NCBI GenBank assembly: GCA_021827605.1
Contig: JAKAVF010000017.1
Span: 1 to 35,224 of the forward strand
Source: Microcaldota archaeon
Lineage (GTDB): Archaea > Micrarchaeota > Micrarchaeia > Micrarchaeales > Micrarchaeaceae
DNA length: 35,224 bases
Reading direction: 5' to 3'
Part shown: positions 1-35,224 of the stretch, one piece after another
Numbering within the stretch: position 1 is the first letter of the stretch
How the letters are laid out: the number at the start of each line of letters is the position of its first letter
Notes under the pieces: generated by a model
Told to the model about the DNA's origin: nothing
The model's database searches: none
Seen by the model: the letters and a program-made list of their open reading frames with translations, nothing else
Program-made: the position numbers and the translations under genes

Positions 1-376
1 CGTTCCCGAACCTGATCTTTGCCGTCATGGCTCCCCTCCCGAGGCGCACGCGCGCCCCCAGCGCGAGGTCAGCGCCCTGCCTAACCTGCTCTATCACCTT
101 GATCAGGTCCTTGGTGTCATACGTCTCGTCCCCGTCTACGAAGCACATTATCGGCGTGGTAACATGGCGCGCCGCCTCGACCATAGCCTTCCCCTTTCCG
201 CTGTCCCTCTGCTCCATGACTATGAGCCTCCGGTGCTTTGGCAGTCCATCGACGCTGCCTTTGTATATGACTATCACTTTGCAACCTGGTACCGTCTTGA
301 AGATGTCCCTGACCACGGCTCCCACGGCAGGTTCATCCCGCACAGGGACTATGATGGTGGCATCGGCATAGGACAT
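1..376 (-). CDS. Family 2 glycosyltransferase, N-terminal part (runs off left edge)
   Basis: The reverse strand reads from an ATG at 376-374 through the window edge without a stop, giving about 125 residues. The start MSYADATIIVPVRDE is the classic beginning of a GT-A fold family 2 glycosyltransferase (nucleotide-binding first strand). A later FVDGDETYD supplies the DxD-type motif that binds the metal and sugar nucleotide. Dolichol-phosphate-mannose-synthase-like enzymes share this pattern (RDSGKGKAMVEAA, then the DxD region, then GARVR). The likely role is moving a sugar from a nucleotide sugar to a lipid or glycan at the cytoplasmic membrane face; donor and acceptor cannot be read here. It is divergent from thpR, and an AT-rich stretch around 400-435 separates the two. 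The C-terminus, including any membrane helices, is outside the window. Confidence 0.8.
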   Translation of the reverse strand, partial: MSYADATIIVPVRDEPAVGAVVRDIFKTVPGCKVIVIYKGSVDGLPKHRRLIVMEQRDSGKGKAMVEAARHVTTPIMCFVDGDETYDTKDLIKVIEQVRQGADLALGARVRLGRGAMTAKIRFGN

Positions 377-438
377 GGAAGCACTGGTAAATCTGTGGAG
401 AGTATATTAAAAAGCTCTTGTATAAAATATTGAGCTTT

Positions 439-1047
439 ATGGAATCCCAGTCGCTGGAGGAGATGATTAAGAAGGAGACCGGAGGAAAGCCGATAAGGGC
501 CTTTGTTTCTGTGGAGCTGCCTGAGGACATAAAGATAAGGATGCTGGCTGAGAACTCCTCGCTCAACATGAAGGGAGCGCGGCTTGTTTCCGAGGACCAG
601 CTACACGTGACTCTCTTCTTTTTTGACAAGATAGACAACGAGCGTCTCCTAGCGGTCATCATGCTCTTCGAGCTGCTAAAGCAGGAGAAGTTCGACATCG
701 CTGTCGAGGGACTTGGGATGTTCGACCCGCGGCATCCCCGCATAATATACGCGAACATCAAGGACAATGGCGTGCTTGTCGATATCTACAAGAGGCTAAA
801 GGATCGAATTACGAGCCTCGGCATCGAGGTGGAGGAGAGGGAGTACACGCCCCATGTTACTATAGCGAGAGTCAAGGGTGCAGACAAAGAAGTAGAGGTA
901 AAACTCAACGAGTTCGTGTCTACGCACAGGAACAACAACTACGGCGGCTTTACCTGCGGGGAGATAAAGGTGATAAAGAGCGAGCTCACGGACAAGGGGC
1001 CTATTTACACAGAGCTCTACACAAAAAAACTATCCGAAAGGGCTTAA
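439..1047 (+). CDS. thpR: RNA 2',3'-cyclic phosphodiesterase / 2'-5' RNA ligase family protein
   Basis: This 202-residue protein belongs to the 2H phosphoesterase superfamily. Both catalytic HxT motifs are visible: HVTL at residues 56-59 and HVTI at 139-142, with the typical spacing of about 80 residues. Family members hydrolyse 2',3'-cyclic phosphates at RNA ends and can join 2'-5' ends in vitro. I chose the ATG at 439 because the in-frame TTG at 418 lies in the AT-rich promoter-like stretch. Even so, about 18 residues precede the usual family start (RAFVSVELP), so a short N-terminal extension is present. It is divergent from the glycosyltransferase. Together with RtcB later in the window it suggests RNA end-processing capacity. 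Confidence 0.85.
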   Translation: MESQSLEEMIKKETGGKPIRAFVSVELPEDIKIRMLAENSSLNMKGARLVSEDQLHVTLFFFDKIDNERLLAVIMLFELLKQEKFDIAVEGLGMFDPRHPRIIYANIKDNGVLVDIYKRLKDRITSLGIEVEEREYTPHVTIARVKGADKEVEVKLNEFVSTHRNNNYGGFTCGEIKVIKSELTDKGPIYTELYTKKLSERA

Positions 1048-1069
1048 TATCAAATAAACTGAGCCTTTA

Positions 1070-1165
1070 CCGGTGAAATCCTGTCAGGAGATGCGCCGCA
1101 GAGGTGCCCGTCGGGCCGAGGGGCGCATGATCCAAAGGCAGAGCAGATAGAAAAGCAGATAGAAA
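1070..1165 (+). other. GC-rich nested inverted repeat and 12-bp tandem repeat upstream of S8e
   Basis: Between thpR and rps8e lies a GC-rich patch in an otherwise AT-rich spacer. An outer inverted repeat (ATGCGCC near 1091, GGCGCAT near 1123) encloses an inner GCCC/GGGC hairpin near 1108-1118. Just downstream, AGCAGATAGAAA is repeated perfectly in tandem (1142-1153 and 1154-1165), ending directly upstream of a TATA-like box. This could be a small structured RNA or a regulatory site. I found no complete C/D or H/ACA box set. Confidence 0.3.
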
Positions 1166-1166
1166 C

Positions 1167-1175
1167 TTTTATAAG
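1167..1175 (+). promoter_or_regulatory. TATA box, candidate promoter of rps8e operon
   Basis: TTTTATAAG follows a purine-rich GAAAC stretch resembling a BRE. It would place a transcript start near 1200 and a leader of about 50 nt before the S8e ATG at 1254. A second AT-rich candidate, AATATATTA, lies at 1187-1195. A GTGAT-type ribosome-binding sequence sits a few bases before the ATG. Confidence 0.5.
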
Positions 1176-1253
1176 TCCTTTTACCCAATATATTATCTCT
1201 ATTCTAAGGCTACTTCTTAGATTAGCAACAGTGATAAACGACAAAGTGATACA

Positions 1254-1655
1254 ATGAGCCAATTTGGAATCCAGAGACACGGTCAGTCAAAGACCAAGAG
1301 CTCGGGCAACGGGAAGAGGAAGATAAAGTTCAAGGACAAGAGGCGTGCCGAGATAGGGAACTACTTCTCGGCCACGAAGATGTCTGCAAAGGAGGACACG
1401 ACAAAGGAGGTGCGAAGGAGGGGAGGCAGCATTACCACCGTTCTAAAGAGCGCGGCCTTCGCCAATGTCTTGACGAAGAGCGGCTACCAGAAGACGAAAA
1501 TCAAGGGCGTCACTGAGAGCCCGGACAACAGGAACTTCGCCAGGCAGAACATAATCACAAAGGGCACGATAATAACCACAGATCTCGGAAAGGCTAAGGT
1601 AACGAACAGGCCGGGCAGGGAAGGGGCAGTCAACGCAAAGCTAATAGAGGGTTGA
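1254..1655 (+). CDS. rps8e: 30S ribosomal protein S8e
   Basis: The 133-residue product is small, basic and of the usual archaeal S8e length. Recognisable family blocks are the Lys/Arg-rich N-terminus, the ESPDNRNFARQNIITKG segment around residues 88-105, and the C-terminal AKVTNRPGREGAVNAKLIE end. S8e is a component of the archaeal and eukaryotic small ribosomal subunit that binds 16S rRNA and has no bacterial counterpart. The start at 1254 has a GTGATA sequence just upstream. The next gene begins one base after this stop, so the two are probably co-transcribed and translationally coupled. Confidence 0.93.
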   Translation: MSQFGIQRHGQSKTKSSGNGKRKIKFKDKRRAEIGNYFSATKMSAKEDTTKEVRRRGGSITTVLKSAAFANVLTKSGYQKTKIKGVTESPDNRNFARQNIITKGTIITTDLGKAKVTNRPGREGAVNAKLIEG

Positions 1656-1656
1656 C

Positions 1657-2118
1657 ATGGCAGCGCGCGTCTACGAATGCGGCCAATCAGAAGTGCAGAA
1701 GCTTAAGAAGATGCTGAACTACGATCCCTACCTCGACCCGAATCTCATCCCCAGGCTGCCTGATGTCGATGAAAAGCAGAGAGCCAAGATGAGCCCGGAG
1801 GAGAGGACGAAGCTCGAGGAGCTCGAGAAGAAGGCGAGCTCGGAATCCAAGAAGCTGCGCGAGGACAAGATGATGAATGTTATCTTCGCGAGGCAGGACT
1901 GCGACCTCAGGGAAGCAAGGTCTATGGGGATAGAGAACGACAATTACTACCTGCTAGTAAGGGCGACCGACGAGTTCCTAGACCTTGCGGAAGAGAAGTT
2001 CAAGATCGAGTTCACTACAGTAAAGAGGGCTCCTCAGGAGATAGAGCAGAAGATGATAAAGATAAAGGAAGATGAGGAGAACGCGGCGAACCAGGGCTTC
2101 GGTTCGATATTCGGGTGA
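1657..2118 (+). CDS. Unknown charged protein, co-transcribed with S8e
   Basis: I do not recognise this 153-residue protein. It starts one base after the S8e stop and ends five bases before the carbamoyltransferase start, so it sits inside a tight operon. The middle (about residues 45-75) is very rich in Glu, Lys and Ser and probably helical or coiled. A more globular part follows (about 80-135, with NVIFARQDCDLREARSMG and YYLLVRATDEFLDLAEEKF). The C-terminus is a Lys/Glu helix ending in GFGSIFG, which looks like a short docking tail. There are no membrane segments and no cysteine motif. Its position suggests a translation-related or housekeeping role, but that is inference from context only. 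Confidence 0.75.
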   Translation: MAARVYECGQSEVQKLKKMLNYDPYLDPNLIPRLPDVDEKQRAKMSPEERTKLEELEKKASSESKKLREDKMMNVIFARQDCDLREARSMGIENDNYYLLVRATDEFLDLAEEKFKIEFTTVKRAPQEIEQKMIKIKEDEENAANQGFGSIFG

Positions 2119-2122
2119 GAAA

Positions 2123-3019
2123 GTGAATTTCCTCTCAGCAAATGATATCTCAAAAGAGGAAATAAACAGGATATTTGACATAGCCGACACATTCGTAGCG
2201 GGGAAGCAGACAGCATCCATCAAGGAGCACAGTGTCCTTGCTATGTACTTTGAGAAGCCCTCGACGAGGACGAGGCTCTCATTTGAGGTGGGGATGACGC
2301 AGCTCGGCGGCCGTGCAATCTTCATCGATTCGAGAACAACACAGCTCTCCAGGGGAGAGACCTACGCTGACACAGCGAGAATGCTCAGCAATTATTGCGA
2401 CTTCATAGCAGCTAGGTTGAACAAGCATACCGACCTTATCGAGATGGCGAACAACTCCGACGTCCCTGTCATAAACGCGCTTACAGACCTAGAGCATCCC
2501 ACACAGGGGCTTGCAGACCTCTACACAATCCGTTCTCATGTCAAGTCGTTGAAGGATACGCGAATCGCATTCATGGGCGATCTGCAGAACAACACGTTCA
2601 ATTCCCTTATGGTGCTCGCTGCAAAGGAAGGAGCAGAGATATTCCTAGTTGGACCGCAGGGATACCTTCCGAAGGCGAAGTATGTGACAAAGGTCAAGGA
2701 GTACTCGAAGGTAGTTGCCACGAACAGCCTTGAGGATGGGCTTGAAAACGCAGACGTGGTTTATACCGACACATTCATAAGCATGGGGCAGGAGGGAGAG
2801 GCTGAGAAAAGGAGGAAGATGTTCGCCCCATACCAGCTGAACCAGAAGGCTCTGGACATGGCAGGGAAGAAGGCGATAGTAATGCACCCTCTTCCGGCCC
2901 ATAGAGGAGAGGAGATAACGAGCGACGTGCTTGACGGATCGAGAAGCGTCGCGATAGAGCAGGCGAGGAACAAGCTGCTCCTCAACAAAGCTCTTGTCCT
3001 ATACCTGTCGCAGCACTAA
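2123..3019 (+). CDS. argF: Ornithine carbamoyltransferase-like enzyme
   Basis: The 298-residue protein has the carbamoyl-phosphate site STRTR (47-51), HPTQ (125-128), an OTC-type NN in GDLQNN (152-157), and the ornithine-loop motif SMG (220-222). The order and the pattern DVVYTDTFISMGQE, then PAHRGEE, match ornithine carbamoyltransferase, which makes citrulline from ornithine and carbamoyl phosphate. However, the usual HCLP is HPLP here (255-258), as in aspartate carbamoyltransferases, so substrate specificity is uncertain. I chose the GTG at 2123 because the protein then begins MNFLSANDIS, like the family, with GGTGA just upstream. An upstream in-frame ATG at 2072 lies inside the preceding gene. 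No other arginine or pyrimidine gene is nearby, so it may act in arginine synthesis or a catabolic carbamoyl-phosphate pathway. Confidence 0.8.
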   Translation: MNFLSANDISKEEINRIFDIADTFVAGKQTASIKEHSVLAMYFEKPSTRTRLSFEVGMTQLGGRAIFIDSRTTQLSRGETYADTARMLSNYCDFIAARLNKHTDLIEMANNSDVPVINALTDLEHPTQGLADLYTIRSHVKSLKDTRIAFMGDLQNNTFNSLMVLAAKEGAEIFLVGPQGYLPKAKYVTKVKEYSKVVATNSLEDGLENADVVYTDTFISMGQEGEAEKRRKMFAPYQLNQKALDMAGKKAIVMHPLPAHRGEEITSDVLDGSRSVAIEQARNKLLLNKALVLYLSQH

Positions 3020-3050
3020 GAATAAATATCAGAACAAGTGAAGGGTTTCC

Positions 3051-4001
3051 ATGGCATCGGCTACTTTGACTTTGGATGGATCCAGTGGCTTCAACGAAAG
3101 ACCGCAAAGGAAGCCGCCGGAGCCTTACAGGAGCAACTGGGATGGCACCTATACGAATCTTGAAGGGAAAACTGTTTTCTTCCTAAATGAGAGTGTTTGG
3201 TCTGTAGACAAAAAGAAACCTACCTCCAAAAGCTTTATAGGGGATACAGGAAGGAAAAGAGCGCGACTAAGGAGAGGGGAGCGGGAGCGGATAGCGAGCG
3301 TACAGTTAACGCTGGAAGAATCCCAGTGCAAATCCTGCATCGGTATACTGCGGAATTTATTGCCTTACGGGGAATACGATGGAAAAGTGCACTTCAGCAT
3401 AGGCACGGGGCAGGTAAAAGATCCTACTTGCGGCCATATTCTCCGCAAAGAACGCAAACGTAATTCGTTTGGGTCATTAGGAAATTCATACGAAGCAGTA
3501 GCAGTTAAAAGGCAGGAAGAAAGGGATGGGGTGCTCGATTTTGACCTTGGCAGGCTATTGTACATGAATGACGAAAGCGCCTCAAATCATCATCGCAGGA
3601 TTGAGAATGCGCTGGAAAAGATGATTGCCTCTCTTGCGCCGCAGACCTATAGGCATGCAGATACAGGATTTGGCTTACAAAGCTATTTTAGAAGCGACCT
3701 CGTTGGCCTGTCTAATCTATTGAAGAGATTGTCCGAAAGAAATTCAGCTGATGCGATGGTATCGGTACTTGACTTATCCAGGGAGATAAGAGAGGGAATA
3801 GCAGGGGGAGGCGTAGCCTTCACCCACAGCGGCATGGTGCGCTATATGTCGCTCCTGATTTCTGATGGGCTCGTGGAAGAGCGCGATGATGGGAAAGCTT
3901 ACCACCTGACCGTCGGGTTCTTCAGGTTCAATGAACTGCTCACCAAGCTAGAGAAGCTGCAATCCGACTGGGACTACAGGTTCAGGATGCGCATGGACTA
4001 G
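3051..4001 (+). CDS. Unknown protein with Cys motif and C-terminal winged-helix-like end
   Basis: This 316-residue protein is not recognised. The N-terminal third is basic and polar. A CKSC pair (about residue 93) followed by a TCGH (about residue 126) could bind a metal such as zinc. The last 70 residues (from about 245) contain an Ile/Gly-rich stretch and then MSLLISDGLVEERDDGKAY, which resembles the recognition helix and wing of a winged-helix DNA-binding domain. No membrane helices are seen. It follows the carbamoyltransferase by 31 bases on the same strand. It could be a DNA-binding regulator, but that is inference from shape only. Confidence 0.65.
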   Translation: MASATLTLDGSSGFNERPQRKPPEPYRSNWDGTYTNLEGKTVFFLNESVWSVDKKKPTSKSFIGDTGRKRARLRRGERERIASVQLTLEESQCKSCIGILRNLLPYGEYDGKVHFSIGTGQVKDPTCGHILRKERKRNSFGSLGNSYEAVAVKRQEERDGVLDFDLGRLLYMNDESASNHHRRIENALEKMIASLAPQTYRHADTGFGLQSYFRSDLVGLSNLLKRLSERNSADAMVSVLDLSREIREGIAGGGVAFTHSGMVRYMSLLISDGLVEERDDGKAYHLTVGFFRFNELLTKLEKLQSDWDYRFRMRMD

Positions 4002-4061
4002 CCTTTCCTGCAAGCCAGCACCAAGGGTTAGCTTAAAATACGCTTCTTCATAGATTTATCT

Positions 4062-5027
4062 ATGAAGGCTGTTTATTCCATTGAAGAGCAGAAAGACATG
4101 CTCTGGTGGCTCGAGAACAGGCACGAGATGCCAACTAAGTACATGTACTTCGGGATTGGCTCCAAGAGATGGATTGCGATAGCCCACAGGAGGATGACTG
4201 AAAGCGCAGCACTTGGAATCCATATGCTTGAGCGCGTGCTGATAACACAAAAAATCAACACAATTATTGACTCGCTTTCTGCATACGGTTACAAAAACTA
4301 CAATATCATTGACTTTGGATGCGGAGATGGCTCTCCTACATATCCTATTTTTCAATACCTCAGGAAAAATAAACCCTCTGCGAAACTGAAATACAACCCC
4401 ATCGATATAAGCGTCGACATGCTGGCAACAGCATCAAAGAACGTCAAAGGCGCTTTCGGCGTTGCCGGAGAAAGGAACAAATGGGATCTGGATATTGGGA
4501 ACTTCTCGCAGATAACAAAGAAATTGAACAAGCCGAACTTTGGCAACCTCTATCTCTTCCTGGGCGCTACAATAGGCAACATGCCGAGCATAAGACAGGA
4601 TCTGATAAACTTCAGGGAGTCTATGCAGCGCGATGATTACTTCCTTATCGGTGCAGAGCTCTTGAAAGAATCGGACATAGGTACAATAATGAAGGAGTTC
4701 TATAACGTTGGAGAAGTATTCGACATAGAAATGACATCTTTTGAATATCTTGGTGCAAGAAGAAGCCATTTTGCCTTTAGGACTATATTCAATAGGGCTA
4801 AATCGCAGATAGAGGGATACATAATCCCAGACAGGGACATAAAAATAAAACTCGCAGGCAAAGAGGTAATCCTTGAGAAAGACCAGCAGATAATGTCCTA
4901 TAGGAGCGTAAGGTTCACAACAGAGAGATTGACCGGCCTTTTGGAAAAGGCAGGATTGAGACTGGAGATGTTCACTACTTCTAGGGACAACAAATACGCC
5001 CTCTCCCTTACACAGCCCATCATCTAA
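4062..5027 (+). CDS. EgtD-like (histidine-specific methyltransferase family) SAM methyltransferase, copy 1
   Basis: The 321-residue protein has a class I SAM-binding motif, DFGCGDG, at 84-90. An IDIS acidic loop follows at 114-117. LFLGATIGN at 165-173 resembles the FLGSTIGN block characteristic of the EgtD family (Pfam histidine-specific methyltransferase). The C-terminus (RSVRFTTERLTGLLEKAGL, then a CALS-like strand) fits the substrate-binding part of that family. EgtD itself trimethylates histidine on the way to ergothioneine. The partner enzymes of that pathway (EgtB and others) are not in this window, so the substrate is unknown. The ATG directly follows TTATCT with a TATA-like TTAAAATA about 30 bases upstream, suggesting a nearly leaderless transcript. 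A paralogous gene follows about 100 bases downstream. Confidence 0.75.
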   Translation: MKAVYSIEEQKDMLWWLENRHEMPTKYMYFGIGSKRWIAIAHRRMTESAALGIHMLERVLITQKINTIIDSLSAYGYKNYNIIDFGCGDGSPTYPIFQYLRKNKPSAKLKYNPIDISVDMLATASKNVKGAFGVAGERNKWDLDIGNFSQITKKLNKPNFGNLYLFLGATIGNMPSIRQDLINFRESMQRDDYFLIGAELLKESDIGTIMKEFYNVGEVFDIEMTSFEYLGARRSHFAFRTIFNRAKSQIEGYIIPDRDIKIKLAGKEVILEKDQQIMSYRSVRFTTERLTGLLEKAGLRLEMFTTSRDNKYALSLTQPII

Positions 5028-5102
5028 AGTTGAATTTACCTTCTGCGCCTCGACTTGCGGTCAAAATAGGAGCTATTTATACCTATCTTTTTTAGAAGCG
5101 AA

Positions 5103-5115
5103 AGCTTTAAATATC
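5103..5115 (+). promoter_or_regulatory. TATA box upstream of second EgtD-like gene
   Basis: AGCTTTAAATATC gives the second methyltransferase its own likely promoter. Its distance would put the transcript start at about 5130-5137. That is compatible with initiation at the internal ATG codons at 5152/5155 rather than the ATG at 5128. Confidence 0.45.
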
Positions 5116-5127
5116 AAATGAAATGCG

Positions 5128-6120
5128 ATGACTATTAAGAAAGATGAGCAAATGATGCGTTCAACAACAGCCACGGAAACAATAAGGAGCGAGCTTCTCC
5201 CACTTCTCCGGGAGCAGAAGCCGGAACTGCACGGAAATCAAAAGGTCTGGCACCTTGCCCGCTCCGACACCTGGTACCAGCACCCATCTCAGGTTAACCT
5301 GTACAACGCTATAACGAGCAATCACGATTATGCATCTGATATGTGCAGAGCAGAAGAGAGATGTTTTTATGATAACAAGAGCGACCTGAGAGGTCTCTTC
5401 CCACGAAGATTCTACCTAGTGGACCTTGGTCCAGGTGATGGAAAACATACATTCAAGCTGATGCGTGCGGCAGGTCTAACGCAAAGAATCGGCCATTACT
5501 ACCCTGTTGACATAAGTGAGATAGAGCTCAAAAAATCCTCCGCAACCGCCTCCCGTGAAGGAATTCCAAACGTGACTGCCATAAAAGCAAACTTCATTGA
5601 GGAACTAAGCAAGGTAACTGACTCGGTCTCTCTGAGCAGGCCCGCTCTCTACAATATTGGTGCAAGTTTCTCTAATTTCGACAGGGAATTCATACTGGCG
5701 CTTCTGAGCGATGGCATTCCCGCCGGCAATTATGCGTACCTCTCCGCGCAGCTGCTTACCGGGGATGCGGCGAAGATAGAGATCCAATATGCACAGGAAG
5801 AGTCGACACAGATAGTCATAGAAGTTATGAAGTCATTCGGGTTTGAAAAATCGGATATCGTGCCAGAAGTCGAGTACAACTGGCCTACTAGAGAGATATG
5901 GGTATCCGTAGTCATCAATAGAATGCCTGCGGAAGTCGCAAAGCTAAACGGGGAGTTCAAAAATATCGAAGAAGGCAACAGGATCGTAATAATGAAATCT
6001 TATAAGCCGAAACTCTTTGAATTCGAGCAGCTTGCCGGAAGATACTTCAATGGGATGGTGTTCACGGACAAAGCGGCGACATACGCAGGCTTCATAGGCC
6101 AGCCGCGCAAGAGTCCCTAA
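5128..6120 (+). CDS. EgtD-like SAM methyltransferase, copy 2 (diverged paralogue)
   Basis: This 330-residue protein has the same layout as its upstream neighbour: VDLGPGDG at 98-105, YYPVDIS at 124-130, and LYNIGASFSNFD at 174-185 in the position of the FLGSTIGN block. Sequence similarity to copy 1 is confined to these motifs, so the duplication is old or the two were acquired separately. The GPGDG form of motif I and the altered LYNIGASFSN block suggest a changed substrate pocket. The start is uncertain: ATG at 5128 is listed, but ATG at 5152 or 5155 fits the upstream TATA box better and would remove eight or nine residues. Two neighbouring members could act in sequence on one small molecule or one protein N-terminus; this is inference. 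Confidence 0.72.
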   Translation: MTIKKDEQMMRSTTATETIRSELLPLLREQKPELHGNQKVWHLARSDTWYQHPSQVNLYNAITSNHDYASDMCRAEERCFYDNKSDLRGLFPRRFYLVDLGPGDGKHTFKLMRAAGLTQRIGHYYPVDISEIELKKSSATASREGIPNVTAIKANFIEELSKVTDSVSLSRPALYNIGASFSNFDREFILALLSDGIPAGNYAYLSAQLLTGDAAKIEIQYAQEESTQIVIEVMKSFGFEKSDIVPEVEYNWPTREIWVSVVINRMPAEVAKLNGEFKNIEEGNRIVIMKSYKPKLFEFEQLAGRYFNGMVFTDKAATYAGFIGQPRKSP

Positions 6121-6130
6121 TTTTTATAAG
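6121..6130 (+). promoter_or_regulatory. TATA box for the membrane-anchored protein gene
   Basis: TTTTTATAAG lies directly after the upstream stop codon. The predicted transcript start is near 6152, followed by a GGAGAT ribosome-binding sequence at 6155-6160 and the ATG at 6162. Confidence 0.55.
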
Positions 6131-6161
6131 TTTCCGTAGATAATAATATGAGACGGAGATC

Positions 6162-6794
6162 ATGGACCTCATACTAAAGGTAGGAGTACTCATAGTTGTG
6201 CTTGTTGTCGTTATAAGCGTAGTCTGGCTCCTCGCATCGCACCAGAAATCTGGTCAGCTCACGCAATCGCAGGCGGAGCAGCTTGTGCTCAGCGACGTGA
6301 AGCAATCGAACCCGAACGCCACCATTTCCGTTGTATCAGTAACGAACTCTCCGCTGGAGGCGAACAGCTGGCAGATTACGCTTTCCGTTACCTATAATGG
6401 GTCAAGGCCGTGCCCGACGCTTCTTATCGAGGGATTCGACTATCCTGCGACTGGGCTTGTACCCAGCACGGACAACCTATACACCAAAGGCTGCGTGATC
6501 TACGGTCTCTCGAATGCGCCCTCCTATGTGATAAGCTCGCCGGAGATAGCGATAGTCAGGTCTTACACCGCGAACTCCGCGACGATAACGCACTATGTGA
6601 GCACATATGGGTACAACAATACAATTGTGCATGCGGCATTCTACTCTTCGCTCGGGGCCAATGCGACGCCTCTCGGGAAGCAGTTCTCGAACGTGTGGCT
6701 TGTCAACTACAGTGCTGCCGGAACTTCATATAATCTCCTTGCTGTGCTTGCGCAGAGCGGTCAGATCCAGGGAACATACAACTCAAGCAAGTAA
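6162..6794 (+). CDS. Membrane-anchored extracytoplasmic protein of unknown function
   Basis: The 210-residue product starts with one strong hydrophobic helix (about residues 4-25, ILKVGVLIVVLVVVISVVW), then a polar, Ser/Thr/Asn-rich domain. That domain has several N-x-S/T sequons (for example NGS, NNT, NAT, NYS and NSS) and two cysteines (CPTLL and KGCVIY) that could form a disulfide. Such a layout is typical of archaeal pseudo-secreted proteins anchored by an uncleaved N-terminal helix and N-glycosylated outside. The early segment QLTQSQAEQLVLSDVKQ resembles the first helix of PepSY-like domains, but the match is weak. It sits between the EgtD-like pair and ftsZ, and its own promoter is visible. 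Confidence 0.72.
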   Translation: MDLILKVGVLIVVLVVVISVVWLLASHQKSGQLTQSQAEQLVLSDVKQSNPNATISVVSVTNSPLEANSWQITLSVTYNGSRPCPTLLIEGFDYPATGLVPSTDNLYTKGCVIYGLSNAPSYVISSPEIAIVRSYTANSATITHYVSTYGYNNTIVHAAFYSSLGANATPLGKQFSNVWLVNYSAAGTSYNLLAVLAQSGQIQGTYNSSK

Positions 6795-6925
6795 AACTTT
6801 CGGAAAAAGTTTTATCAAAAGTGAACTCTTGAAAAAGTTTCAACGAAATCGGTTTTTCAAAAAACGGGTGCCGATTTTTGCAGAAAATCTGCAAAAAAAC
6901 GGAAAAATAGCGCTTTTACTGCGCT
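6793..6925 (+). repeat. Cluster of inverted and direct repeats upstream of ftsZ
   Basis: The 298-base gap before the first ftsZ opens with a dense series of hairpins. Arms are AAAACTT/AAGTTTT (6793-6799, 6807-6813), AAATCGG/CCGATTT (6846-6852, 6871-6877), a perfect 10-bp pair TTTTTGCAGA/TCTGCAAAAA with a 3-base loop (6875-6884, 6888-6897), and AGCGC/GCGCT (6909-6913, 6921-6925). Direct repeats are GAAAAAGTTT (6803 and 6831) and TGCGCTCCA (6920 and 6978). The first hairpin overlaps the upstream stop and may end transcription. The rest could be RNA structure or a protein-binding region. Beyond about 6990 only promoter-like sequence is seen. Confidence 0.5.
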
Positions 6926-7039
6926 CCAAAACGTTTCTTTTTGTAAATTTCATGTAATTTTACTTCTTTTCTTGTAGTGCGCTCCATGAAGTTACCTAAT
7001 TTTACCATAACTTCTCAATCATCGAGATATTACATAAGA

Positions 7040-7067
7040 TTTAAAAGCCTTATCAGATATTATAAAC
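7040..7067 (+). promoter_or_regulatory. ftsZ promoter (two TATA-like boxes)
   Basis: TTTAAAAG at 7040-7047 and ATATTATAAAC at 7057-7067 precede the ATG at 7093. The second box would start transcription at about 7085-7090, giving an almost leaderless mRNA. The first gives a leader of about 25 nt. Confidence 0.5.
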
Positions 7068-7092
7068 TCGGCGATAAGTCAACGGCGATCTA

Positions 7093-8154
7093 ATGAGCGA
7101 CCTAGTAAACGAGATTTTGGGACAGCCTAGCAGCAATGCTAGCGCAAGTGAGGATGAGTTTTCCTCAACACAGATAAAGATAGTGACTGCGGGGTTTGGT
7201 GGTGCTGGAAACAACATTGTCAACAGGCTTTTGAAGGCTGGCGTAAAGGGCACGACCTTCGTTGCTGTAAACACTGATGCTCAACACTTCAAGATAATCG
7301 ATGACCGGATTAAGAAAGTGCTGATTGGAAGGACAATCACGCGCGGTCTTGGTGCAGGCGGCGATCCAAAGATTGGAGAGAAGGCTGCCGAAGTTGACAG
7401 GCAGCTGATAGAAGACGCTTTCAACGGCTCGCAGCTCGTATTCCTGTGTGCGGGAATGGGCGGCGGAACAGGAACGGGCTCAATCAAGGTCGCGGCGCAG
7501 ATCGCAAAGGAGCAGGGAGCGATCGTGGTCGCAATGGTAACATATCCGTTCGATCTTGAGAGGATAAGGAAGGCAAAGGCAGAGGAAGGAATCCAGCAGC
7601 TCAGGAAGTTCTGCGACAGCGTGATCATCCTGGACAACAACAGGCTGGTAAAGCTTGTGCCTAACCTGCCGATGAATGATGCATTCGCGCTTGCGGACGA
7701 GGTCCTTGCAAAGGCAATAGGCGGACTTGTCTGGACAATAACTCAGCCAAGCCTGATCAACATAGACTTCGCCGATGTCCGCTCCATACTCGGAGGCGGC
7801 CAAGTCGGATTCATAGCAGTGGGAACAGGAAAGGGGACGGACAAGGTAAACCTTGCTGCGGAAGGAGTCCTCAAGAACAAGCTGCTTGACGTTGACATGG
7901 AAGGCGCGACAGGAGCACTCATACACATATCTGGAGGAGCAAGCCTGACAATCGGCGATGCGATAAAGGCCGGAGAGATAATAACCGACCAGATGGACCC
8001 ACGCGCAAACGTGAAGTGGGGCGCAAGGCTGATTCCAGGATACGATGACCAGATAGAGATCGTGGGAATCATAACAGGAGTCAAGGGCGCAAGCATAGTC
8101 GGAAGATTGGAGGAAGTGAAGCAGTCCAACTTCGGCGGCATAGAGATGATCTAA
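7093..8154 (+). CDS. ftsZ: Cell division protein FtsZ, first paralogue
   Basis: This 353-residue tubulin-family GTPase polymerises into the division ring. Visible hallmarks are the first nucleotide loop GFGGAGNN (34-41), VNTDAQHF (59-66), the tubulin signature GGGTGTG (123-129), and the T7 catalytic loop NIDFADVR (223-230) that completes the GTPase site of the neighbouring subunit. A polar N-terminal tail of about 27 residues precedes the GTPase domain. The C-terminus ends soon after the second domain (SNFGGIEMI), without a long linker. In archaea FtsZ is attached to the membrane by SepF, which is encoded at 17491-17868 here. A second ftsZ follows 66 bases downstream, with a hairpin terminator in the gap. 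Confidence 0.96.
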   Translation: MSDLVNEILGQPSSNASASEDEFSSTQIKIVTAGFGGAGNNIVNRLLKAGVKGTTFVAVNTDAQHFKIIDDRIKKVLIGRTITRGLGAGGDPKIGEKAAEVDRQLIEDAFNGSQLVFLCAGMGGGTGTGSIKVAAQIAKEQGAIVVAMVTYPFDLERIRKAKAEEGIQQLRKFCDSVIILDNNRLVKLVPNLPMNDAFALADEVLAKAIGGLVWTITQPSLINIDFADVRSILGGGQVGFIAVGTGKGTDKVNLAAEGVLKNKLLDVDMEGATGALIHISGGASLTIGDAIKAGEIITDQMDPRANVKWGARLIPGYDDQIEIVGIITGVKGASIVGRLEEVKQSNFGGIEMI

Positions 8155-8157
8155 AAT

Positions 8158-8195
8158 AGGTGGGCGAAAGCCCTCCTTTATTTTATTTTTGTTTA
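8158..8195 (+). terminator. Hairpin plus U-run between the two ftsZ genes
   Basis: AGG-T-GGGC, GAAA loop, GCCC-T-CCT (8158-8177) forms a GNRA-capped stem with one T-T mismatch. It is followed by TTATTTTATTTTTG. This resembles an intrinsic terminator and suggests that the second ftsZ can be expressed separately. Confidence 0.6.
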
Positions 8196-8220
8196 ATTCA
8201 TTACGTTTATGGTGGTTTGA

Positions 8221-9228
8221 ATGTCTGACGACGAATTCACGGCGAAACTAGGAATAATTGGACTCGGAGGAGCTGGAAGCAACCTGATTAACAGGATTTA
8301 CAGCTCGGGAATAAAGAGCGCAGATACTATTGCCGCGAACACGGACGCAAAGCACCTCAACATGATCAAAGCGCACAAGAAGATCCTGATGGGCAAGGAC
8401 ATAACCCACGGGCTTGGCGCAGGAGGATTCCCGGAGATGGGGCTCAAGTGCGCGGAAGCCAGCAGGAACGAGATAGTCAATGCGATATCCGGATACGACC
8501 TGCTGTTCATAGCTGCAGGAATGGGCGGCGGAACCGGAGGAGGAAGCGCACCGATTGTTGCCCAGATGGCAAGGGAGCAGGGCTCTCTGGTAGTCGCATT
8601 CGTAACATATCCATTTTCCCTTGAAAGGAGCAGGAGGCAGAAGGCGGACTGGGGAATCCAGCAGCTTTCAAAGAACGCTGATACAACGATCATAGTGCAG
8701 AACGACAAGCTTCTCTCATTTGCGCCTAACCTTGCGATGGAGAAGGCATTCGAGCTGGTAGACAGCATAGCAATGAATGCGATAAAAGGCATCGCCGACA
8801 CGATCCAGCTTCCAAGCCTGATAAACCTGGACTTTGCGGACGTGAGGAGCGTTATGAGGGACGCAGGCACTGCGATGATAAACATAGGAAGCGGCTATGG
8901 TCCCGACAAGGTCTCGAAGGCGATATCGTCTACGAACAACCATCCATTGCTTGATGTTGATTCCCAGGGTGGCAAGAGCGCGCTCGTCCATGTGGCAGGA
9001 GGTACTTCTCTTACGATAGAAGAGGCGACAAAGGTAGGAGAGGGAGTGACTGCAGACTTGGACGACCGGGCCAACGTGATCTTCGGATCCAGGCTCGCAC
9101 CAGAACTGAACGACCAGATAAGAGTGATGTCTATAGTAACGGGAGTCACGCCAAAGTTCGGCACATTCTCGGCAAGAGACCTTGACATGGCAAACACCTC
9201 TGTAGACACGATAGAGAATATGATCTGA
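8221..9228 (+). CDS. ftsZ: Cell division protein FtsZ, second paralogue
   Basis: This 335-residue FtsZ lacks the N-terminal tail of its neighbour and begins at the GTPase fold. GLGGAGSN is at 14-21, ANTDAKHL at 39-46, the tubulin signature is GGGTGGG at 102-108, and the T7 loop NLDFADVR is at 202-209. The sixth signature residue is Gly, where FtsZ and tubulin normally have Thr, Ser or Ala. Otherwise the GTP-binding and catalytic residues look intact. Many archaea carry FtsZ1 and FtsZ2 with different jobs (ring assembly and constriction); which copy corresponds to which cannot be settled by eye. A GGTTTG sequence directly precedes the ATG, and a long T-rich stretch follows the stop. Confidence 0.95.
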   Translation: MSDDEFTAKLGIIGLGGAGSNLINRIYSSGIKSADTIAANTDAKHLNMIKAHKKILMGKDITHGLGAGGFPEMGLKCAEASRNEIVNAISGYDLLFIAAGMGGGTGGGSAPIVAQMAREQGSLVVAFVTYPFSLERSRRQKADWGIQQLSKNADTTIIVQNDKLLSFAPNLAMEKAFELVDSIAMNAIKGIADTIQLPSLINLDFADVRSVMRDAGTAMINIGSGYGPDKVSKAISSTNNHPLLDVDSQGGKSALVHVAGGTSLTIEEATKVGEGVTADLDDRANVIFGSRLAPELNDQIRVMSIVTGVTPKFGTFSARDLDMANTSVDTIENMI

Positions 9229-9232
9229 TAAG

Positions 9233-9279
9233 TTTCTTTTATTTTTTTATTTTTCTGTTTCTTTCTGTTTTTTCTTTTA
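9233..9279 (+). terminator. T-rich termination region after ftsZ pair
   Basis: Successive T-runs broken only by a few A, C and G (TTTCTTTTATTTTTTTATTTTTCTG and onward to TTTTAGG) follow the stop at 9228. U-tract-dependent termination is standard for archaeal RNA polymerase. No stem-loop is obvious. Confidence 0.6.
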
Positions 9280-9309
9280 GGATCCGCTACAAAAGATCAA
9301 TGGCTTACC

Positions 9310-10035
9310 ATGAGAATGAAACTTGAGGAGCGGTTTAAGCGTCATTTGCTCAAAACAGTTGGCAAGAAACCAACGCGGGAAGAGATGACTAGGATTAACA
9401 AGCAGTTCATCAGGCCGGCTTTCAAAAAGATATATGATAACCCGGATAAGCCACCCGCACTGATCAGGAGCATTTATGACAGAACCTTATCCGGGATATG
9501 GGACAAGCTGGTCGCCGATCAATCCAGTTTTTCTGAGATCCTGCTTCTTAAAAAATATATAAAATCAGGCAAGTATTCTCGCATTACAAGCGTAGCATCC
9601 GGTCTTGCTGTGTTCGAGCTATTCCTTGCGAAGGAATTTTTTCCCGATGGCAAGATTCTTTGTGTGGATATCTCTGAAGGGATGAATAGGCGTGCGGAAG
9701 CGTACAAGAAGAAATTGGGAGCCAAGAATATCGATATAATTACCGCCTCGGCCACAAAACTCCCAATCAAGAGAAACTCACAAGATATTGTCCTTATAAG
9801 GAGGAGCGGCATGTCCAATGACAGAAGATGGAATATCGTGCTAAAAGAGGCGCGGAAGGTTCTTAAGAAGAAACGAAACTCTAGGGTCATCTATACCGCA
9901 GATGCTGATTTCACCAAACCATTGGTAGATATCAAAACAGACCTTAAGAGGGCAAAATTCAAGTTTGTCGCATCGGAACGCTTTAGACGGGGGGACGGAA
10001 AGCTTGTTGAAATGATTGTTGCCAAATGCTTATAG
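9310..10035 (+). CDS. Class I SAM methyltransferase-like protein with degenerate motif I
   Basis: The 241-residue protein has a Rossmann-like methyltransferase core after a basic helical N-terminal region of about 85 residues. Motif I is unusual: SVASGLAVFE (94-103) instead of a D/E-x-G-x-G-x-G loop. The downstream acidic residue of motif II (CVDISEGM, 118-125), the strand DIITASATKLP and a motif-IV-like DIVLIRR are in the usual order. The NSRVIY and final KLVEMIVAKCL strands match the end of the fold. The protein may bind SAM weakly or have lost activity. It follows the ftsZ terminator and converges on the next methyltransferase gene. Alternative start: ATG at 9316. Confidence 0.7.
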   Translation: MRMKLEERFKRHLLKTVGKKPTREEMTRINKQFIRPAFKKIYDNPDKPPALIRSIYDRTLSGIWDKLVADQSSFSEILLLKKYIKSGKYSRITSVASGLAVFELFLAKEFFPDGKILCVDISEGMNRRAEAYKKKLGAKNIDIITASATKLPIKRNSQDIVLIRRSGMSNDRRWNIVLKEARKVLKKKRNSRVIYTADADFTKPLVDIKTDLKRAKFKFVASERFRRGDGKLVEMIVAKCL

Positions 10036-10109
10036 CCTGCTCCTCAATACGAAAATTCATATTTACCTGTTTAAGAGAGCTTAAGTCAATGATTGCGATA
10101 TTTGGGCTA

Positions 10110-10982
10110 TTACCTCATGACTATTTTGCCGGAATGTCCCTTTTTTAGCCGCATTACAAAAACATATCCATCAAGCGTTTTCTCGAGTTCATTATCCGAT
10201 ACGCCTATTTTCGGCGGCGAAACGAGCTGGTTTTTAACCTCAAGGAAGCTGTGTGCCTCGACTGAGAATCCAAGGCCCTCAAAGAATCTTTTCGCTTCGT
10301 CGACGTCTTTAAATGTATTTGCAGTTATGTCCACACCAGTAATCCGCTTCGTCTGCTCGACAATTTGTCCTCCATGAACACGTGACGACAGAGTTATATC
10401 GGGTGTTATCCAGACTCCTCCGAATTCCCTGAGCAAAGTGGCTATATTTCTGCCAACTTCAATCTTTTCTTCAAAGGAAAGGTAGCGCAATAGCCCTTCA
10501 TGGATTACCGCTATCGACTTTTTCTTATCAAAATGTCTAGTCGCAGTTCTCAATTCTTCTAGTTTAAGTGCGTTGCCCTCCTCAAGATGCAAATTCTCAG
10601 GTAACGATGGCTTTATGAGTGCCAAAACAGCCTTCTTTTGCTCCAGCATAGCTGGAAGATCCACTTCAACATAATTTACTGATGCATTATTTTCTGCCAT
10701 TAATAAACCTCTGGGCGATAATCCGGAAGCGAGTTCAAGTATCTGCACATTCCCACTGTCATGCAGGTATTTGTTGATTATTTTATACCTCGCTTCAAAC
10801 CTGCAGAATCTTATCGGTTTATCAAATGTTGTCAGCAGTTCTGAAGGTGCACCCATCTTTTCCATTGCGGCAAATATCTCCCTTGAGTAAGGTATATCGC
10901 TGAAGGTCCTTCCCTCAGCGGTGAACCATGCTGTCGGGCTTATCCTCTCATATTTTTTAACCGCTTTTTTTGTGTCTTTCAA
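10110..10982 (-). CDS. Leucine-carboxyl-methyltransferase-like (PPM1/LCMT, COG3315 type) SAM methyltransferase
   Basis: This 290-residue protein has features of the LCMT/polyketide O-methyltransferase family: RFEARY (61-66), motif I ELASGLSPRG (83-92), EVDLP (106-110) followed by a Gln/Lys helix, and HEGLLRYLS (about 160-168). The family methylates carboxyl groups of proteins or small molecules with SAM; the substrate here is unknown. The start is a TTG that overlaps the stop of the upstream gene by four bases (TTGA), so the two are translationally coupled. The next in-frame ATG would delete the N-terminal 39 residues. The gene converges on 9310-10035. Confidence 0.75.
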   Translation of the reverse strand: MKDTKKAVKKYERISPTAWFTAEGRTFSDIPYSREIFAAMEKMGAPSELLTTFDKPIRFCRFEARYKIINKYLHDSGNVQILELASGLSPRGLLMAENNASVNYVEVDLPAMLEQKKAVLALIKPSLPENLHLEEGNALKLEELRTATRHFDKKKSIAVIHEGLLRYLSFEEKIEVGRNIATLLREFGGVWITPDITLSSRVHGGQIVEQTKRITGVDITANTFKDVDEAKRFFEGLGFSVEAHSFLEVKNQLVSPPKIGVSDNELEKTLDGYVFVMRLKKGHSGKIVMR

Positions 10983-11647
10983 TCAACAACCTTTGATATC
11001 AATGCAACCCAGACAAAGCCCTTGCCCTTCCTCCAGCTTTGCGGCGGACTGTACTTTACCGAATACCTCTTGACCGGCCTGAAGCCGGAATCCCCAAGCG
11101 CAACTCTAAGCTCCTCAGATGTGCGTCCACTTACGTAACGTTTGAGATTCTTGATGCCGTATCCCGTCTTCTTCAGGAATCGGCTTCCCCTAGGCCTTTT
11201 CCTGTTAAACGCTGTCAGCATGAAGTAGCCACCTGGTTTCAGCATCTTCTTCACATTTCGCAGCACAACCTCTACATCTTCCCTCTTGAAGAGATGGATG
11301 AAGGAGAGCATAAATACCGCATCGAACCTCTTCTTCAATCCCCCAGCGAGTATGTCCCTTTCGTAGAAACTGCCATCAGGCACGTTCCCCTTAGCCATCT
11401 TCAGCATTTCAGGGGAAATGTCCATGCCGTTGAGGGAATGGAAACCGTGTTTTTCCATGATGCTTAGCTCCATAGCCGGGCCGCAGCCTATGTCAAGCAC
11501 CTCTGGATCCTTGAAATGCCTCTTCAGCAGCCTTTCAAACGGGAGAAGGACCTCAGCATAAAAATCGCTGTAATATCTGCCATTCGCATCGTATTCCTCG
11601 GCAATCTTGCTGTATGTGCGCTTTGCAACCGCAACATATGGCTTCAT
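10979..11647 (-). CDS. Class I SAM-dependent methyltransferase (UbiE/Methyltransf_11 type)
   Basis: The 222-residue protein begins with a helical segment containing TYSKIAEEYD, a common start of this family. It then has motif I LDIGCGPAM (51-59), MDISPEML (76-83) carrying the SAM ribose-binding Asp, and a motif-IV-like DAVFMLSFIHLF. LKPGGYFMLTAF is the usual post-motif strand. Small-molecule or lipid substrates are typical. I prefer the ATG at 11647 to the ATG at 11680, because the latter would lie too close to the TATA box at 11689-11697 to be transcribed from it. It is first in a two-gene unit with the LCMT-like gene. Confidence 0.82.
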   Translation of the reverse strand: MKPYVAVAKRTYSKIAEEYDANGRYYSDFYAEVLLPFERLLKRHFKDPEVLDIGCGPAMELSIMEKHGFHSLNGMDISPEMLKMAKGNVPDGSFYERDILAGGLKKRFDAVFMLSFIHLFKREDVEVVLRNVKKMLKPGGYFMLTAFNRKRPRGSRFLKKTGYGIKNLKRYVSGRTSEELRVALGDSGFRPVKRYSVKYSPPQSWRKGKGFVWVALISKVVD

Positions 11648-11687
11648 GTGCACCAACAAAATACATCGTAATAACTTCATGGATTAG

Positions 11688-11698
11688 CTTTATAAGCT
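11688..11698. promoter_or_regulatory. Shared, near-palindromic TATA box between divergent genes
   Basis: CTTTATAAGCT reads as a TATA element on both strands. The methyltransferase ATG (11647, minus) and the aIF5A ATG (11742, plus) lie about 46 and 49 bases away. One box may serve both directions. Confidence 0.45.
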
Positions 11699-11741
11699 TT
11701 CTTAATCAATACTAATCGTTAATTTCTAGTCAGTTGATACT

Positions 11742-12143
11742 ATGGCAGACGAAGGAGAGTTTCTGCTCGAACCTGCAAAGGACCTCAGAGTGGGAAGGTA
11801 TGTGCTTGTGGATGGAGTCCCGTGCAGGGTTCTTGAGATAGAGACGAGTTCGCCGGGAAAGCACGGTGCGGCTAAGATGAGGATTACAGCGATGGGGATA
11901 TTCGACGGCGGGAAGAAGACCCTTCTGGCATCGGCGCATGCAGATGTGCAGGTGCCTGTGATAAAGAAGAGAAAGGGCAGCATTGTCTCTTTCTCAGAGA
12001 CAACTGTCCAGGTCATGGACGCAGAGACCTATGAGACTTATGATCTTCCGATTCCGGAGGAGTTCAAGGGAAAGCTTGAGGCGGGGAAGGAAGTGGAAGT
12101 CATGGAAACGATGGGAAGGAAGGCGCTTTCCAGAGTGTATTGA
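11742..12143 (+). CDS. eif5A: Translation initiation factor 5A (aIF5A)
   Basis: This 133-residue factor has the N-terminal SH3-like domain and C-terminal OB fold of eIF5A, EF-P's archaeal counterpart, which relieves ribosome stalling. The hypusine loop SSPGKHGAAK is at residues 36-45, with Lys40 the expected modified lysine. An acidic N-terminus (ADEGEF) precedes the usual VGRYVLVDG. The modifying deoxyhypusine synthase is not in this window. It heads a cluster with S24e and S27ae; S24e follows after 18 bases. Confidence 0.95.
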   Translation: MADEGEFLLEPAKDLRVGRYVLVDGVPCRVLEIETSSPGKHGAAKMRITAMGIFDGGKKTLLASAHADVQVPVIKKRKGSIVSFSETTVQVMDAETYETYDLPIPEEFKGKLEAGKEVEVMETMGRKALSRVY

Positions 12144-12161
12144 GCTTACGGCAGTGATTGC

Positions 12162-12503
12162 ATGGAAATAAACATAGTAAAAGATTCAAAGAACGCAGTT
12201 GCGGACAGGAGGGAGATAGAGTTCACGATTACACAGGAGGACAGGACTCCATCTAAGGCGGAGGTATCAAAGGAGCTCTGCAAGAAGCTCAATCTAAGCC
12301 CAGAAGCTACGGTAGTGGTCAAGATGGGCCAGGAGTTCGGCACAAGGATGACAAGGGCTATCGCACATTCCTATCAGAACGCCGATGCGCTGAAAAAGTC
12401 AGAACCGGCTTTCCTTTTCGAAAGAGTGGCGAAGAAGGCAAAGAAAGCGGCAGCTGCAGCCGCGCCGGCATCCGAAGAGAAGAAAGAGGAAAAGAAGGAA
12501 TAA
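12162..12503 (+). CDS. rps24e: 30S ribosomal protein S24e
   Basis: The 113-residue protein matches S24e in length and layout: the MEINIVKDSKN start, then REIEFTI, a TPSKAEV loop and the conserved FGTRMTRAIAHSYQNADAL region (about 59-77). The last 25 residues are a low-complexity Lys/Ala/Glu tail (AKKAAAAAAPASEEKKEEKKE), longer and more acidic than I would expect. S24e is a small-subunit protein of archaea and eukaryotes. S27ae follows immediately, the standard archaeal gene order. Confidence 0.93.
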   Translation: MEINIVKDSKNAVADRREIEFTITQEDRTPSKAEVSKELCKKLNLSPEATVVVKMGQEFGTRMTRAIAHSYQNADALKKSEPAFLFERVAKKAKKAAAAAAPASEEKKEEKKE

Positions 12504-12515
12504 TGAGTGATATTC

Positions 12516-12689
12516 ATGGCAGAAGGAGCACCACCAGCGAAAAAGACGAAGGCGAAGAAGACGTTTGCTGCATATAAGCCAGGCAAAATGTGCCCGAAGT
12601 GTGGCAGCAGGATGGGAGATCATGCTGACAGGCTCTCATGCGGCAAGTGCGGCTACGCAGAGTTCAAGGGCACGAAGAAGCAGGTGTAG
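12516..12689 (+). CDS. rps27ae: 30S ribosomal protein S27ae (zinc ribbon)
   Basis: This is a 57-residue zinc-ribbon ribosomal protein. CPKCG and CGKCG are separated by the short [11 protein letters not shown] loop that defines the S27ae family. The N-terminus is Lys/Ala/Pro-rich. I chose the ATG at 12516 (MAEGAPP) over the in-frame GTG at 12507, which would add only MIF. It lies 12 bases after S24e, and the next gene begins two bases after its stop. Confidence 0.93.
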
Positions 12690-12691
12690 GC

Positions 12692-13378
12692 TTGCCGAGG
12701 AACGCCCCGAAGCTGCAAAAAATAGAGCGCGAGAGGCCTGCAATCAGGGCGTTTTTCTATACTTCTTTCATACTGGTAGTTTTCCTGACGTTCCTCGTTC
12801 TCTATCTCGCCGCGAGGGGTGCGATAAGCGCAGTCGATGCCTCGAACTACACAGCCGTTACCTTCTCTTTCATATTCTCCACAGCGGTCTTTGCCTACCT
12901 CCTTTCCAAAGGGAAAACGCTCAAGGGCATAGTGGAATCCCTCGGCCTGTCAAAGAACAAGCTGACTGGGAAAATTGCCTATGCCGGCATCATGCTTTTC
13001 ATGCTCCTCTTCCTCCTAGAGATAATAATATCGCTGATAACTCTGCTGACAGGAGTGCAGCTGCCAACTAACGCACAGGTGTTTGAATCTGCTGCTCCAA
13101 TCGTGATACTCCTCTTCAGCGTTTTCATAGCCCCTATCAATGAAGAGATCTTCTTCAGGGGTTACCTCGTTCCAAGGTATGGTACATTCATGCCCGCACT
13201 GCTGTTTGCGATACTGCATAGCGGGTATGCGTCGATAACCGAGTTCATAGGTGCGTTCATATTCGGTCTTCTTGCCGGATATGTGTTCCAGAAGACGCGT
13301 TCGCTGTACCCATCGGTTATTGCGCACATCCTTGTGAACGGTGTGGCAATAGCGGCATTCCTGCTCGCAAGTTCCTGA
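12692..13378 (+). CDS. CPBP family intramembrane metalloprotease (Rce1/Abi-like)
   Basis: The 228-residue protein has about six to eight membrane helices and the three CPBP motifs in order: EEIFFR (151-156), FAILH (172-176) and HILVN (212-216). The Glu and His residues of these motifs form the glutamate/zinc-type active site of Rce1-like proteases, which cleave prenylated proteins or small peptides within the membrane. I propose the TTG at 12692, two bases after the S27ae stop, as the start because it gives the sequence MPRNAPKLQK and avoids overlap. An ATG further upstream would lie inside S27ae. Coupling to a ribosomal operon is likely just positional. Substrate unknown. Confidence 0.85.
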   Translation: MPRNAPKLQKIERERPAIRAFFYTSFILVVFLTFLVLYLAARGAISAVDASNYTAVTFSFIFSTAVFAYLLSKGKTLKGIVESLGLSKNKLTGKIAYAGIMLFMLLFLLEIIISLITLLTGVQLPTNAQVFESAAPIVILLFSVFIAPINEEIFFRGYLVPRYGTFMPALLFAILHSGYASITEFIGAFIFGLLAGYVFQKTRSLYPSVIAHILVNGVAIAAFLLASS

Positions 13379-13387
13379 AGTGATAGC

Positions 13388-14074
13388 ATGGAGATAAAGG
13401 TCATTCTGGTCGAGCCTCTGTACCAGATAAATCTGGGGTACATAGCCAGCGTCATCAAGAACTTCGGGATTAGTGAGATGAACCTTGTGAATCCGCGCTG
13501 CAAGTATGATGGAAAGGAAGCGGTAAAGTATTCGAAGCATGCGGCAGACCTGCTCAAAAGGGCGAGAATCTACAAAAGCATAGCTCAGGCGAAGAAAGGC
13601 TGCGATGCGATTGTCGGAACGACAGGCCTCTGGTACAAGAGCGACAAGTCGTTCTTCAATGTTTACAACCCAGAAGCGGCTAGGAGGTTCCTGAAGAACA
13701 AGAAGAGGGTCGCTCTCCTCATTGGAAGGGATGACACCGGGCTTTCGAAGGAGGAGATGAACATGTGCGATGCAAGCATCTTCATCCCAGCTAACAAGGA
13801 TTATCCTGTGCTTAACATCTCGCACGCGCTTGCCATAGTCCTATACGCACTCTCAAGGGAAGAGATGAGCAAAGAGCATCCGATGGAAAGATATTATGGC
13901 GACGAGAAGGCGATGTCTGCCATAACGAGGCTATTCTGGATGAGCATAAGGGATAGGAAGGACATAAGGTACAAGAAATCCGTTCTCATGGCGTTCAAGC
14001 ACATAATAAGCAGGGCGAATCCGACGAAGAAGGAGCTTAACGCGCTCGCAATAGGAATCGCAAAACATAAATAG
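13388..14074 (+). CDS. trmJ: SPOUT (TrmH/SpoU) RNA 2'-O-methyltransferase, TrmJ-like
   Basis: The 228-residue protein has the three SPOUT knot motifs: VEPLYQINLGYIASVIKNFG (8-27), LIGRDDTGLS (111-120) and IFIPANKDYPVLNISHALA (131-149). The deep trefoil knot binds SAM. The combination of an N-terminal VILVEP and the long helical C-terminus (about 160-228) is like TrmJ, which 2'-O-methylates nucleotide 32 of tRNAs. A different tRNA or rRNA target cannot be excluded. A GTGATA-type ribosome-binding sequence precedes the ATG, nine bases after the CPBP gene stop. Confidence 0.85.
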   Translation: MEIKVILVEPLYQINLGYIASVIKNFGISEMNLVNPRCKYDGKEAVKYSKHAADLLKRARIYKSIAQAKKGCDAIVGTTGLWYKSDKSFFNVYNPEAARRFLKNKKRVALLIGRDDTGLSKEEMNMCDASIFIPANKDYPVLNISHALAIVLYALSREEMSKEHPMERYYGDEKAMSAITRLFWMSIRDRKDIRYKKSVLMAFKHIISRANPTKKELNALAIGIAKHK

Positions 14075-14161
14075 CAACGCGGCATACAGATATTTACAAG
14101 CAATATAGAAAGTTTCCTAAAGTATTTCCCTAAAAATGTTGTAGATTAAAATGGTGAAACG

Positions 14162-15148
14162 ATGGAAGTGAAAATAGCTGAATTGCGCAGTTTAGGCCTT
14201 AAAGCACTTGAGAAGTATGGACATACCGCAAAAGACGCAGATGCAATCCTAGATGTTCTTATGTATGCACAGCTCCGCGGCAACAACCAAGGCCTTGTCA
14301 AGCTAATTGGAAGCGGATATCAAAGGCATCCGAACGCAAAACAGCCTGTAATCACAAAGGAGACAAAACTGTCTGCATTGATAAATGGAAACCTTTCCCC
14401 TGGGATAGTTGTACTGAAGCAGGCAACTGAAGTTGCAATCAAAAAAGCAAAGGAGCACGGCTTTGGAATCGTCGGCACAAACAATACCAACTCCTCAACG
14501 GGAGCAATCGGCTATTATGCAAAGATGGCCGCGAAAGAAGGGTTCGTCGGAATTGCTTTCGCAGGTTCACCAGAGCTTATTGCAATGCACGGATCTTCCC
14601 AACCTATCTTCGGGACGAATCCGATTGCGATAAGTATTCCTACGCAGAGCGATCCAATCGTGCTTGATATGGCAACAGCGTCGATACCATTCTTTGGACT
14701 CGTGCAGGCAAAGACTGCAGGCAAGCCGATTCCCGAAGGTCTTGCATATGACAAGGAAGGCAACAAGACTACTGACCCGGCAAAGGCACTCGAGGGGTCG
14801 GTTACAGCGTTTGGAGGGCACAAAGGAGCAGGCCTTGCAATGATGATAGAGGTTTTGACTGGGCCGCTTGTAAAAGCATCGTTCAGCACAGTGGGGGATG
14901 TTGCAAACAACTGGGGAAACCTCGTAATGGTGATAGATCCTGAGCTCCTGACTGATAGAGAGTCTTTCAAGAAGGAGGTATCGCTCATGATAGAAAAGGT
15001 CAAGGCTACCAGAAAGCTGCAGGGTGTAAAAGAGATACTTATTCCTGGAGAAAGAGGCGATAAGCTGACCGAGAAGCAGACGGCCTCGGGAAAAATTGAG
15101 ATTGAGGAGAACCTTTACAAGGAGATTCAAAAAGCGGCAAAGCAATAG
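14162..15148 (+). CDS. Ldh_2 family (malate/L-lactate/sulfolactate dehydrogenase-like) oxidoreductase, histidine-poor variant
   Basis: This 328-residue protein fits the Ldh_2 family of NAD(P)-dependent 2-hydroxyacid dehydrogenases, which is unrelated to classical LDH. Visible blocks are YAQLRGNNQGLVKL (35-48), GTNPIAISIP (151-160), PIVLDMATAS (about 165-174), GGHKGAGLAMMIEVL (about 220-234) and PGERG (about 299-303). Two places where the family has a histidine differ here: the LRG-x-x-SHG block is LRGNNQG (Q43 in the His position), and the NSNHFG block is NTNSSTG (about 108-114). The substrate, or even dehydrogenase activity, is therefore doubtful. It has its own promoter-like AT-rich leader with GGTGAAACG before the ATG, and converges on the aminotransferase. 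Confidence 0.78.
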   Translation: MEVKIAELRSLGLKALEKYGHTAKDADAILDVLMYAQLRGNNQGLVKLIGSGYQRHPNAKQPVITKETKLSALINGNLSPGIVVLKQATEVAIKKAKEHGFGIVGTNNTNSSTGAIGYYAKMAAKEGFVGIAFAGSPELIAMHGSSQPIFGTNPIAISIPTQSDPIVLDMATASIPFFGLVQAKTAGKPIPEGLAYDKEGNKTTDPAKALEGSVTAFGGHKGAGLAMMIEVLTGPLVKASFSTVGDVANNWGNLVMVIDPELLTDRESFKKEVSLMIEKVKATRKLQGVKEILIPGERGDKLTEKQTASGKIEIEENLYKEIQKAAKQ

Positions 15149-15270
15149 CAGAGTACACCAAGGAAACAAGCAGAGAAACCACATTTGGGATCCTCAGGGA
15201 GTTTGCGGAAACTTCTCCAAAGACGCATGGTTCTCCCGCAGTCTTAAAATATGGCGGTGTCACTTGTTGA
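15106..15270 (+). other. Coding-like remnant in the convergent gap, no start codon
   Basis: In a frame different from the dehydrogenase, an open stretch runs from 15106 to a stop at 15268-15270. The part beyond the dehydrogenase stop reads like ordinary protein (AIAEYTKETSRETTFGIL, then REFAETSPKTHGSPAVL). There is no ATG, GTG or TTG in the stretch. It could be the decayed end of a lost gene, or chance. Confidence 0.2.
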
Positions 15271-16858
15271 CTCTTGCGTTATGCTCCATCAGCTTATTTA
15301 TCTGGCTAACAGCCTTGACTATATCAGCCTTTGGTCTTGCTAATGCAAGCCTTACGTTGTCATGGATACCAGGCGCCTCAAAGTTAAAGTAATAGGATAC
15401 TGGTATAACCGCAACTCCATAATCCTCTTTCAGTTTTTCTGCAAAATCTAGATCGCTCATCCCAGTCTTGCTTACATCTAGCATGCAAACCGAAGATCCC
15501 TCAAGCGGATGCAGCCCGATTTCGGGGTCAATATTCGCTTTTATGTAATTGTAATTTTCTGCGACGGTCTCATTCAGGTGTTTAATATAATCCCCAAACC
15601 TTCCATCGCTGAGTATGCCAGAGAGAAGGCTTAAGTCATATTTGTTAAGTTGGAAAAACAGGTTGTCGATTCTATGCAACAGCCTCTCCTCTATACCCTT
15701 AGAGTAGGCTATGCAAGCGAACTTCGATCCATCCAAACCGAGTATCTTGCCAGTATCGCCTATGATCATATACGAGGGCTTGTGCGGAAGCTTAATCTCG
15801 GTTAACAGTGGAACCTTCGCGCCGAATGGCGTGATTTGGGCAAATACAGAATCCAGGATTAGCAGTCTCTTTCCATCACAGAGTTTCGCCACCTCATCGA
15901 TGGTCTTTTGCGTATGCACCTTTCCAATCGGATTTTCAGGCACAGTAAGGACTATCGCGACAGTCCTTTTCGTGATTTTCTTTCTCAAGTCATCTATATC
16001 TGGAGTAAAATCCTTGCGCCTCTTTGCATAGACTATATTTCCACCAAGCGATCTGACAATGTTTGGGTACGCATCGTATCCAGGCTCGAACATTATTACC
16101 TCATCCCCGGGAGTAATTATCGCATGGTCTATTGCAATAAGGAGCGCATAAGTAGCGGTCTGGACAAGTTGTATATTCTCCGTCTTGAAAACATTCGAGA
16201 AGTACTTTTTAATTTTGGCGATTAATTCACTGCTGTCGGCATCTCTCAATGCTTGGCTTGCGCTCGATCTATAATCCTCAATCCATTTTGGGTTTATTCC
16301 TGAAGGGTAGCTCGCCGTCAGGTTAATTATACCGTCCCCTTTTAGGTATAGTTCCCTCTCGAGCGCTGTTTCCTTGGAGGTCCTTGGGCCAAAGAACAGT
16401 GGCTCTTCAAGCGCAACATTCCATATCACGTCGAAGAACTGTTTATAAAGCAAGAATATTGTTGGATTCTCAAAAATATCTATACGCAACTTGTCCTTTG
16501 CAAAGGTGGCAACACCAACCTTCCCATCCCAGAGATAGAAGTCCGCATCAACATTCACCAGGTGCTCCGGTATGAACCGTGCAGAGAAGTGGTTTATCCA
16601 TGCCGGGTTGCTGAAGTGGCTGTGCACTACTTCTATATTTTCTGGTGTATCAGTAGCTATGAAACTGTCATGCCTATTCTTCTTTGCAATCCTATCCCTA
16701 TAATCAACTACAATATCCCTGAAACTTGGGTGCATTTTCTTCTTTATGTTCACATATCCGAATACATCGCCTTCTCCCGCTGCAACCGACATGAGCAATG
16801 CACCGTATAGCGCAGTGTCCTGTTCCGAGACTGTATAATCATCTTTCTTCCTAACCAT
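15260..16858 (-). CDS. PLP-dependent aminotransferase (class I/II) with N-terminal sensor-like domain
   Basis: The 532-residue protein is about 140 residues longer than a normal fold-type I aminotransferase. The C-terminal part (about 165-525) is the enzyme: a Gly-rich start, TATYALLIAID (234-244), the NPIG motif (309-312), DSVFA (336-340, Asp contacting the PLP nitrogen) and DTGKILGLDGSK (368-379), where Lys371 is the likely Schiff-base lysine. The N-terminal 150 residues contain RFIPEHL, FYLWDGKVGVATF and IDIFENPTIFLLYKQFFDVIW. This resembles the effector-binding, PLD-like domain found in archaeal TrmB-type regulators. The amino acid substrate is unknown. A TTTAAA about 25 bases upstream of the ATG suggests a leaderless transcript, divergent from the GNAT gene. 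Confidence 0.85.
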   Translation of the reverse strand: MVRKKDDYTVSEQDTALYGALLMSVAAGEGDVFGYVNIKKKMHPSFRDIVVDYRDRIAKKNRHDSFIATDTPENIEVVHSHFSNPAWINHFSARFIPEHLVNVDADFYLWDGKVGVATFAKDKLRIDIFENPTIFLLYKQFFDVIWNVALEEPLFFGPRTSKETALERELYLKGDGIINLTASYPSGINPKWIEDYRSSASQALRDADSSELIAKIKKYFSNVFKTENIQLVQTATYALLIAIDHAIITPGDEVIMFEPGYDAYPNIVRSLGGNIVYAKRRKDFTPDIDDLRKKITKRTVAIVLTVPENPIGKVHTQKTIDEVAKLCDGKRLLILDSVFAQITPFGAKVPLLTEIKLPHKPSYMIIGDTGKILGLDGSKFACIAYSKGIEERLLHRIDNLFFQLNKYDLSLLSGILSDGRFGDYIKHLNETVAENYNYIKANIDPEIGLHPLEGSSVCMLDVSKTGMSDLDFAEKLKEDYGVAVIPVSYYFNFEAPGIHDNVRLALARPKADIVKAVSQINKLMEHNARVNK

Positions 16859-16916
16859 GCTTAAATATTATAACGGCTACTTTAAAAGGTTTTCATGGAT
16901 AAAAAATGGCACAATG

Positions 16917-16938
16917 CATATAATCACGCTTAAAGTAT
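16917..16938 (+). promoter_or_regulatory. Promoter region of the GNAT gene
   Basis: GCATATAATC (16917-16926) lies about 28 bases upstream of the ATG at 16949, the right distance for a leaderless transcript. CTTAAAGTATA follows closer to the start. Confidence 0.4.
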
Positions 16939-16948
16939 ATGTATCTAT

Positions 16949-17431
16949 ATGAGGACCAAAGCTGTAAGAATAAGTAAGATTGACGTAAAAGCGAATTTAG
17001 AAAAGCTATTTGCACTAGATGTTGAAATCGCAAAGGCAGCGCCAACACTTTTATCTCTGGAGACAAAAGAGAAACTTTTCAACTTTTTAATGGAAGAGCA
17101 CGACTCAGAAACCTGGGTGCTAAAAGACCAGAATGGACGGTTCCTCGGTTACCTGTCAATTGTAGATAAGCCAAAAGAGGCTGCTCTAGAAATCCTGAAT
17201 ATAGGTATTGACCCCGAATTTCAGGGTAAGGGACACGGCAGGGAGATGATAGAGTTTGCTGAGAAAATAGCAGTAGAGTCCGGAAGGGGAAAGATCACGA
17301 CAGTCACAAATAAAAAGAACTTGAAAGCGATAGGCTTTTTCAAACATCTAGGCTACAAGATTGTTAAGGCGATAGATAATTATTACGGCGATGGAGAAAC
17401 AAGGTACCTATTTGAGAAAAGTCTAGAGTAA
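16949..17431 (+). CDS. GNAT family N-acetyltransferase
   Basis: The 160-residue protein has the GNAT acetyl-CoA loop DPEFQGKGHGREMI (about 92-105), preceded by the beta strand EILNIGI. NKKNLKAIGFFKHLGYKIV (about 122-140) is the usual motif B, where the substrate-facing tail begins. The N-terminal half is helical. GNAT proteins acetylate amines of small molecules, proteins or rRNA-associated targets; nothing in the sequence gives the substrate. It is divergent from the aminotransferase and converges on sepF. Confidence 0.85.
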   Translation: MRTKAVRISKIDVKANLEKLFALDVEIAKAAPTLLSLETKEKLFNFLMEEHDSETWVLKDQNGRFLGYLSIVDKPKEAALEILNIGIDPEFQGKGHGREMIEFAEKIAVESGRGKITTVTNKKNLKAIGFFKHLGYKIVKAIDNYYGDGETRYLFEKSLE

Positions 17432-17490
17432 AAATACAAAAGAAAAAGTAGATGAAAATTAAAAATAAAAGAAACGCGACAAAAGAGGGA

Positions 17491-17868
17491 TTACTTCTTC
17501 TGCGCTGGCTTCCTGCTCTTTATTATCTTGACCTTTGAAGGGGTCAGGAGGATCTTTTCTTCGTCAAGCCTTGCTATGTCGCCGTTCGTCTTCTCGACAT
17601 ACTGCTTGAGCGAGTCAATCATCGTCTTGAGCGTGTTCGGCCTCTTCGCCATCTCTGATACGTTGAGGAGTATTATGTTCTTCTTCTGGAGCTCGGACTG
17701 TATTATAGCTAGGTCTGATTCCTGCTGCAGTGCGAGTGGCTTTACATAGAAGTCTGCGGGTTCGCTCATAACATCTACATTTTCCATTTCCTCGGAGTTC
17801 ATCCACTCTTCTACGTTCATTTCCTTCTGTGTGCCAAGTACTCCTCCTAGCTTGTTGAAAATTCCCAT
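17491..17868 (-). CDS. sepF: Cell division protein SepF (archaeal FtsZ membrane anchor)
   Basis: The 125-residue protein has the archaeal SepF layout. The N-terminal MGIFNKLGGVLG is a candidate membrane-binding amphipathic helix. A polar linker follows, then the DUF552 core: YVKPLALQQESDLAIIQSEL (from about 41), KNIILLNVSEMAKRP, and GDIARLDEEKILLTPSKVKI (from about 95). SepF dimers bind the FtsZ C-terminus and tie the ring to the membrane in archaea lacking FtsA. GGTGA lies five bases upstream of the ATG, and GTATTTAAAA (reverse of 17917-17926) is the likely TATA box. It lies about 8 kb from the ftsZ pair. Confidence 0.92.
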   Translation of the reverse strand: MGIFNKLGGVLGTQKEMNVEEWMNSEEMENVDVMSEPADFYVKPLALQQESDLAIIQSELQKKNIILLNVSEMAKRPNTLKTMIDSLKQYVEKTNGDIARLDEEKILLTPSKVKIIKSRKPAQKK

Positions 17869-18029
17869 TTAATTCACCATTTCGGTCGCGTTTACGTAAT
17901 TAGATGCTACATTCTGTTTTAAATACTTTATCATTTTTTCTTTTGACGGGGCTCTCCCGTAAAACACACGGAAGTGCGCTGGAAAACCAAGGCTTAAAAA
18001 GGTTTCATGATAATTACCAACGGAGGACC

Positions 18030-18398
18030 ATGATAAAGCTAAAGCGGATTTATGAGAGACCTGAGGTCACAGATGGCCTGAGGATCCTCGTCGACAGGTT
18101 GTGGCCGAGGGGCGTGAGAAGGAGCACAGCCAATGTGGACATCTGGCTCAGGGATGTCGGCCCTACCGATGAGCTGAGGAAATGGTTTGCTCACGACCCA
18201 AAGAAATGGGTAAGGTTCAAGGAGAAGTATGTCAAGGAACTGAAGGAGAATCCCGCATTTGAGGACCTTGTCGACCTCGCGCGCACGAATGACCCCCTTA
18301 CTCTGCTATATTCAACGCAGGACACGAAGCACAACCAGGCTATAGTCGTGAAATCTATGCTGGAAAAGGCTCTCAAAAAGAGGGCTGTAGTCCAGTGA
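18030..18398 (+). CDS. DUF488 family protein (YeaO-like)
   Basis: This 122-residue protein matches the DUF488/YeaO family: KLKRIYERPE start, ILVDRLWPRGVRR (about 19-31), LRKWFAHDPKKW (about 49-60) and the C-terminal LLYSTQDTKHNQAIV (about 91-105). The family is widespread and uncharacterised. I chose the ATG at 18030 because GGAGG lies four bases upstream and family members begin there; upstream in-frame codons would add 42 atypical residues. The stop codon abuts the stop of the opposite-strand neighbour with no spacer. Confidence 0.88.
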   Translation: MIKLKRIYERPEVTDGLRILVDRLWPRGVRRSTANVDIWLRDVGPTDELRKWFAHDPKKWVRFKEKYVKELKENPAFEDLVDLARTNDPLTLLYSTQDTKHNQAIVVKSMLEKALKKRAVVQ

Positions 18399-19091
18399 TC
18401 AGCCGGTTGCTGTTGTACTCCTTGGTTCTGGAGCGATAAGCGCGTTTGCCTGTTCCACCATTGCATCAATCAGGTCACCTTCAGCGTGATCCTTAGATAT
18501 CAGCCTTCTGTACACCTCTTCTCCTATTGTTGAGAGTCTTACCCCTCCGCCTTCCGCCATCATAACGAGATCGAGTTCCTCAAGCTCCATCCAGTCGAAA
18601 TCAGCCGTGAATTCCTCCATCCCGAATATCCTTGCTGCGGTTGCGGCGTCACATCTGCCCTTCTTCCCTATTGCGATAAGCTGCGCAATCCTATGCGACG
18701 CATTCCCTCCATATCCGAACGTCGCAAGCATCTCATGGAACGCATTTTCGGCGTTTATTTTCCTCGACTCCTTCGTGGCGCCAAACAGCTCCTCCCAATT
18801 CTCATCGAAATCCCTCAGCCTCTCTACCACCTCTGCCCCCCTGTCCGTTATAAGATAGAATCCATCTCCAAACTTGGCGAGGAGCCCGTTGTCCACAAGG
18901 TCATCGAGCGTGAACGCCCTGCCTTCAAGTCCGCCGATCCTCCTTCCGGCCAGCTCTGCAGTCTTGTTTATGCCCTTCTCAGAAGCGCAGCCGAAATATA
19001 CAGCAAAAAGCTGTGCTCCAGCATATTCGTCTCGCGTGATGTCCTTTGTCACCGTTATGTTTCCCAATAAGATGTCCTTAGTTTCAGGCAT
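18399..19091 (-). CDS. Unknown protein, two winged-helix-like segments
   Basis: I do not recognise this 230-residue acidic protein. Two segments look like helix-turn-helix/wing ends: LDDLVDNGLLAKFGDGFYLITDRGAEVV (about 62-89) and LEELDLVMMAEGGGVRLSTIGEEVY (about 172-196). A central NASHRIAQLIAIGKKGRCDAATAARIFG may be a third helical unit. This pattern occurs in transcription regulators and in some DNA-repair accessory proteins. The ATG lies just beneath a TATTTATATT box (reverse strand, about 19120), so the transcript may be leaderless. It is divergent from the MoxR gene. A regulatory role is inference only. Confidence 0.7.
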   Translation of the reverse strand: MPETKDILLGNITVTKDITRDEYAGAQLFAVYFGCASEKGINKTAELAGRRIGGLEGRAFTLDDLVDNGLLAKFGDGFYLITDRGAEVVERLRDFDENWEELFGATKESRKINAENAFHEMLATFGYGGNASHRIAQLIAIGKKGRCDAATAARIFGMEEFTADFDWMELEELDLVMMAEGGGVRLSTIGEEVYRRLISKDHAEGDLIDAMVEQANALIAPEPRSTTATG

Positions 19092-19156
19092 TGTATCGCT
19101 AAGACTACTCCGTTTTCAAAATATAAATAGATTGCTGGAGGGTCCACAGCAAAGGA

Positions 19157-19164
19157 TTTATAAG
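19157..19164 (+). promoter_or_regulatory. TATA box for MoxR gene
   Basis: ATTTATAA around 19157-19164, followed by GCATCC, predicts a transcript start near 19185, about 12 bases before the ATG pair at 19197/19200. Confidence 0.5.
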
Positions 19165-19196
19165 CATCCTTTCTTTTATAGTCTAGTTGATCGTCC

Positions 19197-20108
19197 ATGA
19201 TGGATCCACAGTCAGCGTACCAGGCGGTATTGAAGGAAGTCAAGAAGAAGATTTCCGGAAAGTCTGACGTAATCGAGCTCATGTTCATCGCCCTCGTAGC
19301 AAACGGGCACTGCCTTCTTGAAGGTGTACCCGGAGTAGCAAAGACAACGATGACAAAGACGCTCTCCGACGCCATCCAGGCGGAGTTCGGTAGAATCCAG
19401 GGAACCCCAGATCTCACGCCTAGAGACATAGTCGGCTACACATATCTCGACGAGAACAACAACATCCAGCTCAAGAAGGGTCCGGTCTTCACCAACATAC
19501 TGCTTGTCGACGAATTGAACAGGTCCCCTCCTAGGACCATGGCAGCACTGCTCGAGACGCTCGAAGAGCGCCAAGTGACCCTCGGGAACGCAACGCTTCC
19601 ACTTTACAAGCCTTTCATAGCATTCGCTACGCAGAACCCGCTCAATATCGAGGGAACAGTCCCGATACCTAAGGTTCTCGCCGACAGGTTCCTGATGAGG
19701 ATTGCAGTTGGGTATCCTACGATGGAGGAAGAGGAGGCGATGCTGAGGATAAAGGAGAGCGAGCTGAAGGTGGAGACGCAGAAGATAATCGGCACCGCGG
19801 ACATAATCGCATATCAGGATATGGTGAATGAGATCATCATGCCTGACGATGTAGCGAAGTACATAACGCAGATGGTGAACGCCACGCGAACAGACATACA
19901 CGTGATCATGGGAGGAAGCCCAAGGGCTGAGATAGCGTTCATGCGCTGTGGAAAGGCAAAGGCGCTGATCGAGGGAAGGAAAGAGATGACTATAGACGAC
20001 GTCAAATTCCTGGCGAGGCCAGTGCTCAGCCACAGGATTGCGGTGAAGTCGACCGGAGGGCTCGGGGTAAACGGGATAATAGACGGGATAGTTGCAACTT
20101 TGCATTAA
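19197..20108 (+). CDS. MoxR-family AAA+ ATPase
   Basis: The 303-residue protein has Walker A GVPGVAKT (43-50), Walker B LLVDELNR (102-109), the MoxR-typical SPPRTMAALLETLEERQVTL (from about 110), sensor 1 ATQNPLNIEGT (from about 144) and an arginine-finger region ADRFLMR. MoxR ATPases are chaperone-like and usually act with von Willebrand factor A proteins encoded next door (metal insertion, complex maturation, stress). No VWA gene is visible here; the following gene is a pilin-like protein whose start lies 10 bases past this stop. Adjacent ATG codons at 19197 and 19200 are both possible starts. Confidence 0.92.
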   Translation: MMDPQSAYQAVLKEVKKKISGKSDVIELMFIALVANGHCLLEGVPGVAKTTMTKTLSDAIQAEFGRIQGTPDLTPRDIVGYTYLDENNNIQLKKGPVFTNILLVDELNRSPPRTMAALLETLEERQVTLGNATLPLYKPFIAFATQNPLNIEGTVPIPKVLADRFLMRIAVGYPTMEEEEAMLRIKESELKVETQKIIGTADIIAYQDMVNEIIMPDDVAKYITQMVNATRTDIHVIMGGSPRAEIAFMRCGKAKALIEGRKEMTIDDVKFLARPVLSHRIAVKSTGGLGVNGIIDGIVATLH

Positions 20109-20118
20109 AGGGTTGTTT

Positions 20119-20598
20119 ATGGAAACAGCAATGAAAAATAAAAGGGCGCAGAGCGCAATAGAGTACCTTACCACTTACGGATGGGCCATTCTCATAATAA
20201 TTGTGGTGGTGGCTGCTCTCTATCGCCTTGGAATATTTAACCCGACAATCAGCACAACATGCATATTCCCAGCTGAGTTCGGCTGCCTTAGCGCAGTGCT
20301 CTATTCCTCGAACAGCACCCTCTATATAAATGTACAGCAGTCGCTGCAGACACCGATAACAATCACCGCATACGGATGCAACAACATGCGCACCCTAACG
20401 AATATGGTAGTGCCAAGCCCTATCACGCTTGGGATAGGCGGCAATACAACCCTCTCGATGCAGTGCTACCAGAACGGCAGCGTCGTTTCGCTGCTCCCCG
20501 GGCAGACATACAGCGGATTTGTCCTTATAAACTACACGAACCTGCAGAGTGGATTCCGCCACACAGCGCAGGGGACGCTGAAGGCAAAGGCGGTCTGA
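20119..20598 (+). CDS. Type IV pilin-like protein with class III signal peptide
   Basis: The 159-residue product begins METAMKNKRA then QSAIEYLTTYGWAILIII. This is the archaeal class III signal peptide (DUF361 pattern): a short basic leader, a cleavage site before Gln11, Glu at +5 of the mature protein, then a hydrophobic helix. The prepilin peptidase would cut after Ala10, and the helix packs into a pilus-like filament or anchors the protein outside. The remaining domain is rich in Thr, Ser and Asn with several N-x-T/S sequons (NST, NTT, NGS and NYT) and four cysteines that could pair. ATG at 20131 is an alternative start. No pilus ATPase or membrane platform gene is present nearby. Confidence 0.83.
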   Translation: METAMKNKRAQSAIEYLTTYGWAILIIIVVVAALYRLGIFNPTISTTCIFPAEFGCLSAVLYSSNSTLYINVQQSLQTPITITAYGCNNMRTLTNMVVPSPITLGIGGNTTLSMQCYQNGSVVSLLPGQTYSGFVLINYTNLQSGFRHTAQGTLKAKAV

Positions 20599-20648
20599 TT
20601 CCTGGGATTACGATTAATTACGAGAAGGAGATATTTGCAGATGCAGGA

Positions 20649-20828
20649 ATGAAAACCGATGGAATATCAGTTGTGACCACAAACTATGTCCCGGGAAACA
20701 TGATAACATCCGCCGTAGTAAGACTAACCTGCAAAGACATAGCATCTATTGAAGATTATTTTTCCTGTCCTCCCATCTGTATCACTAATTCAAACTGGCT
20801 TGATAAGGTTTATATACCATACGCATAA
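20649..20828 (+). CDS. Possible small protein, Cys-containing (uncertain)
   Basis: After the pilin-like gene, an ATG at 20649 opens 59 codons: MKTDGISVVTTNYVPGN, then AVVRLTCKDIASIEDYF, SCPPIC, and a final LDKVYIPYA. Open reading continues upstream of the ATG in the same frame (EKEIFADAG), and a GAAGGAGA lies about 20 bases before it. Composition looks protein-like, but there is no family match I recognise. It could equally be the eroded end of a former gene. The convergent atpD ends 46 bases downstream. Confidence 0.3.
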   Translation: MKTDGISVVTTNYVPGNMITSAVVRLTCKDIASIEDYFSCPPICITNSNWLDKVYIPYA

Positions 20829-20874
20829 CCCACAGCAGTATATACAACTGACGAAGTCGCGCCTTTCTCAGTCG

Positions 20875-21507
20875 CTATTCTTTCCCCTTCGCGAGCCTCT
20901 TCTTGACGTGCTTCAGCGCTGAGAACATGTCCCTGTCCATCTCGTCAAGGCGCATGCTGATGTACTTCGAGCTCCTGTCCAGCTCTGGAATTAGGACGTA
21001 CTGAAGCGCGTTGACCCTCCTCTTTGTCTTATCGAGCTCAACCACAAGCCTTTTCAGCCCCTGCTCCCTCCTTGCTACGTTAATCACAAGGTCAGCGGCC
21101 TCTTCGAACGCATCCCTAACGTCGTCAACGGCTGTGCTTGTGGAAAGCACGCTGTAAGCGCCAAACACCCTTCCCTCCTTCTGGCTCACCGTGATCTCAG
21201 GGATACGGACACCCATCACGTTCTTTGTGTCCATCCTTATCCTGGATGATTCTTCTATACCCTCGGCTACTCTGTCGAGCTCGAAGTCGCCCACGAAAGT
21301 CGACGCCCTCGCCGCAGCGCCATATCCCCTGTCCAGCACGCCCTTCAGCTGCATCCTGCCCGTCTTTGACTCTCTGAGGATTCTCAGGAACTCTATAGCG
21401 ATCACCTCCCTCTTCCTCTTGAGTATGTCGTATCCGCGCTTCGCTCCAGATATCCTCTTCCTCGTCAGTATGAGGTTCATTCTTGTCGGGCTTGCCCTCT
21501 CCTTCAT
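20875..21507 (-). CDS. atpD: A-type ATP synthase subunit D (central stalk)
   Basis: The 210-residue protein has the long coiled-coil shape of subunit D, which forms the rotor shaft in the A3B3 head. It starts with [28 protein letters not shown] and ends with a second long helix containing [22 protein letters not shown]-type sequence (about 155-178). This is the family's most conserved block. The ATG overlaps the atpB stop by four bases (ATGA), indicating translational coupling. It is the last gene of the operon and converges on the small candidate gene upstream. Confidence 0.93.
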
Positions 21508-22889
21508 TTAACCACCTTTCTGTATTTCTTTATGAAGTCCCTGCTTATCCTGGTCATCTCGCTCTCAGGCAGCGCTGACAGCAGCTCCCATCCTATATCG
21601 AGCGTTTCCTCTATTGTCCTCCTCTCGTCGAACTTCTGCGCTATGAAGTTCTTCTCAAATGAATCGCCGAAGGAGAGGTAGAGCTTGTCAAGGTCGCTGA
21701 GCGCCTCCATTCCGACGATTGTGCTCAGGCTCCTCGCCTCCTGCGCCTTGGCATACGCACCATAAAGCTGGTCGGATACACCCCTGTGATCCTCCCTTGT
21801 CTTTCCTACTCCTATCCCCTGGTTCATCAGCCTTGAGAGCGAGCCTAGTGGGTTTATCGACGGATAGATTCCCTTGTTCTGCAGGTCCCTGCTAAGGAAT
21901 ATCTGCCCCTCTGTGACGTATCCGGTAAGGTCCGGCACAGGGTGCGTGACATCGTCCCCAGGCATTGAGACTATGTTGAGCTGCGTTATGCTGCCCTTCT
22001 TGTTCTTCAGTATGCCCGCCCTCTCGTAAACACTCGCGAAGTCTGTGTACATGTAGCCGGGATAGCCCCTCCTTCCGGGAACCTCGTCCCTGGAGCTGGA
22101 GAGCTCTCTGAGCGCCTCTGCGTAGTTGGTCATGTCGTTGAGTATCACAAGCACGTGCATCCCCTCCTCGAACGCGAGATATTCCGCTGTCGTTAGCGCG
22201 AGCCTTGGGGTGAGTATTCTTTCTATGCTCGGGCTGTCGGCGAGGTTCATGAAGGTGACGCTCCTTGAGAGCGACCCCGCCGTCCTGAATTCCTCTATGA
22301 AGTAGTTAGCGTCGTCGTATGTTATCCCTATCCCGGCGAAGACCACCGCGAATTCCTCGCTGCTCTTTCCCTTGACCTGCGCCTGTTTTGCGATCTGCGC
22401 AGCCAGCGCGTTGTGCTGAAGCCCCGCACCGGAGAAGATCGGGAGCTTCTGTCCCCTTACAAGCGTTATCAGCCCGTCTATCGCAGATATTCCTGTCTCT
22501 ATGAAGTCAGTAGGCACAGCCCTCGCTGTCGGGTTCATCGGCGAACCGTTCACATCAAGCTTGGTCTCTGGTATAACCTCAGCCTTTATGTCGATAGGCC
22601 TGCCCTCGCCGTTGAACACCCTGCCAAGCATATCTTCGGTTACCCCGAACTCGAATGTCTCTCCCAGGAATGTGACGCTGTTGTCACTTAGGTTAAGTCC
22701 ATCAGTCTGCCCGAATACCTGCACTATCGCGTAGGTGTCGCTGGTTTCGAGGACCTGTCCAAGCCTCTCCTCGCCGTTCTGGAGGTTTATCCTCACGAGC
22801 TCGTTGTACGCAGCCCTCCTCACGTTCTTGACTACTATGAGCGGCCCAGATATGCTTTCAATCGTCCTGTATTCTATTCCAAACTTCAT
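21504..22889 (-). CDS. atpB: A-type ATP synthase subunit B
   Basis: The 461-residue non-catalytic head subunit alternates with subunit A. It has the RecA-like fold but lacks a functional P-loop: the region reads [21 protein letters not shown] (about 148-168). Conserved blocks [47 protein letters not shown] and [12 protein letters not shown] are all present. Family length is normal. Its ATG overlaps the atpA stop by four bases. Confidence 0.97.
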
Positions 22890-24661
22890 TCCACAACCTC
22901 TTTCTTCTCGTGCGGTGCGCCTTTTCCTAGCGCAGAGAACTCCTTGTCTATAGACTCGATCAGCGCCTTTGCTTTGGCGTCGGTCTCCTTCTCAGGCCAC
23001 TCCTTCATCCTAGATATCTCTGATCTGCATGCCATCGCGGTCATCACCGAGGTCGCAAAGCCCGCCTTCTGCGCTGCGTTCGCCCTCCTCGCGAAGTAGA
23101 GTATCACCTCCAGCATCTTACCCTGCTTGTGCATACTAGTGTACTGGTCTATCTGGTCGAACGCGCTCTGCCTTAGGAAGTCCTCCCTTATTATCTTCCC
23201 TATCTCCAGCGTTACCTTCTCCTGCTCTGGGAGAGCCTCTATTCCAACCAGCTGGACTATATCCTTGAGCTCTGACTCACGCTGCAGCACGCGAATCGCC
23301 TCTGCTCTCTGCTCGACGAAGCGCTCGCCAAGGTTCTTGTTGTACCACGGTGTCAACTGCTTCAGGTAAAGTGAATAGCTGTCTAGCCAGTTTATAGCCG
23401 GGAAGTGCCTTGCGTTTGCCAGAGACGCGTCCAGCGCCCAGAATGTCTTTGTAACGCGGAGGGTGCTTTGAGAGACCGGCTCTGATATGTCGCCGCCCGG
23501 TGGCGACACGGCGCCGATGACGGTTATCGAGCCGTGCTTCTTGCAGAGGGTCTCGACCCTTCCCGACCGCTCATAGAACTCCGCAAGGCGCTTCGGGAGG
23601 TACGCCGGATACCCCTCTTCCCCTGGCATCTCCTCAAGACGCGCGGATATCTCTCGCATAGCTTCAGCCCATCTTGAAGTTGAGTCCGCCATGAGCGCGA
23701 CGCTGTATCCCATGTCGCGGAAGTACTCTGCTATTGTTATGCTTGTGTAGATGCTCGCCTCTCGCGCAGCGACTGGCATATTGCTGGTGTTTGCTATTAT
23801 TATCGTCCTCTCCATAAGCGACTTGCCGCTCTTTGGATCTTTTAGCCGCGGGAATTCGACAAGGAGTTCGCTGACTTCATTTCCCCTCTCGCCGGTCGCG
23901 GTGAAAATTATGATGTCTGCATCAGACCATTTTGCCAGCTGGTGCTGCACAACTGTCTTCCCGCTGCCGAACGGTCCGGGTATTGCGGCAGTCCCGCCCT
24001 TTGCAACCGGGAAGAACGTGTCTATGACGCGCTGTCCGGTTACGAGCGGCTCGCTTGACCCTCCCTTCATCCTGTATGGCGAGGCCCTTCTCACGACCCT
24101 TTCCTGCATCATGCTCAGCTTTATGCTCTTTTCTCCACTCTTTACAATCGCAACAGTCTTATCAACTGTGAAGCTGCCGCCCTTTATAACAGATATGCTA
24201 CCCGATATCCCGCTAGGCACAAGTATGTAGTGCTTGAGCAGGTCAGTTTCCTGGACATAGCCGATGATGTCGCCCCCAGATACCTTTGCGCCAGTCTTCA
24301 CAAGAGGCACGAATTTCCATTTCTTGCTGGTGTTGATACGATGTGCTGTCACTCCCCTTGCTATAAAGTTGCCCCTCTGCTCCCTTATCACGTCGAGAGG
24401 CCTCTGGATTCCGTCGTATACAGCGCCGAGAAGGCCGGGTGCGAGCACAACAGAGAGGGCACGGCCGGTTGATGTGACGCTCTCGCCTGGCTGCAGTCCA
24501 GATGTGTCCTCATAGACCTGGATTATGGCACGCTCCCCTTTGAGCTGTATTATCTCTCCAATGAGCTTCAGCTTGCCCACCTTGACAAGGTCATACATGC
24601 TCGCGCCAAGCATGTCCTTTGCGATCACAAGGGGACCTGATATTTTTTCTATGAAACCCAA
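22886..24661 (-). CDS. atpA: A-type ATP synthase catalytic subunit A
   Basis: The 591-residue catalytic subunit has the P-loop GPFGSGKT at 229-236 and the A-subunit-specific insertion between the N-terminal barrel and the nucleotide domain. GERGNE, the downstream [16 protein letters not shown] and [21 protein letters not shown] blocks follow in order. Length is normal and there is no intein. It makes ATP at the A-B interfaces when the ion gradient turns the rotor. The start is a TTG with GGTGA a few bases upstream, and atpF ends 14 bases before it. Confidence 0.97.
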
Positions 24662-24675
24662 ACAATCACCTCAAT

Positions 24676-25020
24676 TCATCCAATGCTTCCGTATATGTCT
24701 ATACCCACAGCCCTCAGCACGAGCCTCCTGAGTATGTCAGCGACGACCTCCTTCTCCTTGTAGCCTGGGACCTCTACCACAAGCGGCATTAAGCTGGTGT
24801 CGATTATCTCGCGTAGCTTCCTGTCCGTTATCGCCGCAGATGTACGTTCGTTTATTATTATCAAGCCAATCTCCTCGTTGTCGAGCAGCCTGCGGAATGC
24901 TGCCTCAGCCTCGCTGTCATCCTCTATGATTATTGACTCCTTTATCCCTACAAGGTCGAACCCCTTGACAAGTAGGTTCCTGCCTATGACGCCAATCTTG
25001 TAATCTACTCTGCCTTCCAC
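24676..25020 (-). CDS. atpF: A-type ATP synthase subunit F
   Basis: The 114-residue subunit has an alternating beta-alpha fold with YKIGVIGRNLLVKGFDLVGI near the N-terminus and LIIINERTSAAI in the middle. It binds subunit D in the central stalk. The GTG start overlaps the end of atpC by 16 bases. Confidence 0.9.
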   Translation of the reverse strand: MEGRVDYKIGVIGRNLLVKGFDLVGIKESIIIEDDSEAEAAFRRLLDNEEIGLIIINERTSAAITDRKLREIIDTSLMPLVVEVPGYKEKEVVADILRRLVLRAVGIDIYGSIG

Positions 25021-26087
25021 ACCATCATTCCCAATATCTCGTTCTTCTCGAGCCCATACCGAAGCCCGTTTATTGCAATCCTCAGCGTGAAAACCTCTAT
25101 CTCTTTGAGATAGAAGTACGTCATAATGGATCCGAATGAGAGTGTCGAGCCGGACAGCAACTCGACTCCCTTGTTGAATATCTGGTTCCTCATCGCAATC
25201 TCAAATGTGAGCAGCTGCTTGCTTCCGGTGCTCTTGTAGACCTCTAGCGCCTTGGCGAGGTCAAACACCTTTATCGCCCTTACAAGCGAGTCGAGGTCCT
25301 TCGATCCGTTGTATACGGCTTCGAGCTCTCCGATGCCGATGCTCCCATACGCGACTATGTTCTGCGCTATGCCCTGGAAGTCTGCGCCGTAGTGCTTCGC
25401 CCTTATGAGGAGAAGGATATTCTTCATGTCCATGTCCATGCGCAGGACGCGGGCCGATTCAGGGCTTAAAATGGAGAGCTCCTTTATCACCTGGCCCATC
25501 GCTGCGTAATAAGACCTGTCGATAGCCATCTCGGTCTCAACGATGCTGCCGGTCTTCCTGTAGACCTGGAGCGCGTTGGACAACATCGCTCTATAAGGAG
25601 AGTTTATCAGCATTCGTTCAAGCAGCTCTTCAACACCCTGCGAACTCATGAACTCCCTGACCGCCTTCGCACCGTAGACGCCTGCATCTATGATTGAGCT
25701 CGACACGTCCTCGAATCTCATCCCCCTGGCCTTCGCCTCTATGGCAAGCTTGATATTAGAGATGTCCCACCTGCCAACTATGTCCCTTATAAGCGGCTTC
25801 TGTCCGCTCGGGGTGAGCTCAACCAGCTTGACAACATTCTTGGCGAGGTTCTTGCTGAGCGCGAAGTCTATCTGCGCTCTCTTGACCTTCATGCCGCCAA
25901 AGGCCTCGATATCCTCCTTGTACTCAGTTGACATGAGAAGTGAGAGCATGCCTGACGCATCGCGCGTGTTGATCAGATCCCGTATCGTGCCCTTCAGCAG
26001 CAGCCTGGACTGCATCGCCTTAACGCGCGCATTGGCATAGCCGTACGTCGTAGCAGCCTTCAGTCCGTGGAATGCCATCAATCTCAT
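25005..26087 (-). CDS. atpC: A-type ATP synthase subunit C (rotor-stalk adaptor)
   Basis: The 360-residue, mostly helical protein is subunit C (V-type d), a funnel that joins the central stalk to the membrane c-ring. YGYANARVKAMQSRLL near residue 15 and repeated helical units with ANA/RAL-type residues fit the family. The start overlaps the atpE stop by four bases (ATGA). Length is usual. Confidence 0.92.
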   Translation of the reverse strand: MRLMAFHGLKAATTYGYANARVKAMQSRLLLKGTIRDLINTRDASGMLSLLMSTEYKEDIEAFGGMKVKRAQIDFALSKNLAKNVVKLVELTPSGQKPLIRDIVGRWDISNIKLAIEAKARGMRFEDVSSSIIDAGVYGAKAVREFMSSQGVEELLERMLINSPYRAMLSNALQVYRKTGSIVETEMAIDRSYYAAMGQVIKELSILSPESARVLRMDMDMKNILLLIRAKHYGADFQGIAQNIVAYGSIGIGELEAVYNGSKDLDSLVRAIKVFDLAKALEVYKSTGSKQLLTFEIAMRNQIFNKGVELLSGSTLSFGSIMTYFYLKEIEVFTLRIAINGLRYGLEKNEILGMMVWKAE

Positions 26088-26782
26088 CTCTTCCTCCTTT
26101 CCTTTCCTCTTCCTTTTTTGGAAGCGATCTTCTCTTTTTTCTCCGCCTTTTCCTCCAATTTTTTCTCTACATTCTGTTCAGCCTTCTTCTCCTCCCTTTC
26201 CATTTTCCTCTCGAGCGCGATGTTCCCCCCGAACAGCTCCCTGACCAGCGCCATCCTTACGCTGTCGATGTTCCTATTGATAATCGCATCGGGTGCGATG
26301 TCCACTGATACGCTTCCATCTATTGTCTCTAGCCTTATCCCTCGCTTGGCAGCCTCTGTCTCTATCCCGCTGCTCTTAACCAGCCTGAGATATTTCGGCT
26401 CGCAGCGGATTACGAAATCCTTCTTTTCCATCAGCGTTGACTTCTCAAGAGCGCGGACAGCGCCATCGACTATTTTCCCGTAACTCTTCAATAATTCCGA
26501 GGTTATCGCCCTTATGATCTGATTTATATTCGCCTCTATCGCCTCCTCCTGTGCGCTAAGGAGCGCATTGTGCCTGTCTATCTTGAACTCTGCCTCGTGC
26601 TCAACGACGAAAATGTCAGCCCACTGCCTAGCGGCTGCTCTTGCCTTCTCATAAATCTTTTTCGCCTGGGCACTTGCATCCCTTACGATATCATCGCTCT
26701 CCCTCCTTCCTGAATCTTCGATAGCCTTTGCTTTCTCTTCCGCTTCTTTCAGGATCTGTTCCCTAATCTGCTGGAGAGGCAT
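26084..26782 (-). CDS. atpE: A-type ATP synthase subunit E (peripheral stalk)
   Basis: The 232-residue subunit has a long helical N-terminal half (about 1-110, Glu/Lys/Ala-rich) that pairs with subunit H in the peripheral stalk. A globular C-terminal half follows (LEKSTLMEKKDFVIRCEPKYL, then GGIETEAAKRGIR-like sequence and SIRMALVRELF). The last 35 residues are a Lys/Glu-rich tail (REEKKAEQNVEKKLEEKAEK...) beyond the usual family end. It lies between atpK and atpC. Confidence 0.88.
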   Translation of the reverse strand: MPLQQIREQILKEAEEKAKAIEDSGRRESDDIVRDASAQAKKIYEKARAAARQWADIFVVEHEAEFKIDRHNALLSAQEEAIEANINQIIRAITSELLKSYGKIVDGAVRALEKSTLMEKKDFVIRCEPKYLRLVKSSGIETEAAKRGIRLETIDGSVSVDIAPDAIINRNIDSVRMALVRELFGGNIALERKMEREEKKAEQNVEKKLEEKAEKKEKIASKKGRGKERRKR

Positions 26783-26792
26783 ATCCGCACCT

Positions 26793-27029
26793 CTATATTA
26801 TTCCGCTGAAGATGAGTATCAGTATTGCCACGACGAACCCGAATATGAGTATAGTCTCAGGAATGACTAGGAAAAGCAGCGCCCTTCCCATTTCTCCTGG
26901 CTTCTCGGCGATGAGGCCTATCCCAGCGCTTCCGATTCCAGCCTGCGCCATTCCAGTCCCGATTGCGCCACCAGCAAGCGCGATTCCTGCGCCTATCGCG
27001 GCAAGAGCCGCCTCCAATGTTATTGCCAT
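26793..27029 (-). CDS. atpK: A-type ATP synthase subunit K (membrane rotor c subunit)
   Basis: This 78-residue proteolipid has two membrane helices joined by the EKPGE loop. Helix 1 carries GTGMAQAGIG, with a Gln three residues before the AGIG, and helix 2 has IPETILIFG with the ion-carrying Glu followed by Thr. A Gln in helix 1 plus Glu-Thr in helix 2 resembles the Na+-binding pattern of some c subunits, but the ion cannot be decided from this alone. I chose the ATG at 27029, with GGTGA upstream; a farther ATG would add 22 charged residues. The ring count cannot be inferred. Confidence 0.92.
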   Translation of the reverse strand: MAITLEAALAAIGAGIALAGGAIGTGMAQAGIGSAGIGLIAEKPGEMGRALLFLVIPETILIFGFVVAILILIFSGII

Positions 27030-27066
27030 TTTTTCACCAGATAAATCATGATTTTTGTAAGCATAC

Positions 27067-28932
27067 CTATTCGATGTACTTCTTTTTAAATGCAAATGGT
27101 TTGAACTTTACCCCTCCTCCCTCATAGAATTTTGAGAAGAATTCAACGAAGTTGAGCCTCGCCCCCTGCACTATGCCCTCGAAGATGGCGAGCAACATGT
27201 TGAAGAGGTGGAGCGCGATGAAAGCGAGCAGGAGCCCTATGAATGGAAGTATTCCATAGGCGAGCGTAGGAGTAAAAGCGCTATCGATAAGGAACGCTAT
27301 GATTATGCTCGCGAGCCCGAACCCCATTATCCTTGTGTAACTGAGCGGATGGGTTATAAGGTTTGTGAGTTCGGTTGCCTCGATTCCGCTTAGCACTGCT
27401 GCTATCACCAGCATCGCGAGAGCAGCTATGCCCGAGTAAAGCGTGGTTGTGGGATCAAAGCTGTTGAAGAGGAATCCAGATACCGCTACCGCGCCGGCAA
27501 AGACAACCCCTATTGAGAACAGCCTGCCAAATGCCAGCCTTGTCTCGCGTCTTTTAAGCTTGTTTACAAATCCAAGGACGAGGCCGAGGACAACCTGTGC
27601 AACTCCGAACAACAAGGTTACAACCAGCACAGTGTTTATATCCCTCATCCAGTCGAAGAGCTGCATAGACTTGAATATTCCGCCTAGCTGAAGGCCGAAG
27701 TACTGGTTCGAGATTATCCCGAAGAATATCGCGGAGAAAGCTGCTATCTGCCACACCTTGGAGGTGTTGTAGACAAGCCCTTCAGGGTCCGTGAACGTTG
27801 TGAACCACGTTGCGAGCAGGAACGAGACAATCCCGTATCCGACGTCGCTGACCATTAGCCCGTAGAAGATAGGGAACGATATTATGAATATCCACGTTGG
27901 GTCTATCTCGTCGCTGCGTGGAGTGGAGAAGAAGTCCATGAGATAATCGAACGACCTAAAGAACTTCGGCCTGGTGTAGAGCGTAGGAGCAAGCTCATCA
28001 TCCTGAATCTTCTCGAGGTAGCACCTTCCAGAGGTGAACTTTGTGATTTCGATGGAGAAGTTCTCGTAGTCCTTCGCAGGCACCCATCCCTCCATTACAA
28101 AGGTCTTATCTGTTTTCTTGAATTCTGAAGAGAGGGATGCACGCTCAACCTCTATCTCAAGCATCTCCTTGAATCCGAGAATCTCGTCGCGCTTTCCCTC
28201 AGCGATGGAGGCTAATTTTTTCCTGAGCTCCGCAGACATGCCCTCATCCATCTTCATCTTCCTCTTCGCCTCGCTGATTGCATCATGCGGAGTGCCTGAA
28301 AGCCCCTTTGCAGCGAGGTCAAGCTCGTTTATGCTATGGCCTGCGAGCACCTCATCGATGTCTTCGCTCTTCTTGTGCGCTATGAAGAAGAGGAATAAGT
28401 TCTTGCCGACCTCCCTTTTTATGACCTCTATGTTCTCCCTGCCTTCGAGAGATCTGCTTATGGCGTCTGCTTCCCTTCTCCCTGCCGTGAATGCGCTGAA
28501 AGAAAGGGTATTGCTCTTGAGATGCGAGAAATCTATGCCTGTGTTCTCGAACATTGTTGCGATTGAAATGACATGGTCAAGCGCCTTCCTTTCTTCATCA
28601 AGATCCCTAAGTCTTTCATCAGCCTCGAATATTGCGTCTATGTACCTTAAGGACCCAACCCTCTTAATCAACCTGTCGACAGGCAGCCTCCTCGTCTTCT
28701 TTATCGCGCGCTTTCCCTTCCTTGCGGGAAGGAGGGCGATGGCGCCGTTGACCTTGGCGAGCAGGTCTGAAAGGACCGCCAGCCTGTCAGGTGGAAGATC
28801 TCTCTCAAGCGCGACCGAGCTCTGCCTAACGTCTATCACTCCCTTCTCGTGGAGGAACTTTATCACGTTGTCTCGGTCCTGATAGTAGAACAGCAGCCTT
28901 ACCTTCTGCATCTTAGCAGTACTCAACACCAT
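27067..28932 (-). CDS. atpI: A-type ATP synthase subunit I (membrane a-type subunit)
   Basis: The 621-residue stator subunit has a soluble N-terminal part (about 1-330) that contacts the peripheral stalks, then about seven or eight membrane helices. The C-terminus HLFNMLLAIFEGIVQGARLNFVEFF (ending around 598) is typical, with Arg592 the expected ion-channel arginine. FSKFYEGGGVKFKPF follows. The gene ends 37 bases before atpK and begins three bases after atpH. Confidence 0.93.
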   Translation of the reverse strand: MVLSTAKMQKVRLLFYYQDRDNVIKFLHEKGVIDVRQSSVALERDLPPDRLAVLSDLLAKVNGAIALLPARKGKRAIKKTRRLPVDRLIKRVGSLRYIDAIFEADERLRDLDEERKALDHVISIATMFENTGIDFSHLKSNTLSFSAFTAGRREADAISRSLEGRENIEVIKREVGKNLFLFFIAHKKSEDIDEVLAGHSINELDLAAKGLSGTPHDAISEAKRKMKMDEGMSAELRKKLASIAEGKRDEILGFKEMLEIEVERASLSSEFKKTDKTFVMEGWVPAKDYENFSIEITKFTSGRCYLEKIQDDELAPTLYTRPKFFRSFDYLMDFFSTPRSDEIDPTWIFIISFPIFYGLMVSDVGYGIVSFLLATWFTTFTDPEGLVYNTSKVWQIAAFSAIFFGIISNQYFGLQLGGIFKSMQLFDWMRDINTVLVVTLLFGVAQVVLGLVLGFVNKLKRRETRLAFGRLFSIGVVFAGAVAVSGFLFNSFDPTTTLYSGIAALAMLVIAAVLSGIEATELTNLITHPLSYTRIMGFGLASIIIAFLIDSAFTPTLAYGILPFIGLLLAFIALHLFNMLLAIFEGIVQGARLNFVEFFSKFYEGGGVKFKPFAFKKKYIE

Positions 28933-28935
28933 CTC

Positions 28936-29274
28936 TCACGCACCAAGAATGGAATTCAAAGAATCCTTCACAACCCTCTTCGCCTTCGTCTTGGAAAGCC
29001 TCTGCCTCTTTATCTTCTCAGCCATCTTCGCTATTTCCTTCCCTTCGAGAGTCCTCTTCTGCGATGCGACGTCCATGACGCGCTTCTGCTCCTGCTCTAG
29101 AGATGTCTTCGACTCTATCTCAGCCCCGTTGACAAGCACCTGTGCGCGTGCACGGGCCGCATCAAGACGGCGTTCCTTGAGCTTCTCAGCCTTCTCAATG
29201 ATGTCCTTCGCCTCAGCCTCGGCCATCTGCACTTCCTCAATTGACTTGAGACTTTTTGCTATCCAAACACCCAA
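28936..29274 (-). CDS. atpH: A-type ATP synthase subunit H (peripheral stalk)
   Basis: The 112-residue protein is almost entirely coiled coil (Glu/Lys/Ala-rich, about 10-100), as expected for the peripheral-stalk subunit H. It pairs with subunit E. It is the first gene of the operon, as in many archaea. The TTG at 29274 lies about 23 bases from a TATA box on the same strand, so the operon transcript is probably nearly leaderless. An internal ATG at 29226 would remove 16 residues. Confidence 0.82.
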   Translation of the reverse strand: MGVWIAKSLKSIEEVQMAEAEAKDIIEKAEKLKERRLDAARARAQVLVNGAEIESKTSLEQEQKRVMDVASQKRTLEGKEIAKMAEKIKRQRLSKTKAKRVVKDSLNSILGA

Positions 29275-29291
29275 AGAGACTAACGAAAAAT

Positions 29292-29302
29292 AGTTATAAA
29301 AG
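29292..29302. promoter_or_regulatory. Bidirectional TATA box between atpH and the small gene
   Basis: AGTTATAAAAG on the plus strand reads CTTTTATAACT on the minus strand. The atpH TTG lies about 23 bases one way and the small gene's ATG about 28 bases the other, so one box fits leaderless transcripts in both directions. Confidence 0.5.
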
Positions 29303-29324
29303 GCTAGAGCCCAGAAGCGTTATT

Positions 29325-29559
29325 ATGCGATTCGTAGGTGTTACAAACAAGGCCGCAGCGGACAAAATAAGCTGCGCTCTAAAGGAGCAGAGCTGGATAT
29401 GGCGATGGTCTGGCAACTGCCCTGTTCTGGACGAAGTGCCAATGGTTGACCCTATCTATTACGGCAAGCTGAAAGAGTTAGCCGGAGCGCCTCTCAAATA
29501 CAACCTTGATCGAAGTGGATGCGGATAACGGCAAGATAAGAATATCGAGAAGGAAGTAA
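29325..29559 (+). pseudogene. Small unknown gene with apparent +1 frameshift
   Basis: An ATG at 29325, about 28 bases after a TATA box, opens MRFVGVTNKAAADK and continues through WRWSGNCPVLDEVP and YYGKLKELAGAPLKYN before an unnatural LDRSGCG end at 29528. Skipping one base near 29500 moves into a frame reading NTTLIEVDADNGKIRISRRK with a stop at 29557-29559, two bases before the stop of the opposite-strand neighbour. The joined product would be about 78 residues. I do not recognise the family. A sequencing or assembly indel, a true frameshift mutation, or programmed frameshifting are all possible. Confidence 0.55.
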
Positions 29560-29560
29560 G

Positions 29561-30433
29561 TTAGAATCCGATAAGGAACGATAGCGCAACTGCGCCCGCA
29601 AGCGCCACCGCGAACCCCGCCTTCTGGTGCACAACCAGCTTCTCCTTGTTAAGGAGAAGACCAAGCAGCGCAGCGACCCCTATGTAGTTCTCGGAAAGCG
29701 CGACAGCGATTGTTATAGGTATGAAGACAGATGCAAATGCGAATGACACCCATGCGAACGTATCTACGAGAGCAGTTGCCAGCACCAGTTTTGGGAACTT
29801 CAGCGTGTTCCTCACAAGTTCATGCAAGTCTCCCTTGAAGAGCAGGTACACAAAGGTGAGGATCGCCATGCCGAGCCCGGTGAACCAGTTTACAAATAGC
29901 GGATTGGACAGCCTCGCGCCGTAACCTACAAAGAAAGCGGATGCGCCGAAAAGGACCGCAGCTGCCACCATAAGAAGTACGCCACGCTCCAGCCTAAGGT
30001 GCTTGAGGTGCTCCTCTTTGAGCGATACAAGTATTAATCCTACCATTATCGCGGCCACAAGGAGTATCTCCAATGGGGAGAGCATCTCGCTTATGATGAA
30101 CAGGGACATGATTGCCACTACGGGAATCTCCAGCGCCATTATTGGCTCCACCGCGGCTATCTTTCCCCTTTTCAGGGACTCAAGAAAGAGCATAGATGCG
30201 AAAAAGCCAAGTACGCTGGCAAGCACCAGCACGATCAGAATCGATGGGACGCTCAGGTAGCCGATTATCTGGGTGTAAACGAAAGGAGTAAGCACCACAG
30301 TTCCTATTCCAACAATGAGAAAGAGCGTCTCCCAGTCCCCTATGCGGCGGGTCGTCCTTTGGATGAGGAAATCACCGCCTCCCCAAAGAAACAATGCTGC
30401 GAATGCAAACAGTACTCCAATTAAGTATGACAT
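29561..30433 (-). CDS. EamA/DMT family transporter
   Basis: The 290-residue protein has about ten membrane helices in two five-helix halves, as in drug/metabolite transporter superfamily exporters. FLWGGGDFLIQ near residue 16, GFFASMLFLESLKRGKIAAVEPI (about 76-98) and LSENYIGVAALLGLLLNKEKL (about 243-263) correspond to the internal repeat. The substrate is unknown. It starts two bases after rtcB ends and is probably co-transcribed with it. Confidence 0.87.
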   Translation of the reverse strand: MSYLIGVLFAFAALFLWGGGDFLIQRTTRRIGDWETLFLIVGIGTVVLTPFVYTQIIGYLSVPSILIVLVLASVLGFFASMLFLESLKRGKIAAVEPIMALEIPVVAIMSLFIISEMLSPLEILLVAAIMVGLILVSLKEEHLKHLRLERGVLLMVAAAVLFGASAFFVGYGARLSNPLFVNWFTGLGMAILTFVYLLFKGDLHELVRNTLKFPKLVLATALVDTFAWVSFAFASVFIPITIAVALSENYIGVAALLGLLLNKEKLVVHQKAGFAVALAGAVALSFLIGF

Positions 30434-30435
30434 AT

Positions 30436-31893
30436 TCAGCCCTTCGCAACTCCAAGCGGGAGCAGCCTTGCCACGGCATTTGAGATCTTCGCTCCCTCTA
30501 TGCTTGCCACTACCTGATCAACGTCCTTGTACGCCCATTCCGCCTCCTCGCTGACTAGCTTCCTGTCCCTGACTCTCAGCTCTATGCGCTTGTCCTTCAT
30601 GGACCCGAATGTCTTAGTGGCAGGTATCTCCCTAAGTGCAGCGTGCCTTGACATTGTCCTCCCTGCCCCGTGGCAGGATGAGCCGAAAGTCTCTAGCATG
30701 CTCTCCACTCTCCCTGCGAGTATGTAGCTTGCTGTCCCCATGCTTCCGGGAATCAGAACCGGCTGCCCCACGCCTCTGTACTCTTTTGGTATCTCCTCCC
30801 TCCCCGGACCGAATGCCCGTGTCGCTCCCTTTCTGTGGACGTATACCTTCCTTCTCTTTCCTTCAACCTCATGCTCTTCCAGCTTCACTATATTATGGGA
30901 AAGATGGTAGAGGAGATCCATGCCGAGAGCATCTGAGCTCTTCTCAAACGTCTCCTCAAAGCTCTTCCTTATGAAATGCGTCATTATTTCATGGCTAGAG
31001 AAAGCAAAGTTGACCGCAGAGCGCATGGCAGCGATGTAATCATTTGCTTCCTTTGTGCCTATAGCTGCATACACAAGCTCAGGGTCAGGCATCGCTATGC
31101 TGTTCCTCTTCTGCCAGTCGCCGCATATCCTGAGATAGTCGCTGCATACCTGGTGGCCGTATCCGCGTGATCCGCTGTGCAACATTATGACTACCTGACC
31201 TTCCTCAAGACCGAACACCTTTGCGATTTTTGGATCTAGCAGCTTGTCAACCTTCTGCACCTCTGCGAAGTGGTTTCCTGCTCCCATTGTGCCAAGCTGC
31301 TGAACTCCCCTCTTCTTCGCAAGCTCGCTCACCTTATCTGGATCCGCGCCTGCTATACATCCCTTCTCTTCTATGAACTCCCTGTCTTCATCTATCCCGT
31401 AGCCTTTACTTATGATATAATCTACACCTTCTGTCGCCACTCTGTCAAGGTCTTTTATAGTAAAGCCGAGCTTGATGGTGCTGCCTACGCCGCTTGGAAC
31501 ATTCTTGAATAGCCTGTCCATGAGAAGAGAGAGCTTAGGGCGTACCTCCTTTTCGGTAAGATTCGTCTTTATTACTCTGACACTGCAGTTGATGTCATAA
31601 CCGCAGAATCCAGGAGAGACTATGCCTTCATTCGCATCAAAAGCTGCGACTCCACCAATGGGACTTCCATACCCCTCATGCCCGTCCGGCATCACAAGCA
31701 TGTTCTGGACTATTCCCGGAAGCATTGATGCATTGGTTGCCTGCCTAAGAGTCCTGTCCTTCTGCATCGTATCGACTATGCTCTGATTTGCATAGATGCG
31801 CACAGGCACCCTCATACCCAGCTTCTCATCCTTCTTTATTTCCCATAAATAGTCATTGATCTTGTCTACCAAAATATCACGGTAATTAGGCAT
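30436..31893 (-). CDS. rtcB: RNA ligase RtcB (tRNA-splicing ligase)
   Basis: The 485-residue enzyme joins 2',3'-cyclic phosphate and 5'-OH RNA ends, chiefly exons of spliced tRNAs, using GTP and Mn2+. Motifs are MPDGHEGYGSPIGGVAA (68-84), CGYDINCSVR (97-106, Cys103 metal ligand), GAGNHFAEVQ (204-213), HSGSRGYGHQ (239-248) and SCHGAGRTMSR (406-416), with His408 the expected guanylylated residue. The usual INCG is INCS here, a small variation. No intein interrupts it, although archaeal RtcB often has one. The start overlaps the end of the metallopeptidase gene by eight bases. ThpR elsewhere in the window also handles cyclic-phosphate ends. Confidence 0.96.
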   Translation of the reverse strand: MPNYRDILVDKINDYLWEIKKDEKLGMRVPVRIYANQSIVDTMQKDRTLRQATNASMLPGIVQNMLVMPDGHEGYGSPIGGVAAFDANEGIVSPGFCGYDINCSVRVIKTNLTEKEVRPKLSLLMDRLFKNVPSGVGSTIKLGFTIKDLDRVATEGVDYIISKGYGIDEDREFIEEKGCIAGADPDKVSELAKKRGVQQLGTMGAGNHFAEVQKVDKLLDPKIAKVFGLEEGQVVIMLHSGSRGYGHQVCSDYLRICGDWQKRNSIAMPDPELVYAAIGTKEANDYIAAMRSAVNFAFSSHEIMTHFIRKSFEETFEKSSDALGMDLLYHLSHNIVKLEEHEVEGKRRKVYVHRKGATRAFGPGREEIPKEYRGVGQPVLIPGSMGTASYILAGRVESMLETFGSSCHGAGRTMSRHAALREIPATKTFGSMKDKRIELRVRDRKLVSEEAEWAYKDVDQVVASIEGAKISNAVARLLPLGVAKG

Positions 31894-32521
31894 TCGAGTT
31901 CTTTAACAGCCGCTTGAACTGCTCTTTAGTAAGCCACTTCATATACAAATATCTTGCTATCTCCTTCTTGTTCATGCCTAGGCGTTTGGCCTCCTTCACG
32001 CTTATCCTATACGCTTCTACTTCCGTTGGTCTGTCTACATAATCATACCGCTCATCCCACAGATCCTTTCCATCTATGTGCTGCTTGAAATGTATCAGCT
32101 CATGGATTACATCGAGGTAGAGGGAAACGAGCATCCCATTTTCAAGATACTTCTTGCTTATCATGAGGCGGTCTCTCTCCTCATCAACCCATACATAACC
32201 AGGCCCATCAAAGACACCGACCTTGAGTTTAGCAAATAATACGTTAACGTTAACATGCTTTCCAAAGGTGCGTTTCACTATCGAAACTCCTTCAAAACCG
32301 GAGAACACATCTGTAAAGCTCACTATCCTGCCGTGCAGGATTATCTTTGTAGGTGCAGAACCTTTCCTCCCCCACTCGTGTGAGTGATGGAAGGCTCTGG
32401 ATTTTATGCCTTCTAACTTCCTGTTTATTTTTATCTTCTTCAACAGCGCCTTTGCCTTTCCGTTCAACACAGAATTATTCGTCAGAAGAGAATTAAAGGA
32501 TATCGCAATGCCGGCCACCAT
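31886..32521 (-). CDS. Zincin-like metallopeptidase family protein
   Basis: This 211-residue protein has a HELIH (HExxH) zinc motif at 140-144 followed by FKQH and RPTEVEAYR (164-172), whose Glu is a plausible third ligand. This arrangement is common in small archaeal and bacterial zincins of unknown substrate. The N-terminus is mildly hydrophobic. The open frame extends to 32611, but that would overlap the divergent permease, so I chose the ATG at 32521; the longer version would include a better membrane helix (SILLILMVAGIAISF). It is the first gene of a unit with rtcB, overlapping it by eight bases. Confidence 0.72.
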   Translation of the reverse strand: MVAGIAISFNSLLTNNSVLNGKAKALLKKIKINRKLEGIKSRAFHHSHEWGRKGSAPTKIILHGRIVSFTDVFSGFEGVSIVKRTFGKHVNVNVLFAKLKVGVFDGPGYVWVDEERDRLMISKKYLENGMLVSLYLDVIHELIHFKQHIDGKDLWDERYDYVDRPTEVEAYRISVKEAKRLGMNKKEIARYLYMKWLTKEQFKRLLKNSNA

Positions 32522-32554
32522 CAGAATTAATAAAATAGATTGCGACTCAGTATC

Positions 32555-33796
32555 ATGCTTGTACCTATTATAATCCTCCTTGTAATATTCGTGCTTATTG
32601 CAGTGAGGCACTTAGGCAGGCTGCGCCTAAAGATATGGCAAATAATGCTAGGTGGCGCAGTGGCTGTGCTAGCCCTTGGCCAGATATCGCCAACCGCAGC
32701 CCTGGAATCCGAGAACTTCTCCATACTCCTCCTGCTTTTTGGAATGTTTATCATAGGTGAGGCGCTTGAGCAGAGCGGATACCTGATGCATTTCTCTTCA
32801 AGGATACTCAGAAGAGTGAGGTCCGTAGACGCGCTCGTCCTTGCCATACTCTTTGGCATAGGGCTTTCCTCTGCACTGCTGCTTAATGATAACCTTGCAA
32901 TAATAGGTACACCATTGATGCTCTATCTTGCCAAGGCGCAGAAGCTGAATCCGCAACTACTGCTGCTCTCTCTCGCGTTCGCAATCACTATAGGAAGCGT
33001 GATGAGCCCAATAGGTAACCCGCAGAATGTGCTGATAGCGCTGAACAGCGGAATCAGCAACCCATTCTACACATTTTTGGGATTCCTACTAATACCTACC
33101 ATAATAAATCTCTTCATCGCATACCTGATTCTTAGGCTCTTCTACAGGAATAGCTTCAAGAAGAGGATCAGGAGGCAATATGACAGCCTTATAAAAGACA
33201 GGAATCTTGCAACGCTGTCAAAGATCTCGATGGCGATGCTCATCATCCTTATAGTTTTCCAGAGCGCCGCATATGCGCTTGGAATACAGACAGGCCTTAA
33301 CCTTACCTACATAGTGCTTATATCAGCACTGCCGATAGTGCTTTTCAGCGGAAAGAGGAAAGAGGTGGTGAAAGGAGTGGACTGGCGGACGCTTATCTTC
33401 TTTGCAGCTCTGTTTGTAGTGGTGGGAAGCGCAGTCCAGTCAGGGTCGCTGCAGTTCATCCTTTCACATATAAACACAAGCATTACGTCTATTCCAGCGA
33501 TACTCTCAATCAGCGTTGTGGCGAGCCAGTTCATATCGAATGTGCCTCTTGTGGCGGTCTATCTGCCTCTGCTGCTGAAGTCCGGAGTCACCGCGGCAGG
33601 GCTGATAGCGCTGGTCGCAGGCAGCACCATAGCAGGAAACCTCACCATACTTGGAGCGGCTAGCAATGTCATCATAATCCAGACTGCTGAGAGGAAGTCA
33701 AAGCACACGGTAACATTTTGGCAGTTCATCAGGATAGGGATACCTCTTACCCTGATCAACATCTTAGTGTACTGGATATTCCTTTCATTCCTGTAA
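32555..33796 (+). CDS. ArsB/NhaD/SLC13-type ion permease
   Basis: The 413-residue protein has about 11-12 membrane helices. Two repeat-related signatures are clear: SPIGNPQNVLIA (about 149-160) in the first half, and TILGAASNVIII (about 366-377) in the second, with SQFISNVPLVAVYLP (about 325-339) between. These are the hallmark loops of the ion transporter superfamily that includes ArsB (arsenite), NhaD (Na+/H+) and SLC13 (dicarboxylate/sulfate). The ion is unknown; there is no arsR or arsC nearby, so arsenic resistance is not supported. ATG at 32555 is preferred to the TTG at 32540. Confidence 0.85.
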   Translation: MLVPIIILLVIFVLIAVRHLGRLRLKIWQIMLGGAVAVLALGQISPTAALESENFSILLLLFGMFIIGEALEQSGYLMHFSSRILRRVRSVDALVLAILFGIGLSSALLLNDNLAIIGTPLMLYLAKAQKLNPQLLLLSLAFAITIGSVMSPIGNPQNVLIALNSGISNPFYTFLGFLLIPTIINLFIAYLILRLFYRNSFKKRIRRQYDSLIKDRNLATLSKISMAMLIILIVFQSAAYALGIQTGLNLTYIVLISALPIVLFSGKRKEVVKGVDWRTLIFFAALFVVVGSAVQSGSLQFILSHINTSITSIPAILSISVVASQFISNVPLVAVYLPLLLKSGVTAAGLIALVAGSTIAGNLTILGAASNVIIIQTAERKSKHTVTFWQFIRIGIPLTLINILVYWIFLSFL

Positions 33797-33803
33797 AAGA
33801 CGA

Positions 33804-34508
33804 ATGGCGTATCGTAAGAGGCTTAAAGGCTATCGTGGCAATAGATACATGGCATATCTAAGTATCTACAAAAAATCAGATTTCAGGCAGCTTACATGGG
33901 GAGAATACGAAAAGCTGCTCGATTCTGTCGTAAGACAGATAAGAGCGTATACTAAGAGGAAAAAGATTAGGATAGACGCGGTAGTCCCAATAATGAGAGG
34001 AGGGCTGTTCCCTGGAGGCTACATCACGTTCAAGCTGGACATGCTGAGAGTCCTTCCGGTGCAATACAAGTACTTCTTTGTCGGAAGGGACGTCGTGCTT
34101 AAGAAGATATTCGGATTTCCAAAAGCCGAGATTGCGAAGCCGAATCCGGTATTCCTTCTTGTGGAGAACAACCACTGCTTTGGCGTTACAGCTGCGACAG
34201 CAGCGAAGGACCTGAAGAAGATGTTCCCGAGATGCAGGATCATTTACGCGACTGACACTATGGATTACTCATACAGGAATGCGGTTAAGGATGCAGAGAT
34301 ATCTTTCCATGGCCTCTACACGAATGACACAAAGACCATGAACCAACAACAATGCAGGGCAAGCAAAGTGCAAAACTGGACAAATCTCTTCCCGTGGGAG
34401 AGCTTTGGGGAGGAGTGGCAGACAGTCAACGCAAAGCAGTACAAGTACTCTGATCTCAATGCGAAGTTCCCGCATTCTAAGACTATGAAGAAAATCAGGC
34501 TTTGGTGA
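33804..34508 (+). CDS. Phosphoribosyltransferase-like protein with degenerate PRPP loop
   Basis: The 234-residue protein has the early VVPIMRGGLFPGGYI (about 60-74) typical of type I phosphoribosyltransferases and WGEYEKLLDSVVRQI before it, as in xanthine-guanine types. The PRPP loop, normally VDDxxxTGxT, reads LVENNHCFGVTAA (about 118-130), so the acidic pair and TG are changed. A C-terminal extension of about 80 residues (YTNDTKTMNQ, then WTNLFPWESFGEEWQ) is unlike the family. It may be a non-catalytic or re-purposed relative. ATG at 33849 is an alternative start. It overlaps no neighbour and follows the permease by seven bases. Confidence 0.65.
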   Translation: MAYRKRLKGYRGNRYMAYLSIYKKSDFRQLTWGEYEKLLDSVVRQIRAYTKRKKIRIDAVVPIMRGGLFPGGYITFKLDMLRVLPVQYKYFFVGRDVVLKKIFGFPKAEIAKPNPVFLLVENNHCFGVTAATAAKDLKKMFPRCRIIYATDTMDYSYRNAVKDAEISFHGLYTNDTKTMNQQQCRASKVQNWTNLFPWESFGEEWQTVNAKQYKYSDLNAKFPHSKTMKKIRLW

Positions 34509-34510
34509 GC

Positions 34511-35029
34511 ATGGAGGATCAATTTCAAGAGTATTGGAACAAGAGCAAGAAGGAGATTTTCAGGCTCTCTCTTCCTGTACTGACCTTTTCAACTGCGGAG
34601 AAGCTCAGGTACGAGGAATACAAGAAGACAGGCAGGATTCCGGTGGACAAGGAGCTGTCAGACTGGTTCGCAAGCCTATCAGAGCTGAAAAGAAAGGGTA
34701 TAGTCCTGCGCCGCCTTCAGATTATAAAGTTCCCCGTACCTCCTTTCACGCTCTTTGAACTAAAGCAGCTCAGGCTGTTCAAGGAAAATAGTGAGGATGT
34801 CCTAGGTCTTGAGAACCAGAAGTTCATCCGCTTCTGCAATGGCAGGGATGTGAAGGATTTCTGGCTCTTTGACAACTCTAAGGTCCTGCTTCCGGTGTAC
34901 GATGAGAATGGCCTATGGCTAGGGCACAAGAGATCGAGCGATGACGACGCAAGCTATCTATTGGAGCTGAAGAAAAGGCTTATTGGGCAGGCAAAGCCGA
35001 TTGAGGCTTTTCTTGAAGGAGTAGCCTAA
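34511..35029 (+). CDS. DUF6879-like protein
   Basis: This 172-residue protein resembles the DUF6879 family: EIFRLSLPVLTF (15-26), an IVLRRLQIIKFPVPPFTLFEL stretch (64-84), then ENSEDVLGL and the diagnostic DFWLFDNSKVLLPVYDENG (116-134). The family is known to me mainly from actinobacteria, often beside regulator genes, and has no assigned function. An archaeal copy, if confirmed, suggests wider spread or transfer. The start is ambiguous: TTG at 34502, GTG at 34505 and ATG at 34511 are in frame, and the first two overlap the stop of the upstream gene. I list the ATG. Confidence 0.6.
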   Translation: MEDQFQEYWNKSKKEIFRLSLPVLTFSTAEKLRYEEYKKTGRIPVDKELSDWFASLSELKRKGIVLRRLQIIKFPVPPFTLFELKQLRLFKENSEDVLGLENQKFIRFCNGRDVKDFWLFDNSKVLLPVYDENGLWLGHKRSSDDDASYLLELKKRLIGQAKPIEAFLEGVA

Positions 35030-35112
35030 TCCTTCAAAGTTTATATCCAATGATAAAAGGCATTTTGGCGCTGTGTGTCAGGCGAAAAGCCATTATTCTT
35101 GAAATTCTGTGC

Positions 35113-35224
35113 TTAACCAGATATCAGAAGCCTGTATACAAGGTTTATATCTATCTCTGAAAGGTTGGTCTTTAGCAATCTTATTCCCTTTTCCATGGAC
35201 TCCTGCCCGGCTGCTGCATACCCG
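35113..35224 (-). CDS. Possible C-terminal end of a gene entering from the right edge
   Basis: The minus strand is open from the window edge to a TAA at 35115-35113 and reads GYAAAGQESMEKGIRLL, then KTNLSEIDINLVYRLLISG, an amphipathic helical end that looks like real protein. The other two minus-strand frames look less natural. It is too short to assign to a family. Between this stop and the stop at 35029 there is only AT-rich spacer. Confidence 0.35.
   Translation of the reverse strand, partial: GYAAAGQESMEKGIRLLKTNLSEIDINLVYRLLISG

What the first reader, a model, noticed from the sequence alone, without database searches (positions are those of the whole stretch)
4062..6120. Tandem, highly diverged EgtD-like methyltransferases in an archaeon
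Two adjacent genes both carry the class I motif, the PVDIS/IDIS loop and a FLGSTIGN-like block characteristic of the histidine-specific methyltransferase family, yet share little else. EgtD makes trimethylhistidine for ergothioneine, but no other ergothioneine gene is in the window. A pair with different pockets suggests two sequential methylations or a novel betaine-type product.
Basis: partly seen in the sequence, partly recalled or inferred. Interest (0 to 1): 0.6.

Follow-up and report, generated by a model that had tools for sequence, protein, structure and literature searches.

The report
Paired EgtD-like methyltransferases, probably not histidine-specific
A tiny symbiotic archaeon carries, side by side, two distant cousins of the enzyme that methylates histidine; both have lost that enzyme's histidine-recognising residues, and relatives keep the two genes together at different chromosomal places, so they probably methylate some other amino acid-like molecule that nobody has identified.

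Summary
Window 4062-5027 (A, 321 aa) and 5128-6120 (B, 330 aa) both match Pfam PF10017 best, above cut-off (103.6 and 48.4 bits, cut-off 23), and share little direct sequence. B's 'FLGSTIGN' block is only a weak version (NIGASFSNF). Neither is EgtD: both score far under the EgtD equivalog cut-off (87.6 and 40.8 against 290.9), form their own clades, and lack EgtD's Glu282 and (less surely aligned) Tyr56, while Tyr39, Asn166, a Tyr near 206 and Ser284 are mostly kept. No enzyme for any of the three known ergothioneine sulfur-transfer routes was found in the genome. The pair is real beyond this genome: A and B lie together in three same-genus genomes with different neighbours. Here it sits with one orphan gene (3051-4001) between genes adjacent in four relatives; the nearest relative keeps a 42-codon scrap of B at that exact spot. 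Relatives fuse these domains to Lrp/AsnC-like or winged-helix DNA-binding domains, and B-like sequence to another methyltransferase. Best reading: a patchy, relocating cassette of two SAM-dependent N-methyltransferases acting on non-histidine amino acid-type substrates. Substrate, product, and whether the two act in sequence are not shown. New variant of a known kind.

The parts
4062..5027 (+). Gene A: PF10017 methyltransferase, 321 aa; SAM motif IDFGCGDGSP, NPIDIS loop, FLGATIGN block; EgtD residues Tyr39, Asn166, Ser284 kept as Y29, N173, S282; Glu282 replaced by Y280, Met252 by G252, Tyr56 by about G52
   Evidence: fold match to EgtD; codon-position pattern
5128..6120 (+). Gene B: second, distinct PF10017 methyltransferase, 330 aa as listed (probable true start 5152); SAM motif VDLGPGDGKH, YPVDIS loop, weak NIGASFSNF block; Y50, N183, Y221, S291 kept, Glu282 replaced by M289
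   Evidence: fold match to EgtD
3051..4001 (+). Orphan gene g316 (316 aa), third gene of the inserted segment; its C-terminal part looks like a winged helix by eye only (best Pfam F-93_WHD, E 0.2, not significant); no homologue in 100 relatives
4033..4040 (+). TATA-like box (TTAAAATA) 29 nt before the A start; possible archaeal promoter, leaderless transcript (inferred)
   Evidence: pattern match only
5106..5113 (+). TATA-like box (TTTAAATA) before B, suggesting B has its own promoter (inferred)
   Evidence: pattern match only
2072..3019 (+). Ornithine carbamoyltransferase gene, left flank of the insertion (conserved backbone)
6162..6794 (+). g210, conserved protein without a family, right flank of the insertion; lies directly after the carbamoyltransferase in four relatives
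7093..8154 (+). FtsZ-family gene, backbone anchor used for the synteny comparison

Best explanation
A and B are two anciently separated members of the EgtD superfamily (PF10017) in a Micrarchaeota-type DPANN archaeon. Each most likely binds SAM with its Rossmann domain and transfers methyl groups to the amino group of a small amino acid-type molecule held by the retained Asn166 / Tyr206 / Ser284-type residues. The side-chain pocket has been rebuilt (Glu282 to aromatic or small in A, hydrophobic or small in B; Met252 to small in A), so the substrate is probably not histidine and differs between A and B. Shown: family membership, clade structure, loss of the histidine-pocket residues at alignment level, absence of detectable ergothioneine sulfur-transfer enzymes, repeated physical linkage, presence and later deletion of a B gene at the OTC-g210 site. 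Inferred: catalytic activity, N-methylation, amino acid substrates. Open: substrate identity, number of methyl groups, and whether A and B act in sequence.
For: Best family for both is PF10017; EgtD is the top PDB relative of both profiles and fills the first 15 Foldseek ranks for both models. A and B are each a 100%-supported group apart from bacterial EgtD. Pocket: Tyr39, Asn166 and Ser284 equivalents invariant in 19 A-like sequences and mostly kept in 7 B sequences; Glu282 and the position aligned to Tyr56 lost in all 26, while the three annotated EgtD records and two further plasmid PF10017 proteins keep Glu282 and Tyr56; roles of Tyr56, Tyr206, Ser284, Asn166 from PMC8593015. The engineered EgtD M252V,E282A structure has tryptophan bound (title of 4pip), showing that these two positions bear on the side chain accepted. 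No EgtB/OvoA, EanB or MES type genes. Linkage: A before B, same strand, in G000, G008, G013 with different neighbours; G000 insertion and G008 B remnant. Codon positions 2 versus 3: 85-88% versus 41-45% identity for A, 61-69% versus 30-33% for B, so both are held as proteins.
Against: No substrate or activity is shown. The A model is weak exactly at the substrate lid (pLDDT under 50 at 23-52 and 206-215) and the B model superposes poorly on EgtD overall (TM 0.45, rmsd 15 A), so pocket claims rest on sequence alignment. The Tyr206 register in A is uncertain by one residue, and the Tyr56 alignment is loose. Two B proteins (G083, G215) lack the Asn166 equivalent. Fusions to DNA-binding domains leave room for a regulatory role.
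Confidence: 0.6

Rival explanations
1. A and B act in sequence on one molecule (for example B acts on A's product), making a new betaine-type compound.
For: A and B adjacent or near, same order and strand, in three genomes with different surroundings; a third methyltransferase is fused to B-like sequence in this genome, lies two genes from an A in G005, and its gene is concentrated in A/B carriers (3 of 4 carriers, hypergeometric p about 0.01).
Against: A occurs without detected B in at least five draft genomes and B without A in three; co-occurrence inside the genus is not significant on its own (Fisher p 0.06); B seems to have its own promoter; no transporter or other pathway gene is shared by all loci.
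Confidence: 0.25
2. One or both are regulators or modifiers rather than metabolic enzymes: the methyltransferase domain senses an amino acid or SAM and is coupled to DNA-binding domains.
For: In G213 a B-type domain follows Lrp/AsnC-like regions (AsnC-family structure 8q90, E 4.9e-4; AsnC Pfam models only weak); in G079 an A-like protein starts with a winged helix (HTH_24 24 bits, cut-off 21.9).
Against: A and B of the window carry no such domain; most members stand alone; SAM-binding motif and clamp residues are conserved as in an enzyme. The G213 fusion is cut by a contig end.
Confidence: 0.12
3. Both are true histidine methyltransferases, that is diverged EgtD, feeding an ergothioneine-like route.
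For: EgtD is the nearest solved relative; part of the amino acid clamp is kept.
Against: Scores far below the EgtD equivalog cut-off; Glu282 lost in every A and B; separate clades; no sulfur-transfer enzyme of any of the three known routes detected.
Confidence: 0.05
4. B is a decaying pseudogene-like copy with no function.
For: B evolves fast (39-46% identity between same-genus genomes) and a B remnant is visible in G008.
Against: Open frame in seven genomes, second codon position 61-69% conserved against 30-33% at the third, clamp residues Tyr39 and Tyr206 invariant.
Confidence: 0.03

Closest known systems
EgtD, L-histidine N-alpha-methyltransferase (TIGR03438; Mycobacterium smegmatis EgtD, PDB 4pim, 4uy7)
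   Same: Same Pfam family PF10017; Asn166, Ser284, Tyr39 and (within one residue in A) Tyr206 equivalents; top fold and profile match
   Different: About 16-20% identity in the fold alignments, far below the equivalog cut-off; Glu282 and probably Tyr56 gone; no ergothioneine sulfur-transfer genes detected; own clades
Engineered EgtD M252V,E282A with tryptophan bound (PDB 4pip)
   Same: A replaces the same two residues naturally (252 to Gly/Ala/Val/Cys, 282 to Tyr/Phe/Ala/Val in strict A members), so its side-chain site is altered in the same places
   Different: Natural, about 20% identical, the position aligned to Tyr56 also changed; tryptophan activity of A is untested
EasF family methyltransferase (TIGR03439)
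   Same: PF10017-type enzyme; weak profile match of both (55.0 and 24.1 bits against cut-off 205.55)
   Different: Well below cut-off; no partner pathway looked for or seen
Lrp/AsnC-type regulators (fused in a relative only)
   Same: Found N-terminal to a B-type domain in G213
   Different: Absent from the window proteins

Membership tests
PF10017 (Methyltransf_33 superfamily) | Whole-protein score above the curated cut-off (23 bits) | tested here: met
   A 103.6 bits, B 48.4 bits
PF10017 (Methyltransf_33 superfamily) | EgtD-type fold | tested here: met
   EgtD holds Foldseek ranks 1-15 for both models; the B model superposes poorly overall and the A lid is low confidence
EgtD (TIGR03438 equivalog) | Score above 290.9 bits | tested here: not met
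   A 87.6, B 40.8
EgtD | Glu282 of the substrate pocket | tested here: not met
   Y280 in A, M289 in B; no Glu there in 19 A-like and 7 B sequences
EgtD | Tyr56 carboxylate contact | tested here: not met
   Gly/Asp/Ser/Ala/Asn/Thr in A-like, Ala/Met/Asn/Lys in B; local alignment is loose
EgtD | Asn166 and Ser284 | tested here: met
   Invariant in A; Asn in 5 of 7 and Ser in 6 of 7 B, both present in the window's B
EgtD | Co-occurrence with EgtB, EanB or MES type sulfur transfer enzyme | tested here: not met
   PF03781, PF00384, PF00581 absent from G000; genome 92% complete; EanB and MES tested through these Pfam families, not their own models
EgtD | Trimethylates histidine | not testable with these tools
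   needs purified protein
EasF (TIGR03439) | Score above 205.55 bits | tested here: not met
   A 55.0, B 24.1
Conserved A-B gene pair | Adjacent or near in more than one genome | tested here: met
   G000, G008, G013, same order and strand

The most novel reading that the evidence does not exclude
A relocating cassette in host-dependent DPANN archaea encodes two or three cooperating SAM-dependent methyltransferases that turn a host-derived amino acid into a previously unknown N-methylated (betaine-type) metabolite, with sister copies wired to amino acid-sensing Lrp-type regulators.
Probability: 0.12. Interest if true: 0.75.

Novelty: new variant of a known kind. Interest (0 to 1): 0.45.

Why it matters
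PF10017 enzymes are usually read as histidine methyltransferases. Two clades in genome-reduced archaea that lack Glu282 and detectable ergothioneine genes would warn against that annotation and point to N-methylated amino acid-type metabolites in organisms thought to make almost nothing themselves. The retained clamp with a changed side-chain site makes the substrate question testable with a simple amino acid panel.

Tried and rejected
Viral contigs: no relative of A or B. Plasmids: only EgtD-type proteins at 22-26% identity for A, nothing for B. Ergothioneine route: no EgtB, EanB or MES type family in the genome. Gene c4 between A and B in G008 and G013 looked like a pathway partner but has no Pfam family, looks membrane-anchored by eye, and is absent from G000. 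The orphan 3051-4001 has no homologue in 100 relatives and no significant family. The 105 bases of B at the start of G008:C26 equal the end of its intact B and were taken as an assembly overlap. A winged helix at the start of the G299 proteins was suspected from their length but not found. The sigma-70 promoter scan was at chance level and is not suited to archaea. Literature searches found nothing on PF10017 in Micrarchaeota; two Micrarchaeota culture papers do not mention ergothioneine, histidine or betaine in the text searched.

Full report
Observation. Both genes exist at the stated coordinates. PF10017 is the best Pfam match of both, A at E 1.3e-29 and B at E 8.6e-13, each above the curated cut-off. 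A search of the whole genome with the family returns these two places only. The class I SAM motif and the PIDIS/PVDIS loop are present in both. The FLGSTIGN block is clear in A (FLGATIGN) and only hinted at in B (NIGASFSNF). Direct comparison aligns just 54 residues, but profile comparison aligns 252 to 275 columns at 99.7 to 99.8% probability, so the two are remote homologues.

Origin. The genome is 971 kb in 52 contigs, 92% complete. The window is therefore from a Micrarchaeota-type DPANN archaeon. A third record, JAMCZN010000038.1 (G001), bears the name Candidatus Marsarchaeota although it falls in the same genus here; names of binned genomes are not reliable.

Not EgtD. The NCBI EgtD equivalog model gives 87.6 and 40.8 bits against a cut-off of 290.9. 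In a maximum-likelihood tree of 35 proteins, A (9 rows), B (7 rows) and the plasmid-borne bacterial EgtD-type set (5 rows) are each one side of a branch with 100% bootstrap; the tree is unrooted and B_G215 is a long branch. Solved EgtD structures are the best hits of both profiles, and EgtD fills ranks 1 to 15 of the Foldseek search for both models.

Pocket. In M. tuberculosis EgtD the substrate carboxylate is held by Tyr56, Tyr206 and Ser284, the amino group by Asn166, and Tyr39 packs on the alpha carbon (PMC8593015). Alignments put Tyr39, Asn166 and Ser284 on invariant residues of 19 A-like proteins (Y29, N173, S282). All 19 have a Tyr in the Tyr206 column or in the next one (F213/Y214 in the window's A). 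In B, Y50, N183, Y221 and S291 correspond; Asn is replaced in G083 and G215 and Ser in G215. The position of Glu282 is Tyr, Phe, Ala, Val, Ser, Gly or Leu in A-like and Met, Leu, Ile, Gly or Ser in B. Met252 is Gly, Ala, Val or Cys in the nine strict A members. Tyr56 is replaced in all, though that stretch aligns loosely. The engineered EgtD M252V,E282A was crystallised with tryptophan (entry title 4pip), so these two positions bear on the side chain accepted. The best inference is retained amino acid binding with changed side-chain choice. The AlphaFold models cannot settle this: the A lid has pLDDT under 50, and the B model has TM 0.45 to EgtD.

No ergothioneine route. The three known ways to add sulfur to trimethylhistidine use EgtB, EanB or the metallopterin enzyme MES (PMC9516567). 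FGE-sulfatase was absent from all 16 genomes tested, and molybdopterin oxidoreductase and rhodanese from all 9 tested, G000 included in each. The control genomes rang as expected.

Conservation of the pair. Of 100 genomes searched, 14 have a PF10017 match; the phylum search with the two profiles is. In G000, G008 and G013, A precedes B on the same strand, with 0.1, 0.8 and 1.6 kb between them, and the neighbouring genes differ. In G001 A and B are on separate contigs; A ends 101 bases from its contig end. A without detected B is seen in G002, G005, G040, G079 and G099, and B without A in G007, G083 and G215. These are draft genomes, so single absences are weak. Co-occurrence inside the genus is not significant by itself (Fisher p 0.06); the physical linkage is the stronger evidence.

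Insertion and loss. The order S8e, g153, carbamoyltransferase (OTC), g210, FtsZ1, FtsZ2 is found in several relatives. OTC lies directly next to g210 in G001, G007, G012 and G040. In G000 the segment g316-A-B lies between OTC and g210. In G008, the closest relative by this locus (FtsZ1 98% identical), the same spot holds the last 42 codons of a B gene, 71% identical to the window's B and followed by nearly identical flanking DNA, whereas G008's intact B on another contig is only 39% identical. A B gene therefore stood at this site before the two lineages split and was largely deleted in G008, which also has a different A-B pair elsewhere. The wider OTC-FtsZ interval also carries extra DNA in G002, G011 and G013. 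No transposase or repeat was sought around the cassette, so how it moves is unknown.

Fusions. G213 has AsnC/Lrp-like sequence (8q90, E 4.9e-4) ahead of a B-type domain. G079 has an HTH_24 winged helix ahead of an A-like domain. In this genome contig C5 ends inside a B-like C-terminus that is fused to a class I methyltransferase; a homologue of that methyltransferase lies two genes from A in G005 and on the B contig in G001, and it occurs in 4 of 101 genomes, 3 of them A/B carriers. G083 has a homocysteine S-methyltransferase gene 18 bases after B. These associations fit methyl and amino acid metabolism but do not name a substrate.

Verdict. The finding is real, ordinary in fold, and unusual in pocket and arrangement. 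I file both genes as PF10017 members, not as EgtD. The most likely role is N-methylation of amino acid-type small molecules other than histidine (0.6). A sequential pathway is possible (0.25, not exclusive of the main reading).

Noticed in passing
L101:6023-6952 (G000:C5, minus strand, contig end): A B-like C-terminal module fused to a second class I methyltransferase, cut by the contig end; a third PF10017-related gene of this genome that the Pfam search missed.
   Followed up: partly
L112:5045-6253 (G213:C22): AsnC/Lrp-like regulator sequence fused to the N-terminus of a B-type methyltransferase domain, cut by the contig end.
   Followed up: partly
L029:7947-9167 (G079:C28): Winged-helix (HTH_24/MarR-like) domain fused to an A-like PF10017 domain.
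   Followed up: partly
L061:406-2301, L063:355-2280, L092:466-2331 (G199, G198, G186): Radical SAM domain fused to a PF10017 domain (621-641 aa) in other families of the same class; with G157 one supported clade in the tree.
   Followed up: partly
L120 about 3192-3317 (G008:C1): 42-codon remnant of a B gene between the carbamoyltransferase and g210, a clear gene-loss scar.
   Followed up: yes
L035:10379-11428 (G083:C37): Homocysteine S-methyltransferase gene 18 bases downstream of a B gene.
   Followed up: no
window 3019-7093 and L121, L122, L131: The interval between the carbamoyltransferase and FtsZ1 genes carries different extra DNA in several relatives and looks like an insertion hotspot.
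   Followed up: partly
window 7093-8154 and 8221-9228; G000 C18, C19, C44: Five FtsZ-family matches in one 0.97 Mb genome, two of them tandem in the window.
   Followed up: no
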